DNA from: an uncultured Chlorobiaceae bacterium
GTDB lineage: Bacteria; Bacteroidota; Chlorobiia; Chlorobiales; Chlorobiaceae
Assembly: GCA_903882665.1 (NCBI GenBank)
Contig: CAIRXW010000057.1
Location: forward strand, 1 to 59,606
DNA: 59,606 nucleotides
Direction: 5' to 3'
Shown: positions 1-59,606 of the stretch, one piece after another
How positions within the stretch are numbered: the first letter of the stretch is position 1
Layout of the letters: each line of letters starts with the position of its first letter
The notes under the pieces: model-generated
What the model was told of the DNA's origin: nothing
The model's database searches: none
What the model saw: only the letters and a program-made list of their open reading frames with translations
Made by a program: the position numbers and the translations under genes

Positions 1-1
1 C

Positions 2-631
2 TTGCAGAAGACGTTGGCGGACAGTGTGGTGGTGCTGGATTTTGAGACGACGGGCTTGTCTCCGGAGTATGGTGACCGGGCTATCGAGATCGGTGCGGTG
101 CTTCTGGAGCATGGGGTGATTGTCGACCGCTTTCAAAAGCTTATGAATCCCGGGTTCCGGATCAGCCGGTTTATCGAGAGTTATACCGGTATTACCAATG
201 AGATGCTGAAAAGCCAGCCTTGCTGCGAAGAGGTGATGGCTGAGTTTTCAGAGTTTATTGCCGGTCATAATATTGTCGCGCACAATGCGTCATTTGACCG
301 CCGTTTTCTGGAATTCGAGCTGAAACGGGCGAAACGGGCATACGAAGGCGCCTGCTGCTGCTCTCTGCTGGTGGCAAGAAGGATTTATCAGGATTCTCCG
401 AACCATAAGCTGCAGACGCTGGTGTCACATGCGGGTATCCCGGAGAGCGGAACGTTTCACCGTGCGCTGGCGGATGCCGAGATGACCGCGCATTTGTGGA
501 TCTCAATGATCGACCGGATTCGTCAGCAATACAGTATCCCGATGATTTTCTTTGACCAACTGCGTGAACTCTCAAAAGTCGACAAGCTCTATGCCCACAA
601 ATATCTTACCTCCCTCGGAGAGGGATGTTGA
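2..631 (+). CDS. DnaQ-like 3'-5' exonuclease (DEDDh), possibly 5'-partial
   Basis: This is a DEDDh-family exonuclease related to the proofreading epsilon subunit of DNA polymerase III. The three exonuclease motifs are visible in order: DFETTGL near residue 13 (Exo I), [13 protein letters not shown] near residue 94 (Exo II) and [10 protein letters not shown] near residue 153 (Exo III, with the catalytic His and Asp). At about 209 residues it holds little more than the catalytic domain, so it could be a stand-alone epsilon-like proofreader or a repair or RNA-processing exonuclease. The only visible start is a TTG at the window edge, and the frame may continue upstream, so the N-terminus is uncertain. 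It overlaps the following rhodanese gene by 7 bases, suggesting coupled translation. Confidence 0.85.
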
Positions 632-1098
632 GAATGTTCGGTAGTGACTGGCTGCTTGATGCCACAATCATGATGATCGAGCGTACGCACCGGGTGGAAA
701 ACCTGGCGACTGATGAACTGGCTGCGATGCTTGCCGGAGCGGAACCGCCGTTGCTGTTCGACGTTCGAACCGCCGGGGAGTACGAGAAGAGCCGTATTGC
801 AACGGCCGTGCGTGTCGATCCGGATACCGGCCTGGATGATTTCGCGGCTCGATACGCCGCACTTCTGGCGGGGCGTGACCTTGTCCTGTACTGTTCGGTC
901 GGCCAGCGCAGCTCGGAACTGCTCAAGCGGGTGGAGAGTGTGTGCGGGAAAGCGGGAGCGAAGAGTTGCCGCAATCTGCGAGGCGGCATCTTTCGCTGGT
1001 ATAACGAGGGCCGACCTGTCGTCGATGCGTCTGGTGAGACGGACGATATCGACACCTACGATCCACTCTGGGCCATGATGGTCGAACGGCGGCAGTAG
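625..1098 (+). CDS. Rhodanese-like sulfurtransferase
   Basis: A single rhodanese domain of about 157 residues. [15 protein letters not shown] (near residue 49) is the typical CH2A-like motif, and the active-site loop CSVGQRS carries the cysteine expected to hold a persulfide, in the CxxGxRS form. The family transfers sulfane sulfur or detoxifies thiophilic compounds, which fits a sulfide-oxidising phototroph, although the substrate cannot be read from the sequence. The start at 625 overlaps the exonuclease stop; a second ATG at 634 is equally possible. It converges on the hydroxylase gene, ending only 7 bases from it. Confidence 0.85.
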
Positions 1099-1105
1099 AA
1101 TGGGC

Positions 1106-1900
1106 TTATGGGCGGAACGGCCTTTGGAGCAGGGCGAAGAGACGCTGCTTGTCGGGGTCGCTTTCATGGTCGAGACCGATACGGAGGTCGTCGAGATGCT
1201 CTCTCATCAGAAAGCTGCCGAAGAGTCGATCCCACAGGGAGAGCATGCTGCCGTAGTTGGAGTTGTGTTCGCTTTTCTGCCTCGAGTGGTGCAGGCGGTG
1301 CATCGTGGGGGAGGGGATGATGAGCCGGGCCAGACGATCCAGAGCGGGCGGAATGGAGAGGTTGCTGTGGTGGAATGCAATGACCGGTGTCATCAGAAGC
1401 GAGTAGAGCAGCAGGTGTTCGATTCCTGCACCCATCAGCATGAAGATGGGGAGACGCAGCAGTTCCGAGAACAGTATCTCCAGGAAATGGAATCGCCAGC
1501 TGGTGGTGACATCGAGGGTGGCGTCGCTGTGGTGTAGGGCGTGGAACCGCCAGAGAAATGCCGTTTCATGGTTGAGACGATGCCAGAAGTACATCCAGAG
1601 GTCGATGAGAAGGATGATTATGATGGCTTCGAGAGCGGGAGGAAGGGTCAGCATTCCGATTCCCGGCCAGGCGTTTCTGGACCAGTCGAGCATGAATGCC
1701 ATGAGTGTGCCGGAAGGGAGCAGGATCAGCAGGTTGACTCCGGCCATGGAGAGGTTGAGCGTTGCATGGAGAGCGCGGTGCTTCTGGCGGGAGAAAAAAG
1801 GGAAGAGGCCTTCGAGGATCCAGAGCAGCACTCCCGCGGCAATGGTGGTGCCGTAGGAGACCATCCGGAGGTCGGGTATGGAAAAAAGGATTTCTGCCAT
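1106..1900 (-). CDS. Sterol desaturase / fatty acid hydroxylase superfamily membrane protein
   Basis: An integral membrane di-iron oxygenase-type protein. Histidine clusters HRLNH, HALHHS and HRLHHS match the three-box HxxxH / HxxHH / HxxHH pattern of the superfamily, and several hydrophobic segments lie before and between them. The frame is open back to 2236, but that stretch reads as random sequence and overlaps the dnaE upstream region. The ATG at 1900 (reading MAEILFSIPDL, just before the first membrane segment) gives about 264 residues, the usual family size; an ATG at 1996 is an alternative. The substrate (lipid, carotenoid or other) cannot be inferred. An O2-dependent family in a presumed anaerobe is notable, though such genes do occur in anaerobes. 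Confidence 0.8.
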   Translation of the reverse strand: MAEILFSIPDLRMVSYGTTIAAGVLLWILEGLFPFFSRQKHRALHATLNLSMAGVNLLILLPSGTLMAFMLDWSRNAWPGIGMLTLPPALEAIIIILLIDLWMYFWHRLNHETAFLWRFHALHHSDATLDVTTSWRFHFLEILFSELLRLPIFMLMGAGIEHLLLYSLLMTPVIAFHHSNLSIPPALDRLARLIIPSPTMHRLHHSRQKSEHNSNYGSMLSLWDRLFGSFLMREHLDDLRIGLDHESDPDKQRLFALLQRPFRP

Positions 1901-2135
1901 GCTGCTGCGGAAAAACCGATTGAGTGAAATAAAGGATGGGGACTTCTTGCCCGCGCTTCTCGCCTGATTTGAAAGTTGCATCAAATGCAGTGACATTTCC
2001 AACAGAGAGTTCTCCGGGACGACAATCAAAAAAGAACTGCGTAATCGTCGTATTGATTGCAGGCAAGGATAACCATCGAAACCGCCACTGAGAGAACTTT
2101 TTTTGATGTTTATAAGATGACACATCATCCGTTCC

Positions 2136-2205
2136 TTATCTTGACTTGTAAAAATATTTTTCAGGTGTACACAGAGCTTGAAAAACGGGATTTTTACGAA
2201 ATCTG
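2136..2205 (+). repeat. Diverged 70-bp intergenic element, copy A (upstream of dnaE)
   Basis: This stretch aligns without gaps to 12301-12370 at about 73% identity by eye. Shared blocks include TTATCTTGACTT at the start and AAAAACGGGATT near the end. It sits 33-102 bases before the dnaE start. It could be a shared promoter and leader (TTGACT followed 19 bases later by TGTACA) or a small mobile or structural element. Orientation is the same in both copies. Confidence 0.5.
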
Positions 2206-2237
2206 CTGCCATTAAAGAGTGAAGGGTTGTTGTCAAA

Positions 2238-5200
2238 ATGGATTTTATACATTTACATGCTCATACGCATTATTCGATGCAGAGCAGTCCGATTTTTCCG
2301 GATGAGATATTTTCTGCTGCGGTAAAGTTTGGCATGAAGAGCATTGCGGTCACTGATTATTGTGCAATGTTCAATATGCCGGAGCTGTTCAGTGAGGCGA
2401 AACATGCCGGTGTAAAGCTTATTATAGGCAGCGAGCTGTTGCTGCTTGAAACCGATGCGCATCAGCACAGCCGCATTCCCGCATCCTCTTCGCTGGTGCT
2501 TCTTGTCCAGAATGATGCCGGATACCGAAACCTCTGCATTCTGCTTTCAAGGGCGGCCAAGGAGGGGTTTGTTCATGGCATGCCGCATATTGAGAGCCGT
2601 CTGCTTGAGAGCTGTCACGAAGGGCTTGTCTGTCTTTCTGCCTACTCTTCGGGCCGAATAGGCCGGGCTCTTCTTGCCGGAGCCATTGATGAGGCTGAAA
2701 CCTTTACGGCCTACTATCAGGAGATTTTTGGAGAGAATTTCTATCTCGAACTGCAGCGCCATAACACACCGTTCGATGACAAGCTTAATGAACAAACCAT
2801 TGCTCTGGCGGAAAAATTTTCTGTTGAACTGGTTGCCACCAACAATGTCCACTATCTCGAAAGAAAGGATGCTGGCTGCTACAGGGCGATGGTTGCCAAC
2901 CGCACGAAGGAGAAGCTCTCTAACCAGAATCTGCTGGCACTTGCAGGAAGCGACCATTATCTGAAGTCTTCCGTCGAGATGGGCGCCCTTTTCAGCGACG
3001 AACATCGGGAGTTGAGCAATACGGTGCTGATTGCCGAAAAATGCACCTACAGTTTCAGCAATAAAGAGCCTATTCTGCCCCATTTTCCTCTTCCTGCCGG
3101 GTTTGACAATGAGTTTGCCTATCTCCGTCACCTGACCTGGGAGGGGGCAAAGGAGAAGTATGCTGATTCAGAAGCCGATGGAATCAGTGCGGAGGATGTG
3201 CGTGCGAGAATAGAGCTGGAGCTTGGTGTGATCGAAAAGATGGGGTTCAGCTCCTATTTTCTCATTGTCAGCGATCTTATTGCGGCTTCGAGGCGGCTTG
3301 GCTATTCGGTTGGGCCGGGCAGGGGATCAGCGGCAGGGAGCATTGTGGCCTATCTGACCGGGATTACACGGATCGACCCGTTAAAATACAAGCTGCTTTT
3401 TGAGCGCTTCCTGAATCCTGAGCGCTCCTCAATGCCGGATATTGATATCGATTTTACCCCTGTTGGCAAGCAGAAGGTGCTTGAGTACACCGTTGAAAAA
3501 TATGGTACCGAGAGTGTCGCAAAGGTTATTGCCATTGGTACTTTTGCGGCCAAGGCGGCAATTCGTGATGCGGGAAGGGTGCTGGAGGTTCCACTGCCTT
3601 TGGTAGACAAACTGGCCAAATTGGTACCAGTAAAGCCAGGCATAACGCTTGAAAAGGCGTTGAGCGAAGCAAAAGAGATGCAGCAGTTTGCTGACAGTAC
3701 GCCGGAGCTCCGGGAGCTGATGCGCTATGCCCGTGCCCTTGAGGGAAGAGCGCGGAACGTTTCGATGCATGCCGGTGCTGTTGTTATTACTGATGGACGG
3801 CTTGAGGAGCAGGTTCCGCTCTATGTCTCCAACAAGATTGAGACCGAGGTGCGCAAATTTGCTGATGAGATTGATCTTGATGAACCCGATCATGTCAGGG
3901 GCAAGGCATCCGATGCTCATGATGAAAAGCAGGTCGTTACCCAGTTTGACAAGAACTGGATCGAAACCGCCGGATTGCTGAAGATTGACTATCTCGGTCT
4001 TGAAACCCTGGCGGTTATTGATGAAACCCTCAAGATGATCAAGCGGCGACACAATCTTGATATTGAGCTTGAAAAAGTCCCCATGAACGACCGAAAAACG
4101 TTCAGGATTTTCCAGGAGGGCAAGATGGCTGGTATTTTCCAGTTTGAGTCGTCGGGGATGCAGAGTTATATGACACGCCTTCAGCCCACGCAGATTGGTG
4201 ATATCATTGCCATGAGCGCGCTCTATCGCCCAGGCGCTCTCAATGCCCGCATTGATGAGAAGCGTAATGCCGTTGATCTTTTTGTTGACCGCAAGCATGG
4301 CCGTGAAGCGATCGACTACATGCATCCCATGCTTGAGACCATTTTGAAAGAGACTTATGGTGTTATTGTCTATCAGGAGCAGGTGATGCAGATTTCACAG
4401 GTGATGGGCGGATTCTCTCTTGCCAAGGCGGATAATCTGCGCAAGGCGATGGGCAAAAAGAAGCCTGAAATCATGGAGAAGTACAAGGCTGATTTTGTTC
4501 AGGGAGCTGTCCAGCAGGGGGTGCACGATACGCTTGCCACTCGGGTTTTTGAGCTTATGGCCGAGTTTGCCGGTTACGGTTTTAATAAAAGCCACTCTGC
4601 TGCTTACGGGGTTCTTGCATACTGGACGGGATACCTGAAAGCCCATTACACCATCGAGTTTGTGACGGCGGTTTTGAACAGTGAAATTGGTGATATTGAA
4701 CGGATGAAGCACTTGACTGATGAGGCGAAAAGTTTCGGCATATCGACACTGCCGCCCTCTATCAACAAAAGTGACGCACTTTTTGCGGTTGAGGATGTCG
4801 CAGACCGGTCGTTTATTCGTGTCGGGCTGAGCGCCATCAAGCAGGTTGGGGCGGCGGCAAGAGCGGTCGTTACCTCAAGGCTTCGCAGAAAACGTGATTT
4901 TGTAAACCTTTTTGATCTGGCAGCATCGGTTGATTTGAGGGTCATGAACCGCAAGGCGCTTGAATGCCTGATTCTTGCGGGGGCATTTGACGAGCTTGAC
5001 TCTCATCGCGCCAAGCTTCTTGCCAATGTTGACAAGGCATTTAAGTTCGGCCAGATGCAGAACCGTTCGGTGACTCTGGGGCAGTGTGGCTTTTTTACGG
5101 CTGAAGAGGGGGCTTTGCTTGAAGAGGAGCATTATCCTGAAATGGAGAGTGCCGAGATGATGGCGGAAGCTGAAAAGCTTTTGCATGAAAAGAGACTTGT

Positions 5201-5807
5201 CGGATTTTATTTGAGCCATCATCCGCTTTCGCCCTACCGTCGCGACTGGCAGGCTTTTGCGACGCTTCAGCTTCACGCAAAAGAGGTCGTTGCGGCAAAA
5301 CAGTACAAGGTGATCGGTCTTGTCGTATCGGTGAAACCCTATCAGGACCGGAAAGGCAAGCAGATGCTTTTTGGCTCTATTGAGGACTTTACTGGCAAGG
5401 CTGATTTTACCGTTTTTGCCAGTCTTTATGAGCAGTACGGTCATCTTATCAAACCCGAAGAGGTGTTGATGCTGGTTGCTGAAGGAGAGGTGAGCGGCGG
5501 TATGCTCAAACTGCTTGTCAGGGAGATTATTCCGATAAAAAAGGTGCGGCACGCTCTTGTTAAAAAAATTATTTTGAAAGTAGATGCCGATGATCAGATG
5601 CAGATGGAAAAGCTCGTTCAGGTCAAAAAGATATTTGATGCGAACAAGGGTGGAACGCCGGTCGAGTTTGAGGTGAAAGCGCAGTCGGGTGAAAATATTG
5701 AAACCATCACCCTCTTTGCCCGCAGTACCCCCATTGATCCGGCGGAGAGCACTATTGAAAAGCTTGAGGAGCTCCTTGGCCCCGACAATGTGCGGATTTC
5801 CGGGTAG
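2238..5807 (+). CDS. dnaE: DNA polymerase III alpha subunit
   Basis: The replicative C-family polymerase catalytic subunit, 1189 residues (E. coli DnaE is 1160). The N-terminal PHP domain begins with HLHAHTHYS at residues 5-13. The polymerase core contains PDIDIDF at residues 400-406, holding two of the catalytic aspartates, followed by the palm region with HAGAVVI. Finger-region blocks such as MSALYRPGAL and GYGFNKSHSAAYG are present. A C-terminal OB-fold region lies near residue 1030 (VIGLVVSVK). An acidic insertion of roughly 30 residues around position 540, between QVPLYVSNK and QVVTQFD, is longer than in E. coli. The ATG at 2238 directly gives the canonical N-terminus. Confidence 0.98.
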   Translation: MDFIHLHAHTHYSMQSSPIFPDEIFSAAVKFGMKSIAVTDYCAMFNMPELFSEAKHAGVKLIIGSELLLLETDAHQHSRIPASSSLVLLVQNDAGYRNLCILLSRAAKEGFVHGMPHIESRLLESCHEGLVCLSAYSSGRIGRALLAGAIDEAETFTAYYQEIFGENFYLELQRHNTPFDDKLNEQTIALAEKFSVELVATNNVHYLERKDAGCYRAMVANRTKEKLSNQNLLALAGSDHYLKSSVEMGALFSDEHRELSNTVLIAEKCTYSFSNKEPILPHFPLPAGFDNEFAYLRHLTWEGAKEKYADSEADGISAEDVRARIELELGVIEKMGFSSYFLIVSDLIAASRRLGYSVGPGRGSAAGSIVAYLTGITRIDPLKYKLLFERFLNPERSSMPDIDIDFTPVGKQKVLEYTVEKYGTESVAKVIAIGTFAAKAAIRDAGRVLEVPLPLVDKLAKLVPVKPGITLEKALSEAKEMQQFADSTPELRELMRYARALEGRARNVSMHAGAVVITDGRLEEQVPLYVSNKIETEVRKFADEIDLDEPDHVRGKASDAHDEKQVVTQFDKNWIETAGLLKIDYLGLETLAVIDETLKMIKRRHNLDIELEKVPMNDRKTFRIFQEGKMAGIFQFESSGMQSYMTRLQPTQIGDIIAMSALYRPGALNARIDEKRNAVDLFVDRKHGREAIDYMHPMLETILKETYGVIVYQEQVMQISQVMGGFSLAKADNLRKAMGKKKPEIMEKYKADFVQGAVQQGVHDTLATRVFELMAEFAGYGFNKSHSAAYGVLAYWTGYLKAHYTIEFVTAVLNSEIGDIERMKHLTDEAKSFGISTLPPSINKSDALFAVEDVADRSFIRVGLSAIKQVGAAARAVVTSRLRRKRDFVNLFDLAASVDLRVMNRKALECLILAGAFDELDSHRAKLLANVDKAFKFGQMQNRSVTLGQCGFFTAEEGALLEEEHYPEMESAEMMAEAEKLLHEKRLVGFYLSHHPLSPYRRDWQAFATLQLHAKEVVAAKQYKVIGLVVSVKPYQDRKGKQMLFGSIEDFTGKADFTVFASLYEQYGHLIKPEEVLMLVAEGEVSGGMLKLLVREIIPIKKVRHALVKKIILKVDADDQMQMEKLVQVKKIFDANKGGTPVEFEVKAQSGENIETITLFARSTPIDPAESTIEKLEELLGPDNVRISG

Positions 5808-5907
5808 TCCGGTTTATTGATAAATTTTTGTTACTTTCTTCACTGATTGATTTTCAATTGATTATAACGCTGAGACGATCATTAAATCTAAACGGGTACA
5901 TACAAAA

Positions 5908-6237
5908 ATGAGTGGTAAATATCTTGTGGCAACAGACCTGAATTTCAAGGCAGAGATTCTTGATTCCGATAAAGTAGCGTTGGTTGATTTCTGGGCAGCC
6001 TGGTGTGGCCCATGTATGATGCTTGGCCCTGTTATCGAAGAACTTGCCGGTGACTATGCAGGAAAGGCTGTCATTGCAAAACTCAATGTTGACGAAAACC
6101 CCAATACTGCTGCCCAGTACAGCATCAGAAGCATCCCGTCCCTTCTTGTTTTCAAAAATGGCCAGGTTGTCGACCAGATGCTTGGAGCCATGCCAAAAAA
6201 CATGATCGCAAAGAAAATCGACGAGCATATCGGTTGA
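5908..6237 (+). CDS. Thioredoxin, CGPCM active site
   Basis: A cytoplasmic thioredoxin of 109 residues. The active site reads WCGPCMM, so the lysine that usually follows the second cysteine is replaced by methionine. The cis-proline loop is present (RSIPSLLVFKNGQ). It is a tandem paralogue of the gene at 6600, and the first 70 or so coding bases of the two are almost identical (both contain LNFKAEILDSDKVAL). The leaders also share a TCATTAA...AAAC-GG pattern, so the duplication included upstream sequence. The pair and the reductase at 6960 form a thioredoxin module. Confidence 0.95.
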   Translation: MSGKYLVATDLNFKAEILDSDKVALVDFWAAWCGPCMMLGPVIEELAGDYAGKAVIAKLNVDENPNTAAQYSIRSIPSLLVFKNGQVVDQMLGAMPKNMIAKKIDEHIG

Positions 6238-6250
6238 TATGATATCCGCT

Positions 6251-6303
6251 GAACAACAAAGCCAGCTATCCCGGTACCAACTGCCGGGATGCTGCCTTTG
6301 TTC
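6251..6303 (+). terminator. Long imperfect hairpin after the first thioredoxin
   Basis: The arm GAACAACAAAGCCAGCTATCCCGG pairs, with a few bulges, with the downstream arm ending CTTTGTTC around a short loop; the innermost ATCCCGG/CCGGGAT is perfect. No clear T-run follows. It may terminate or stabilise the mRNA of the first thioredoxin, separating it from the second copy. Confidence 0.5.
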
Positions 6304-6488
6304 AACGTCACGCAATTCTCAAAGGGACTCCCTGTTGGGGGTAATTTTTATGCAGCCAGTCAGCAATCTCCAGAACCCTTTCGTACAAGTACTTGACAAC
6401 GGCCCCATAATCAGAGAATTGTTCAGTGGTTTCGTCGCATCGGGAAGTAAATACACAATATCAACAACGTCCCCCTTTTTTTAAGGGT

Positions 6489-6536
6489 TTTTTAAGCTTG
6501 GCTTCAGAGTCTTTAAAGGTTTGTGCTGATATATTT
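6489..6536 (+). promoter_or_regulatory. 48-bp promoter-like element, copy 1 (upstream of second thioredoxin)
   Basis: It aligns without gaps to 13376-13423 (37 of 48 identical by eye). Three 10-base blocks are perfectly conserved at the same spacing: TTTTTAAGCT, TTTAAAGGTT and TGATATATTT. The last block looks like an extended -10 (TG-n-TATATT). It lies 64 bases before the second trx gene. Equal spacing in two unrelated upstream regions argues for a shared promoter or regulator site. Confidence 0.55.
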
Positions 6537-6599
6537 ATTTCATTCAGGTTGATCGTGGTGATTGAGGCTGTCATTAATTTAAACCGGTAGATAAACGTT

Positions 6600-6935
6600 A
6601 TGAGTGAAAACTATCTTGCGGCCACGGAGCTGAATTTCAAGGCAGAGATTCTTGATTCAGATAAAGTAGCGCTGGTCGATTTCTGGGCTCCCTGGTGTGG
6701 CCCATGTAAAATACTTGGCCCTGTTATTGAAGAACTTGCTGCTGACTACGCCGGAAAGGCTGTCGTTGCCAAGCTCAATGTTGATGAGAACCCCAGGATT
6801 GCAGCTCAGTATGGTATCAGAAGCATCCCCTCCCTGCTTCTTTTCAAAAATGGTCAGGTTGTCGACCAGATGGTTGGCGCCATACCGAAAAATACGATTG
6901 CAACGAAACTTGACGAGTATATCGGTTCTCTTTAA
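6600..6935 (+). CDS. trxA: Thioredoxin, canonical CGPCK active site
   Basis: A 111-residue thioredoxin with the standard WCGPCK active site and the cis-proline loop (RSIPSLLLFKNGQ). It is the probable main disulfide reductant, recycled by the reductase encoded 24 bases downstream. It has its own promoter-like element at 6489-6536, whereas the paralogue at 5908 does not share that element. The ATG at 6600 matches the N-terminus of the paralogue (MS-x-YL). Confidence 0.96.
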   Translation: MSENYLAATELNFKAEILDSDKVALVDFWAPWCGPCKILGPVIEELAADYAGKAVVAKLNVDENPRIAAQYGIRSIPSLLLFKNGQVVDQMVGAIPKNTIATKLDEYIGSL

Positions 6936-6959
6936 TCACACTTCGCCAAAAAACAGATC

Positions 6960-7895
6960 ATGCAGAGTAACGTACGTGATATTGTCATTATGGGTACCGG
7001 TCCTGCCGGTTATTCAGCAGCCATTTATACAGGTCGGGCAAACCTTAAGCCACTTGTTATTGATGGATTTCAGCCTGGTGGTCAGCTTATGATTACGACA
7101 GAGATTGAGAATTTCCCCGGTTTTCCTGAAGGAATTCGCGGTCCGGAACTTATGGCAAAAATGCGTGCGCAGGCAGCAAAGTTTGATACGGAGTTTGTCA
7201 GTGGCAGTGTCACCGAGGTTGATCTTTCACGCAGCCCATTCTGCCTGACGCTTGATGATGGTCGTGAATTTTTGACCCATGCGCTTATTGTCGCAACGGG
7301 GGCAAATGCCAAATGGCTGGGAATAGATTCGGAGAGTCGCTATCGTGGCAAGGGTGTCTCGGCATGTGCGACCTGTGACGGATTTTTCTTTCGCGACAGC
7401 AAGGTTTTTGTTGTTGGTGGAGGCGATACCGCAATGGAGGAGGCGCTTTATCTGACCAAATTTGCCTCTCATGTTACTCTGGTGCATCGCCGTGAAGAGT
7501 TCCGGTCATCGAAAATCATGAGTCTGCGCACCCGAAAAAATCCGAAAATCAGCATGATGCTCAATGAGGTCGTTGATGAAATTATTGGTGACGGTCAAAA
7601 AGTAACGGCAATCCGGTTGAAAAATGTCGTGACCGGTGAATTTTCAGAACATCCGTGTGATGGGGTTTTTCTCGCCATTGGCCATGCACCAAATTCCGCG
7701 TTGTTCAAGGATCAGCTCGATATGGATGATTACGGCTATATACAAACAAAAAAATCGTCAACAGAAACCAATGTACCTGGCGTTTTTGCTTGTGGCGATG
7801 TCCAGGACTTCACCTATCGCCAGGCGGTTACCGCTGTAGGAACTGGATGCATGGCCGCTGTTGATGCAGAACGCTTTCTTGAAACGATTCGGTAA
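6960..7895 (+). CDS. trxB: Thioredoxin reductase (NADPH-type flavoprotein)
   Basis: A 311-residue low-molecular-weight thioredoxin reductase. The FAD-binding GTGPAGYSAAIY lies near the N-terminus, the redox-active CATC is followed by DGFFF, and the NADPH-binding VVGGGDTAMEEA comes next. The C-terminal VFACGDVQD motif contacts FAD. It reduces thioredoxin with electrons from NAD(P)H, or possibly from another donor in Chlorobi. It lies 24 bases after the second thioredoxin and is very likely co-transcribed with it. Confidence 0.96.
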   Translation: MQSNVRDIVIMGTGPAGYSAAIYTGRANLKPLVIDGFQPGGQLMITTEIENFPGFPEGIRGPELMAKMRAQAAKFDTEFVSGSVTEVDLSRSPFCLTLDDGREFLTHALIVATGANAKWLGIDSESRYRGKGVSACATCDGFFFRDSKVFVVGGGDTAMEEALYLTKFASHVTLVHRREEFRSSKIMSLRTRKNPKISMMLNEVVDEIIGDGQKVTAIRLKNVVTGEFSEHPCDGVFLAIGHAPNSALFKDQLDMDDYGYIQTKKSSTETNVPGVFACGDVQDFTYRQAVTAVGTGCMAAVDAERFLETIR

Positions 7896-7935
7896 ACCCT
7901 GCCCGCTGTTTGTTTTCGGAATGTGTTGTCAAGTA

Positions 7936-7983
7936 CCTCGTTGAAGCCCACGGGCAAGTTTGGCCTATCCGGCTTCAACGAGG
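7936..7983 (+). terminator. Perfect 13-bp hairpin after trxB
   Basis: CCTCGTTGAAGCC at 7936-7948 is exactly complementary to GGCTTCAACGAGG at 7971-7983, around a 22-base loop. It follows the trxB stop by 40 bases. There is no T-run, so it is a terminator-like or mRNA 3'-end hairpin rather than a canonical intrinsic terminator. The rest of 7896-8269 shows no convincing gene. Confidence 0.5.
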
Positions 7984-8269
7984 GAAATCTGCATGAACCA
8001 GATAATACCACTCTGCCCAACCGCAATTCTCGATTTCCCGCAAATTCCCTTTGTCACCCTTCTGTTGCTCTGGGGCAATGGTAGTTACCATCCCGTTTTG
8101 TCTATGGGGCAACCTGTCAAGAGAGCGTTGCTCCTTGAGTTGAAATCTCTCTTTTCCCGGTTTACGGTTGTCCGTGGTGTCGGCGAAAAATGGCGCTCTC
8201 TTGTAAATCAGACAGCGAGCTGAAGATTCAGCCGTGCAAGGTTATATTTTTTTGTGGAAATGCGCTGCT

Positions 8270-8381
8270 TTTTTGCGTATAATTCTCCTTCGTGAATGGT
8301 GGCAAGGTGACAGAAAATCCTGAAAATTTCAGTGGCATAGTCTCGCCATCGCTGGTGCCCACTCAGTACGATTTTGCCTGA
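8270..8381 (+). pseudogene. Decayed C-terminal tail of a sister beta-propeller protein
   Basis: The clearest part (8292-8381) translates as VNGGKVTENPENFSGIVSP followed by SLVPTQYDFA and a stop. It aligns with the last residues of the large protein ending at 12143 (LNGGEVIETQVALSGIVTQ, then SQLPAQHEFA). DNA similarity extends slightly upstream, but the frame is broken by a stop at 8280-8282 and small length changes. This is the 3' remnant of a tandem paralogue whose body has been lost. It lies only about 50 bases before the start of the surviving copy. Confidence 0.6.
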
Positions 8382-8432
8382 GCGTTTTGATTTGTATGGA
8401 CCGCATATCATCAACCATCAACTGAACCTATT

Positions 8433-11400
8433 ATGGCAAGCTCAACATCGACCTTTACTGCTGGCGGCGGCATGATAACGACTGACTTTGGAGGAGTGGA
8501 AACGGGATATAGTGTCGCCTTGCAGAGTGATGGAAAAATTCTTGTAACGGGCGGTACCATGGATGCCGACGGCTCTGTCCACTCACTTCTTGCACGCTAT
8601 AACGTCGATGGCAGCCTCGATTCAAGCTTTTCAGGTGATGGAAAGGTGATTATTGATTCCGGTCCAGAGTCACTTGGAGTGAGTGTAGCTGTACAAAATG
8701 ACGGCAAAATTCTCGTTTCAGGTGCCATTGATGACGGCAATGCCGGCGGTGATTTTTCCCTGATGCGCTTCAATGCCAATGGTAGCCTCGATACGAGCTT
8801 TTCAGGCGACGGCATCGCAACAACCGATTTTGGCGGTCTTGACGTTGGCTTCAGTGTGGCGACTCAGAGCGATGGCAAGATTATTGTAGCGGGAAACCAC
8901 GATGGTGACTTTGCCCTTGCGCGCTATAACGCCAATGGGAGCTTGGATACGAGCTTTTCCTGAGACGGGAAGGTCATCACAGACTTCGGAGGTTCTGAAG
9001 CGGGCAGCAGCGTTGCTGTTCAGGCTGACGGCAGGATTCTCGTTGCAGGCGTTGCATTGAATGGTAGCAATTGGAACTTCGCTCTTGCGCGCTATAACGC
9101 AAACGGTACTTTCGATACAAGCTTTTCAGGCGACGGGAAGCTCATCACAGACTTTGGCGGTAATCAGACCAATTGCAGCTTGACCCTGCAGAGCGATGGT
9201 AAGATTCTCGTGGCAGGGGGCAGCTATGAAGGCGGCCTCACCTTTGACGGATTCGGTCTGGCTCGCTACAATACCGATGGCACCCTCGATACAAGTTTTG
9301 GCGACGTCGGTACCGTCATCACAGACTTCGGCTCAAACTCTGCTGGACAGAGCGTGAAAGTGCAGGCTGACGGCAAGATTCTTGTTGGTGGCTTCAGTAA
9401 CGGGGATTTTGCCGTGGTGCGTTACAATGCAGATGGAACTCTGGATACCAATTTTTCTGGGGATGGAAAGGTCTTGACAGATTTTGGCGATTTCTAAGGC
9501 ATCAACAGCATCGCGCTTCAGGCCGATGGAAGAATTGTTGCAGTCGGGGGACACGGTGATAATATCCTCTCATCGTATGCTGATATTGCCCTTGCTCGTT
9601 ACAATGTTGACGGCACTCTCGATACCGGCGGTTCCGTCAGCGATACCACACCTCCAACAGTCGTGACCTTCAGCCCGGTGGATGGAGCTACCGGTACCGC
9701 AATCAGCAGCAACATTGTCGTGGGCTTCAGCGAAGCAATCCAGAATGGAAGCGGAACCATTGCCATTCACAGCGATTCAGCAACCGGAACGGTTTTGGAA
9801 AGCTACAACGTAGCAACGAGCGCCAATCTTTCTATTTCGGGCAGTACGCTCACCATTGACCCAACCGTCAATCTGGCAAGTAATACGCATTACTTTGTGA
9901 CGTTCGATGCTGGTTCTGTCAAGGACCTGGCTGGTAACTCCTATGCCGGGACTACCAGCTATGACTTCACTACCGCAAACGGCAGCGGCATGATAACAAC
10001 AGACTTCGGTGGCAACGACTATGGCCTGCATATGACGGTTCAGTCCGATGAGAAGATGCTTGTAGCGGGCCTCAGTAATGGCGACTTTGCCCTTGCACGT
10101 TACAACACCAACGGAAGTCTTGATACCACATTTTCCGTTGATGGCAAGGTAACAACACGTTTCAGTGGCAATGATTTTGTTTTCGGATCGGCGGCGGTGC
10201 AGCCTGACGGCAAAATCCTTGTCTCAGGGGCAAGTAACGGTGACTTTGCCTTGGCACGTTACAACGCTGATGGCAGCCTCGATACAAGTTTTTCCACTGA
10301 CGGAAAGGTGACGATATCCATTGGTATATATAATGACCTTGGTTCTGGTGTAATGGTACTACCTGGAGGCAAAATACTTGAAGTGGGTCTCAGCTACGAT
10401 GCATCCCATAACGGAAACATTGCCTTGGTACGCTATAATGCTGACGGAACTCTCGACACCAGTTTTTCCAGCGACGGTATTGTTACCACTGACTTGGGAC
10501 ATGATGAACAAGTGATGAGAAATGTGGTAGTGCAGAGTGATGGCAAGATAGTTGTGGCAGGTTCAACCTGGCTTGGTGACGGTCACTGCAACTTCTTTCT
10601 GGTTCGTTATAACGGAGACGGTAGCCTTGATACAAGCTTCTCCGGCGATGGTATCGTTACTACGGAGTTCAATTATCGTGATGAAGGGTATAATTTGAAT
10701 TTACAGGCTGATGGCAGGATTCTTGTTTCAGGTTCAAGTAACGGTGATTTTGCTCTTCTGCGTTACAATACCGACGGAAGCCTTGATACAAGCTTTTCAG
10801 GTGACGGCATCGTCACAACGGATTTTGGAGCTACTGACGGTGGCATCGATGTGGCGACGCAGTCCGATGGCAAAATCATTGTTGCGGGCTCAACATCTCA
10901 TCAAAATGTATGGAGTTGGGAGGGAGACACTACGATTCACCTGGTGGAGGGAATCAGTGACTTTGCCTTGGTGCGCTATAATGCTGACGGTTCTCTTGAT
11001 ACCAGCTTTGGCACAGGAGGCAAGGTAACGACTGATTTTGGAGTTACTGATGTTGCTTTAAGTTTTGCTGTTCTTGCTGATGGCAAAATCGTGGTATCGG
11101 GCACAAGTAGCGGCGACTTTGCCCTGGCTCGTTACAACAGTGACGGCAGCCTCGATACGAGCTTCACCGGCATTGCTGACACCACAGTACCGACAGTATC
11201 AGCGTTCAACCCGGCGGATGGGGGCATCGATGTTGCTGTTGGCCATAACATCGTGGTGGACTTCAGCGAAGCCATTCAGAGAGGAAGCGGTACGATAGTG
11301 ATACACAGTGGCTCAGTAACCGGCACACCTATAGCAACCTATGATGTGGCTACAAGCACCAGCCTTTCGGTATCGGGCCATACCCTCACCATCAACCCGA

Positions 11401-12143
11401 CGGCTGATCTTGCCTACGGCACCCACTATTTTGTGACGCTGGATCCCGGTTCAATAAAGGATCTTGCCGGCAACAGTTATGCTGGCACATCTGCCTATGA
11501 CTTTACCACAGAACAACATGTGGTTCTCTCTCCCATTACGGCAGGCTCAATAGAGAGTTGGGAGTATTTTGCCTCCTATGGTGATTTAAGGGGCTGGGCG
11601 CTACTTGATGGCGTGCTGGATGCGAGGGACTCGGCTAATTCTGCCTGGCACTATAACACGTTTGTGGTTCCGGGTATTGAGGCTCGGTCAATTACCTTTG
11701 ACGCATGGGAGTATCTTGCCTCCAACCCTGATTTGATGAATTGGCTTGCTGCCGATGGCCTCACTGATGCTGATGCGGTAACTGCTGCCAAGCATTATAT
11801 CCAGTATGGCTTCAACGAAGGTCGTCTCATTACTTTCGACTCTGCGGCATATCTTGCGGCGAATTCGGATTTACAGCACTGGATAAATGATCTTCTCCAC
11901 CTTAGCGGAGATGCAGCGAATGATTTTGCTGCCCGGCATTACATCTCATTCGGACGTTTTGAGCCTCGTCCAGACGGAAGCCATACTGTTCCTTTGGAGG
12001 TTTCCGCAGCCGCAGTCGACGAAGCATACACCACGTATATCGACTTGAATGGCGGCGAGGTGATCGAAACTCAGGTCGCCCTCAGCGGAATAGTCACACA
12101 ATCGCAGTTGCCCGCTCAGCACGAATTTGCCGGGGCTTTTTGA
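8433..12143 (+). pseudogene. Giant delta-60 beta-propeller / Ig-like protein with two in-frame stops
   Basis: One frame runs 1236 codons, interrupted only by TGA at 8961-8963 and TAA at 9495-9497. Both stops lie inside repeat units and no frame change occurs anywhere. The first 7 repeats (ARYN-x-DGSLDTSFSGDG type, delta-60 family) are followed by an SbsA-like Ig domain beginning TTPPTVVTFSP. Seven more repeats and a second Ig domain follow. Seven repeats suggest one seven-bladed propeller per module. The C-terminal part has three repeats of the EYLASNPDL...HYIQYGFNEGR type. The protein is probably secreted or surface-bound, though no classical signal peptide is visible. It is either a young pseudogene, a sequence with errors, or expressed as its 3' part: 9663-12143 is open for 826 codons. 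Confidence 0.8.
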
Positions 12144-12174
12144 TTCAATTAAAACTACCATCACCACTCCACCC

Positions 12175-12203
12175 AAAGCCCCGGCAACAACCGGGGCTTT
12201 TTT
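12175..12203 (+). terminator. Rho-independent terminator
   Basis: AAAGCCCCGG (12175-12184) pairs perfectly with CCGGGGCTTT (12191-12200) around CAACAA and is followed by further Ts. It is a strong intrinsic terminator 31 bases after the stop of the beta-propeller gene. Confidence 0.92.
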
Positions 12204-12300
12204 CGCCACCATTGGCTAATGCAGGATGTGTATCAAATGCACCCTTTTTGAAGAGAATAAAAATTCGCACGTCAAAAGTTTATTCCCTCTATTTCCTTGT

Positions 12301-12370
12301 TTATCTTGACTTTTCAAAATATCCCATAAGTATACGGGAGGCTTAAAAAACGGGATTATCAAGAAATTTG
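12301..12370 (+). repeat. Diverged 70-bp intergenic element, copy B
   Basis: The partner of 2136-2205, gap-free and about 73% identical. Here TTGACT is followed after 19 bases by TATACG. It stands about 85 bases before the glycosyltransferase remnant at 12456. Confidence 0.5.
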
Positions 12371-12455
12371 TGAAGTTCTTGTAAGGTTCAGGTCGGTTTT
12401 GATGTTTTTTCTTTGCTGTATCTCGTTTTAATGCAATAGTATAAATGGACGGGGC

Positions 12456-12887
12456 ATGTTGTTCGAGCTGTTGTACCGAATCCGTATTTCGCTGGCCGTC
12501 CATCTTTTTGTTGAGCCGCAGGGTGATCGACCCCGTTCAATGATGGTGACGAGTCGCTGGCTGGAGTCTTTGCTGTCGGGCTGTATTGTTGCTGGACGAC
12601 GGCCCATCTCACGCATGGCGGACGATATGCTCTTCTGGCAAAATTCGACGATTGAACTCTCAGAGGAACCGCAGGTTGCGGTTGACGAATTGATAGCTCT
12701 TTTGTCACGTAATGACACGCTTGAACAACAGCGGCATACCAATATTTCCCATATCTTTCGTCACCACGATTGGCGATACCGGATAGAGAGCTTTTGCAAA
12801 ATGATGGCTCTGCCGATACTCGTGGCACTGCCTGATGATCTGTTGCGTTTGCATGAGCTTGCCGATTCATTTGACCACTCTCTTTGA
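12456..12887 (+). pseudogene. Probable glycosyltransferase C-terminal remnant
   Basis: A reading frame of 143 residues resembling the C-terminal half of GT-B glycosyltransferases of the CgeB/Glyco_trans_1_2 type. It contains a block around SRWLESLLSGCIVAGRRP, equivalent to the donor-binding segment where such enzymes recognise the nucleotide sugar. A helical tail follows with HTNISHIFRHHDWRYRI, matching the usual R...H-x-W-x-x-R-x-x ending. The N-terminal acceptor domain is missing and no in-frame continuation exists upstream (stop at 12429-12431). I therefore read it as a truncated fragment; a small intact protein cannot be excluded. The opposite strand is also open but looks like noise. Confidence 0.45.
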
Positions 12888-13012
12888 TTTTGGCCAAAGA
12901 AAAGAGCAATTGAATGCCGTCAGCCGTTCCTGATCTTCTAAAAGAACCAGCATGTCCTGCATGAATGGTGGTGATACAGGTGAATGCGGCTTCCAGATTT
13001 TATTCAAACAAT

Positions 13013-13237
13013 CTATTCAGGATTTTCAACACTTTTTCCTGGCAAAAGTCCGGGAATATCAAAAATTTTCGCCCGAGCCGGTCCTAAGATGAAGCTTGCC
13101 GCAGTGAAGGTCAAACCACCGACAGCCGCGCCGGTCAGGGCATGGAGTGCCAGGGGAATGCCAAGCAGGGGAATAAGTACTGCTGCGGCAGCAGGAGGCT
13201 TTGCAGGTTGAAGCTTTTGTGGGTTATCTTCAGGCAT
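13013..13237 (-). CDS. Small hydrophobic hypothetical protein
   Basis: About 74 residues. After a short proline- and lysine-bearing N-terminus comes a long hydrophobic stretch (AAAVLIPLLGIPLALHALTG, then AAVGGLTFTAASFILG) compatible with one or two membrane segments. The polar C-terminus is rich in Pro and Gly. I chose the ATG at 13237; an upstream ATG at 13246 adds three residues. The family is not recognised. The coding call rests on the plausible membrane topology, since the other strand is also open. Confidence 0.45.
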   Translation of the reverse strand: MPEDNPQKLQPAKPPAAAAVLIPLLGIPLALHALTGAAVGGLTFTAASFILGPARAKIFDIPGLLPGKSVENPE

Positions 13238-13375
13238 TATTGTCAATTATTTGATGAAGCAAAAATAAATATTCACCGTTCAAAAAAAGGAAACAGCGCA
13301 ATATAAGCTTTTCTCTTTTTTTTGAGCTGAAGTTCCAAAAAAAATCCTGGCGCTTTTGACCGTAATCTTAAGACA

Positions 13376-13423
13376 TTTTTAAGCTCCGTTTCAGCCCTTT
13401 TAAAGGTTCATTGTGATATATTT
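13376..13423 (+). promoter_or_regulatory. 48-bp promoter-like element, copy 2 (upstream of zinc-ribbon gene)
   Basis: The same three 10-base blocks as 6489-6536 (TTTTTAAGCT, TTTAAAGGTT, TGATATATTT) with identical spacing. It lies 59 bases before the zinc-ribbon protein start at 13483, almost the same distance as copy 1 from trxA (63 bases between element and start). That geometry supports promoter function. Confidence 0.55.
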
Positions 13424-13482
13424 TTGTTGTAATAAAGTTTTTGATCGAGGGTCTGACCAATATCAACCAACAAGAGAATACG

Positions 13483-13794
13483 ATGAAATGTCCATCATGC
13501 AGTGCCGATTTGCTTCTCTCTGAACGTCAGGGGATCGAAATTGATTACTGTCCAGCATGTCGGGGTGTCTGGCTTGACAGGGGTGAGCTTGATAAAATCA
13601 TTGAACGATCGGCTTCTGAATTGCCCCGTTCCCGTCCAGCGGAGTATGACCGGGAGCAGGATCGGGAGTATCGAAGGGAGGAGTCGCATCATGGTCACCA
13701 CGACGATGACCACGACTATTTTATTGACCCAAAAACCGGTAGAAGAAAGAGACGGGGAGGTCCTCTGGGATTTCTTGGTGAACTCTTCGATTGA
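13483..13794 (+). CDS. TFIIB-type zinc-ribbon protein
   Basis: A 103-residue protein starting MKCPSCSADL. Two CxxC knuckles (CPSC and CPAC, about 20 residues apart) form the zf-TFIIB-type zinc ribbon, with the family block VWLDRGELDKII after it. A charged middle contains HHGHHDDDHD, a possible second metal-binding patch, and the tail is basic then hydrophobic (RRKRRGGPLGFLGELFD). Function in this family is unknown. An upstream TTG at 13441 is open, but the ATG at 13483 starts the conserved domain. It shares an upstream element with the second thioredoxin, hinting at joint control. Confidence 0.8.
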   Translation: MKCPSCSADLLLSERQGIEIDYCPACRGVWLDRGELDKIIERSASELPRSRPAEYDREQDREYRREESHHGHHDDDHDYFIDPKTGRRKRRGGPLGFLGELFD

Positions 13795-13886
13795 ACCGCG
13801 TCTTCTCTTTCAAAGCAGTTTGTGTCAGGCGCTCCTGCTGTTGTGGGCGCCTGTATTGTGAAATATTGATAAATTTATTTTTTGTA

Positions 13887-14396
13887 ATGAAAAACCCTTT
13901 GCGAACTCTTTTTATTGCGATTGTTGCCGTTGCGCTTACCTCTCTTTCTGCATGTGATCATGCGGCTGAGAACTCAAAAAATGCATTGTTAACCACTGGC
14001 GCAAAAATCGGGAGTGGCGCCATGCAGGGATCCCTTGATGAATTCTCCAAAGCCATCAAACTTGACCCGAAATCAGCCAGGGCTTATGCCGGTCGCGGGG
14101 CTCTTAAATATGCCATGGGCGACAGCAAGGGAGCTATAGCTGATCTTTCAAAAGCAATAGAGCTTGACCCAAAATCGGTCACAGCTTACTCCGGCAGGGG
14201 AAGTGCGAAATTTGCCACAGGAGATATTCCTGGAGCAACGGCTGATTTTATCAGTGTGGCACGCCTTGCACTCTTTTCTTCGTCCACCGGTGAATCTGGT
14301 AAAGAGGGAGGTAAAGACTCTGGTGGAGATTCAGGGAAGGAGTCAGGCAGTGACTCTGGCAAGGATTCCGGGAAAGAGCAGGAGTCTGGTAAATGA
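13887..14396 (+). CDS. TPR-repeat lipoprotein with Gly/Ser-rich tail
   Basis: About 170 residues. The ATG at 13887 gives a typical lipoprotein signal peptide ending LSAC. Two tetratricopeptide repeats follow (EFSKAIKLDPKSARAYAGRG and DLSKAIELDPKSVTAYSGRG) plus a partial third. The last 35 or so residues are low-complexity G/S/K/D/E repeats of the DSGKESG type, probably disordered and reaching into the periplasm. It likely scaffolds protein interactions at a membrane. It lies 57 bases before the P-ATPase gene and may be co-transcribed with it. Confidence 0.8.
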   Translation: MKNPLRTLFIAIVAVALTSLSACDHAAENSKNALLTTGAKIGSGAMQGSLDEFSKAIKLDPKSARAYAGRGALKYAMGDSKGAIADLSKAIELDPKSVTAYSGRGSAKFATGDIPGATADFISVARLALFSSSTGESGKEGGKDSGGDSGKESGSDSGKDSGKEQESGK

Positions 14397-14453
14397 TGGG
14401 CTTTGATGGCTGTGTGGTGAAGCTTCCGTTGAAATAACAGAACAGGAGTCTGG

Positions 14454-17129
14454 ATGAGTGCGATTGCACTATGGCATACATTGCGGGTTGATGAGCTTTT
14501 TGAAAGACTTGGCTCGACACCCGGCGGTCTCAGTGCTGCCGAGGCCGCTGGTCGGCTTGATGTTTATGGCGAAAACCGGATAGAGGCCGAGCGCAGGGCA
14601 AGCCCCTGGAAATTGCTCTTCGAGCAGTTCAAAAACGTGCTTATCATCACCCTTCTCATTGCAACAGCTCTTTCGGCTTTTCTTGGCCACGGTATTGAGG
14701 CTGTGGCTATTGCTGTTATCGTCTTCTTTGCTGTGCTGCTTGGTTTTGTTCAGGAGTTCAAGGCTGAGCGTGCTATTGAGGCGCTCAGGGAGATGGCGGC
14801 TCCATTGGCCAAGGTAAGGCGTGACGGGGAGGAGGTTGTGATCAATGCGTCGGAACTTGTTCCTGGTGATGTGGTTATGCTTGCTGCAGGTGATCGGGTA
14901 CCGGCCGACGCGCGGCTCCTGCAGGCAATGAATCTGCGCAGTGATGAGGCTTCACTCACGGGGGAGTCGCTGCCATCGGAAAAAGAGGTTGATGCGATTC
15001 TTGCGGAAAATGCTGGCCCCGGCGACCGCAAAAATATGGTTTTTGCAGGTACGTCAATCAGTTACGGGCGTGCGGTGGCACTTGTGGTTGCGACCGGTAT
15101 GCAGACGGAGTTTGGCCGGATTGCCACCATGCTGCACTCTGTAGAGACTGAAAAAACACCACTTCAAAAAAATCTTGACAAGGTAGGCTCGGTGCTGGCT
15201 CGTGCCGCTTTTGTGATTGTGCTGGTCATTGTGGCTTTTGGAGTTTTCCGTGGCCAGTCTTTCATTGAGATGCTTATTTTTGGTATAGCGCTTGCCGTGG
15301 CTGTTGTACCGGAAGCCCTTCCTGCTGTGGTAACCATCTCTCTTGCTCTTGGTGTGCAGCGCATGGTGAAACGCCACGCCCTCATGCGCCGCTTGCCTGT
15401 TGTTGAAGCCCTTGGCAGTACCACCGTGATCTGCTCCGATAAAACCGGTACCCTTACGCGCGATGAAATGACTGTTCGGGCACTCTATACCTCGGGAGTG
15501 CTGGTTGAAGTGAGCGGCTCAGGCTATATCCCGGAGGGTTCATTTACCGTTTCAGGAGGGGGAGCTTTGCCGGAGAGTATGCAGGAGCTGCTTCTGGCCG
15601 GACTTCTTTGTAATGATGCCCGGATTGTGCAAAACGGGGAGGGTGGCTGGCAGATTGCCGGAGATCCGACCGAAGGGGCCCTGCTTGTGGTTGCCCGCAA
15701 GGCAGGGCTTGATGAGTATACCCTGCAGCAGGAGTCTGAGCGTCTTGACGAGCAGCCTTTCTCTTCCGAGAGCAAACGGATGATTACCCTGCACAGGATT
15801 GGCAAGGTGATGACAGCAGTGGTCAAGGGTGCCCCTGAAGTTTTGCTTGCCGGATGTGATTTTGTTCGTGTCGGCGGCAGCATGCAACGGCTTGATGATG
15901 TGATGAGAGCTGCTCTGCTTGCAGAGGCTGATGCTCTTGGCAAAAGGGCGTTGCGGGTGCTTGCCTTTGCGGTGAAAGAGGTTGCGCAGATTCGGGGAGC
16001 TGACGAGGGAGCAACCTTTCTCGGGTTTGCGGGGATGATTGATCCGCCGAGAGCTGAAGCTGCTGATGCCGTGCGTCGCTGCCTTGAGGCGGGTATTCGT
16101 CCGGTCATGATTACCGGAGACCATCCCTTGACTGCTGAAGCTATTGCCCGCGAGCTTGGTATTTTGCGTGATGGAAGGGTGGTTACCGGCGCTATGCTGC
16201 AGTGCATGAGCGATGAAGAACTTTGCCGTTCTGTGGGTTCTGTTTCAGTTTTTGCGAGAGTTGCGCCTGAGCACAAGCTTCGCATTGTTGAAGCGTTGCA
16301 GAAAAACGGTGAAGTGGTAGCCATGACTGGCGACGGGGTTAACGATGCACCCGCATTGAAGAGGGCTGACATTGGCATATCGATGGGTATCACCGGCACT
16401 GATGTCTCAAAAGAGGCTTCAGCCATGATGCTGACGGACGACAATTTTGCCTCGATTGTAGCGGCAGTGGAAGAGGGAAGGGGGATCTATGACAACATCA
16501 AAAAATATCTGACCTACTTGCTCTCCTCCAATATCGGCGAACTTGGCCTGATGGCCGGAGCGACGCTTATGGGTATTCCTCTGCCGCTCTCTGCTGTCCA
16601 GATTCTCTATGTGAACCTTGCCACTGATGGTCTTCCGGCCCTTGCACTTGCTGTTGACCCGTCTGACCCCGACATCATGCTTCGTCAACCGAACGATCCG
16701 AAAAAAGGGATATTTACCCGTTCAATCCTGACGCTTATGCTTACCGGCGGTATCTGGTCAACCATTGTCAATCTCTCGCTCTTCCAGTTTGCCCGTGCTT
16801 CAGGCCGTCCTCTTGAGGAGGCTATGACGATGACCTTTGTCTCGCTGGTGCTTATCCAGTTTTTCAAGGCCTATAATTTCCGTTCTGAACGTGCATCAAT
16901 TCTCCGGCGACCCTTTGCCAACAAGTGGCTGAACCTTGCAATAGTCTGGGAGCTGGTGATGCTGACGGCCATTATTACCATTCCGGTTTTTCGTACACCG
17001 TTTGGAACATTTTTTCTCACACCTGAGGACTGGGCAATTGTGATTGGTTCGGCTGCGACGGTTGTGCCCATCATTGAACTGTTAAAATGGTTTCTGCGCA
17101 GGGGGCTTTTTGGAATCGGGCGGTCATGA
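14454..17129 (+). CDS. Calcium-type P-type ATPase (P2 class)
   Basis: An 891-residue cation pump. An N-terminal cation-ATPase domain is followed by the actuator motif SLTGESLPSEK, the phosphorylation site DKTGTLTR with Asp at residue 329, and the hinge MTGDGVNDAPALK. Transport-site residues seen in SERCA-type pumps are kept: PEALP in TM4 (Glu 287), SSNIGE in TM5 and NLATDGLPA in TM6. Together these favour Ca2+ (or Mn2+) export over heavy-metal transport. There is no N-terminal metal-binding domain. It ends before a strong terminator. Confidence 0.92.
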   Translation: MSAIALWHTLRVDELFERLGSTPGGLSAAEAAGRLDVYGENRIEAERRASPWKLLFEQFKNVLIITLLIATALSAFLGHGIEAVAIAVIVFFAVLLGFVQEFKAERAIEALREMAAPLAKVRRDGEEVVINASELVPGDVVMLAAGDRVPADARLLQAMNLRSDEASLTGESLPSEKEVDAILAENAGPGDRKNMVFAGTSISYGRAVALVVATGMQTEFGRIATMLHSVETEKTPLQKNLDKVGSVLARAAFVIVLVIVAFGVFRGQSFIEMLIFGIALAVAVVPEALPAVVTISLALGVQRMVKRHALMRRLPVVEALGSTTVICSDKTGTLTRDEMTVRALYTSGVLVEVSGSGYIPEGSFTVSGGGALPESMQELLLAGLLCNDARIVQNGEGGWQIAGDPTEGALLVVARKAGLDEYTLQQESERLDEQPFSSESKRMITLHRIGKVMTAVVKGAPEVLLAGCDFVRVGGSMQRLDDVMRAALLAEADALGKRALRVLAFAVKEVAQIRGADEGATFLGFAGMIDPPRAEAADAVRRCLEAGIRPVMITGDHPLTAEAIARELGILRDGRVVTGAMLQCMSDEELCRSVGSVSVFARVAPEHKLRIVEALQKNGEVVAMTGDGVNDAPALKRADIGISMGITGTDVSKEASAMMLTDDNFASIVAAVEEGRGIYDNIKKYLTYLLSSNIGELGLMAGATLMGIPLPLSAVQILYVNLATDGLPALALAVDPSDPDIMLRQPNDPKKGIFTRSILTLMLTGGIWSTIVNLSLFQFARASGRPLEEAMTMTFVSLVLIQFFKAYNFRSERASILRRPFANKWLNLAIVWELVMLTAIITIPVFRTPFGTFFLTPEDWAIVIGSAATVVPIIELLKWFLRRGLFGIGRS

Positions 17130-17157
17130 TTTTTTCTGATGCCTTGTGCTAAATTTT

Positions 17158-17195
17158 CCCGAATCGTTGCTACATTCAAGAACGATTCGGGTTTT
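17158..17195 (+). terminator. Intrinsic terminator after the P-ATPase
   Basis: CCCGAATCGTT (17158-17168) pairs perfectly with AACGATTCGGG (17181-17191), followed by TTTT. It is 29 bases after the ATPase stop. Confidence 0.85.
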
Positions 17196-17226
17196 GCAAT
17201 ACCATTATTAACAGTGGGAGAGTCTC

Positions 17227-17400
17227 ATGGCCATTGATTCAAAACTGCGTCTTGCTGCAAACGCAATTCAGGATGCAAAAAAACGCATGGAAAGAGCAAA
17301 AGATGATGCTGATGACGATTATGAGATACGTCAGGCATTGAAAATTCTTGATGAAGCGGCAGAGTATATACGTGGAGCCATTCTGGAACTTCCAAAGTAG
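17227..17400 (+). CDS. Small helical protein of 57 residues
   Basis: A short gene beginning MAIDSKLRLAANAIQDAKKR and ending AILELPK. It is preceded by a clear ribosome binding site (GGGAGAG at 17216-17222). The whole protein looks helical and highly charged, with an acidic DDADDDYE patch in the middle and regularly spaced hydrophobic residues, so a helical hairpin or short coiled coil is likely. The family is not recognised. It lies between two hairpins (17158-17195 and 17417-17436), so it is probably a monocistronic unit. Confidence 0.7.
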   Translation: MAIDSKLRLAANAIQDAKKRMERAKDDADDDYEIRQALKILDEAAEYIRGAILELPK

Positions 17401-17416
17401 GAGTGCGCCTCCAGCC

Positions 17417-17436
17417 ACGCAGCCGGGAGGCTGCGT
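17417..17436 (+). terminator. Hairpin between convergent genes
   Basis: ACGCAGCC pairs with GGCTGCGT around GGGA. It lies 16 bases after the stop of the 57-residue protein and 46 bases from the end of the convergent methyltransferase gene. There is no T-run on either side, so its role as a terminator is tentative. Confidence 0.4.
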
Positions 17437-17482
17437 TATGGCGGGGAGGAGAAAAAAGTGGTGATGAATTACCTCTTTTGGT

Positions 17483-18664
17483 TCAGCGTGTCACATAAAA
17501 ACAGGCAAACTTGAGGTAGCCTGTTTCGGGCATGGCAAGCAGTACTGGATGGTCGAAGGGTTGAGAGTTTTTGTGAATCAGTCTGAGCTGGCAGCCCGCA
17601 GAAAGTGCCGCCTGATGGACGCTTTGCAGGAAGTCCTCTTCTGAAACGTGGTGGCTGCACGATGCGGTGGCCAGAAATCCTCCGTTTTTGATAAGCTGCA
17701 GCCCGAGTTTGTTGAGCCGTTTATATGCCTTGAGGGCACCGGGCAGGTTCTTTCGGCTTTTGGTGAAACTTGGCGGATCAAGCACAATAAGGTCAAACGA
17801 CTCTTTTGACTCAACCATCTGGTCGAGGGTATCGAAGGCATCGGCGGCAACGAGACTGTATTCTGAAAATTTGTTCAGTTGTGCGTTGCGATCCGCCCGC
17901 TGCAGAGCCTCTTTGGACGCGTCGACCAGAATGGCAGAACGGGCCCCCCCGTACAGGGCATTGAGAGCAAAACCGCCATCGTTGGTAAAGACATCAAGCA
18001 CCTCGGCATCGGCGGAAAACTTTCTGACAACTCTGCGGTTTTCACGCTGGTCAAGGAAAAAGCCGGTTTTCTGTCCCTCAAAAAGATCGACCTCATAGGT
18101 GATGTCGGCATCGAAAATAGTCTGTTTCGTTTCAGAGCGATCGCCCCGGACAACATCCTTGTAGAGTGTCAGCCCTTCGAGTTCGCGCAGGGTAGATTCG
18201 TTGCGCACGATAATGACAGCAGGGTTCAGCAGTTCCTGCAGGGCATCGCAGATAAGCGGCAAGTGCACATCCATGCCTGCCGAAAAGGCTTGCAAAACAA
18301 CAGCCTTGTTGAAGCGGTCTACAATGAGCCCTGGCAGACCATCCGATTCACCATGCACAAGACGATAAGCGTTGGTTTCATCACTCGTGTAGATTTTTTC
18401 ACGGAGAGTGAGTGCCTCACGAAATTTATTAAGGAAAAAATCTTTGTCAGGCTCTTCATCTTTGCGGCTGATCAGACGTACCGAGATAAGGGAGTGGGGA
18501 TTATAGAAACCGGTTCCGAGGAATTTTTTGTCGTGGGTAAAAAGTTTTACCGCTTCACCGGAAGCGATATCCCGGGGAAGGCTTGCGAGTTCATTGCTGA
18601 ACACCCAGAGGTGGCCTTTCTGTATCCTGTGGTGTTCTTTTGGCTTGAGGTAGAGAGATTGCAT
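17483..18664 (-). CDS. RlmI-like class I SAM-dependent 23S rRNA methyltransferase
   Basis: A 393-residue protein with an N-terminal PUA-like domain ([20 protein letters not shown]), a linker and a C-terminal Rossmann methyltransferase domain. Motif I is [15 protein letters not shown] and motif IV is LDPPSF. The catalytic-type cysteine motif ASCSHH is present, as in E. coli RlmI, which makes 5-methylcytosine in 23S rRNA. The family name is firm; the target base is inferred. The gene is divergent from the lipoprotein at 18895. Confidence 0.85.
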
Positions 18665-18894
18665 AACTTGAAAAATGTGTTGTTGTTTTGATAGCTTTGC
18701 ATTTTACCTTAACATAGGCGTAGCGTTCAAAATGCGTCGGTTCCGCTTGTAAGTGAATGGCATTTTCAGCCGCGAATTGCCATGCCCGATGCTTTGCGGT
18801 ACTGTTGCAATGTGCAGCAAAAGCGATGAATCTCAAAGGAAATAAATGCAGGTGAGGCAGATGGTGCGGCCACTAATTTTAAACGAATGGAGAG

Positions 18895-19752
18895 ATGAAC
18901 GCAAAAAGAGTGGTGCTGTTGGCACTGTTTATGCTTGTTTTGATGGGCGGATGTGCCGATTTCAGGACGGTTGGCAAGCAGGAACTGCCTGCTGAGCAGA
19001 CAGCGCTGGTAGCGGAATATGCTGATTTGTATCGGGAAGTTGCCGAAGCGTCACCCGTTATCGAGTCGCTGGATGGCTATGCTGATGTCTGGATAAAAAC
19101 CCCGAAACGGCAGAACCGGGTTTTTTGCAATATCCTGATCAATCGGGGAGGTGAGGCAAGAATGATTGTCAGTGCTGGGCTGCTCGGATGGCCGGTTGCG
19201 GATATTTTTTTTAACCGTGACTCGCTTTATGTGCACGATATGCTTAATAACCGGCTTTTTATGGGCAGTAACAGTGAAATAAATGTTGAAAAAATTCTCG
19301 GTGTGAATTCAGGATACCGGCTTTTGTCGGAGTCGCTTTTGGGGCTTGTGAAAATTACAGAGCCGGCAAGCGCCATCAGATCGGTAAAAAAAGGTTCAGG
19401 AATGCTGCTTTTCACGCTTGGCACATCTTCAGGAAGCAAAGAGGTAGTCATTGATCCCTCCAACAGGACGCTTGCGGCTCTTCTCCTGAAAGATCGGCAG
19501 GGAAAGACGCTGACCGAGATTCATTTCAGGAATTTTGAAGCCATAACCATTGGTGGACATAGCACGCTTCTGCCAAAAGAGATTGAGATGGTACTGTATA
19601 AGAGCAGTGCTGACACTGCGGGTGAACATCAGTTGGTGATAGCCTATGATGAACGGGTCTTCAATAAGGAGAACCATTCACTGAAATTTCTGATGCCGAA
19701 AAAAGTAAAGGTGGTTAATCTTGATGATGCAGCAACCCTGCCCTGGATGTGA
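18895..19752 (+). CDS. DUF4292-type lipoprotein
   Basis: A 285-residue protein with a lipoprotein signal peptide ending LMGGC. The remainder is rich in beta strands and resembles DUF4292, a family of LolB/LppX-like fold seen in Bacteroidetes and Chlorobi (for example GYADVWIKTPKRQNRV and the later FRNFEAITIGGHSTLLPKEI). A role in carrying lipids or lipoproteins across the periplasm is plausible from the fold but not shown by sequence. The start at 18895 follows GGAGAG at 18889. Confidence 0.7.
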   Translation: MNAKRVVLLALFMLVLMGGCADFRTVGKQELPAEQTALVAEYADLYREVAEASPVIESLDGYADVWIKTPKRQNRVFCNILINRGGEARMIVSAGLLGWPVADIFFNRDSLYVHDMLNNRLFMGSNSEINVEKILGVNSGYRLLSESLLGLVKITEPASAIRSVKKGSGMLLFTLGTSSGSKEVVIDPSNRTLAALLLKDRQGKTLTEIHFRNFEAITIGGHSTLLPKEIEMVLYKSSADTAGEHQLVIAYDERVFNKENHSLKFLMPKKVKVVNLDDAATLPWM

Positions 19753-19784
19753 CGTGCCAGTACCACGGGAGTTCCCGTCCCGTA

Positions 19785-19813
19785 CCGGAGAGAGGCTCAA
19801 GCCAGATCTCCGG
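19785..19813. terminator. Hairpin between convergent genes
   Basis: CCGGAGA (19785-19791) pairs with TCTCCGG (19807-19813), and inside it GGCT pairs with AGCC. It stands between the ends of the DUF4292 gene and sodB and could serve both strands. No T-run is visible. Confidence 0.45.
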
Positions 19814-19836
19814 CAGGGTTCAAAGGGGTTGAAGTT

Positions 19837-20439
19837 TTACTGGGCAGCGCGGAAATTCTCTGTGGCAAACTCCCAGTTGAGCAGGTTGTCGATCACGGTT
19901 GCGACATAGTCGGGGCGCCGGTTCTGGTAGTCGAGATAGTAGGCATGTTCCCATACATCGATGGTCAAAATCGGTTTCTGGCCGACGGTTGAAGGGGTTT
20001 GCGCATTGCCGGTTTTTACCACCTTCAGCTTCTCTCCATCAAGGACGAGCCATGCCCATCCGCTGCCGAACTGAGTGGCGGCAGCACTTTTGAGTTCATC
20101 CTTAAACTTGTCGAAACTGCCGAAATCCTCGGTGATTTTTGCGCCAAGCTCTCCGGACGGTTCGCCTCCGCCGTTGGGTGTAAGGCAATTCCAGTAGAAA
20201 GAGTGGTTCCATGCCTGCGCACCGTTATTGAAGATCCCGACTTTCTGGGGGTCTGCGGCTGTTTGTGTAATGACCTCTTCAAGACTCAGATTCTCCAGAG
20301 GGGTTCCGGTGACAAGGTTGTTGTAGTTTGTGATGTATGCAACATGATGCTTACCGTAGTGAAAACTGAGGGTTTTTGCGGAAACAAAAGGTTCAAGTGC
20401 ATCTTCTGCATAAGGAAGTGCGGGTTGCTTATAAGCCAT
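19837..20439 (-). CDS. sodB: Superoxide dismutase (Fe/Mn type)
   Basis: A 200-residue Fe/Mn superoxide dismutase. The four metal ligands can be placed: His in LSFHYGKHH, His in QAWNHSFYW, and Asp and His in DVWEHAYYLDY. AAATQFGSGWAWL carries the glutamine-containing segment typical of iron enzymes, but metal choice cannot be settled by eye. It converts superoxide to peroxide and O2, protecting an anaerobic phototroph from transient oxygen. There is no signal peptide, so it is cytoplasmic. Confidence 0.95.
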   Translation of the reverse strand: MAYKQPALPYAEDALEPFVSAKTLSFHYGKHHVAYITNYNNLVTGTPLENLSLEEVITQTAADPQKVGIFNNGAQAWNHSFYWNCLTPNGGGEPSGELGAKITEDFGSFDKFKDELKSAAATQFGSGWAWLVLDGEKLKVVKTGNAQTPSTVGQKPILTIDVWEHAYYLDYQNRRPDYVATVIDNLLNWEFATENFRAAQ

Positions 20440-20588
20440 AAAGCAATATCATTTAGAGTTTAACAGGACGCTGAAATAGTACAATCAGAAAACTTTAAAC
20501 TTATATTTCAGTGATTTAGTTTCTCTGAATCTTCACAATCGACTTTTATGGTCGAAAAGCTTGTCAAACTATCAACAGGTGGTGGGTA

Positions 20589-20936
20589 ATGAAATTCTGC
20601 AATACCTTCCGGAACTCTTTATTCTGCATGGTGTTTGTTTGTGCGCTTTCAGGATGCAGCGAAAAAAGGTTGTCGCCTCTTGACCGGGATGATGTTCATT
20701 TTGCCGGATTTTACAGTGATTATCTTCTGGAATCGGGAGTGGCGGTCGGAAATGCAGGTGCCCGGCTTTCCCGGCTTGATTCCGCCGATATCAACGAGCT
20801 CCTTGCTCGTCATGCGCTTAACCGAGAGAGTCTGAATCGCAAAATGGCTCTCTACAGAAAAAATCCTGAACTCTGGAGATCAATTCTTGTGCAGGTGCGG
20901 GCAAATATTTTTAAAAAAACGGGTGCAGGACAATGA
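20589..20936 (+). CDS. Small lipoprotein
   Basis: A 115-residue protein with a lipoprotein signal ending LSGC. The mature part is short and helical and reads like the small DUF4296-type lipoproteins of Bacteroidetes/Chlorobi, which have one conserved helix bundle, but I am not sure of that family. Its stop overlaps the coaE start by 4 bases (ATGA), so the two are translationally coupled. Confidence 0.7.
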   Translation: MKFCNTFRNSLFCMVFVCALSGCSEKRLSPLDRDDVHFAGFYSDYLLESGVAVGNAGARLSRLDSADINELLARHALNRESLNRKMALYRKNPELWRSILVQVRANIFKKTGAGQ

Positions 20937-21580
20937 TGTGTACCGATCCTTTTCTTGTGGGAATAACAGGCGGGCTTGGCAGTGGAAAATCAATGGTGTG
21001 CCATTTTCTTGCGGAGATGGGTTGCGCTCTTTTTGAATCTGACCGGGTGGCAAAGGAGTTGCAGCTTCATGATCCTGATGTGATTGAGGGGATTTGTTCG
21101 CTTTTTGGGCCTTCGGTTTATTCCCGTAATGCTTCCGGTGGTCTGGTGCTCGACCGAAAAAAAATAGCCTCGGCCGTTTTTTCCTCCTCCGAAAAACTTG
21201 AGGCGCTCAACCGCCTCATCCACCCCAGGGTGTACGGCGAATTTCGTAAAGCGGTGCTCAATGCTCGACAGCAGGGAAAAAAAATTCTGGTAAAAGAGGC
21301 GGCAATTCTTTTTGAATCGGGCGGAAATGAGGGGCTTGACGCCGTTGTGGTTGTGGCGGCTGATGTTGAAGAGCGGATTGCGAGGGCGGTGCAGAAAGGG
21401 ATGGGGATGCGTGAAGAGATCATGCAGCGCATTGCTGCGCAGTGGCCCCAGGAAAAGCTGATTGCCAAAGCTGATTATGTCCTGTTCAACAGGGGAACGC
21501 CGGATGAGCTGAAAAAAGAGAGTGAGGCGCTCTACGCCACACTTCTTAAGGCAGCACAATCAGACTGCCATCATCATTGA
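20933..21580 (+). CDS. coaE: Dephospho-CoA kinase
   Basis: The last enzyme of coenzyme A synthesis, which phosphorylates the ribose 3'-OH of dephospho-CoA. The P-loop GITGGLGSGKS lies at the N-terminus, followed by the CoaE block FESDRVAKEL and LNRLIHPRVY. At 215 residues it is of usual length. It is coupled to the preceding lipoprotein by an ATGA overlap. Confidence 0.95.
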   Translation: MMCTDPFLVGITGGLGSGKSMVCHFLAEMGCALFESDRVAKELQLHDPDVIEGICSLFGPSVYSRNASGGLVLDRKKIASAVFSSSEKLEALNRLIHPRVYGEFRKAVLNARQQGKKILVKEAAILFESGGNEGLDAVVVVAADVEERIARAVQKGMGMREEIMQRIAAQWPQEKLIAKADYVLFNRGTPDELKKESEALYATLLKAAQSDCHHH

Positions 21581-21597
21581 GTATGCTGGCAGTCTGA
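21560..21597. terminator. Perfect 11-bp hairpin at the coaE end
   Basis: TCAGACTGCCA (21560-21570) pairs exactly with TGGCAGTCTGA (21587-21597). The first arm lies inside the last codons of coaE. It sits between convergent coaE and tatC. No T-run follows. Confidence 0.5.
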
Positions 21598-21639
21598 CCT
21601 TATGGCTGGAAAAGCTTTTTCCTCTCAATCCTCTTGTCA

Positions 21640-22566
21640 TTATCGCAGTGCGGCATTGTTACGGTTGACATGGGCGGAAATCAGAATGCTGAGTTCATAA
21701 AGAAGGATCATCGGAAGGCCGATGATGAGCTGGGTAACAATATCGGTTGAGGGCGTTACTACCGCAGCAACTATCAGCAGGAAAACAATGGCATGTTTAC
21801 GGTAAAACTTCATGAATGCCGGTGTCAGCAGTCCTATTTTTGAAAGGATGTAAGAGATGAAGGGGAGTTCGAAGACCAGTCCTGCCGTCAGAAGTGTGCC
21901 GATAAAAAAACTGACATAGTCCTGGACGGAGATATTGTTTTTTATCAGGCTTGTGCCGAAGCCAGCAAAGAACTGAAGTGAGATCGGCAGAAAGACAAAA
22001 TAACCGAAAGCGATACCGGCGAAGAAGCATAGAGAGATAAAGAGAATGGAAAAACGGCTTGCCTTGCGTTCATGCTCATGCAGGCCCGGGGCAACAAACT
22101 GCCAGATTTGCCAGGCGATAAAGGGAAAGGAGATAATGAATCCTGCAAAAAAGACGACCTGAAAGTAGAGCGATACCTGGCCGTAAGGGACAAGGTTTTG
22201 AAGCACCAGTCCTTCGCTGCTTCTCTTGAGTGGTCCGATCAGAATTTCGTTGACCAGAAAATCGGCGTATATGGCACACAAGCCGGTAACGACAAGCAGC
22301 GCGATGGTGGTTTTGATCAGTCGCGACCGTATCTCCTCAAGATGCTCCATAAAGTTCAGAGCGCCTTCTGGTTCGCTCTCTGTTGCCGAATGGGCTCTCT
22401 TTTCCGAAATGGTTTCATCGCCATCATCCTTAACAGCTTCACAGGGCGTCATGTAGTTCGTTGCGGCACTGGAGGAGAGTTCTGTTGCAGCAGCATTATC
22501 AGCGCGGCCTTGCTGGTTGCCTTCCGGTATCTGCGGTGATGGTGTTGGTTCGTTTTCTTGGATCAT
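21640..22566 (-). CDS. tatC: Sec-independent translocase subunit TatC
   Basis: A polytopic inner-membrane protein of the twin-arginine translocation system that recognises the RR signal peptide. NFMEHLEEIRSRLI is the signature first segment, followed by six hydrophobic stretches including FPFIAWQIWQFVAPGL. The 308 residues include an unusually long N-terminal extension of about 72 residues, rich in Ser, Glu and Pro, before the conserved domain. The true start could be downstream of the annotated ATG. No tatA is seen here. Confidence 0.93.
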   Translation of the reverse strand: MIQENEPTPSPQIPEGNQQGRADNAAATELSSSAATNYMTPCEAVKDDGDETISEKRAHSATESEPEGALNFMEHLEEIRSRLIKTTIALLVVTGLCAIYADFLVNEILIGPLKRSSEGLVLQNLVPYGQVSLYFQVVFFAGFIISFPFIAWQIWQFVAPGLHEHERKASRFSILFISLCFFAGIAFGYFVFLPISLQFFAGFGTSLIKNNISVQDYVSFFIGTLLTAGLVFELPFISYILSKIGLLTPAFMKFYRKHAIVFLLIVAAVVTPSTDIVTQLIIGLPMILLYELSILISAHVNRNNAALR

Positions 22567-22761
22567 TACTTCGTTTGAGGCTGAAAATAACAGGAATTTC
22601 CCCGAATATGGCTTTCAATGCCGACCGATCCGGGACGATAATAACCATAAAACATAGCAACAAAGATGCATGTAGCCAAGATGATTTTTTTTGCTCTCCG
22701 AAATGTTTACTTTTAACTCTTTTTCAGGAGCTTTGTACAGTAAGGAGAGCTTGTCACGTAA

Positions 22762-23751
22762 TTGTCCGGGGAATTGGTGAATATCAAGGATGTTGTTGCA
22801 TCGGTAGCCGATGAGATTGCGATATTTCAGCAGAGGTACAAAGTGGTGCTTCATGCCCAGAATACGCTGGTCGACAAGGTTACCCGTTATGTGCTCCGCC
22901 AGCAGGGAAAGCAGATTCGTCCTGCAATGGTGTTGCTTGCCGCCCAGGTTTGTGGAGGGGTGAGTGAATCGACCTATCGGGCAGCTATCATGGTCGAATT
23001 GCTCCATTCGGCAACACTGATTCATGATGACGTGGTTGATGGCGCTGAAATGAGGCGGGGGATTGCGTCGATCAATGCGTTATGGAAAAACAAGATTTCG
23101 GTGCTTATCGGCGATTATCTCCTCTCCAAGGGGCTTTTGTACTCACTTGAATACAAGGATTATGGCTTTCTTCACATGGTTTCGGAAGCGGTACGCCGGA
23201 TGAGTGAGGGGGAAATTCTCCAGATACAGAAAACCCGCAGTCTTGATATTTCTGAAGAGGATTATCTGAGCGTCATTGCCGACAAAACCGCATCACTCAT
23301 CTCTTCATCTTGTGCCATGGGGGCGATGAGCGCGACCACTGATGAGGGAAAAATTGCCGCACTGAAAAGTTATGGAGAGTATCTCGGACTTGCTTTCCAG
23401 ATCCGTGATGATCTGCTTGATTACACGGGGGATTCAAAAAAAACCGGCAAGCAGATGGGTATTGATATCAAGGACAAGAAAATAACGCTTCCTCTTATTT
23501 ACGCACTCCGTAATGCTCCTCCGTCTGAACAGAGGGCGATTCGCTCCATTTTGAAGAGTTCCCGAAAGAGGGCGGTGAAAAGCGGTGAGGTTATAGCCTT
23601 TGTTACAGAAAAGGGCGGGCTCGAATATGCGGCTGAAGTTGCAGAGGGATTTGCCGCAAAAGCGGTAGCTTCAATCAGCACGTTTCCAGAGAGTGCGGCA
23701 AAAAAATCGTTGTTGCATCTTGTGGATTTTGTCATGAAAAGAGAGTATTGA
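22762..23751 (+). CDS. Polyprenyl diphosphate synthase (long-chain trans type)
   Basis: About 329 residues of the trans-isoprenyl diphosphate synthase family. The first Asp-rich motif is HDDVVD with the following MRRG arginines, and the second is FQIRDDLLDYTGD. Small residues before the first motif (ELLHSATLI) suggest a long-chain product, such as the side chain of menaquinone or chlorobiumquinone. The start is unclear: a TTG at 22762 opens the frame, while a GTG at 22777 has GGGGA just upstream. Confidence 0.88.
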   Translation: MSGELVNIKDVVASVADEIAIFQQRYKVVLHAQNTLVDKVTRYVLRQQGKQIRPAMVLLAAQVCGGVSESTYRAAIMVELLHSATLIHDDVVDGAEMRRGIASINALWKNKISVLIGDYLLSKGLLYSLEYKDYGFLHMVSEAVRRMSEGEILQIQKTRSLDISEEDYLSVIADKTASLISSSCAMGAMSATTDEGKIAALKSYGEYLGLAFQIRDDLLDYTGDSKKTGKQMGIDIKDKKITLPLIYALRNAPPSEQRAIRSILKSSRKRAVKSGEVIAFVTEKGGLEYAAEVAEGFAAKAVASISTFPESAAKKSLLHLVDFVMKREY

Positions 23752-23830
23752 TTTCCCCTCTCTGCTGCCGTTTCACCTGTTTTGAGTGAAAAAATGATAA
23801 TCGCATAAATAACAAGAGGTTTACAGCGAC

Positions 23831-24565
23831 ATGAAAAAAGCCGGCTTGATCGTTCTTTTGCTCATAGGGTTTGTTGTGATTTTCGACAGGCTGATTATGC
23901 CTTACTATATTTCACAGGGAAGGGTGGAGGTTGTTCCTGATGTGCTTAACCTGAAGTACGATGATGCTTCGGAGCGGTTGCGGCAGGCCGGGTTTGAGGC
24001 GATAAAAAGTTATCAAGTCACCTACCTCAGCCGGATTGATTCCAATATTGTCCTCTCACAGATGCCTGAAGCCGGATCGGAGGTCAAGCCCGGCAGAAAG
24101 GTTTTCCTTGTGGTCAACAAGCAGCAAAAGCCCGCCTTCCCTATGCCTGATCTTTTGGGACGGGCAGAATTCGATGCCCGTCAGATGGCATATCGTATGG
24201 AGATGGTGATTCAGGAGGTTCAGAGCACTCCCATCACCAACCCTGAGATGGACGGAAGGGTAATGAGCCAGTCGATTCCGGCGCGTACCATCGTGAAGTC
24301 CGGCACTGCCGTTTCCATTGTTATCGGAAGGTATCAGTCACCAATTGAAGAAGCAAAAACAATTGCCGTGCCCAATGTTCTTGGCATGTCTCTTGCGCAG
24401 GCACAGACGGTTATTGTCAATGCAGCCCTTCCGGTAGGCAAGATCACGACACAATATTCGACCTTTATCGTGCCCAATACGGTTATCAGCCAAAGGCCCG
24501 GTGCAGGTACCCTTGTTGCGCCCAATCAGCCGATTGAACTGAGTGTCGTCATCATGGAAGAGTAG
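23831..24565 (+). CDS. Membrane-anchored PASTA-domain protein
   Basis: A 244-residue protein with an N-terminal transmembrane anchor (GLIVLLLIGFVVIF) and three successive PASTA domains (VPDVLNLKYDDASERL, FPMPDLLGRAEFDARQM and VPNVLGMSLAQAQTVI). PASTA domains bind peptidoglycan fragments in kinases and penicillin-binding proteins, but no kinase or transpeptidase domain is attached here. It is probably a periplasmic cell-wall-sensing or division-associated factor. Confidence 0.88.
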   Translation: MKKAGLIVLLLIGFVVIFDRLIMPYYISQGRVEVVPDVLNLKYDDASERLRQAGFEAIKSYQVTYLSRIDSNIVLSQMPEAGSEVKPGRKVFLVVNKQQKPAFPMPDLLGRAEFDARQMAYRMEMVIQEVQSTPITNPEMDGRVMSQSIPARTIVKSGTAVSIVIGRYQSPIEEAKTIAVPNVLGMSLAQAQTVIVNAALPVGKITTQYSTFIVPNTVISQRPGAGTLVAPNQPIELSVVIMEE

Positions 24566-24571
24566 CTGTTG

Positions 24572-24742
24572 TCACTTATAGTTGGCTTTTTTGTACTCTT
24601 CGCGAAGATCCTTGATACCGGTTGTCCGGTCGTTGCCGTCGCTGATAATGCCGAAATATTCAAGAATGATGCGAACAACCAGCCAGAGGCCGGCAAAAAA
24701 AATGGTGAATGATCCCCAGAGAGTTTTAATGCTTTTTACCAT
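24572..24742 (-). CDS. Small single-span membrane protein
   Basis: From the ATG at 24742 this gives 56 residues starting MVKSIKTLWG, with one membrane span (SFTIFFAGLWLVVRIILEYF) and a charged C-terminal tail. The frame is open further upstream, but that part crosses a minus-strand terminator (24764-24797), which argues for the short version. The family is not recognised. Its stop lies 7 bases from the convergent PASTA gene. Confidence 0.5.
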   Translation of the reverse strand: MVKSIKTLWGSFTIFFAGLWLVVRIILEYFGIISDGNDRTTGIKDLREEYKKANYK

Positions 24743-24763
24743 AGGTTTAGTGTTGATAATCAT

Positions 24764-24797
24764 AAAAAAAGCCACTCTAACCAAAAAGAATGGCTTT
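24764..24797 (-). terminator. Rho-independent terminator on the minus strand
   Basis: On the minus strand AAAGCCATTC (24797-24788) pairs with GAGTGGCTTT (24777-24768) with one G-T pair and is followed by seven Ts. It ends the transcript of the DUF2934 gene and its upstream operon. Confidence 0.88.
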
Positions 24798-24824
24798 CCT
24801 GCTTTGATAAATGGTGATATCGAT

Positions 24825-24998
24825 TCAATCGGTAAGGGAATCCTCCGCTTCAAACCAGTCATCGGCATCTGATCCCTCTTTTTTTCCTTTCTCCAGCCAC
24901 CGGTAGTACGCCGCAAGTTTTACCTGCTCTTCACGCATCTTTGCTCTCCGTTCAGCCTGATCAGGCTTGCCCTCTTCTTCCATGTCTCTCTTTTCCAT
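24825..24998 (-). CDS. DUF2934 family small protein
   Basis: About 57 residues starting at the ATG at 24998, preceded by a strong GAGGGAG ribosome binding site, which decides against the longer frame starting at 25085. [25 protein letters not shown] matches the DUF2934 pattern (A-Y-x-x-W-x-x-G-x-x-x-G-x-x-x-x-D-W-x-x-A-E). Function is unknown. Confidence 0.75.
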
Positions 24999-25100
24999 TG
25001 TCTCCCTCTCTTTTTTAATCGCCCAGGGGCAAATTACCCAAAGCTTCGCTTCGTGAAAGAATCGATGAAAAACGAAGATAAACAATAATCATCTCTTTCT

Positions 25101-26126
25101 TTAACCCAACCGCCGTCCAAGAGCGCTGAAAGCAATGACGAGTATGATGGTCAGTGCTTCGATGATCATGAAGATATCCTTTGGAATCCAGGCGTTGATG
25201 GTCAGCCCGCCATATTCGAGTACCCCGAAAAAAAGAGCCGAGAGGAGTATCCACAACGGGTGGGCACCGGCAAGGAGTGCTACGGCGATGCCTGCAAATC
25301 CGACTCCTCCCGTCATTCCTGCTTCATAGAAGTGCCGGTAACCGAGAACAATGTTTGCCGCCCCAAGACCAGCAGCAGCTCCGCCGATCCCCATTGCCGT
25401 GAGGGTGTGCATCCCTGCGTTGATTCCTCCGTACCGAGCGGCATCAGGTTGCAGCCCGACAGCCCGCATCTCGTACCCGAATCTGGAAGAAAAAAGAAGA
25501 ATCCGGAACAGCAGTGCAATACCAATTGCAAGAAGAGTGCTCAGATTTGCCGGTGAGTTGGCAAACCACCCGGTGAGAGTATCGAATGCCGGTATGACGG
25601 CGGCGTCAGTGATCGGGGCGGTATGCACCGTTGAGGGGATTGCAAAGTGCCAGGTCAGAAGATATCCGGTGATGCCCTGGGCAATGAAATTCAGCATGAT
25701 GGTTCCAATAACCTCATTGACGCCGAAACGTACCTTGAGCACTCCAGCAAAAAGCGCCCATCCGGCTCCGGCCGCCATTGCCGACATGATGCAGAGGGGG
25801 ATGGAGGCAGGTGATGGCACCCAGGCCGGAAGCATGGCACCAGTCATTGCCGCAGCAAAGGCACCCATCTGCAGTTGCCCTTCAGCGCCGATATTGAAGA
25901 GCCTGACCTGGAAAGGAAGGGCAACGGCCAGAGCAACAAAAATGAGCGTTGTCATTCTGAAGAGTACCTGTCCGGCTCCATAAGCAGAGCCAAACGTTGC
26001 ATGGAACATTTTCTGGAAAATCATGAGCGGATCCCGCCCCGCCATAAAAATGATCAGAGTGCTGACAACAAGGGCAGAGAGTATCGAGAGAAGGGGTATA
26101 AGCAATCTTGTGCTCTTTCGATTCAT
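25101..26126 (-). CDS. ABC transporter permease, nucleoside/simple sugar type
   Basis: A 341-residue polytopic permease of the BPD_transp_2 family, close to the YufP/NupP and BmpC-associated permeases that import nucleosides. The conserved FNIGAEGQLQMGA motif and a later GIAVALLAGAHPLWILL block are visible. It lies 15 bases after the ATPase gene. Such importers normally have two permeases and a BMP-type binding lipoprotein; neither partner is in this window. Confidence 0.85.
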   Translation of the reverse strand: MNRKSTRLLIPLLSILSALVVSTLIIFMAGRDPLMIFQKMFHATFGSAYGAGQVLFRMTTLIFVALAVALPFQVRLFNIGAEGQLQMGAFAAAMTGAMLPAWVPSPASIPLCIMSAMAAGAGWALFAGVLKVRFGVNEVIGTIMLNFIAQGITGYLLTWHFAIPSTVHTAPITDAAVIPAFDTLTGWFANSPANLSTLLAIGIALLFRILLFSSRFGYEMRAVGLQPDAARYGGINAGMHTLTAMGIGGAAAGLGAANIVLGYRHFYEAGMTGGVGFAGIAVALLAGAHPLWILLSALFFGVLEYGGLTINAWIPKDIFMIIEALTIILVIAFSALGRRLG

Positions 26127-26141
26127 GGCGCGAAGGGTTGT

Positions 26142-27683
26142 TCAGGTGATGTGAAGACCGATCTCTTTCTGGAACGCATCGGCCGAATCTCTTTTGAGCT
26201 CTACCTCCTCCTGACTGAATTCATGGCGGATTGAGCCCTTGTAGAGGCAGCCGATACGTGTTGAAAGCGCAATGATCTCTTCAAGTTCAGAGGAGACAAG
26301 AAGGATGGCTATGCCGCTCGTGCGTGCCTCGATAATCTTTTGATGGATGGTCTCGATTGAGCCGATATCAACGCCTCGGGTAGGCTGGGCAAGGAGAAGC
26401 AGGGAGATGGCGGGGCGACTGAGTTCACGGGCAAGCACCACCTTCTGCTGGTTGCCTCCCGAGAGCGCTTTGAGCGGCTGGCGATCCGGGGAGCTGCAAC
26501 TGACCGCATAGTCGCCGATCATTTTTTCGGCGTAGCGGTTGACGGCCCCGGTATTAAAGCCGGTTCCCTGGTGAAAAGAGCGCTCCCGGTGCCGTCCGAA
26601 CAGAAGGTTCTCAGAAACCGTGTAGTTCGAAATGACGGCATGGCGCAGACGGTCTTCAGGGATATGGGAAACACCCATGCGGGCTATTTCGGCGGGTGAG
26701 CGGCCGATGAGTGAGCGCCCCCTGAGCAACGCTTCGCCACAGATGATTGCTCCCTCGGGCGCAAGACCCCAGAGCATCTGCAGCAGTTCACTTTGCCCGT
26801 TCCCTTCAACTCCGGCAATGCCGTAGATCTCTCCTGCCCTGATTGTGAGAGAGAGGTCGTGAACCCGTTCAAGGCCTTTTTTTGTGCGAAAACCGAGCTG
26901 GTTGATGCTGAGAATGGTTTCGCCGGGGGAGGCTGGCGGGTTGGTGACCCTCAAAAGGAGACTGCGCCCTACCATCATCTCTGCAAGCTCTCCTTTTGTT
27001 GCCGAGGCGGCCGGTATGGTCCCGACAATTTCGCCCCTTCGCATCACGCTCACCATGTCGGCCACGGCAAGCACCTCATCAAGCTTGTGGGTAATAAGAA
27101 TAATGGTCTTTCCCTTGTCGCGAAGCGAGCGGAGCGTTGCAAAAAATCGCTCCGTTTCCAGAGGGGTAAGCACTGCGGTCGGCTCATCAAAAATCATGAT
27201 AGCCGCACGACGGAAGAGGAGCTTGAGGATTTCAACCCGCTGCTGCTCTCCGATGCTCAGGCTGCCAACCAGAGCGTCAGGGTCAAGAGCAAGGCCGTAG
27301 GCTTCGGCATCGTTGAGGATAAGAGCCTTGCTTTTTTTCAGGGGAATGCGCTGAAAGAGCCCACACTGCTCATTGCCGAGGATGATGTTTTCGGTTACCG
27401 ACAATTCTGGTATGAGCATGAAATGCTGATGAACCATGCCGATACCCGAATGAATGGCTTCGCGCGGAGATGAGAAGCAGACGGCCTTGCCATCGATGAA
27501 CATCTCGCCCGAGGTTGGGCGGTGCATGCCGTAGATGATTTTTGTCAGGGTGCTTTTGCCGGCGCCATTCTCCCCGACAAGCGCATGAATGGTGCCCTTC
27601 TCCACCGAAAGCGAGATATTGCTGTTCGCAAAAAAGCTTCCGAACTTTTTTGACAGAGCGCTCAAACGGACGGCAATAGCCAT
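26142..27683 (-). CDS. ABC transporter ATP-binding protein, double-domain nucleoside/sugar type
   Basis: 513 residues with two fused ABC domains, as in RbsA/YufO. The first has Walker A GENGAGKST, signature LSIGEQQRVEIL and Walker B IMIFDEPTAVL. The second has a degenerate Walker A (GVEGNGQSE) and signature LSGGNQQKVVLAREL, the usual asymmetry of this class. It powers the permease encoded directly downstream. It is 21 bases after bchC on the same strand, so a bchC-ABC transcript is likely. Confidence 0.9.
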   Translation of the reverse strand: MAIAVRLSALSKKFGSFFANSNISLSVEKGTIHALVGENGAGKSTLTKIIYGMHRPTSGEMFIDGKAVCFSSPREAIHSGIGMVHQHFMLIPELSVTENIILGNEQCGLFQRIPLKKSKALILNDAEAYGLALDPDALVGSLSIGEQQRVEILKLLFRRAAIMIFDEPTAVLTPLETERFFATLRSLRDKGKTIILITHKLDEVLAVADMVSVMRRGEIVGTIPAASATKGELAEMMVGRSLLLRVTNPPASPGETILSINQLGFRTKKGLERVHDLSLTIRAGEIYGIAGVEGNGQSELLQMLWGLAPEGAIICGEALLRGRSLIGRSPAEIARMGVSHIPEDRLRHAVISNYTVSENLLFGRHRERSFHQGTGFNTGAVNRYAEKMIGDYAVSCSSPDRQPLKALSGGNQQKVVLARELSRPAISLLLLAQPTRGVDIGSIETIHQKIIEARTSGIAILLVSSELEEIIALSTRIGCLYKGSIRHEFSQEEVELKRDSADAFQKEIGLHIT

Positions 27684-27704
27684 GGTACAACGATTTTGAG
27701 GGAG

Positions 27705-28667
27705 TTAGAGCCAGCTCAACACGGTCTTGATGGAATCTTTGCTGTCAAGAGCCCTGCGGTATGCCAGTTCGTACTGCTCGACAGGAAAGACACTGGTAAA
27801 AAACTTTTCACTCTCAAGCCCTCCACTCTCAAGCAGGGCGGAAGCCGCATCAAGGTGGGAGAGGGCGGTAATGCCGGAACTTATGATTGCCGGCTCCTTG
27901 TGCTGTATCAGGCGGTAATCGTAGGCCATAACCTCATAATTACCCATCAGCAGAACCCTCGCTTGCGGCTTCATCAGGCGAACGGCTTTTTCAATGAGCA
28001 GGATTCTTCCGGTGGTTTCAATAACAAGATCATAGCTGTTGTTGAACTCCTGCGTAAAATCGTCGATGGCAAGGGCAATATGCTCGGCATGAGAAAGTTG
28101 CCCCCTGATACTGAAGGTTTCGACGGCATCAATGTGCTTGTAGCCGAGAGCGTGCAGATACTCCGCAACCATGAGGCCGACTGAACCAAGACCAAGCAAA
28201 AGAATTCTTGACGAGGCGTTGAGCTGCACTTTTTCAACAGCGCTGATCGCGTAGGCAAGCAGTCCGATGAGCAGATCACGTTGAACAGGAGGACGGCCAA
28301 GGGCAAAAAGGTTCTGGCGCGACGTCGGAATAATTTCGGCATGGCAGCCGGCGTAGGATTCGATTCCAGCCCACCGGTCACCCCTGAAGGCATAGACAAA
28401 ATCGCCGGAACGCAGGTCAGTTACCCCGGGGCCGGTTTCGAGAACCTGGCCGATAGCCTCACTGCCCGGCATGATGGGATATTTGAACACCCTCTTCGAC
28501 ACCGCCTTGTTGGTCAATAGCAGTCGGTCAAATCCCGGTGTTATGGTGCTTGCAATGGTTTTTACCAGGACATCGCCGGGTTCAGAGGCATGATATGCAG
28601 CATTTAGCAGTTTAAGCTTGTTTGCTTTCTGCAAAACAATAGCCCGCGCTTCTCCCTTCATGGTCAT
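27705..28667 (-). CDS. bchC: Bacteriochlorophyllide dehydrogenase, BchC type
   Basis: A medium-chain dehydrogenase/reductase of about 320 residues, read as BchC, which oxidises the 3-(1-hydroxyethyl) group of bacteriochlorophyllide to 3-acetyl for bacteriochlorophyll a. The catalytic N-terminal half has ITPGFDRLLLT and PIMPGSEAIGQVLE, and the Rossmann half has ILLLGLGSVGLMVAEYL. The structural-zinc cysteines of alcohol dehydrogenases are absent, as in BchC. The start is taken at 28667 (MTMKGEARA); 28661 is equally good and neither has a clear ribosome binding site. A generic alcohol dehydrogenase is the main alternative. Confidence 0.75.
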   Translation of the reverse strand: MTMKGEARAIVLQKANKLKLLNAAYHASEPGDVLVKTIASTITPGFDRLLLTNKAVSKRVFKYPIMPGSEAIGQVLETGPGVTDLRSGDFVYAFRGDRWAGIESYAGCHAEIIPTSRQNLFALGRPPVQRDLLIGLLAYAISAVEKVQLNASSRILLLGLGSVGLMVAEYLHALGYKHIDAVETFSIRGQLSHAEHIALAIDDFTQEFNNSYDLVIETTGRILLIEKAVRLMKPQARVLLMGNYEVMAYDYRLIQHKEPAIISSGITALSHLDAASALLESGGLESEKFFTSVFPVEQYELAYRRALDSKDSIKTVLSWL

Positions 28668-28845
28668 AAATCGGCAGTTACTTCGTGAACAGTTCCTTTC
28701 GGTCAGTGAAAGGGAGAAGATAACCAGGGAGGGGGAATATCTAAAACGGAAGCCCTTTGTTTTCTTAATCAATTCATCATGATTCATCCTGCGCGGACAG
28801 GGTTGCATTCGTATCAAATATCATCGCAGCAATTTTGATCTTTAT

Positions 28846-28930
28846 ACAAAATTGTAAGTATGAAATCGTGCGATAATTCTATTCTTCAATAAATCATTCA
28901 CACAATCTTACAATTACACAATTTGATTGT
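28846..28930. promoter_or_regulatory. Cluster of TTGTAA/TTACAA inverted repeats in a divergent intergenic region
   Basis: The 383-base gap between bchC and the nitroreductase gene is AT-rich. AATTGTAAG (28850-28858) and CTTACAATT (28907-28915) are perfect inverse copies 48 bases apart. A further palindrome ACAAT-TTG-ATTGT lies at 28918-28930, giving a second TTGTAA after it. Such spaced dyads look like binding sites of a dimeric regulator, possibly looping, between two divergent promoters. Nothing else was recognised in the gap. Confidence 0.45.
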
Positions 28931-29050
28931 AAAAATACAGATTGATAGAAAATGACAGTTTTGCATAACGAGGCAGGGGAGTTGCCTGGCGTTTGCTAAA
29001 TTCCCGTTGTTCCGTGACTCTATTCAAAAAAAATCTTTTCCGAAACAACG

Positions 29051-29884
29051 ATGCTTGATTTTGAAGTAAACAAAGAAAGTTGCACCCGTTGCGGTGAGTG
29101 TGCTGCTGATTGTCCTGCACGGATCATAGCCATGGCGGATGATGGATATCCCTTCATTGCCTCGGAGAGAGAGGGCAACTGCTATAGATGCCAGCACTGT
29201 CTGGCGATTTGCCCGACCGGGTCGATCTCTATTTTTGGGCTGGATCCGGCAGAGAGCATTTCTCTCACTGGTGGATATCCCGATCCCGATAAATTGGAGG
29301 CGCTGATCAAAGGGCGACGATCGGTGCGGCGCTACAGGAGTGAAAATCTTGATCCAAAGCTTTTTCAGCATCTCCTTGATGTTGCCTGGCATGCTCCAAC
29401 CGGTGCGAACTCACGCCAGGTTCGTTTTACGGTGCTCGATAGCAGGGAGAAGATGGCACAATTTCGTGATGAAGTGATGGCCGGGTTGGGAAAAATGGTA
29501 AAAGAATGCACCCTGCCTGCCGGGATGGAGTACTATACCAATTTTGTCAAGATATGGGAGAAGCATCATGTTGATCTGCTCTTCCGTGATGCACCTCATT
29601 TGCTGGTCGCTTCGGCGCCAAAGCGTGTGGCATCTCCGGTTCAGGACTGTTTAATCGCCCTCTCCTACTTTGAGCTTTTCGCCCAGGCCAATGGGGTTGG
29701 CACGGTCTGGAATGGTCTGGTCTACAAGGTCATCAGCGATCTGTTGCCCTTGACTCGCCAGCGCCTCGGCATCCCGGATGACCATGTTATTGGTTATACA
29801 ATGGTGTTCGGTAAGCCGGATGTTCATTTCGTCCGTACGGTGCAGCACACTCCGGCGCTGATACATCGGGCATTGGAGGAGTGA
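29051..29884 (+). CDS. Ferredoxin-nitroreductase fusion protein
   Basis: 277 residues. The N-terminal 60 carry two 4Fe-4S cluster motifs (CTRCGECAADCPA and CYRCQHCLAICPTG). The rest is a flavin-dependent nitroreductase-fold domain starting near RRSVRRYRSENLD, with HAPTGANSRQVRF as the FMN-binding segment. The layout suggests direct electron transfer from ferredoxin-type clusters to flavin, common in anaerobes. The substrate is unknown. The start codon at 29051 follows weak ribosome-binding sequence. Confidence 0.88.
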   Translation: MLDFEVNKESCTRCGECAADCPARIIAMADDGYPFIASEREGNCYRCQHCLAICPTGSISIFGLDPAESISLTGGYPDPDKLEALIKGRRSVRRYRSENLDPKLFQHLLDVAWHAPTGANSRQVRFTVLDSREKMAQFRDEVMAGLGKMVKECTLPAGMEYYTNFVKIWEKHHVDLLFRDAPHLLVASAPKRVASPVQDCLIALSYFELFAQANGVGTVWNGLVYKVISDLLPLTRQRLGIPDDHVIGYTMVFGKPDVHFVRTVQHTPALIHRALEE

Positions 29885-29953
29885 CTTTCAGGGAGAGGCA
29901 CGGTTTTTCGGTATATTTGTGCCTGCATCAACACTTTGAATCAAAAAATACAG

Positions 29954-30547
29954 ATGGAAAACCTTTTTTCAAATCCCGGGCATCTTTACTCAAGGGAGGA
30001 AGTCCTTTCAAATCCATGCCCGGTTCCCAAGGTACATGGACTCTATGCGTGGTTCTTCAAAGAGGTGCCGAATGGTGTGCCTGTTGAAGGGTGCCTTATC
30101 CATGAAGGTTTGAAATTACTTTATGCGGGAAGTTCGCCAGACAAAAAAGGGAAAACAGATTCCACGCAAACGCTCCAGCAAAGGGTTCGTTACCATTTTC
30201 AGGGGAATGCCGACAAATCAACCCTTCGTCGCTCGCTGGGCATTCTGCTTGTTTCGGAGAGTCACTTTCCCCTGAGAAGGGTCGGGAGTGGCAAAAAAAT
30301 GACCTTAACCAGCCAGGGTGAGCAATGGCTTGACTCCTGGATGGAGAAAAACGCCTTTGTCACCTGGGTGGAACATGATGATCCCTGGACGCTTGAAAAT
30401 GAACTTTTCCAGAGTGTTGCACTGCCGTTGAACATTCAGGGCAATAAACATCATCCCTTTGCGGCATTGCTGTTAAAAAAACGTGAAGAGGCAATAGCGA
30501 TTGCAAAAGAGGCGCCCGTTGTTCACGATAGTATCGAAAAGCGGTAA
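29954..30547 (+). CDS. GIY-YIG-like nuclease-fold protein
   Basis: About 197 residues from the ATG at 29954. GLYAWFF near residue 29 and LLYAGSS about 30 residues later correspond to the GIY and YIG strands. Downstream TLQQRVRYHF supplies the conserved Arg and His, and STLRRSLGILL is a family-specific block. Nuclease activity is inferred from the fold. A TTG at 29936 could extend it by six residues. Its neighbours (nitroreductase, ArsA) give no clear job. Confidence 0.7.
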   Translation: MENLFSNPGHLYSREEVLSNPCPVPKVHGLYAWFFKEVPNGVPVEGCLIHEGLKLLYAGSSPDKKGKTDSTQTLQQRVRYHFQGNADKSTLRRSLGILLVSESHFPLRRVGSGKKMTLTSQGEQWLDSWMEKNAFVTWVEHDDPWTLENELFQSVALPLNIQGNKHHPFAALLLKKREEAIAIAKEAPVVHDSIEKR

Positions 30548-30638
30548 AAAAAAAATTATTATCATGTTCTGCTTTTTCAGGCGGTCAGTACGGTTTTAAA
30601 CTTTTCTTGTTTTTACTAATAACGCCAAAATGTAGTTT

Positions 30639-31862
30639 ATGCGTATCTTGACTTTCACAGGCAAAGGTGGGGTGGGTAAGACCAGTGTTTCTGCGGCGAC
30701 GGCTGTCCGTTTATCGCAACTGGGCTATCGAACCCTGATACTCTCAACCGATCCTGCACATAGCCTGTCGGATTCGTTTAATCTTCCTCTTGGCTCCGAA
30801 CCGACCAAAATCAGGGAAAATCTTTATGCTGTTGAGGTCAATCCTTATGTTGATTTGAAGAAGAACTGGCATGCCGTCCAGAAATTCTATAACGGGATAT
30901 TTCAGGCACAGGGTGTTTCGGGAGTTATGGCCGATGAAATGAGCATCCTGCCTGGCATGGAAGAGCTTTTTTCACTCCTGAGGATAAAACGCTATAAAAG
31001 CTCCGGACGTTATGATGTCCTCGTTCTTGATACGGCCCCGACTGGCGAGACGTTGCGGCTTCTCTCCCTTCCCGACACCCTTTCGTGGGGGGTGAAGGCG
31101 ATCAAAAATGTCACAAAATATGTTGTCAGGCCGCTCAGCAAGCCGCTTTCTAAAATGTCGGATAAAATTGCGCAGTATATTCCGCCTGAAGATGCTCTTG
31201 ATTCGGTTGACATGGTTTTTGATGAGCTTGAAGGTATCCGCGAGATACTTACGGATAATAATAAATCGACGGTTCGTCTGGTTATGAACGCGGAGAAGAT
31301 GTCGATCAAGGAGACCATGCGTGCTTTGACCTATTTGAACCTTTATGGCTTCAAGGTGGATATGATCCTGGTCAACAGGCTGCTTGATACAAAAGAGGAC
31401 AGTGGCTATCTGGAGAACTGGAAGACGATTCAGCAGAAGTACCTCGGAGAGATCGAAGAGGGCTTTTCGCCCCTTCCGGTTAAAAAGCTCAAAATGTATG
31501 AAAAAGAGATTGTCGGTCTCAAGTCACTTGAGATCTTTGCCAAAGATATTTACGGTGATAGCGATCCATCCAGGATGATGTACGATGAGTCGCCGATAAA
31601 GTTTGTTCGCAATGGCGATGTTTATGAGGTGCAGTTAAAGCTCATGTTTGCCAATCCTGTTGATATTGATGTCTGGGTAACCGGGGATGAACTCTTTGTG
31701 CATATCGGCAACCAGCGCAAGATCATCACCCTTCCGATCAGCCTGACCGGGCTTGAACCGGGAGAAGCCGTCTTCAAGAATAAATGGCTGCACATTCCTT
31801 TTGATCGGAATCATCATAAACAGGATCGGATGACACAGCAGAACAACAACGTGCACAATTAA
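30639..31862 (+). CDS. ArsA/GET3-family ATPase with C-terminal HSP20-like domain
   Basis: 407 residues. The deviant Walker A GKGGVGKTS is followed by STDPAHSLSDSF and the switch LDTAPTGETLRLL, all typical of ArsA/GET3. Only one ATPase domain is present. The last 90 or so residues (from VRNGDVYEVQLKL) are a beta-rich ArsA_HSP20-type domain. Green sulfur bacteria carry several such proteins, and a link to chlorosomes or membrane-protein targeting rather than arsenite export is suggested by the absence of arsB/arsC and by the adjacent bchU. Confidence 0.88.
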   Translation: MRILTFTGKGGVGKTSVSAATAVRLSQLGYRTLILSTDPAHSLSDSFNLPLGSEPTKIRENLYAVEVNPYVDLKKNWHAVQKFYNGIFQAQGVSGVMADEMSILPGMEELFSLLRIKRYKSSGRYDVLVLDTAPTGETLRLLSLPDTLSWGVKAIKNVTKYVVRPLSKPLSKMSDKIAQYIPPEDALDSVDMVFDELEGIREILTDNNKSTVRLVMNAEKMSIKETMRALTYLNLYGFKVDMILVNRLLDTKEDSGYLENWKTIQQKYLGEIEEGFSPLPVKKLKMYEKEIVGLKSLEIFAKDIYGDSDPSRMMYDESPIKFVRNGDVYEVQLKLMFANPVDIDVWVTGDELFVHIGNQRKIITLPISLTGLEPGEAVFKNKWLHIPFDRNHHKQDRMTQQNNNVHN

Positions 31863-31990
31863 TCAATTCTTTAGTACCTTGCTGCCCAACACAAGGAGTG
31901 TGATTACCCTGGGGGCTTTGCCTTTCAGAGCATCCTTGATGCCTGATCGACAGATTTTTTCCCTTAATTTTTTTAGTCGTTTTTTTTGTT

Positions 31991-33007
31991 ATGGACAACA
32001 ATGAGTTATTACAACAAAGCTACAGAGCCAATGAACTTATTTTTAAAGGTCTTGTTGAGTGCGGCTGTTTCAAGGCGGCTCTTGAATTAGATCTTTTTAC
32101 CCACCTTGCTGATGAGGCAAAAGATACCGTATCACTTGCAGAGAGTGTCGGTGCGATTCCGTCCCGCCTCACCATGCTGCTTGAGGCACTGCGGCAAATG
32201 GGGATAATATCGCTGGAGGATGGCAAATGGAGCCTCACCTCTTTTGCGCAAAAAATGTTTCTTCCAAGCCATGCGCATCCTAATCTTTATATGATCCCTT
32301 TGGCAAAAGCCATGGCAACGCTTTCGGATAATTTTTACCTGAAAATAACCGATGCTGTCAGGGGGAAGATGAATTTCAAGACCGATGTAGCCTATCCTCC
32401 GGTAACACGTGAAGACAACCTCTATTTTGAGGAAATGCACCGCAGCAATGCCCATTTTGTCATCACCTTGCTGCTTGAAGAGGCCGATCTTTCAACGGTT
32501 AAAACGCTTGTGGATGTTGGCGGGGGCATCGGTGATATTTCAGCAGCCCTTTTGCAAAAATTTCCCCAGCTTGATTCCACCATTTTGAACCTGCCCGGTG
32601 CCGTTGAACTGGTAAATGAAAACGCTGCTGAAAAAGGTGTGGCTGACCGTCTTCGGGGTTCCGCCGTGGATATCTACCGGGATGCCTACCCTGTTGCCGA
32701 TGCCATCATGTTCTGCAGAATATTGTATTCGGCTAACGAGCAGGTGACCCTCATGATGTGCAAAAAAGCATGGGAAGCGCTTCCGGCGGGTGGGAGGCTG
32801 ATCATTCTTGACATGATTATTGATGATCCGGAAAACCCGAACTTTGATTATTTGAGCCACTATATCCTTGGTGCAGGGATGCCGTTTTCATTCCTTGGAT
32901 TCAAGACGCAGGGTACCTACAAGGATATTCTTGAGTCGATTGGTTTCAGTGATGTCCGCATCGTAAGAAAATATGGCCACCTGTTTTGTGAAGCGCTTAA
33001 AGCCTGA
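31991..33007 (+). CDS. bchU: Bacteriochlorophyllide C-20 methyltransferase
   Basis: A 338-residue SAM-dependent O-methyltransferase-like enzyme that methylates C-20 of the chlorin ring, which distinguishes bacteriochlorophylls c and e from d. The N-terminal winged-helix dimerisation domain reaches about residue 90. The SAM-binding motif is LVDVGGGIGDISAALL near residue 174, followed by STILNLPGA. The block YPPVTREDNLYFEE and the closing VRKYGHLF match Chlorobaculum BchU as I remember it. The frame is intact, so the host should make a C-20-methylated chlorosome pigment. Confidence 0.93.
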   Translation: MDNNELLQQSYRANELIFKGLVECGCFKAALELDLFTHLADEAKDTVSLAESVGAIPSRLTMLLEALRQMGIISLEDGKWSLTSFAQKMFLPSHAHPNLYMIPLAKAMATLSDNFYLKITDAVRGKMNFKTDVAYPPVTREDNLYFEEMHRSNAHFVITLLLEEADLSTVKTLVDVGGGIGDISAALLQKFPQLDSTILNLPGAVELVNENAAEKGVADRLRGSAVDIYRDAYPVADAIMFCRILYSANEQVTLMMCKKAWEALPAGGRLIILDMIIDDPENPNFDYLSHYILGAGMPFSFLGFKTQGTYKDILESIGFSDVRIVRKYGHLFCEALKA

Positions 33008-33018
33008 TGTGTTACCAT

Positions 33019-33046
33019 CCCGGCAACTTTTTTTGAGGTTGTCGGG
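33019..33046. terminator. Hairpin between convergent bchU and holin-like gene
   Basis: CCCGGCAAC (33019-33027) pairs with GTTGTCGGG (33038-33046) with one G-T pair; the loop contains a run of seven Ts. It lies 12 bases after the bchU stop. It probably ends one or both transcripts. Confidence 0.45.
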
Positions 33047-33061
33047 GGTACTTTCAATGGT

Positions 33062-33400
33062 TCAGTAATTGAAAAGGGAGCTCAATACCCAGGAAATCAC
33101 ACTGATGACTACTGAACCGGCGACGGCCCATCCGAAGCTGTCGATGGAGAATCCGCTGACAAGTATAGCCGCAAACTGCAGAAGGAATGCGTTGATGACG
33201 AGCAGAAAAAGCCCCAGTGTCACAATGATGAACGGTATTGAAAAAAACACCAGTACCGGTCGTACAACAGCATTGACAAGGCCAAGTACCAGTGCAACAA
33301 GAATCGCCGCACCAAAGCTCTTCAGGTGGATGCCGTCAAGTATGTGTGCCGTAGCATAGACCGCAACGGCATTGATCAGCCACTGGATCAGAATGTGCAT
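33062..33400 (-). CDS. Phage holin family 4-type membrane protein (YvlD-like)
   Basis: About 112 residues from the ATG at 33400, which has a good AGAGAGGA ribosome binding site. Four hydrophobic segments fill the protein, with the family signature GLVNAVVRPVL between the second and third. This Phage_holin_4_2/YvlD family is chromosomal in most bacteria, and its role is unknown despite the name. Confidence 0.82.
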   Translation of the reverse strand: MHILIQWLINAVAVYATAHILDGIHLKSFGAAILVALVLGLVNAVVRPVLVFFSIPFIIVTLGLFLLVINAFLLQFAAILVSGFSIDSFGWAVAGSVVISVISWVLSSLFNY

Positions 33401-33501
33401 CGTTGTCCTCTCTTTGAATTTTATTTTTTGCTTAATTCTACAGTAAAATGTAACCAATTCATTCCTTTTTCCGCTATCAACTCTCCATTATCCCTTGTTT
33501 G

Positions 33502-34875
33502 CTATCCATTGACATCAAGCTCCTGAAGTGCCTCATAGAGTGTTTTGCATCCGAAGATGGTAATGGGAAGATTGAGCAGTGAGGGCTTCAGTTCGCGGGT
33601 ATTGGCTTCGGGCAGTACAATGCGCTTGAAGCCGAGATGGGCGGCCTCCCTGATGCGCCGTTCGCTGTCGCTGATGGCCCTGAGTTCCCCGGCAAGCCCT
33701 ATTTCACCGCAGCAGATGGTTGCGGGGTCAACCGGACGGTTCATGAGCCCTGAGGCGATGGCCGCAGCAATGGCGAGGTCTGCTGCGGGCTCTGCCAGTT
33801 TAAGCCCTCCGGCTATTTTTACAAAGACATCCTGCCCCCAGGTTTCGATATGGAGCCTGTTTTGCAGGACGGCAAGGATGATCGACATTCGTTTCAGGTC
33901 AAACCCCGTGCTGATGCGTTGCGGCATTGAGTAGTTGGTTTTGGAGACCAGTGCCTGCACCTCCACCAGAAGGGCCCTTGTGCCTTCGATGGCGGCAAGG
34001 ATTGAGTTTCCCGGCACATCGGTTCTTCGTCCCGATATAAAGAATTCTGACGGGTTACTGACCTCTTCAAGGCCGGTTTCATCCATGCGGAAGACGCCGA
34101 TTTCATTGGTGGAGCCAAAGCGGTTCTTGACTGAGCGGATAATGCGGTAGCGCTGGTAGCCTTCACCTTCGAATTGCAAGACCGTATCGACCATATGTTC
34201 AAGTGCTTTTGGCCCGGCAAGCGCCCCCTCTTTGGTGATATGGCCGATAATCATCAAAATGACGTTCTGCTGCTTGGCCGCCCGGATCAGCATGGCGGCG
34301 CATTCGCGGATCTGGGTGATGGTACCGGCAGAACTCTGGTATTCATCCGAATGAACGGTTTGAATGGAGTCGATAATGACCAGTGCGGGCTTTTCGCGTT
34401 CAATCATATCAAGGACGCGCTCAAGGCTCACTTCTGCGGCAAGCCAAAGGTTTTTTGCCTGAATGGAGAGCCGCTGCGCCCTTTCACGGATCTGGTTTGG
34501 CGACTCTTCGCCGGAAATATAGAGCACTTTTGCCGGGGCAAGACGTGCAGCGAGTTGCAGCATAAGGGTTGATTTGCCGATGCCCGGCTCTCCTCCGACC
34601 AGAACGACTGAACCCTGCATGAGTCCTCCTCCGAGTACCCGGTCGAGTTCGCCGATGCCGGTCATGACGCGCAGGAACTCTGAAGGGACGGCGTCATGCA
34701 GGTTCTGTATGACGGAGACTCCTCCCGCAGAGACCGCCCCTTTTTTTTTTGTTTCGGGCTCAATGCGGGTCTCCTGAAGTGTCCCCCAGCTCTGGCACTC
34801 AAAGCATTTTCCCTGATACTTCAGGGAGATGGCCCCGCAGTTTGAGCATACGTATCTGGTAGAGGATTTGGCCAT
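33502..34875 (-). CDS. radA: DNA repair protein RadA
   Basis: A 457-residue RecA-like helicase that promotes branch migration in recombination. It shows the N-terminal C4 zinc finger (CSNCG and CFEC), Walker A GGEPGIGKST, the RadA-specific KNRFGSTNEIG motif and a C-terminal Lon-protease-like domain. It is followed after 6 bases, in the order folD then radA, by a shared minus-strand arrangement, so the two form an operon. Confidence 0.96.
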   Translation of the reverse strand: MAKSSTRYVCSNCGAISLKYQGKCFECQSWGTLQETRIEPETKKKGAVSAGGVSVIQNLHDAVPSEFLRVMTGIGELDRVLGGGLMQGSVVLVGGEPGIGKSTLMLQLAARLAPAKVLYISGEESPNQIRERAQRLSIQAKNLWLAAEVSLERVLDMIEREKPALVIIDSIQTVHSDEYQSSAGTITQIRECAAMLIRAAKQQNVILMIIGHITKEGALAGPKALEHMVDTVLQFEGEGYQRYRIIRSVKNRFGSTNEIGVFRMDETGLEEVSNPSEFFISGRRTDVPGNSILAAIEGTRALLVEVQALVSKTNYSMPQRISTGFDLKRMSIILAVLQNRLHIETWGQDVFVKIAGGLKLAEPAADLAIAAAIASGLMNRPVDPATICCGEIGLAGELRAISDSERRIREAAHLGFKRIVLPEANTRELKPSLLNLPITIFGCKTLYEALQELDVNG

Positions 34876-34881
34876 CCTGCC

Positions 34882-35769
34882 TTACAGCCCGTTGATACGC
34901 TGGAATGACTGAAGCGTGTTTTTCAGGAGCATGGCGATGGTCATGGGGCCGACTCCTCCTGGTACCGGGGTCATGGCTGAGGCAACGGCTGACACGGCGT
35001 CGAAATCCACATCGCCAACCAGACGGTAGCCGCTTTTTGTGGATGCATCCTCGATACGGTTTATGCCGACGTCAATGACTACAGCACCAGGCTTTACCAT
35101 ATCGGCAGTAATGAATCCCGCCTTGCCGATTGCCGCGATGAGAATGTCGGCCTGTTGGGTGTAGAAGGGGATGTTTTTGGTTGCGGAGTGGCAGATGGTG
35201 ACGGTGCAGTTGGTGGCGTCAAGCTTCTGCAGCATCAGGTTGGCCATTGGTTTGCCGACAATGTTGCTGCGTCCGACCACGACACAGTGTTTGCCCCGGG
35301 TTTCGATGTTGTAGCGTCCGAGCAGCTCAAGAATACCGTAAGGGGTGCAACTGACAAAACATTTGTCGAGGTGGCCCATAACCAGACGCCCAAGGTTTTC
35401 GGGATGAAATCCGTCAACATCCTTTGATGGATCGATGGCAAGCGTGACGGCAAATTCATCAATCTGCTTCGGAAGCGGCTGCTGGACAAGGATGCCGTGG
35501 ACTGCCGGGTCGTTGTTCAGTTCGTGAATGGTATCAATCAGGTGCTTCTCGGTGGTGTCGGCGGCCATTTCAATCACGGTGGAAATCATGCCGATCTCTT
35601 TGCATGTTTTGGCTTTATTGCGTACATAAACCTGCGATGCCGGGTCGTGGCCGACAATGATAACCGTCAGGCCGGGGAGCTTGCCTGTGATGGCCTGGCA
35701 GCTTTCGACGCTGGCTTTCAGTTCGTTTTTCAGGTCGAGAGAGACCTTTTTTCCGTCGATAATGAGCAT
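34882..35769 (-). CDS. folD: Methylenetetrahydrofolate dehydrogenase/cyclohydrolase
   Basis: A bifunctional enzyme of one-carbon metabolism, 295 residues, interconverting 5,10-methylene- and 10-formyl-tetrahydrofolate. The signatures YVRNKAKTCKEIGM, VQQPLPKQID and the NADP-binding VVGRSNIVGKPMANLM are clear, as is PVPGGVGPMT near the C-terminus. It is upstream of radA on the minus strand with a 6-base gap. Confidence 0.96.
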   Translation of the reverse strand: MLIIDGKKVSLDLKNELKASVESCQAITGKLPGLTVIIVGHDPASQVYVRNKAKTCKEIGMISTVIEMAADTTEKHLIDTIHELNNDPAVHGILVQQPLPKQIDEFAVTLAIDPSKDVDGFHPENLGRLVMGHLDKCFVSCTPYGILELLGRYNIETRGKHCVVVGRSNIVGKPMANLMLQKLDATNCTVTICHSATKNIPFYTQQADILIAAIGKAGFITADMVKPGAVVIDVGINRIEDASTKSGYRLVGDVDFDAVSAVASAMTPVPGGVGPMTIAMLLKNTLQSFQRINGL

Positions 35770-35956
35770 GGTGATAGGGCTTTGTTGTGTATGTTCCTCT
35801 CCGGGATAATCTCGAGGCTCTCAAGGGAGAGCTGCATATAGCTATGAAAAATTCATCGAAGCAGCAAATATGAAACGCGATGAGTTGGCCGGAAGCCATT
35901 TTTTTGTGGCGGGGGAGTGGGGAGAGGGTAAAATTTTATTTTGAGGACGGTCTGTT

Positions 35957-36535
35957 ATGTCGCTGGTTTCCATAGGTGATGTTCTTGTTGACAAGGAGGT
36001 TCTGAACGCTTTTTTTTCTTGCGATCTTCATGAGTGCAGGGGAAAGTGCTGCATAGAGGGGGAGCTTGGGGCTCCATTATCTGACGCGGAGGCTCTTCAA
36101 CTTCGAGAGCTGCCGGAGGAGCTGCTGAGGATGCTTCCGGAAAAAGGGTTGCGTCATCTCCGGCGTCACGGCCCTGTTGATATCTATCAGGGAGTTCAGT
36201 ATACGAGAACGGTTGAGAACGAGGAGTGTGTTTTTACCTTGATTCGCGACGGAATAACTTTCTGCGCCATTGAGATTGCCTGTCGCGAGGGCATCATCAG
36301 TTTCGACAAGCCTCTCTCCTGCCGATTGTTTCCAATAAGGGTAAGAAAAAAGTTTGGTTTGCCTTATCTTGTCTATGAGCAGCACTCTATGTGTCGCTCT
36401 GCCCGAAAGGCAGGGTGGGAGTGCAAGGTACAACTTATTGATTATGTGCATCTTGCTCTTGAGTCGCTTTATGGTGGCGACTGGATGGTGAGCTTGAAGG
36501 CATTTGTCGATTCTTCCTTCCGGCGTCATGGTTGA
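35957..36535 (+). CDS. DUF3109 family cysteine-rich protein
   Basis: 192 residues. Conserved cysteines occur as CDLHECRGKCC near the N-terminus, CAIEIAC in the middle, and later SCRLFPIR and CRSARKAGWEC. This is the pattern of the DUF3109/YkgJ-like families proposed to bind zinc or an iron-sulfur cluster. It overlaps the rpoN start by 8 bases, so the pair is translationally coupled. Confidence 0.82.
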   Translation: MSLVSIGDVLVDKEVLNAFFSCDLHECRGKCCIEGELGAPLSDAEALQLRELPEELLRMLPEKGLRHLRRHGPVDIYQGVQYTRTVENEECVFTLIRDGITFCAIEIACREGIISFDKPLSCRLFPIRVRKKFGLPYLVYEQHSMCRSARKAGWECKVQLIDYVHLALESLYGGDWMVSLKAFVDSSFRRHG

Positions 36536-37979
36536 AATCAAGCTTCAACAGCGGCAATCATTACAGCTTTCTGCACAGCAGATTTTAAGCAGTCAGCTTC
36601 TTCAGCTTCCAATGCTCAACCTTGAACAGCGGATTTATGAGGAGTTGCAGGAAAATCCGCTGCTTGAACTGGTTGATGAGCGTAAGGATAGCGCCGGTGA
36701 TGTGGCTGTGGAGAACGAGCGGGCGGATGGTGATGATATGTTTGATGCGGTTGAGCGGTTCAGTAAAAGTTCTCTTAAAGAGCGCTCTGACCCGCCCCTT
36801 TCCGGAGAATATTCTGAAGGAAGGCTGAACTTTTCCAATGAAAGCGGCCCGAAGGAGAGGTTTTTTCAGGCGGTTCAGCATGACAGTTTTCATGATACGC
36901 TGCTGCGCCAGCTCACCCTGCATGAAGGTGTCGGGGAGCGGGAGGTGATGATTGCCATAGAGATTCTTGGTAATCTTGATGGCGACGGTTACTTTACTGA
37001 ACGCGCTGATGTGATTGTTGACAGTCTGCTTCTTGGGGGGGTTGAGGTCAGCGAAGAAGAGGTGGCGGGAGTTTTGCGCAAGATTCAGTTTCTTGATCCT
37101 CCGGGTGTTGCCGTCAGGGATCTGCGAGAACGTTTTCTTGTGCAACTGCAGGTTGGTGCCGGGCGCCCGGAATCGAAAAGTTTTGAGGTTGCACGCAGGA
37201 TTCTTCGTGACCATTTCGATGACTTTCTGCACCGCCGCTTTGAACTCTTGATCAAAAAGCTTGCCGTGTCGAGGGAGAGTGTTGAGGAGGCTGTTTCGGC
37301 CATTATCCGTCTTGATCCCCATCCCGGAATTTTTCAGGATGAGGGTGGATACTATATCACGCCTGACTTTGTGGTAAGCTACGAAAACGGAGAGCTGACA
37401 GCGGTGCTTAACGACCGAAGCGCGCTTTCTGTCAAGGTTACTGACCGCTATGGGGAGCTGTTGAAAAACAGGAAAGGGCCAAAAGAGGAAAAGAGGTTTA
37501 TACGGCAGAATATTCAGCGCGCAAATGAGTTTATGAGTGCCATTGAAACCCGGCGCCAGACACTGCTGAAGGTGATTGAGGCCCTGATGAAACGCCAGTA
37601 TGCCTTTTTTGTTTCCGGCCCGGAGCGAGTGGTGCCGCTCGGCATGAAGACGATTGCGGCTGATACCGGTCTCAATATTTCGACCATCAGCCGGGCAGTC
37701 AATGGTAAATATGTGCAGACCAGTTTCGGCGTTTTTGAGCTGAAATATTTTTTCAGCACAGGGCTCTCTACGGGCGAGGGTGACGATCTGTCGAGCAAGG
37801 TTATCCGCCAGGAGATTGCCGGGCGGATCCACCAGGAGGATCCTCTTTCTCCCCTGAGTGATGAGATGTTGGCAGAGATGCTGATGAAAAAAGGGGTGCA
37901 TATTGCCCGAAGAACGGTTGCAAAATATCGTGAACAAATGCAGATTCCAGTTGCAAGATTAAGAAAAAAAATATTTTGA
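36528..37979 (+). CDS. rpoN: RNA polymerase sigma-54 factor
   Basis: About 483 residues from the ATG at 36528. The glutamine- and leucine-rich region I (LQQRQSLQLSAQQ) interacts with activators, an acidic region II follows, and the helix-turn-helix lies in NISTISRAVNGKYVQ. The RpoN box ARRTVAKYRE near the C-terminus recognises the -24 element. The more upstream ATG at 36504 lies inside the previous gene and before the conserved region. No bona fide -24/-12 promoter was found in the window. Confidence 0.97.
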   Translation: MVEIKLQQRQSLQLSAQQILSSQLLQLPMLNLEQRIYEELQENPLLELVDERKDSAGDVAVENERADGDDMFDAVERFSKSSLKERSDPPLSGEYSEGRLNFSNESGPKERFFQAVQHDSFHDTLLRQLTLHEGVGEREVMIAIEILGNLDGDGYFTERADVIVDSLLLGGVEVSEEEVAGVLRKIQFLDPPGVAVRDLRERFLVQLQVGAGRPESKSFEVARRILRDHFDDFLHRRFELLIKKLAVSRESVEEAVSAIIRLDPHPGIFQDEGGYYITPDFVVSYENGELTAVLNDRSALSVKVTDRYGELLKNRKGPKEEKRFIRQNIQRANEFMSAIETRRQTLLKVIEALMKRQYAFFVSGPERVVPLGMKTIAADTGLNISTISRAVNGKYVQTSFGVFELKYFFSTGLSTGEGDDLSSKVIRQEIAGRIHQEDPLSPLSDEMLAEMLMKKGVHIARRTVAKYREQMQIPVARLRKKIF

Positions 37980-37982
37980 TTG

Positions 37983-38531
37983 ATGAAGAATAACCAGAGA
38001 CCAGTGATTCGTTCAACGACGGTTATCGGTGTTATCAGGGACGGCAAGGCTGCGCTTGGAAGCGATGGGCAGATGACACTCGGAAATACGGTCATCAAGC
38101 ATTCTACGCGAAAGATCAGGCGGTTGTATCACGGGAAACTTGTTGCCGGTTTTGCGGGGGCAACGGCGGATGCCGTGACTCTGCTTGACCGTTTTGAGGA
38201 GAAGCTTGAGGCCTACAATGGAAAGCTTGACCGTGCAGCGGTTGAACTCGCCCGTGACTGGAGAACGGACAAGTATCTCCGTCGTCTTGAGGCGATGCTG
38301 GCCATTGTCAGTAACGACAAGGCGCTGATTATCTCCGGAACCGGTGATGTGATTGAGCCGGAGGATGGCATTGTCGCCATCGGCAGCGGCAGTATGTATG
38401 CTCTCGCCGCAGCCCGTTCGCTCATGAAACATTCAGCTCTCCAGGCAAAGGATATGGTGCTTGAGAGTTTGAAGATAGCAGCCGATATCTGTATTTATAC
38501 GAACGATCATATTATTGTTGAAGAGGTCTGA
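37983..38531 (+). CDS. hslV: ATP-dependent protease subunit HslV
   Basis: The proteolytic, proteasome-beta-like subunit of HslUV, 182 residues. The nucleophile is the threonine of [10 protein letters not shown] after a short N-terminal stretch (about 11 residues) that must be removed, longer than the single Met in E. coli. GSDGQMTLG and GFAGATADA are family blocks. The ATG at 37983 is preferred over the TTG at 37980. It starts 3 bases after the rpoN stop, and hslU follows. Confidence 0.96.
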
Positions 38532-38601
38532 GTGACCGGGCGATGTCGTGCCGTCAGTGTTGACGAACGGAAGCTTCTTTTTGAAATCTACAATTCATTG
38601 C

Positions 38602-40092
38602 ATGGAAACGACTATGAACAGTGAGGGAAATGCAGTTGCATTGCCCGAAGCAAGGAGCGGAAAAACAAGTTCCATTGCGACCAGCAATTTGACGCCAAAC
38701 CAGATTGTCTCGCTCCTTGACAAGTATATTATTGGCCAGAAGGATGCAAAAAAATCTGTTGCCATTGCCTTGCGCAACAGGCTTCGCCGTCAGCATGTGA
38801 GTGATGATCTCCGCGACGAGATCATGCCCAACAATATTATCATGATCGGGCCGACAGGTGTTGGAAAAACCGAAATCGCCCGCAGGCTTGCCAAACTTGC
38901 CAGAGCCCCCTTTGTCAAGGTTGAGGCATCGAAATTTACTGAAGTGGGATATGTTGGCCGCGATGTGGAGTCGATGATCCGTGATCTTGTCGATCAGTCT
39001 GTAGCTATGGTAAGAAGCGAAAAGTCGGAAGAGGTTCTTGAAAAGGCGGTACTGCTGGTCGAGGAGCGTCTCCTCGACATTCTTCTTCCTCCTGTTGCCT
39101 CTTCACGCAATGCGGAGGATGATGACGAGGCCTCTGGTGAAGAGGGTGCGCTGGAGTCGCGATCAACTGAAGAGCACGACAAGTCGCTTGAGGTCAACCG
39201 CCGAAGCCGCAAGAAAATGCTGGAACGTCTTCGCAACGGAAAACTTGAGGATCGCCAGATTGAAATGGATCTCTCCAGCGATACTCCCGGCGGAATGATG
39301 CAGGTTTTCGGACCTCTCGGACAGATGGAGGAGATCGGCGGGATTATGCAGGATCTCATGAGCGGACTGCCCCGTAAACGCAAAAAAAGAAGGGTATCAA
39401 TTGCTGAAGCCCGCAAGTTTCTTGAGCAGGAAGAGGTGCAGAAGCTCATCGACATGGATAGTGTTATCAAGGAGGCTATCAACAAGGTAGAGCAGTCAGG
39501 CATAGTCTTCATTGATGAAATTGATAAAATTGCCTCACCATCTTCAGGCTCGGGCGGCAAGGGGCCGGATGTAAGCCGGGAGGGCGTGCAGCGCGATCTG
39601 CTGCCGATTGTCGAGGGCTCCAATGTTGCGACCAAACATGGCATGGTGAAGACCGATCATGTGCTCTTTATTGCTTCCGGCGCCTTTCATGTTGCCAAAC
39701 CCTCAGACCTGATTCCGGAGCTGCAGGGCCGCTTTCCGATCCGCGTTGAGCTCAAAAGCCTGACGGAAGAGGACTTTTACCTCATTCTCACGCAGCCGGA
39801 GAACGCTCTCATCAAGCAGTATTCAGCGCTTCTTGCTACGGAGGGAGTTGATTTGACCTTCAGTGACGGCGCCATTCGCGAGATTGCGAGAATTGCAGCA
39901 AGGGTCAATGAGAGTGTTGAAAATATCGGGGCAAGGCGGTTGCATACCATCATGACCAATCTTCTTGAGGAGTTGATGTTCAATATTCCTGAAAATTTCT
40001 CTGACGAGCATGTTGAAATTGATGAGTTGATGGTGAAGGAGAAGCTGAACCATGTGGTTGCAGACCGCGATCTCAGCCAGTACATCCTGTAA
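38602..40092 (+). CDS. hslU: ATP-dependent protease ATPase subunit HslU
   Basis: The AAA+ unfoldase partner of HslV, about 496 residues. Walker A is GPTGVGKTE, Walker [11 protein letters not shown], and the C-terminus DLSQYIL is the tail that docks into HslV. The intermediate I-domain carries an extra acidic stretch ([10 protein letters not shown]). Starts at 38602 or 38614 are both possible; GGAAA before 38614 makes that one attractive. It is co-transcribed with hslV. Confidence 0.95.
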
Positions 40093-40117
40093 GCACTTTT
40101 TTGTTAATTTTTGACCG

Positions 40118-40142
40118 AGCCAGCCCTTTTGCCGGGCTGGCT
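40118..40142 (+). terminator. Hairpin after hslU
   Basis: AGCCAGCCC (40118-40126) pairs perfectly with GGGCTGGCT (40134-40142) around TTTTGCC. It lies 26 bases after the hslU stop and directly before aroQ. Without a T-run it may only attenuate read-through. Confidence 0.6.
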
Positions 40143-40151
40143 TCAACAATC

Positions 40152-40607
40152 ATGATCAGCGCGATGACGATACTTGTTCTCAACGGACCAAACCTCTCCC
40201 GGCTTGGAAAACGCGAGCCGGAGGTCTATGGTCGTCAGACCCTTGACGATATCAACCGTGAACTGACGGAAAGTTTTCCGGAGATCTCTTTTGAATTTTT
40301 CCAGACGGAATATGAGGGAAAGTTGCTTGAAAAACTTTTTGAGTGTGAAGATCAGGGCGGTTTTCAGGGAGTTGTGCTGAATGCGGGGGCGCTGACTCAT
40401 TATTCCATAGCCCTGCGTGATGCCATCAGTGCGGTGACCATCCCGGTTGTGGAGGTACATCTCTCAAACATCTATGCCCGCGAAGAGTTTCGCCGCCATT
40501 CCGTGATTTCCGAAGTATGCGTTGGCGTTATCAGCGGCTTTGGAGCCAACAGTTACCATCTCGGCGTCAGGGCTCTTCTTGCTCGTGTTTCACTTGAACC
40601 AGATTGA
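40152..40607 (+). CDS. aroQ: 3-dehydroquinate dehydratase, type II
   Basis: The third step of the shikimate pathway, about 151 residues. [19 protein letters not shown] carries the catalytic Arg and Tyr of the lid loop. [15 protein letters not shown] and [17 protein letters not shown] carry the remaining active-site residues including His. The ATG at 40152 is chosen; the ATG at 40164 (MTILVLNG) is also possible. The 3' end overlaps the convergent DoxX gene by 18 bases. Confidence 0.94.
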
Positions 40608-41066
40608 ATTCGGGTATTTCCCATTGAGTTGTTTGTCGAGCCCGAGCCAGTGGCCTGATGGAAAGAGCATCATCATAATGGCAAAGAGCATAAAGGGAGG
40701 AAGCGAAAGGTTGTAGTAGCCGCCGGCAGCAAAATTCAGCACCATGAAGAGAGCAAAAGCGGCATTTGCCCTGACCGCAAAGCCGAAAACGAGGCCGATG
40801 CCGATGATGAGTTCACCCACTGTCACAATCCACGCGATCGGGTATGCCAGGGGTATGGCAAACTGCTCGAGATAGATGGCCTGGAAGGAGCCTGCGGGAA
40901 GTTCACCAAGCCGTTTGATGAAAAATTCCCGCATCAGGTCACTCCAGAGCCACCCCTTTACCAGCTTATGCCAGAATCCGTAGAGAAAGAATGCGGCAAA
41001 GAGATAGCGTCCGACAAGAAAAAGGGTAATACCTATAATTTTGACCGGATGTTTTTTCATCGCCAT
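40590..41066 (-). CDS. DoxX-like membrane protein
   Basis: 158 residues with four hydrophobic segments. [16 protein letters not shown] and the N-terminal [18 protein letters not shown] match the DoxX/SURF4-like family, related to the small subunit of thiosulfate:quinone oxidoreductase. In a sulfur-oxidising phototroph a quinone-linked role is possible but is not shown here. It is encoded 5 bases after purB on the same strand. Confidence 0.78.
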
Positions 41067-41071
41067 TATCG

Positions 41072-42376
41072 TTACAGTCCGTTGCGTTCAAAGATGATAT
41101 CGACACTGCTCTTCAGTTTTTTCAGTATGTTTTCGGAGCTGAAAAACTCGGCAATCTCCTGCGGGTTGATGTGTTTCAGCAACTCTTCATCTTTCAGCAC
41201 CAGGTCGCGCAGGTGCACTTTGGTTGACCAGCTCTCCATGGCGTTGCGCTGAACCAGGCGGTAGGCCTCTTCACGGGTCAATCCTCTGGCCGTAAGGGCA
41301 AGAAGGATGGTTTGTGAGGTGGTCAGGCCGTAAGATGAATTGAAGTTTTCCTCCATTCTCTCGGGATAGACAAGCAGCGTATCGACTGCGTCGCTGAAGG
41401 TGCGCAGCATGTAGCAGAGCGCGGTGGTCGAGTCGGGCATGATGATGCGCTCAACCGATGAGTGGGAAATGTCGCGCTCATGCCAGAGTGCGACGTTTTC
41501 CATGGCCGCCAGGGAGTTCGAGCGAACCACGCGGGCAAGGCCGGTAAGGCGCTCGAAGGTGATCGGGTTGCGCTTGTGGGGCATGGCAGAGCTGCCTTTC
41601 TGTCCCTTGCTGAAAAACTCTTCAGCTTCACGCACCTCCGTACGCTGCAGGTGGCGCAGCTCAACGGAGAATTTTTCGATAGAGGAGGCGATGATGGCCA
41701 GTGTTGTGGCAAATTCAGCGTGGCGGTCGCGCTGGAGAATCTGTGTCGATATGGAAGAGGGCTCAAGACCGAGTTTGCGGCATACCGCAGCCTCGATATC
41801 GGGCGAAAGGTGCTGATAGGTACCAACCGCTCCGGAGATTTTACCAACAGAGATGACGGCAACAGCCTTTTTCATACGGTCGAGGTTTCTGAGCATCTCC
41901 TGGTGCCACAAGAGCAGTTTAAGGCCGAAGGTGGTTGGTTCGGCATGAATGCCGTGGGTTCGGCCCATCTCAAGGGTGTATTTAAACTCTACCGCCCTTT
42001 TTGCAAGAACCTCCACCAGTTGCTCAATATCGGCGACAAGGATTTTTCCGGCATCGCGCATCTGCATGGCAAGAGAGGTATCAACGACATCCGAGGAGGT
42101 GAGCCCTTCGTGGATGTAGCGGGAATCGGGGCCGACATGGTTGGCAACGTTGGTCAAAAAGGCAATGACATCGTGTTTTGTCTCTTTCTCGATCTCAAGA
42201 ATTTCATCGACATTGAATGCGGCTTTCTGCCGGATGGTCACAAGGGCCTCTTCGGGGACAAGGCCAGCCTCCATGCGTGCCTCAACAGCGGCAATTTCAA
42301 GCTGCAACCAGCGTTCAAATTTTGCATCATCTGTCCAGATGGCCGAAATATCTTTGGGTGAATAACGTGGTATCAC
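41072..42376 (-). CDS. purB: Adenylosuccinate lyase
   Basis: A 434-residue lyase acting twice in purine synthesis (SAICAR to AICAR and adenylosuccinate to AMP). The family signature [11 protein letters not shown], with its mobile catalytic loop, is intact. [12 protein letters not shown] holds the catalytic histidine and SSDVVDTS the substrate-binding segment. It is of normal length. Confidence 0.97.
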
Positions 42377-42468
42377 TGGTTGGGTTCAGGTTTAGTGTTG
42401 TTGTCGTAACGTCAGTCAATATAGTGACCGGAACCATGAAAAACCATACTTCCGGAAAAGAGTCCCGC

Positions 42469-43935
42469 TTATTGTTCTCCGCTTCCTTTTGTTTCGTCAC
42501 TCATTTCCCGGTATATCTGGCGGATATAGTCGAGAGCAGCATCGCGGTCGTAGGGGACGAGGCCGTCAATGACCGCATTTTCCATCCTTTTTTTGATTAT
42601 TCCCACCATTTTTCCCTCTTTCAGGCCGAGCGTTGCCATGATATCCTCGCCGCTCAGAGGGGGGCGCCATTTGGCGAGCTGGTCTTTTTCGCCAACCTCA
42701 GCGATTTTTTCTTCCACATGGTTGAAGTTGCTCATGATGCGCGAAACCTTTTTCGGATTTTTGCTGGTAACGTCGGCCCGGCAAAGGTTCATCAGATCCT
42801 GAAGATCCTCTCCGGCATCAAACATGAGTCGCCGGATGGCCGAATCCGAAATCTCCTCTTTTGAGAGGGGGATCGGGCGGTGATGAAGGCGTACTATTTT
42901 CTGGACGTAGTCGAGCGGGTCGAGCGGCCAGCGCATTTGGCGGAATATTTTGGCGACGATTCTCACACCAATGGCATCGTGACCATGAAATGTCCATCCG
43001 GTTGATTTGCTGAACCGCTTTGTAGCAGGCTTGGCAATATCGTGCAGCAGCGCCGCCATTCTGAGCCAGAGGTTTTCGGAGTGCAGAGCAAGATTGTCGA
43101 TAACCTGAAAGGTATGGAAGAGGGTGTCCTTGTGCCCCAGTCCGTCAACCTGTTCAATGCCGGCCATGGCGGCAACTTCCGGCATGATCTCCTTCAGTAC
43201 GCCGGTTTCATGCAGAATAATCAGCCCTTTCGACGGTCTGGGGGAGAGCATGATTTTGAACAATTCCTGGCTCACTCTCTCTATCGAAACAATCCCGATT
43301 CTTTCGTGCATGGCCGCCATTGCCTCAATAACTTCGGGGAGCAGGGTGAAATCGAGCTGGGCAGCAAAGCGTGCGGCCCTCATCATGCGCAACGGGTCAT
43401 CCGAGAAGGTCTGCATGGGGTCAAGCGGTGTTCTCAGGATGCGTGCACGGAGATCCTCCATCCCGTGAAAATGGTCGATGATCTGGTTTCGCCCTTCGCT
43501 GTTGAGTACAAGGGCAAGCGAATTGATGGTGAAATCCCGTCGCGAAAGATCGTCGTCGAGTGTCCCGATAAGGGTTACCGGTTTTCTTGAATCGTTGTTG
43601 TACGACTCTTTGCGGGCGCCGACAAGTTCAACCTTAAACGTCCTCATTGAGTCTGAAAGCTCAAGCTGTGCGGTGCGGAAACGCTCAAAAAGGACGAAAT
43701 TCCGGCCGTGGAGTTCGTCGAATACTGCTTTGGCAAAAGGGACGGGATCGCCGATGACCATGATATCGATATCGGTACAGGGCCTTTGCATAATCATGTC
43801 GCGGACATAGCCACCGACAAGGAAGCAACTGATGCCGTTTTTATCAGCCAGGTCGCCGATTCGGTAGAGGAGCTCCGGGATGGATGCTTGTGGAAGTGTT
43901 GTCATTACCTGTTTGGCGGTGCATTTGTCAGTCAT
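42469..43935 (-). CDS. CCA-adding enzyme / poly(A) polymerase family protein with HD domain
   Basis: 488 residues. The class II nucleotidyltransferase head has GGYVRDMIMQRPCTDIDIMVIG, in which the two Asp bind metal, and RRDFTINSLAL. The nucleotide-binding neck has DPLRMMRAARFAA. The C-terminal HD domain has LLHDIAKP with HGHD and later RLHHRP. It could add the tRNA CCA end or be a specialised A- or CC-adding enzyme; these cannot be separated by eye. Its start overlaps the preceding oxidoreductase stop by 4 bases (ATGA). Confidence 0.92.
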   Translation of the reverse strand: MTDKCTAKQVMTTLPQASIPELLYRIGDLADKNGISCFLVGGYVRDMIMQRPCTDIDIMVIGDPVPFAKAVFDELHGRNFVLFERFRTAQLELSDSMRTFKVELVGARKESYNNDSRKPVTLIGTLDDDLSRRDFTINSLALVLNSEGRNQIIDHFHGMEDLRARILRTPLDPMQTFSDDPLRMMRAARFAAQLDFTLLPEVIEAMAAMHERIGIVSIERVSQELFKIMLSPRPSKGLIILHETGVLKEIMPEVAAMAGIEQVDGLGHKDTLFHTFQVIDNLALHSENLWLRMAALLHDIAKPATKRFSKSTGWTFHGHDAIGVRIVAKIFRQMRWPLDPLDYVQKIVRLHHRPIPLSKEEISDSAIRRLMFDAGEDLQDLMNLCRADVTSKNPKKVSRIMSNFNHVEEKIAEVGEKDQLAKWRPPLSGEDIMATLGLKEGKMVGIIKKRMENAVIDGLVPYDRDAALDYIRQIYREMSDETKGSGEQ

Positions 43936-44965
43936 TCAAGTAAGGCTGCATTGGCGGCAATTTCCTCCGCAATTTTGCCTGCAACCATAATGGCCCGGCG
44001 TCCATCGGAAGAGCTGACAGTTGCCGGAGTGTTGTTTCTGACGGTATTGATAAAATGTTCGAGTTCGTCACGCAACGCATTTATTTTTGGAACTTCCGGG
44101 TTAATATGGTCAAGAACCATCCCCTGCATGGTCTCGTGAATTTCTCCGAACTGTTCAAGTATTTTACGTGCAGCAAAGGATTTGAGCGGATTTTTTGAAG
44201 AAGCTTCACCCTGTTTGACGAGCTTGAAAACTTCTGATTTGCCCGTTGCAAAGTCGAGCGAAGCATAGCTTTTCGGGTTATCGCAAAAAAACGGAGCTTT
44301 CGCATCTTGATACGGCTCAGCCTGCTTGCCGTGACATTTGCGGTTGCACCGTTTACAAAATCGATTCTGGCGGTCGCCATGTCGAGTTCATTTGAGAATA
44401 CCTTGACTCCCGAAGCCGAGATATGCTTTATTTCGGAGGGTATAAGGGAGAGAACCAGATCGATATCGTGAATCATGAGGTCAAGCACTACGGAAACATC
44501 GGTAACCCGACGTGAAAAACCGCTCAGTCGTTCGGCCTGGATATATAACGGTCGTCCGATATGGGCCTCAACAGCTCGCAGTGCCGGATTGAAGCGTTCA
44601 ATATGGCCAACCTGGATATGCACCCGGTTTTTTGCTTCGAGTCGTATCAGCTCATCGGCCTCTTCAACCGTTGTGGTTATCGGTTTTTCAATAAAGAGGT
44701 GCAGCCCCTCGCCGAGCAGGATACGCGCTATTTCGTAGTGTGAGCTTGTCGTGGTTGCAATAATGGCGGCATCGCACGACTTTGCAAGAACTTCAAGCGA
44801 GCTGAAGCTGGCGACACGGTATTTTGCGGCCATCTCTTCGGCCCTGTGGCTGTCGAGATCAAAGACTCCTGCGCAATGCAGATCACGGCAATCCTGCGCG
44901 ATTTCCGTAAGGAGCTTTGTATGAAACTCTCCAAGCTTGCCAACTCCGATAACGCCAATATTCAT
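43932..44965 (-). pseudogene. Gfo/Idh/MocA family oxidoreductase with a frameshift
   Basis: The N-terminal Rossmann domain starts MNIGVIGVGKLGEFHTKLL and includes the family motif LFIEKPITTT; the ATG at 44965 has AGGA upstream. Near 44285-44291 a run of seven Ts on the coding strand shifts the frame. With one extra T, reading continues as FFCDNPKSYASLDFATGKSE and joins cleanly to the C-terminal part (QGMVLDHINPEVP and onward) ending at 43932. So a single-base deletion, or a sequencing error in the homopolymer, breaks an otherwise intact gene of about 344 codons. Its stop overlaps the next gene by ATGA, which suggests the function was present until recently. Confidence 0.88.
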
Positions 44966-44999
44966 AGAGTTTCCTGTCTGTAGTGATAACGAGTCTCGA

Positions 45000-46280
45000 T
45001 CACTCATTACCTGTTTCCATCGAAGGGTCAAGTGCCTCAATTTTGTACTTGAAGAGGCTGAGTGCAATGACTGCTCCGGCAATGGTCAGAATTCCGGCGA
45101 CAATATAGGGCGCGTGAAAGTTCATGCCGTAGAGAATACTTCCGCTGAAGGGTCCCATGATACGGGCAAAGGAGTTTACTGACTGTGAAAGACCGAGAAT
45201 CTGCCCCTGCTGCTGTTTATAGCTGTAGAGTGAAATCATGGAGAGGTTGATGGGCGCAACCAGACTGGTGCCGATGGCAAAAAAGAAGAGGATAAAGAGC
45301 CCGAGAGAAAAAAGCGAACTTTGTGGCGCGAAAGGAACAAAAAAGACACCGATAAAGGTGAAGAGGTGGCCCCATAAAAAAAGCTGGTGCTCGCCCATCT
45401 TTTTAATGAGCTTCCGGATAAGGCCGCCCTGCACAATGACCGACCACACACCGACATAGGCAAAGATATAGCCGATCTGCTCGTCGGTAGCCTTGAAGTA
45501 CTCTTTCCAGAGCAGGATTGAAGCAACCTGCATGTTCACGATGGCAAAGGTATAGATATAGTTGGCAATCATAAGCAGTGCAAGGGGACGTGAGCTGAAG
45601 GTCAGTTTCAGCCCGTCAACATACTCGACTCTTTTTTCCTCCAGAAAATGGGAGAGCGATCGCCGGGGTTCGCTGTTGCCCGTCCTTTTTTTCAGAAATC
45701 CGAACACCATCTTTTGCGCATTCCTGTTCGACTCGGGAAGCAGGAAGATGGCAAGGATAAAGTCGATAAAGATCAGTGAGGCGGCAACATACCCAACGAC
45801 AGGAATACCATAATTGTGTTTCAAAAATCCGCCAAGGACCGGGCCTATAATGAAGCCTATTCCAAAAGCGGCCCCGATCATGCCCATTGCACCCGATCGG
45901 CTTTTGCTGTCAGTGACATCGGTGATATAGGCCTGTGCAGCGGCAATGTTGGCCGACCCGATACCTGAAAGTCCTCTGGCAAAAATAAGCAGCGGAATGG
46001 TGGATGCCTGCGAAAAAACCAGATAGGAGAGCGCCGTGATAAAAATACTGATCAGCATGACCGGTCGCCTGCCGATTTTGTCACTCAGCTTGCCCCAGAG
46101 AGGAGAAAAGATAAACTGCATGATCGAAAAAATCGAGGCAATCAGCCCGATCATGAAGGGAGTTGCGTGAAGAAACTTGGCATAAGTCGGCAGCAGTGGC
46201 AGCACAATTCCGAACCCGATAAGATCCAGTAAAACCGTCAGGAGTAAGATGAGCAGTGGAGAGCGCTTCATGCCGTGCAT
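45000..46280 (-). CDS. MFS transporter, TetA-like
   Basis: A 426-residue, 12-span major facilitator. [13 protein letters not shown] in the first span and [14 protein letters not shown] in the first cytoplasmic loop are typical of the TetA/multidrug efflux branch. ISDVTD-like motif C is seen as [17 protein letters not shown]. The substrate is unknown. It lies 34 bases before the Gfo/Idh/MocA gene in the same operon-like array. Confidence 0.87.
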
Positions 46281-46352
46281 TTTGTTTTGTTCCGCTAAAG
46301 CCCCAAAGATAAAAAAATTAAAGCCGATTCTGACAGGGGAGCGCTGAAAAAA

Positions 46353-47246
46353 TCAGGGAGCAGCTCTCTCAACAGGATAAATCATTCGGTGCAACTGCGC
46401 AATTCCTTCAAGCACTCTCGGACCGGGACGAAGAAAAAGGTTGTTGTCGAGCCGATCGTACACCTGGCGGTGTTTTACAGCCGCAATAGAGTGCCATCCT
46501 GGGCGGTTTATCACGTTATCGGCAGCAGAAGACTTTTTGTCCATGTACATGCAGGCAATCACCTCAGGACTTTGCTCAATCACCCACTCCTGTGAAATTT
46601 CGAAATACTCCTTCTCAACCGCGTCACCGATATTGCGGCCACCTGCGCAGGCAATAAGCGCCGAAGTATAACTTCCTTTTCCACCCGTCCAGAAAGGGTC
46701 GTTCCATATTTCAAGATAGACGCTTTTTTTGTTCTTTTGACGATCGGCCTCTGTTTTGAACTGAGCAAGACCCTTGCTGATGGAGAGTGCCAGGCTGTCA
46801 GCCTCTCTGGTGTGGCCAGTCAATTTCCCCAGTTTTCGGAGGGCGGCAGGGATATCGTTCGGGCTCTTGCAGGCGATGCTCTCCTGGTGAATGCCCAATG
46901 CCAATATTTTTTTTCCCATCTCCTCATCGGCCAGATCGACATCAACCACCAGATCGGGATGGATGGCCGCAAGCACTTCAAGCGAAGGTCGTCCAAAGGA
47001 GCCCGCTACAGGGACTTTGGCCGCTACGGCAGGCCAGTCGCAGGCGGTGGTCCTGCCAACGAGCTGATCGCCAGCGCCGATAGCAAAAATCATCTCCGTC
47101 ATGCTTGGCGCAAGGCTGACAATAGAGGGCTTGTCGGTGGCGGCACGCGGCTTTATATCCTTTTTTTGCGTGCATCCTGCCGCCAGAAACAGGAGTATTG
47201 TGTAAAAAATTGCCAGAAGGCGATTAGCCGGGAAGCTGTTGCGCAT
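46353..47246 (-). CDS. BtuF-like periplasmic binding lipoprotein
   Basis: About 297 residues from the ATG at 47246, with a lipoprotein signal ending LAAGC. The mature protein has the helical-backbone binding fold (class III): PSIVSLAPSMTEMIFAIGAG at the front, and HPDLVVDVD. The closest known use is vitamin B12 (BtuF) or siderophore uptake, and corrinoid uptake is plausible in Chlorobi. No permease or ATPase partner is adjacent. Its start lies inside the end of the NUDIX gene (23-base overlap). Confidence 0.82.
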   Translation of the reverse strand: MRNSFPANRLLAIFYTILLFLAAGCTQKKDIKPRAATDKPSIVSLAPSMTEMIFAIGAGDQLVGRTTACDWPAVAAKVPVAGSFGRPSLEVLAAIHPDLVVDVDLADEEMGKKILALGIHQESIACKSPNDIPAALRKLGKLTGHTREADSLALSISKGLAQFKTEADRQKNKKSVYLEIWNDPFWTGGKGSYTSALIACAGGRNIGDAVEKEYFEISQEWVIEQSPEVIACMYMDKKSSAADNVINRPGWHSIAAVKHRQVYDRLDNNLFLRPGPRVLEGIAQLHRMIYPVERAAP

Positions 47247-47634
47247 AGTGATGAACGATCTGCAGGTGATTGAATGCAAGTGGAAGGGTGAGGGCTTCAG
47301 AAAGGGAAAACCAGCCGATTTCCTTCACTTCGCTTGGCATCAGCTCTGTTGAACCAATTCCGCTACCGTAGAATGCAAGCGCCACAGCATGAAAGTTATA
47401 CTCAGCAAAGAGTTCATCAAAGTAATGGAGAAAAACCGGCGAGGCAAAGAGAAGCCCGGTCTCTTCGCGTACTTCACGAACAACAGCCTCTTTAGCCGTT
47501 TCATAGTCGTCAATGTGCCCTCCCGGCAGGCACCACTGCCCCTGAAAGGGAGGAACACCTCTTTTCGTCAGAAGGATGATATCGCGATGGTCATCATCCG
47601 GAGTGATTATGGCAGCAACGGTAGTTTTTGTCAT
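47224..47634 (-). CDS. NUDIX hydrolase
   Basis: 136 residues with a complete NUDIX box, G-x5-E-x7-REVREETGL, starting at GGHIDD. It likely hydrolyses a nucleoside diphosphate linked to another moiety, possibly as a house-cleaning enzyme. The substrate is not predictable. It overlaps the following BtuF-like gene and is divergent from the SRPBCC gene. Confidence 0.9.
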   Translation of the reverse strand: MTKTTVAAIITPDDDHRDIILLTKRGVPPFQGQWCLPGGHIDDYETAKEAVVREVREETGLLFASPVFLHYFDELFAEYNFHAVALAFYGSGIGSTELMPSEVKEIGWFSLSEALTLPLAFNHLQIVHHYAQQLPG

Positions 47635-47800
47635 GAAGCGGCTTGAAAAATGTCTTGCAAAAAATTGGAGCGATTCTGCGTCAGGGAAAATGGCAAAAAA
47701 AGATGAGATACCGGCATGGTTGCGGATACGTTTTACCAGAAAAAATTGTTACAGCTTTAAGTTGAAAGCATTACCGAAAAGAGTTTAACCGTTCAGTATC

Positions 47801-48265
47801 ATGGGATCACACTCCCTGACTTATAAACAATGTATTCCGGTTTCGATCGTCGCAGCGTGGGACTTTTTTTCTTCTCCAGCAAATCTTGCACGGATAACGC
47901 CGCCGGAAATGATGTTCAGGATAACAAATGGAGCCAGCGGTCAGCAGATTTATGAAGGGATGCTGATCAGCTATACGATCTATCCCTTCATGATGTTGCC
48001 GCTGCAGTGGGAGACTGAAATTACAAAAGTTGACAAACCGTTTCTGTTTGAGGATCGCCAGAAATCGGGGCCTTACGAGAGCTGGCATCATCAACATCAG
48101 TTTCGTGAAATTCCGGGTGGTGTGGAAATGACCGATCAAATCAGCTATGTGATGCCGATGGGTGCTTTTGGAGATCTTGTCAATTCACTGATTGTCAGCA
48201 GGCGGCTTGAAGAGGTTTTTGCCTACAGACAAAAAAAAATAGAGGCGATTTTAGGTAATCTGTGA
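47801..48265 (+). CDS. SRPBCC (START-like) ligand-binding protein
   Basis: 154 residues of the SRPBCC/polyketide-cyclase-like fold. VSIVAAWDFFSSPANLARITPPEM is the typical N-terminal helix-grip entry; FLFEDRQKSGPYESWHHQHQF and TDQISYVMPMGAFGDLVN are conserved in this subgroup, often annotated as cell-division-inhibitor-like. The ligand is unknown. The following gene begins within 40 bases. Confidence 0.8.
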   Translation: MGSHSLTYKQCIPVSIVAAWDFFSSPANLARITPPEMMFRITNGASGQQIYEGMLISYTIYPFMMLPLQWETEITKVDKPFLFEDRQKSGPYESWHHQHQFREIPGGVEMTDQISYVMPMGAFGDLVNSLIVSRRLEEVFAYRQKKIEAILGNL

Positions 48266-48300
48266 ACCTTTTGCAACAGGGCTATGGTGGAGAAACGGTC

Positions 48301-49995
48301 ATGAATGAAACGCTCTCTCTTGGAGGAATAGCAATTCTGTTTGCTGGCGGTCTGGCGCTTTTTCTCTATGGCATCAGGCTGATGAGCAGCGGTCTGAAAA
48401 AGGCCTCGGGTGCACGGATGCGACGGCTGATATCGAAGGTAACCGGCAACAGTTTGTACGGGATGCTTGCCGGAGCCTTTGCCACCATGGTTGTTCAGAG
48501 CAGCAGCACCATTATTGCTACCCTTGTCGGGCTGGTGCAATCCCGGCTTATGACCAGCACGCAGTCGCTGGCCGTCATTCTTGGGGCTGAAATAGGGACA
48601 ACGGCCATGGCCCAGCTTGTGGCCTTCCGCTTGCAAGATTATGCCCTGATCATTTTTGCGGCTGGCTTTGCCTTGAACTCTTTTGGAAAATCGGAACCCC
48701 TTCGTTTTACCGGCGAAGCCTTTTCAGGGTTCGGTCTTCTATTTTTCGGGTTGAAGGTGATGTCGGAGGCGGTCGCACCCCTCGAAAGCTATGCCCCGTT
48801 TCTCTCTCTCTTGCGTTATCTCGACAATCCATTTCTTGGTGTTGCCGCAGGTATGGCCTTGACCGCCCTGATGCACAGCAGTGCGGCCTTTATCGGTATT
48901 ATCATAACGCTTGCCCTGCAGGGCGCATTGACTCTTGAGGCCGGAATTGCGTTGCTGCTTGGCGCCAACATAGGTACCTGTATAACGGGGGTGCTGGCAA
49001 GTGCCGGTATGCAGCGTGCAGCAAAGAGGGTTGCGCTGGCGCAGGTACTCTTCAATGTGACCGGTGTGCTCATTTTTTTCCCCTTCATTCCACAGTTTGC
49101 CGATTTTATCCGCATTATTTCGCCCTCAGCAGAGGGTACGGGTGCAGAGAGGTTTGCTCTTGAGGTGCCGCGCCAGATAGCCAATGCCCATTCACTGCTC
49201 AATATTTTCATGTCTTTTTTTATTCTTTCCGTTCTTGTGCCCTTCGACAGGCTGCTTTACCGGCTGCTTCCGGATGACCCGCAGGAGACAAGGCTCATTC
49301 CCGCAGTCTGGTATCTGAAGGAGTCGGCACTTACCACACCGGTACTGGCCCTCGGTTATGTAAAGGCTGAGGTGGCGAGGATGGGCAGCATTGCGGCCAA
49401 AATGGTGCGCGCCTCACTCTACCCTTTTCTGAGCAGTGACCCTGGTCATGATGCGGTTTTTCCGAAGCTTTCCGTTATCAAGGGCATGGACATGAGAGAG
49501 GAGAAACTTGATTTTCTTGAAGCCCGGATTTCCGATTATCTTATTAAAATCAGCCGCAGTGCGCATAGTGAGCAGGTATTGAAGGAGGTGTTCGCTCTCA
49601 TGAATATTGTAAAAGGGCTGGAATCGATTGGCGATGTTATTGAAACTATTGAAGCAAAACTCCTTGAGAAAAAACGGGGAGTGGAGAGCGATCTGAGCCA
49701 GAAGGGTAAAGATGAACTGGTGGAAATACACAAAATGGTCTGCCTTGAGATTGAACAATTGGCCGATGCCCTGAAGGAGATGGATGCACTGAAAGCCGGT
49801 GTACTTCTGCAGGGTGATGAGCGATTTAAACGAATGGTGGCGCAGGCTGAAACCGCCCACCTGAAAAGAGTTTTTCTTCTTCACGAAGCAGAGCTTACCC
49901 ACGATATGCACATGGAACTCATCAACCTGTTTGAACAGGTACACCATTACTGCAAGAGTGTCGCGCAAAGCATCGTGAATGCGGTGGAGAGTTAA
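48301..49995 (+). CDS. Na+/phosphate cotransporter family protein with PhoU-like tail
   Basis: About 564 residues from the ATG at 48301 (GGAG upstream); an alternative start at 48262 overlaps the previous gene. Two Na/Pi-cotransporter repeats are visible, with QSSSTIIATLVG in the first and MHSSAAFIGIIITL in the second, inside eight or more membrane spans. The last 200 residues are a helical PhoU-like domain thought to regulate uptake. Its substrate is probably phosphate. Confidence 0.88.
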   Translation: MNETLSLGGIAILFAGGLALFLYGIRLMSSGLKKASGARMRRLISKVTGNSLYGMLAGAFATMVVQSSSTIIATLVGLVQSRLMTSTQSLAVILGAEIGTTAMAQLVAFRLQDYALIIFAAGFALNSFGKSEPLRFTGEAFSGFGLLFFGLKVMSEAVAPLESYAPFLSLLRYLDNPFLGVAAGMALTALMHSSAAFIGIIITLALQGALTLEAGIALLLGANIGTCITGVLASAGMQRAAKRVALAQVLFNVTGVLIFFPFIPQFADFIRIISPSAEGTGAERFALEVPRQIANAHSLLNIFMSFFILSVLVPFDRLLYRLLPDDPQETRLIPAVWYLKESALTTPVLALGYVKAEVARMGSIAAKMVRASLYPFLSSDPGHDAVFPKLSVIKGMDMREEKLDFLEARISDYLIKISRSAHSEQVLKEVFALMNIVKGLESIGDVIETIEAKLLEKKRGVESDLSQKGKDELVEIHKMVCLEIEQLADALKEMDALKAGVLLQGDERFKRMVAQAETAHLKRVFLLHEAELTHDMHMELINLFEQVHHYCKSVAQSIVNAVES

Positions 49996-50133
49996 TCTGC
50001 TTCCCGCTCACTGGTTTACATATTACAACAGATTCCGTTGGGAACCCTGTCAAAGTTAATCCCTGTAATTTGCTTAATTCAGAGTGATATACGTATACTC
50101 TTCAAATTGATCATTCGTTGACGCCGGATCCTG

Positions 50134-51489
50134 ATGCAAGCTGAAAAACACCTTTTCGCCACAACCCCCATCCTCGGCACCATTCTCAGGAAGAAGGCGG
50201 TGGAACGCCTTTTTTCGAGCGGGAGCCGTGAAGCTGCGGTTGCTTTGGCGGGCGCAGTGGAAAAGGCGCATCCGGAAGCAGATGCGATAATTAACCGTCT
50301 TCTGCTTCTGCTGCACAGCAGCCAGCCGGTCATGCACAGCGCTCTGTGGAACTACTGGAAAGCATCCCGCTTCGAAGAGCTGCTGAAAAGGATGCAAGCC
50401 TCTGCAACGCTTATGTCGGATCTGCTGCAGGCACTTGAGGCCATGCCGGAAAACGACTGGGGCAACGGTATGGCGTTCATGCTCTGGAGCATCGTTGACC
50501 GCGATGACATCGCCGACACGATAGATGCGAGCGGTCGCCATGCGCCTGCTCTTGAAATGGACGCCCTTTTCGGGCTTGTGCGAGGCAATCCGGGGCGCTA
50601 CCTCGATCTTGAAGATCCCGATTACTCCATTTTTGAAAAAGCGTGGCTTGCCGCATCCAGCGTCCAGAGACAGCGTATCAGCACAACCGTTCTCAAAAGT
50701 CAGGATCCCCGGCTTGTTGCGGCTTACGATCATGCCGTCAAGGAGGGGCATGACCCGCAACTGGTCATCGAAGCCCTTAAACTCTGCGGAGATCACGACG
50801 CACTGCTTGACCGGCTGCATGGTTTGCCCTTCACCTGTGCGCTCGAGGTTATTGCTTTCTGGGAAGAGAGCGACGGAAGGCCGAAAACTCCCTCAAAAAA
50901 AGTTGTTGTCGAGGCTGTTGTCCCCCTCTATCGTGAACTGGCCGGGCTTCTTCCGCAGTCCCGACCCTCCGGTCCGCCCGGCACCAGAGATATATTCTCT
51001 TTCTGGACGGAACGGTATCGAACAGACGAGCTACTGCAGCAGGATCTTGCAAGCCCGGATCCCTTCAGACGGGCCGGCGCGCTCTTTTCAGGTGCGCAGC
51101 GGGGAGTGATTCCGCGCAACAGGCTGCAGGAGATTTCCCTGAACGGCACGTGGCCTGAAAAGCTCGCGCTTCAGTACCTCTTTACCGTGCCGGATGCAAG
51201 CTCCCGGCAGGAGCATGTCTGCTGGCTCCAGCCACAGAACAATATCGTGGCCGCCATACTGACGACACGCCTGCCCGGTTCGCTTGAAGAGAGCAGTTCG
51301 CTGGCCGGTGGAGTTCATGCTGGTGCTGGAGCGGCTGATCAGTCGGCACAGCTCCAGCGTAAACTCCTGCAGTTACTCGGGGTTCTGCAGGGCTATTTTC
51401 TTCGCGGCCTGATCACCGTTGACAGTAATGACGACGCTACAGAAAAAAATGCCGTGGAGACCGAGGAGCTGACGGATGCAGTATGGTAA
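50134..51489 (+). CDS. Unrecognised alpha-helical protein, first gene of the Hsp70/AAA+/SUMF1 operon
   Basis: 451 residues that I cannot assign to a named family. The sequence is almost entirely amphipathic helices of about 15-20 residues, such as EAAVALAGAVEKAHPEADA and LVIEALKLCGDHDALLDRL. It reads like a HEAT- or TPR-type solenoid, with a Pro-rich break near residue 280 (RPSGPPGTRD). There is no signal peptide or membrane span and no catalytic motif. Codon usage is GC-rich like that of the next three genes. It lies 23 bases before the Hsp70 gene and is probably co-transcribed and a scaffold or adaptor. A 10-base palindrome (TATACGTATA, 50088-50097) lies upstream. Confidence 0.75.
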   Translation: MQAEKHLFATTPILGTILRKKAVERLFSSGSREAAVALAGAVEKAHPEADAIINRLLLLLHSSQPVMHSALWNYWKASRFEELLKRMQASATLMSDLLQALEAMPENDWGNGMAFMLWSIVDRDDIADTIDASGRHAPALEMDALFGLVRGNPGRYLDLEDPDYSIFEKAWLAASSVQRQRISTTVLKSQDPRLVAAYDHAVKEGHDPQLVIEALKLCGDHDALLDRLHGLPFTCALEVIAFWEESDGRPKTPSKKVVVEAVVPLYRELAGLLPQSRPSGPPGTRDIFSFWTERYRTDELLQQDLASPDPFRRAGALFSGAQRGVIPRNRLQEISLNGTWPEKLALQYLFTVPDASSRQEHVCWLQPQNNIVAAILTTRLPGSLEESSSLAGGVHAGAGAADQSAQLQRKLLQLLGVLQGYFLRGLITVDSNDDATEKNAVETEELTDAVW

Positions 51490-51512
51490 ACCCGGGATAA
51501 CCGTTTGAGTAT

Positions 51513-53132
51513 ATGGCTCTCGCTTTTGATTTCGGGACATGCAACAGCGTGGTCGCACGCTGGAACGAAGCCCTGAACGACATAGAGACTCCCGACCTGC
51601 CCAACCTCGGCATCCTCTACCCGCAGCCGGGATCGGAGCCTGCGCGGGTCATTCCCTCCGTCATTCATTTCGCCGTGGAGAGCACCCTCCTTGTCGGCAG
51701 CCAGGTTGACGCAGCAAGAGTAGTCAATCATCCGGGAACATTCAGATGGCTGAAAATGGATATGCTTCGCAACGGCGGAGCCAATCGCGGGCGGCGCGTC
51801 AATGGCAGGGTTATTTATCCCCGCCATGCAGCAGACGAACTCGTCGATCGCATTCTGATGTTTGTGCGCGGCTATTTCGGCGACATCGACGAGGAAATCG
51901 TACTGACCGTCCCGGTCGAAGCCTTCGATCACTATATCGACTGGCTTCGTGAAGCGGCGATAAAACGCTTTCCGGGAGGGATCACCTTCATCGACGAAGC
52001 AACCGCCTGTATGCTTGGTTACATCGATAAGGTTCTCGACCGCGAACCCTACTGCATCGTGGATTTCGGCGGAGGCACTCTCGATGTTTCGGTCGTTCGT
52101 ACTGATCTGCTGCGTGCCGGACATGCGAAATGCCGGATACTGGGCCGGGCGGGCGAGGAGATTGGCGGGATTATGATCGATAACTGGCTGCTGGAACATA
52201 TCCAGGAACAGGAGGAGCTCACAGATGACGATATCGCATCTATCGGCCCGTCACTGCTCGAAGCGATTGAGGGGGCGAAAATTGCCATCTCGAACGGCAG
52301 CGAGCAAGCATCCTTCACCCGCTATAACGATGTTACCGGGCGTCTCGTCGAGGTCACGCTCACTTCCGCCACCCTGAAGGAGGCGCTTGAAAAAAAACGG
52401 GAACCGGGCAGGAACAACCTCTACCAGCACATCATCCGCACGCTTGACCGCGCTCTCGATCAGGCACGCGACAGGGCAGGCATCCGCAAGGAGGAGCTCA
52501 AGGGGATTTTTCTTGTGGGGGGAAGCAGCCTGCTGCCCGGCATCGAAGAGAAAATCCGGGAGTTCTTTCCCCTCAGCGACGTTCATGCCGGTAATCCCTT
52601 CGAAGCCATTGCCAGAGGGGCATGCCGCTACTCCGGCGGCATCTTCGACCAGACGTTGACCCACGATTACTGTCTGCGTAGCTGGAACCGGGAACTTCGT
52701 GATTTCGAACTGGTTCCCGTTGTTCCCCGAGGCACTCCTTACCCGACAGGGAAACCGGTATGCAGCAAATATATCAAGGCAGCTTCGGACAATCAGGATA
52801 CGCTCGGACTGGTGATTTATGAGCGTTCGATGATGAGTCGCCCGCTGATCACCTATGTCAACGGGGCCGACGGGCTCCGTCCGGTACGGGAAGGGGAGCG
52901 GGAGGAGAGTCGGCATAAGCCCCTCAATCCCGAAGACAGCGAGTTCATCCATGCCGTCCCGCCATGCCGTTCGGGCGAGCGGCGCTTCATCGCAGGATTC
53001 GGTGTAGACAGCAACCGCCGCCTCACGCTCTGGCTGCGGGATACGGAGGAGAACAATAGTTCCTACATTCTGTTACGCGACGGCTCGCGACTTCCGTTGC
53101 CGGTGAGCGATCTGCCGGTAGTGAAACTCTGA
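51513..53132 (+). CDS. Hsp70-family ATPase with divergent C-terminus
   Basis: 539 residues with a complete actin-like nucleotide-binding domain: phosphate-1 FDFGTCNS at residues 5-12, connect-1 IDEATACMLGY, phosphate-2 IVDFGGGTLDVSVV from residue 182, and the adenosine motif GIFLVGGSSLLPG from residue 331. The remaining 150 or so residues do not show a DnaK substrate-binding domain, and no EEVD-like tail is present. This places it among the atypical Hsp70s found in bacterial accessory operons. It lies between the helical protein and the AAA+ gene, so a mechanical role with those partners is inferred. Confidence 0.88.
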   Translation: MALAFDFGTCNSVVARWNEALNDIETPDLPNLGILYPQPGSEPARVIPSVIHFAVESTLLVGSQVDAARVVNHPGTFRWLKMDMLRNGGANRGRRVNGRVIYPRHAADELVDRILMFVRGYFGDIDEEIVLTVPVEAFDHYIDWLREAAIKRFPGGITFIDEATACMLGYIDKVLDREPYCIVDFGGGTLDVSVVRTDLLRAGHAKCRILGRAGEEIGGIMIDNWLLEHIQEQEELTDDDIASIGPSLLEAIEGAKIAISNGSEQASFTRYNDVTGRLVEVTLTSATLKEALEKKREPGRNNLYQHIIRTLDRALDQARDRAGIRKEELKGIFLVGGSSLLPGIEEKIREFFPLSDVHAGNPFEAIARGACRYSGGIFDQTLTHDYCLRSWNRELRDFELVPVVPRGTPYPTGKPVCSKYIKAASDNQDTLGLVIYERSMMSRPLITYVNGADGLRPVREGEREESRHKPLNPEDSEFIHAVPPCRSGERRFIAGFGVDSNRRLTLWLRDTEENNSSYILLRDGSRLPLPVSDLPVVKL

Positions 53133-53208
53133 TAGACAGCTCACTCGAACCGCTCATGACAATTTTAAGAGATGTCCTGATGGCTAAACAAGAAAAACTT
53201 AACACAGC

Positions 53209-54741
53209 ATGGCCTGGCTCGACGAACTCAAACTGAATGTTGACGCGCGGGTAGCAGTCATACACCTGGCCACAATCGATGAAGAGGACGCCATGCGCAC
53301 GCTTTCCGGCTGGTCGCAATCGAGCGAGTGGCCTGAAGGCATGGGGCTCATCACCTGGGATATCGGCGACCAGTTCCGGCACCTGCGCGAGCCCGCGGTA
53401 ACCTTCAGCAAACTGGCGGCAACTCCGGAAACCGTGCTCGACATCATCGACGACTACAAGGGCTCCGCAACATTCGTGCTCAAAGACTTTCACCATTTCT
53501 GGGAACACAACCGCAAGGTTTCGCGCATGTTGCGGAACCTCGCATCGCGTCTTCCTTTCCGCAACGAAACGGTGAACATCATCATCACCAGCTCCCAGTT
53601 TGCGCTTCCCGTCGAACTCTGTCACGACATTCCAACCATCGATGTGGGAAAGCCCGACGGCAAACAGATAGTGGAACTGCTCGATCGGGAAACCCGCTCG
53701 ACGCGGGCGCTCGATAACGCCACGCACGGCTTGCGCGAACGTCTGGTCGAAAGCGCGCTCGGTCTTTCCATCGTCGAAGCGGGAAGGGCCTTTCGCAAAG
53801 CCATCGTGGTTGCCGGAGGCTATGGGCTCGACGAACGGAGCGTCCGGCAGGTGCTGAACGAAAAACGCCACATCATCCGTGAAAGCGGCGCTCTCGAACT
53901 ATACCCCTATACCGGCTCGATGAACAACGTCGGCGGACTTGGCGCTCTGAAGGGGTGGCTCGACGAGCGCCAGGAAGCGTTCAGCCAGGATGCACGAGAG
54001 TATGGCCTAAGCATGCCCAAAGGGGTGGCTCTCATCGGGATTCCCGGAACCGGAAAAAGCCTCTGTGCAAAAGTAACCGCAGGCCACTGGGGGATGACGC
54101 TGCTGAGAATGGATGTCGGCGCCATCTTCAGCGGCCTGCTCGGGTCGAGCGAACAGAACATTCGCGAAGCCATCCGCATTGCCGAGGTCATAGCCCCCTG
54201 CGTGCTCTGGGTTGACGAGATCGAAAAAGCCTTTGCCGGCTCCATGGGCGACAGCGGCACGGCAAGCCGGGTCTTTGCCACCTTTCTGACCTGGATGCAG
54301 GAAAAAACCGCCCCGGTATTCGTTTTCGCCACCGCCAACAACGTTCGGCGCCTTCCCCCCGAACTCCTGCGCAAAGGCCGTTTTGACGAAGTCTTTTTCC
54401 TCGATCTTCCCACCCACTGCGAGCGGATAAAAATACTCGAAGTCCATCTCAGGGAGCGTGGTTATACCATGCTCTCGCAGCGGTTCAACCTTGGCGCCGT
54501 CGCATCGGCAACAGAGGGGTTCGTCGGTGCGGAGTTGCAGGCGCTGGTTAACGATGCCATGTTTCCCGCATTCCGCGACAACCGCCGGGAACTGGAAACA
54601 GAGGATATGCTCAACGCTGCCGGAGAGATGGTTCCCCTTTCTGCATCTCATCAGGAGCATATCGAACAGTTGAGGACGATGGTCGGAAACGGACAGGCGC
54701 GCAACGCCTCCGACGACCGGAATGCTTTGGCTGCGTCATAG
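53209..54741 (+). CDS. Ycf46-like AAA+ ATPase
   Basis: 510 residues. The first 230 form a degenerate AAA-like N-terminal region (LITWDIGDQFRHL and IIDDYKGSATFVLKDF). A canonical AAA+ module follows, with Walker A GIPGTGKS at residues 277-284, Walker B LWVDEIEKAF with Asp 336 and Glu 337, and the second-region LRKGRFDEVF with arginine finger. This order and the VALIGIPGTGKSLCAK block match Ycf46 of cyanobacteria and plastids. Such proteins usually form hexameric remodelling rings. It follows the Hsp70 gene by 76 bases on the same strand. Confidence 0.88.
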   Translation: MAWLDELKLNVDARVAVIHLATIDEEDAMRTLSGWSQSSEWPEGMGLITWDIGDQFRHLREPAVTFSKLAATPETVLDIIDDYKGSATFVLKDFHHFWEHNRKVSRMLRNLASRLPFRNETVNIIITSSQFALPVELCHDIPTIDVGKPDGKQIVELLDRETRSTRALDNATHGLRERLVESALGLSIVEAGRAFRKAIVVAGGYGLDERSVRQVLNEKRHIIRESGALELYPYTGSMNNVGGLGALKGWLDERQEAFSQDAREYGLSMPKGVALIGIPGTGKSLCAKVTAGHWGMTLLRMDVGAIFSGLLGSSEQNIREAIRIAEVIAPCVLWVDEIEKAFAGSMGDSGTASRVFATFLTWMQEKTAPVFVFATANNVRRLPPELLRKGRFDEVFFLDLPTHCERIKILEVHLRERGYTMLSQRFNLGAVASATEGFVGAELQALVNDAMFPAFRDNRRELETEDMLNAAGEMVPLSASHQEHIEQLRTMVGNGQARNASDDRNALAAS

Positions 54742-54764
54742 AAAACTGGAGAAAACAGGGCACA

Positions 54765-55562
54765 ATGAAAACACCAACATATAACGAAATCCTTACCGAA
54801 CTCAGAAGACTCGCGCTCTGTCCTTCCGGCGGCAAGCTGCCTCCGGTCATCGTCAACGAGCGTGACGGCTCCCCGATGGTGCTTGTTCCCGCAGGCAGTT
54901 TCACCATGGGAGACGGCCTCGACAAAGAGAGCCCGCAGCGCACCGTCTCTCTGGACGCATTCTACATTTCGGTATATGCCGTCACCAATCGCCAGTACCG
55001 GGCTTTCATACAGGCTACGGGCCATCGGCCTCCCAACATCGGCGCAAGGATAGATTCGCTTTCAGTCTGGCACGAAGATGGCTGTCCCGAAGAGTTCGAC
55101 GATTACCCGGTCGTGCTCATCAACTGGGAGGATGCAGAAGCCTACGCCCGGTGGGCAGGTTGCCGTTTGCCCACGGAAGCCGAGTGGGAAAAGGCGGCAC
55201 GCGGGCCGGAAGGATATATTTACCCTTGGGGAGACCGGTGGGATGAAAACAATTGCCGGAACCGTAACAACCGGGGAGCGGATTCGGTCGCCCCGGTGTA
55301 CGCCTATCCCGAAGGTGTCTCCGGCTACGGAACCTGGAACCAGAGCGGCAACGTCATGGAGTGGTGCAGCGTATGGCACGACGAAACCGATTCCGCAAGC
55401 GCTTCATCCGGCGAAGAGTCACTCCGCCAGGAGCGTGGCGGATGCTGGCGTTACCCCGACAAATTCGCCTTCCGCTGTTCGCAACGCACGTTCGTTGTTT
55501 CCAAAGCGGTCAACGATTTCCGGGGATTCCGGCTGGTGTTGCCGGTGGAGTCTGGCTCATAA
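54765..55562 (+). CDS. SUMF1/FGE-fold protein lacking catalytic cysteines
   Basis: 265 residues with a complete formylglycine-generating-enzyme (C-type-lectin) fold: MVLVPAGSFTMGD near residue 38, NRQYRAFIQATGHR, RLPTEAEWEKAARG, WNQSGNVMEW and the closing FRGFRLVLPV. In genuine FGE the catalytic cysteines lie in the GGSxxCxxxxC segment. Here the aligned stretch GGCWRYPDKFAFRC (residues 225-238) has Tyr 230 and Ala 235 at those places by eye, so enzyme activity is unlikely. A ligand-binding or recognition role fits better. It follows the AAA+ gene by 23 bases, and a truncated second copy lies at 58360. Confidence 0.88.
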   Translation: MKTPTYNEILTELRRLALCPSGGKLPPVIVNERDGSPMVLVPAGSFTMGDGLDKESPQRTVSLDAFYISVYAVTNRQYRAFIQATGHRPPNIGARIDSLSVWHEDGCPEEFDDYPVVLINWEDAEAYARWAGCRLPTEAEWEKAARGPEGYIYPWGDRWDENNCRNRNNRGADSVAPVYAYPEGVSGYGTWNQSGNVMEWCSVWHDETDSASASSGEESLRQERGGCWRYPDKFAFRCSQRTFVVSKAVNDFRGFRLVLPVESGS

Positions 55563-56051
55563 GCAATTCAGCCCTCAGAAATCGTGACTCAGAACTGAAA
55601 TAACTTGCCGTGCTTTGACTGTAATCGTATATTTATTTTTTGTAAAATGATTTAGCCTCGCAGGTTTCGGTATGGCAGATTAAATTTATTTGCATTAAAA
55701 TCTGCGAAGGTCTCTGGGTTTGTATTGAGCGCTACAAGGAGGAATCAATTAATAAGACGCTGATTTTTTGATCTTATTCGTCAGATACGGGAAATAAGTA
55801 GTAATAGAGTGGGGCAAATTAGCAAGTTGGCAGTAATGGTAAAAAATTGACAGAATCGAAAAGTTGACAACATGCCTGAAATAAAAAAAAGCATCTTTGA
55901 GATGCAGTATAATAGATTCAATTTGAAACTTTCTTTGGGAAATAGTTTTTGCTAAAGAAAAAAAACGTGGTTTTCTTGAAGATATTACATTAATTTTTGA
56001 CTATTTCGAAGAAGGCAAAGCACTATTTTCATAAATTTAAATTACAAAAGC
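55563..56051 (+). other. AT-rich gap with decayed coding traces
   Basis: 489 bases without a convincing gene. Composition drops sharply after the SUMF1 gene. A short frame at 55872-55955 (MPEIKKSIFEMQYNRFNLKL, then a stop) and a stretch in the next frame from 55966 (RGFLEDITLIFDYFEEGKALF) look like pieces of one broken gene leading into the frame at 56052. A 6-bp hairpin (GCATCT/AGATGC) lies at 55891-55905. Confidence 0.4.
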
Positions 56052-56354
56052 TTGGGTTTTTTCAAAAAAATTCCAAATAAAGAAATCATTATTCAAGAAG
56101 CTTCGCTTTTCATCAATGAATTTAAGAATGATATTAAACTACGTGCTCCACTTGTAATAAATAGCTGTATTATCTTCGTTGAGGTTAGAGAAGAAAGAAT
56201 AAAATATGGAATTACAAACGCTGAAATGTCAGAGACAAGTCCTTCAATCAATAACCAGAATATAGGTCAACATAAATTAGAAGAAATACAAGGAATTACA
56301 ATAGCCTATATTGGAAAAATTGGACAGAAAAATGTAGGGCTTTCAGCAGTTTAA
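56052..56354 (+). CDS. Hypothetical protein or decayed gene end
   Basis: A 100-residue frame from a TTG at 56052. The translation has the mixed helix/strand character of a real protein (KKIPNKEIIIQEASLFINEF, then LVINSCIIFVEVREERI). It lacks a good start and may continue the broken pieces at 55872-56030. Very AT-rich. The family is not recognised. Confidence 0.4.
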   Translation: MGFFKKIPNKEIIIQEASLFINEFKNDIKLRAPLVINSCIIFVEVREERIKYGITNAEMSETSPSINNQNIGQHKLEEIQGITIAYIGKIGQKNVGLSAV

Positions 56355-56475
56355 AAAAAACTCATTGTATCATTAATACTTGATTAACCCAAAGAAATAT
56401 ATTATGCAAAAAAAGTGAGCAAGACTGTTCCATAATAGAAGTAACTGGAATAATACTGAATAAATAAGTTTTTTT

Positions 56476-57273
56476 ATGAAAAAAATATTAATATCTAATG
56501 TATTGCTATCAATTCTTTTTGTTGGAGCAGTAAGAGCGGAATCTAATAATGAGGTTCAACAAAAAATCGCTTTAATTAAAAGTAATGATAATAATATTCA
56601 AATATCAAATATTATATCGTTAGGTTCATTAGTTATAGCTGTTATTGCATTTATTTCACAAGCGGCCTCTTCCAGAAAGAAAGACGAAAGTATAAAAGAA
56701 GCGAATAAGAATGCTTTGGAAGCATCTTTCAAAGCTAATGATATTTCTGATAAGATATATAAAATTGAAAAAGAATATAATGAATTAAATCACAAAAAAG
56801 GTGTAAATATATTATCTCTTATTCTTTGGAGGTATTTTACGGCTTTTTATAGTTTATATGAAAACAAAACCCCCAATAAGCCAACGATAAAACAAGATAA
56901 AATAAGCCATTTGCAGTTTATTGAAGAGTGTAAATATATTGAGTCTGACCTTATAAAGCTTGATGAAAATCCTAATTATATCAATTTAGTTGAAACGCAC
57001 CCGAATCTTATTAGACTTAGAATGAATGTATCTTTTGATATAATTGCTTTAAAGAACAATAAAAATAACAGGACTTTTGATCCTAATCTTGCTACTTATT
57101 TTTTCTTTAAAGATTTATATGATTTATTAAAAAAAGAATATTCTGATAGTGATATTTGGAAAACCGGCTTTTTTAATGAGATAGAAAAAAGTTTTATGAG
57201 TATACAAATTGATAGACCATCTAATTTCCCTCAAAATTTATTAGATTCAAATTCGCCTCAAGGGTTCAAATAA
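56476..57273 (+). CDS. Unrecognised membrane-anchored protein in an AT-rich island
   Basis: 265 residues. An N-terminal signal-like segment (ISNVLLSILFVGAVRAES) is followed by a second hydrophobic span (IISLGSLVIAVIAFISQAA) around residue 50, a charged coiled-coil-prone stretch (KKDESIKEANKNALEASF), and a helical soluble domain of about 150 residues. This is a two-helix anchor with a cytoplasmic or periplasmic sensor-like body. No family is recognised. The region has about 17% GC at 56761-56820, unlike the rest of the window, a sign of recent transfer. Confidence 0.7.
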   Translation: MKKILISNVLLSILFVGAVRAESNNEVQQKIALIKSNDNNIQISNIISLGSLVIAVIAFISQAASSRKKDESIKEANKNALEASFKANDISDKIYKIEKEYNELNHKKGVNILSLILWRYFTAFYSLYENKTPNKPTIKQDKISHLQFIEECKYIESDLIKLDENPNYINLVETHPNLIRLRMNVSFDIIALKNNKNNRTFDPNLATYFFFKDLYDLLKKEYSDSDIWKTGFFNEIEKSFMSIQIDRPSNFPQNLLDSNSPQGFK

Positions 57274-57573
57274 CATTTATGTCGTCTGGATGATTGTTAC
57301 ACAATAGTAATTATTTAGTAGAGGAACAGTTAGAGGATGAAGGTGCGATATTTATTCTTTGCATATTTATGGGAGATAAGGAGAGGTAAAGCCGATGCGA
57401 CAAGGGACCAGTTGGTCGAGGGTCTCAACTTTTGTGGTTGTCGAAAATCTGTGTGAAGTCGGAGTGAAAAGCGACTGAAATGAATGTCGGCACCTAATTT
57501 ACGAATAGATACTTTCGAGATTTTTTGTTTTTTTTTGCTTATGTATTATCTGAAACTGAAAAAAAACATCAAT
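57274..57573 (+). other. Intergenic stretch without recognised feature
   Basis: About 300 bases between two AT-rich genes. 57380-57490 is less AT-rich than its surroundings and may be a fragment of older sequence. Nothing could be assigned. Confidence 0.5.
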
Positions 57574-58095
57574 ATGGAATTAGAAATATTGCGGTTACTT
57601 CATGAGATTAAAAGCAGCTTGGCTGTAGTAACTGCTGGCAAAGAATGGATGTCCATGATACAAGTATTGCTGGGCGGTTTTATGGTAATAATTGGTTCGA
57701 TAATTCAAGAGTATTGGCGAGAAAAAAAAGAAATACGCGCAATTCGCAGAGAGAAGTTAGAGCTATTAGGTGGTCTTGCAGAAGAAATAGAATATTCTGT
57801 ACAGAAATTAGTTGCAAAAATAAATCATGAAAAGAAATTGCCAGAAGGTGAGGTCAATCCTCAGCCATATGAAAAGGTTCCGGCACTTTTATTAAATGTA
57901 AATCTTTATTATCGAGAACTTTTAAACGAAGCAAATGAAATAGATATAGCTATTAAATTATTTATGGAATCATTACATGTTAGTACGATCAATCTAAGCG
58001 ATATGAATGATCCTTTTGTTAGAGCTTTTCAAAAGGTTCTTGATGCAAAAAAAACATTTAAAGATAAGTTGGTATCACTTTCAAAAGTTTGTTAA
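57574..58095 (+). CDS. Unrecognised single-span membrane protein
   Basis: About 173 residues from the ATG at 57574 (MELEILRLLHEIKSSL); an upstream ATG at 57484 adds 30 residues rich in Phe and Leu that could be another hydrophobic segment. One clear span (MIQVLLGGFMVIIGSIIQEYW) is followed by a basic helix (REKKEIRAIRREKLELL) and an all-helical soluble tail. The layout resembles that of the protein at 56476 (anchor plus helical domain), and the two may work together. No family is recognised. Confidence 0.65.
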   Translation: MELEILRLLHEIKSSLAVVTAGKEWMSMIQVLLGGFMVIIGSIIQEYWREKKEIRAIRREKLELLGGLAEEIEYSVQKLVAKINHEKKLPEGEVNPQPYEKVPALLLNVNLYYRELLNEANEIDIAIKLFMESLHVSTINLSDMNDPFVRAFQKVLDAKKTFKDKLVSLSKVC

Positions 58096-58208
58096 TAGCG
58101 GGAATCAAGGAGTGACGCAAGGATGAAGGGATATTCCTGAAATCATGAACTTGTAATAAAACAACTCAGAGTTATCTTTCTACGATACAAACAAACCAGT
58201 AGAGGCAT

Positions 58209-58385
58209 ATGCCACGAGGAGCGAGACTTGACAAACAGGGAACGCTGCATCATGTAATGGTGCGGGGAATCGAACAGGGAAGTATCGATCGGGACGATAG
58301 CGACAGAGAGGAATTTCTTCGCTGCTACCTTCCGTGCCATGGCCCTGAAGCCGCACACGAGGGGAGACCGGTGGGACGAAAATAA
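58209..58385 (+). pseudogene. RAYT (REP-associated IS200-like) transposase remnant
   Basis: The translation MPRGARLDKQGTLHHVMVRG, followed by DRDDSDREEFL, is the highly characteristic N-terminus of RAYT/Y1 transposases. Similarity stops around residue 40, and the frame ends 58 codons in, just beyond a junction with SUMF1-like DNA. The HUH and catalytic tyrosine regions are missing, so it cannot be active. It marks past mobile-element activity at the breakpoint. Confidence 0.82.
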
Positions 58386-58737
58386 CTGCCGGAACCGGAA
58401 CAACCGGGGAGCGGATTCGGTCGCCCCGGTGTACGCCTATCCCGAAGGTGTCTCCGGCTACGGAACCTGGAACCAGAGTGGTAACGTCATGGAGTGGTGT
58501 TCCGTCTGGCACGAAGAAACGGATTCAGCAAACACCGTCTCCGGTGAAGAAACTCTCCGCCAGGAACGGGGCGGGTGCTGGCGTTATCCCGACAAGTTCG
58601 CTTTCCGCTCTTCGCAGCGCTCGTTTGTGGTTTCCAAAGCGGTTAACGATTTCCGTGGTTTCCGACTCGTATTGCCGGTGCATCTCCCGGTTCCCGTGCA
58701 GGAGACTTTCGTACATGCCAAGAGAAACGGATCGTGA
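58360..58737 (+). pseudogene. 5'-truncated second copy of the SUMF1-like gene
   Basis: From 58360 the DNA matches 55230-55560 closely; the frame (open from an ATG at 58339) reads GDRWDENNCRNRNNRGAD onward and closes with FRGFRLVLPV plus a different tail. About 110 residues, only the C-terminal lectin-fold part, are present. Most differences from the full copy are synonymous, so the parent was under selection before truncation. The aligned Cys 238 of the full copy is Ser here. It is fused out of frame to the RAYT remnant. Confidence 0.8.
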
Positions 58738-58832
58738 ATTGATGCCCACCTGAGCATGCATAAGCAGGAGATTGAGATAAATAGTTTTGAAATATATCTG
58801 TACTTTGTAGCTTGAAAAGTTGGGGCCGTTCA

Positions 58833-58844
58833 CACTGTACAGTG
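58833..58844. promoter_or_regulatory. 12-bp palindrome upstream of the recombinase
   Basis: CACTGTACAGTG is a perfect palindrome 59 bases before the recombinase start. It is a candidate operator for a dimeric repressor, or a recombination-related site. Confidence 0.35.
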
Positions 58845-58902
58845 ACTAAATAAGCGACGCTGTATTGACGGGTTATTTTTCGTTGGAAGGAGTTGTAAAA
58901 CT

Positions 58903-59606
58903 ATGATTCAGACCAGCAAAATAAATTACCGGGGCGAGGATAGGCTGAAACTCGTGTTCGCCTATAATGACCTCATTATAAATAAGATAAGACATATTGA
59001 AGGCGCTGCCTGGAGCAAGACACTCAGAGCTTGGCATATCCCGTTCACCGAGGAAGCTTTTGGCGAGTTTAAGAAGCTTTTTCCTGATATAGTCCTACCA
59101 GATACTACAGGTTCAGCAAACATGTCAGGTACCGAAAAGCTAACGGAAGCTACCAATGAACCACCGGTGCCATCATCTTCGGCAAAGGCGCAATCTGAAC
59201 TGAAAACTGCGGCAAAAACAAATCTACAAAACGTTACGCAACACAACGGAATCGCTATCGAAATATCCCCGAAACAAATTACCGTTAAAATGCCTAAGAA
59301 TGAGACGGATATACAGTTCATCCGTACCTTCAATTATGTGAGGTGGAACAGCAATAAATTTTGCTGGGTCATACCGAACTACGGTAAAAATATCGACTTG
59401 TTAAAAAATTACTTTGGTCAGCGTATCATAAATATAAAAACCGTAATTGCGCTACCGCAAAATCCGACATTGAACTACGCGGCAACTGAAGTTATTACCG
59501 ATTTACCGTTGTTGGACGAAGTCAACCATGATGAGATTGCCGCCTTCAAGCAGTGGATGGAGCACAAGCGATACAGCGAATCTACGATAAAGACCTATAC
59601 ACAAGC
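58903..59606 (+). CDS. Tyrosine recombinase/integrase-like protein, 3'-partial
   Basis: 235 codons visible, open to the window end. GGAAGGA at 58885-58891 gives a strong ribosome binding site. The N-terminus has two similar modules of about 55 residues: IRHIEGAAWSKTLRAWHIPF, and later FNYVRWNSNKFCWVIPNY, resembling the short HARP-like arm domains placed in front of Bacteroidetes/Chlorobi XerD-type recombinases. The last visible part, FKQWMEHKRYSESTIKTYTQ, is the start of the SAM-like core-binding domain of tyrosine recombinases. The catalytic domain would lie beyond the window. Confidence 0.75.
   Translation, partial: MIQTSKINYRGEDRLKLVFAYNDLIINKIRHIEGAAWSKTLRAWHIPFTEEAFGEFKKLFPDIVLPDTTGSANMSGTEKLTEATNEPPVPSSSAKAQSELKTAAKTNLQNVTQHNGIAIEISPKQITVKMPKNETDIQFIRTFNYVRWNSNKFCWVIPNYGKNIDLLKNYFGQRIINIKTVIALPQNPTLNYAATEVITDLPLLDEVNHDEIAAFKQWMEHKRYSESTIKTYTQ

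Follow-up and report, generated by a model that had tools for sequence, protein, structure and literature searches.

A Chlorobiaceae operon that joins a divergent Hsp70 to a p97-like AAA+ protein and an FGE fold, and its relatives across phyla

Introduction

Plasmids and phages often encode Ycf46-like AAA+ proteins, for which we know of no agreed function. The DnaK–GrpE–ClpB bi-chaperone disaggregase teams an Hsp70 and its exchange factor with a threading motor of the AAA+ type. Hsp70 and GrpE also feature in some of the chaperone-/GTPase-centred conflict systems described by Kaur et al. (2020), and the FGS/FGE fold occurs in the cyanobacterial MoxR–vWA conflict systems of the same survey, in which Ycf46 goes unmentioned (PMC7159879). 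A second context for the FGE/CLec fold is provided by the variable targets of diversity-generating retroelements (DGRs; PMC10907252). In Synechocystis, Ycf46 (Slr0374) is encoded in a stress-responsive operon with slr0373 and slr0376, which has no Hsp70, HEAT, or FGE genes, and affects carbon/CO2 use (PMC7496141); DUF1257 (Ycf35) and DUF2997 adjoin a ferredoxin gene in the same organism (PMC4284462).

The operon considered here was found in a 59,606-nucleotide stretch from an uncultured Chlorobiaceae bacterium (contig CAIRXW010000057.1; hereafter, the window). It resembles the bi-chaperone system in coupling an Hsp70 to an AAA+ motor, but differs in that its AAA+ protein is predicted to be of the classical Cdc48/p97 type and not of the ClpB/Hsp100 type, its Hsp70 is not a DnaK, a J-domain protein is lacking from the operon, and a putative reader and adaptor of its own are present. 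It also differs from the systems of Kaur et al. in that Pfam and profile searches with the four proteins recovered no GTPase, tubulin, MoxR, or vWA gene. The label Ycf46-like for its AAA+ protein comes from the preliminary description, and the comparison with Slr0374 is one of descriptions only. The same account had recognized no described system of such composition, and we likewise found no description of the four-gene set in the open-access literature.

Organization and conservation of the operon

The four genes are all encoded on the forward strand (50134–55562), with their ORFs separated by 23, 76, and 23 bp as initially reported. Each has a GC content of 57–59%, compared with 51% for the gene upstream and 31% on the downstream side, in line with the original claim of a GC-rich island, including its figure of 67% for 52441–52500 (measured: 66.7%). 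A scan for promoters and terminators gave no signal above shuffled sequences. The tyrosine recombinase/integrase that had been placed beside the operon is indeed nearby, but it is not adjacent: its 5' part (58903–59606, forward strand), which is all that is present before the contig ends, begins some 3.3 kb downstream of the operon, past an AT-rich stretch and a truncated remnant of another gene 4 copy (58361–58680, forward strand; 87.5% DNA identity to 55228–55547). In another Chlorobiaceae genome (G280), the operon is directly followed by a full-length homolog of this recombinase (Pfam: Phage_integrase, 1.9e-38), and integrases occupy the downstream position in several genomes of the family. 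Remnants of insertion sequences are also seen close to the operon in the window.

The four-gene order is retained in 12 other Chlorobiaceae genomes, and the dN/dS values of 0.04–0.23 across the four genes, very low for the Hsp70 and the AAA+ protein, point to purifying selection. Thus, these are not mere chance ORFs but a real unit whose homologs are found together in a conserved order, contrary to the concern that they might rarely co-occur. Their distribution is patchy, with an intact AAA+ gene in only 18 of the 86 Chlorobiaceae genomes, from which it follows that the operon is dispensable for core photosynthesis. The genome containing the window has a second, diverged copy of the operon, at the start of contig C42, and a third FGE remnant, and decayed copies are found in two further genomes (G181 and G173). 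In four outgroup Chlorobiaceae, a gene for a GrpE-like exchange factor, absent from the window's operon, is inserted between genes 1 and 2, from which we take the ancestral set to have been adaptor–GrpE–Hsp70–AAA+–FGE. We consider the locus to be an accessory, exchangeable module and not a housekeeping chaperone. Among Bacteroidota outside Chlorobiaceae, samples of 296 and 394 genomes yielded neither gene 1 nor the Hsp70 at the search thresholds applied. A WD40-type locus is observed in one named Crocinitomicaceae MAG from this part of the phylum.

Domain architecture of the encoded proteins

Pfam searches and AlphaFold2 (AF2) models bear out the composition proposed at the outset, namely a helical protein, an atypical Hsp70, an AAA+ protein, and an inactive FGE/SUMF1 fold. 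Gene 1 (50134–51489, forward strand; 451 aa) has no Pfam match, and its AF2 model, which is all-helical and of low confidence (pLDDT 61), retrieved no significant match in a fold search. Profile–profile comparison with hhalign relates it to the HEAT–WD40 family (probability 94%, E = 1e-7, 259 columns), and on this basis we assign it as a predicted HEAT-type adaptor homologous to the HEAT–WD40 proteins. It has a conserved C-terminal helix and an acidic tail; a search of plasmids with gene 1 gave no match.

Gene 2 (51513–53132, forward strand; 539 aa; Pfam: HSP70, 8e-20) codes for a divergent Hsp70 with intact nucleotide-binding motifs (DFGTCN, DFGGGTLD, and LVGGSS). It scores 73 bits against the DnaK model, whose cut-off is 823, and the match to the DnaK profile stops near residue 436 of 539, such that the C-terminus appears too short for a full lid. 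In a phylogenetic tree, its clade is placed apart from DnaK, with the caveat that DnaK itself forms a long branch.

Gene 3 (53209–54741, forward strand; 510 aa; Pfam: AAA, 2e-28, followed by AAA_lid_3) codes for the Ycf46-like protein with two AAA+ units, a degenerate D1 (approximately residues 1–225) and an active-looking D2 (approximately residues 226–496), the latter bearing a Walker A motif read as GIPGTGKS (residues 277–284; 54037–54060, forward strand). The structure nearest to its AF2 model (pLDDT 83) is p97/Cdc48, with the model superimposing on p97 D1+D2 (p97 residues 210–771) with Z = 26.9 over 471 residues at an rmsd of 5.2; the first residue of the model aligns with p97 residue 210, and the Cdc48 N-domain is accordingly missing. 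All 19 AAA homologs compared have a single Walker A motif per protein, with none in D1. Together, sequence and model indicate a predicted Cdc48/p97-type double AAA+ protein with one intact ATP site, in D2.

Gene 4 (54765–55562, forward strand; 265 aa; Pfam: FGE-sulfatase, 6e-51) has the FGE/SUMF1 fold, a C-type-lectin fold. Alignment to solved FGEs upholds the earlier reading of a 'dead SUMF1', as both FGE cysteines are gone, with SYLCHDSYC replaced by CWRYPDKFA. The protein is therefore predicted to be catalytically dead as an FGE, which is no proof that every activity is lost. Its C-terminal region, the part that varies in DGR targets, is nearly invariant between species, on account of which we reject gene 4 as a DGR target despite the shared fold; consistent with this, nothing in the window matches the template repeat on contig C3 of this genome. 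That contig itself carries DGR-diversified FGE/CLec targets.

Relatives in other phyla

The possibility of co-occurrence outside Chlorobi, raised in the preliminary description, was borne out, with related systems in many phyla that mostly have a β-propeller in place of the FGE. Members of the same Hsp70 clade are encoded beside HEAT–WD40 proteins in Chloroflexi, Cyanobacteria, Verrucomicrobia, Planctomycetes, Acidobacteria, Myxococcota, and methanogens, usually together with a DUF1257 and a radical-SAM protein. At 26 loci of this clade from other phyla, a count of same-strand partners no more than about 9 kb away gave HEAT–WD40 in 19, the AAA in 15, DUF1257 in 13, radical SAM in 12, and GrpE in 10. 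Stand-alone cyanobacterial Hsp70 relatives had AAA, GrpE, DUF1257, or radical SAM in 0 of 48 cases.

Neighborhoods combining HEAT–WD40, GrpE, Hsp70, DUF1257, Ycf46-like AAA, and radical-SAM genes are exemplified by those on the Pseudanabaena plasmid pPg_01 and in Anaerolineae, Methanolinea, and Verrucomicrobia, among others. They share with the operon the Hsp70 clade (~30–37% identity), the double-AAA family (43–47%), and a homologous HEAT adaptor, and some also have GrpE; they differ in that the propeller is fused to the HEAT protein, DUF1257 and radical SAM are often present, and the FGE is mostly missing. Conversely, the Chlorobium set has the FGE but neither of the other two: no DUF1257 match was found in the window's genome, and neither DUF1257 nor radical SAM in the Chlorobi flanks. 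The FGE version is found outside Chlorobiaceae in a single genome, the Acidobacteria MAG NC_groundwater_8 (locus L122), with the organization HEAT–GrpE–Hsp70–AAA–FGE–radical SAM. The gene order of this locus, from a propeller-less HEAT adaptor through GrpE, Hsp70, and AAA to the FGE, agrees with that of the operon, and its FGE is the closest to gene 4; the locus differs in that a short ORF separates the AAA from the FGE and a radical-SAM gene follows the latter. As the clade-specific Hsp70, the double AAA, and the HEAT adaptor are united in one locus, we regard the operon as a member of a cross-phylum system.

Functional interpretation

Given these components, we propose that the operon probably codes for a dedicated, target-specific protein-remodelling machine made up of the Hsp70, the double AAA+ protein, the HEAT adaptor, and the dead FGE fold. 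Gene order and the comparison with fusion-type relatives suggest that the products might interact physically. The FGE fold would serve as a reader specific for a single protein or ligand, with the HEAT protein bridging it to the motors; the Hsp70, with its own or the housekeeping GrpE, would capture or hold the target, and the D2 ring of the AAA+ protein would thread it, thereby unfolding or dissociating it. In most relatives, a WD40 β-propeller fused to the HEAT protein would take the reader's place.

More tentatively, these loci might represent an undescribed bacterial and archaeal class, in which a dedicated Hsp70/GrpE pair feeds an unfoldase resembling p97 whose D1 ring is dead, and an exchangeable reader (WD40 or dead FGE) on the HEAT adaptor picks the target: a prokaryotic p97 counterpart with swappable cofactors, possibly deployed in mobile-element conflict. 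If so, a bacterial p97/Cdc48-like unfoldase would be linked to an Hsp70 and an exchange factor of its own, along with modular readers, a set of about five genes would allow one to study how p97-type motors choose their targets, and a testable mechanism would be at hand for the Ycf46-like AAA+ proteins.

A defence role, as inferred in the preliminary description, is possible, if doubtful: the operon would be a chaperone-centred anti-phage or conflict system, in which the FGE fold or β-propeller detects some component of an invader, and the Hsp70/AAA+ pair either sets a threshold for the response or takes the invader complex apart. Consistent with this are the patchy distribution, the multiple and decayed copies, the downstream integrases, and the presence of FGE folds and Hsp70/GrpE in predicted conflict systems (PMC7159879, PMC10907252). 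Genes of defence-related families also lie near some copies, viz., GmrSD_N + HEPN + ThsB-TIR, a type III methylase, and HEC-01 in G280 and a PDC-S06/PrrC-like ATPase in G067. However, such genes are no commoner in the flanks than in random control regions (58 random-region ORFs from the same genomes match 245 PADLOC families, as against 125 for the flanks), so that our data do not support the proposal. Further, no effector is recognizable within the operon, there is no full-length match in PADLOC 2.0 but only a partial and generic similarity to the IetA AAA (≤77 bits), and the strong conservation of the FGE is not what a diversifying sensor would show.

It appears unlikely that the operon serves a single endogenous complex, e.g., a redox or carbon-fixation complex, as an accessory chaperone for quality control or assembly. 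The very low dN/dS of the Hsp70 and AAA+ protein would fit such a role, as would the Synechocystis contexts of Ycf46, with its stress operon and effect on CO2 use, and of DUF1257/DUF2997 next to ferredoxin, and the radical-SAM/4Fe-4S protein in many relatives; against it stand the absence of the operon from most Chlorobiaceae, the relatives in methanogens and heterotrophs, and the lack of a DUF1257 match in the window's genome. Finally, that mobile-element traffic gathered unrelated genes with no joint function, as the IS remnants, truncated FGE copy, and nearby recombinase might hint, is hardly credible, being already contradicted by the gene order under purifying selection in Chlorobiaceae and by the way homologous Hsp70, AAA, and HEAT genes recur together across many phyla.

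Returning to the components of the proposed remodelling machine, a viral origin of the full set is rejected, as IMG/VR has no relative of the Hsp70, and no Hsp70, GrpE, HEAT, or FGE gene was found near the AAA relatives in that collection. The AAA relatives themselves are common in IMG/VR, some with DUF1257, DUF2997, or radical SAM nearby.

Organization, conservation and copy number of the operon

The four ORFs at 50134-55562 are all on the forward strand, spaced by 23, 76 and 23 bp, and are GC-rich (57-59%) relative to the upstream gene (51%) and the downstream stretch (31%). Pfam recovers Hsp70 in gene 2, AAA plus AAA_lid_3 in gene 3, and FGE-sulfatase in gene 4, which bears out the composition given in the preliminary description; gene 1 has no Pfam match. 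The recombinase placed there beside the operon is downstream but does not directly adjoin it, lying ~3.3 kb away beyond an AT-rich stretch and then a truncated FGE copy, and is itself interrupted by the contig end. By eye, the start of an IS200/REP-type transposase at 58210-58345 (MPRGARLDKQGTLHHVMVRG) leads into the truncated FGE copy; a mobile-element event may thus have produced this remnant. Elsewhere in the window, 8700-11500 contains internal repeats (67-80% identity), and the ORF at 9663-12140 resembles, by eye, a repetitive, Ig-like surface protein.

The four genes form a real unit. Their order is kept in G209, G280, G114, G094, G225, G067, G248, G145, G060, G153, G117, and G098 (all Chlorobiaceae genomes), with further copies interrupted by contig ends and decayed ones in G181 and G173. 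Among 296 sampled genomes of the phylum, 21 have gene 1, and these are exclusively Chlorobiaceae; of 86 family genomes, 18 have an intact AAA+ gene. Purifying selection acts on each of the four genes, with dN/dS of 0.05-0.11 between species for the Hsp70 and AAA+, 0.08-0.13 for the FGE, and 0.14-0.23 for gene 1. In the genome of the window, contig C42 begins with a second copy, which resembles the G280 operon (92.3%) more than that of the window (90.7%); the two are thus not a recent duplication. The FGE remnant brings the number of copies that have existed in this genome to at least three. In G060, G153, G117, and G098, genes 1 and 2 are separated by 560-730 bp encoding a GrpE-like protein of 170-180 aa, a gene lacking from the lineage of the window; the original operon was likely adaptor, GrpE, Hsp70, AAA+, and FGE.

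The operon is an exchangeable accessory locus, as seen in its patchiness, multiple diverged copies, decay, and neighboring integrases. Defense genes are present in some flanks, with GmrSD_N, HEPN, ThsB-TIR, type III methylase, and HEC-01 genes around it in G280 and a PDC-S06 gene in G067. However, the number of families of the PADLOC defense-profile collection matched by a control, 58 ORFs taken from nine random stretches in related genomes, was no lower than for the flanks, and therefore enrichment is not established; none of the operon proteins matches a defense model over its full length.

Domain anatomy and proposed mechanism

Gene 2 is distant from DnaK and retains the Hsp70 nucleotide motifs; its DnaK profile match ends near residue 436 of 539, such that a full helical lid would not fit. 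The gene 3 model (pLDDT 83, built from 19 sequences) aligns over its full length with p97 D1 + D2 (Z 26.9, 471 residues, rmsd 5.2); its residue 1 corresponds to p97 residue 210, and a p97-type N-domain is therefore absent. Walker A is confined to the second domain in 19/19 sequences. Gene 4 is alignable to solved FGEs, with both cysteines of the SYLCHDSYC motif lost. The gene 1 model is weak and all helical, and its profile matches HEAT-WD40 proteins (probability 94%, E 1e-7, 259 columns). Most systems have the propeller fused to the HEAT protein, and the operon instead encodes HEAT and FGE as separate proteins, which suggests that genes 1 and 4 work together.

The sequences and models show the parts, their order, the intact ATP-site motifs, the FGE cysteine loss, and the ancestral GrpE. 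We slightly favor a machine in which the FGE fold would serve as a binding module, a part that the WD40 propeller would play in other versions. The target would be captured or held by the Hsp70 together with GrpE, and its unfolding or dissociation would fall to the p97-like motor. Any particular biological role is less probable than this machine.

Relatives across phyla and in viruses

When the Hsp70 alignment was run against 84,980 species genomes, members of the operon's Hsp70 clade turned up in Chloroflexi, Cyanobacteria, Melainabacteria, Verrucomicrobia, Planctomycetes, Armatimonadota, Acidobacteria, Myxococcota, Thermodesulfobacteriota, Streptomyces, and methanogenic archaea. Same-strand partners at these loci, some being hidden by contig ends, are HEAT-WD40 proteins (19/26), double AAA (15/26), DUF1257 (13/26), a radical-SAM protein (12/26), and GrpE (10/26). 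The same scan gave 48 stand-alone cyanobacterial Hsp70 loci that are more distant, and all of these lack the AAA, GrpE, DUF1257, and radical SAM. Most HEAT-WD40 proteins (loci L073, L104-L125) share across phyla a tail, RFDIEI...GEFDIEIE, at or near the C-terminus, which one of the motors may recognize. Gene 1 and the Acidobacteria HEAT protein likewise have a helix and acidic tail at their ends. A single Acidobacteria MAG (NC_groundwater_8) has the order HEAT, GrpE, Hsp70, AAA, short ORF, FGE, and radical SAM, and its FGE is the nearest to gene 4 among those compared (43%; moderate branch support, 80/81). The Pseudanabaena plasmid pPg_01 combines GrpE, Hsp70, DUF1257, DUF2997, AAA, and WD40 genes.

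Gene 3 relatives (33-44% identity) also occur on at least 80 IMG/VR viral contigs (L204-L283), about a third of which have DUF1257, DUF2997, or radical-SAM genes nearby and none an Hsp70 near the relative. Phages carry an AAA-DUF1257-radical-SAM module. Another relative (39%), at 8064-9488 of a Treponema succinifaciens plasmid locus (L076), adjoins a 4Fe-4S protein within a contractile-injection-system cluster.

The closest descriptions, namely chaperone/GTPase conflict systems (PMC7159879), DGR-linked FGE sensors (PMC10907252), Ycf46 (PMC7496141), and the DUF2997–ycf35–ferredoxin cluster (PMC4284462), differ from the operon in composition. Within the open-access literature, no description of the neighborhood turned up for DUF1257, DUF2997, and Ycf46 with Hsp70, nor, in agreement with the preliminary description, one of a system with the operon's composition. 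We hence place it as a variant, of previously undescribed composition in that literature, among the known Hsp70 + AAA+ remodeling machines; the entire cross-phylum class has a fair chance of being new.

DGR-linked FGE proteins in the same genome

Gene 4 was rejected as a target of a diversity-generating retroelement (DGR). One such element lies on contig C3 of this genome (L033, C3:44000-56000), with a reverse transcriptase, a template repeat at ~6723-6855, and variable regions at 2261-2391 and 8491-8622 in STAND/NACHT-like FGE proteins; a further variable region is at 1489-1620 of L006. The C3 variable regions differ from the template almost only at its adenines (15/15 and 14/15), as does a target on contig C6 (17/17). 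An RVT_1 search found no second reverse transcriptase; a second template-repeat-like stretch, 82% identical to that of C3, lies between two FGE genes on contig C11 (L034, C11:20000-29500; 5224-5392).
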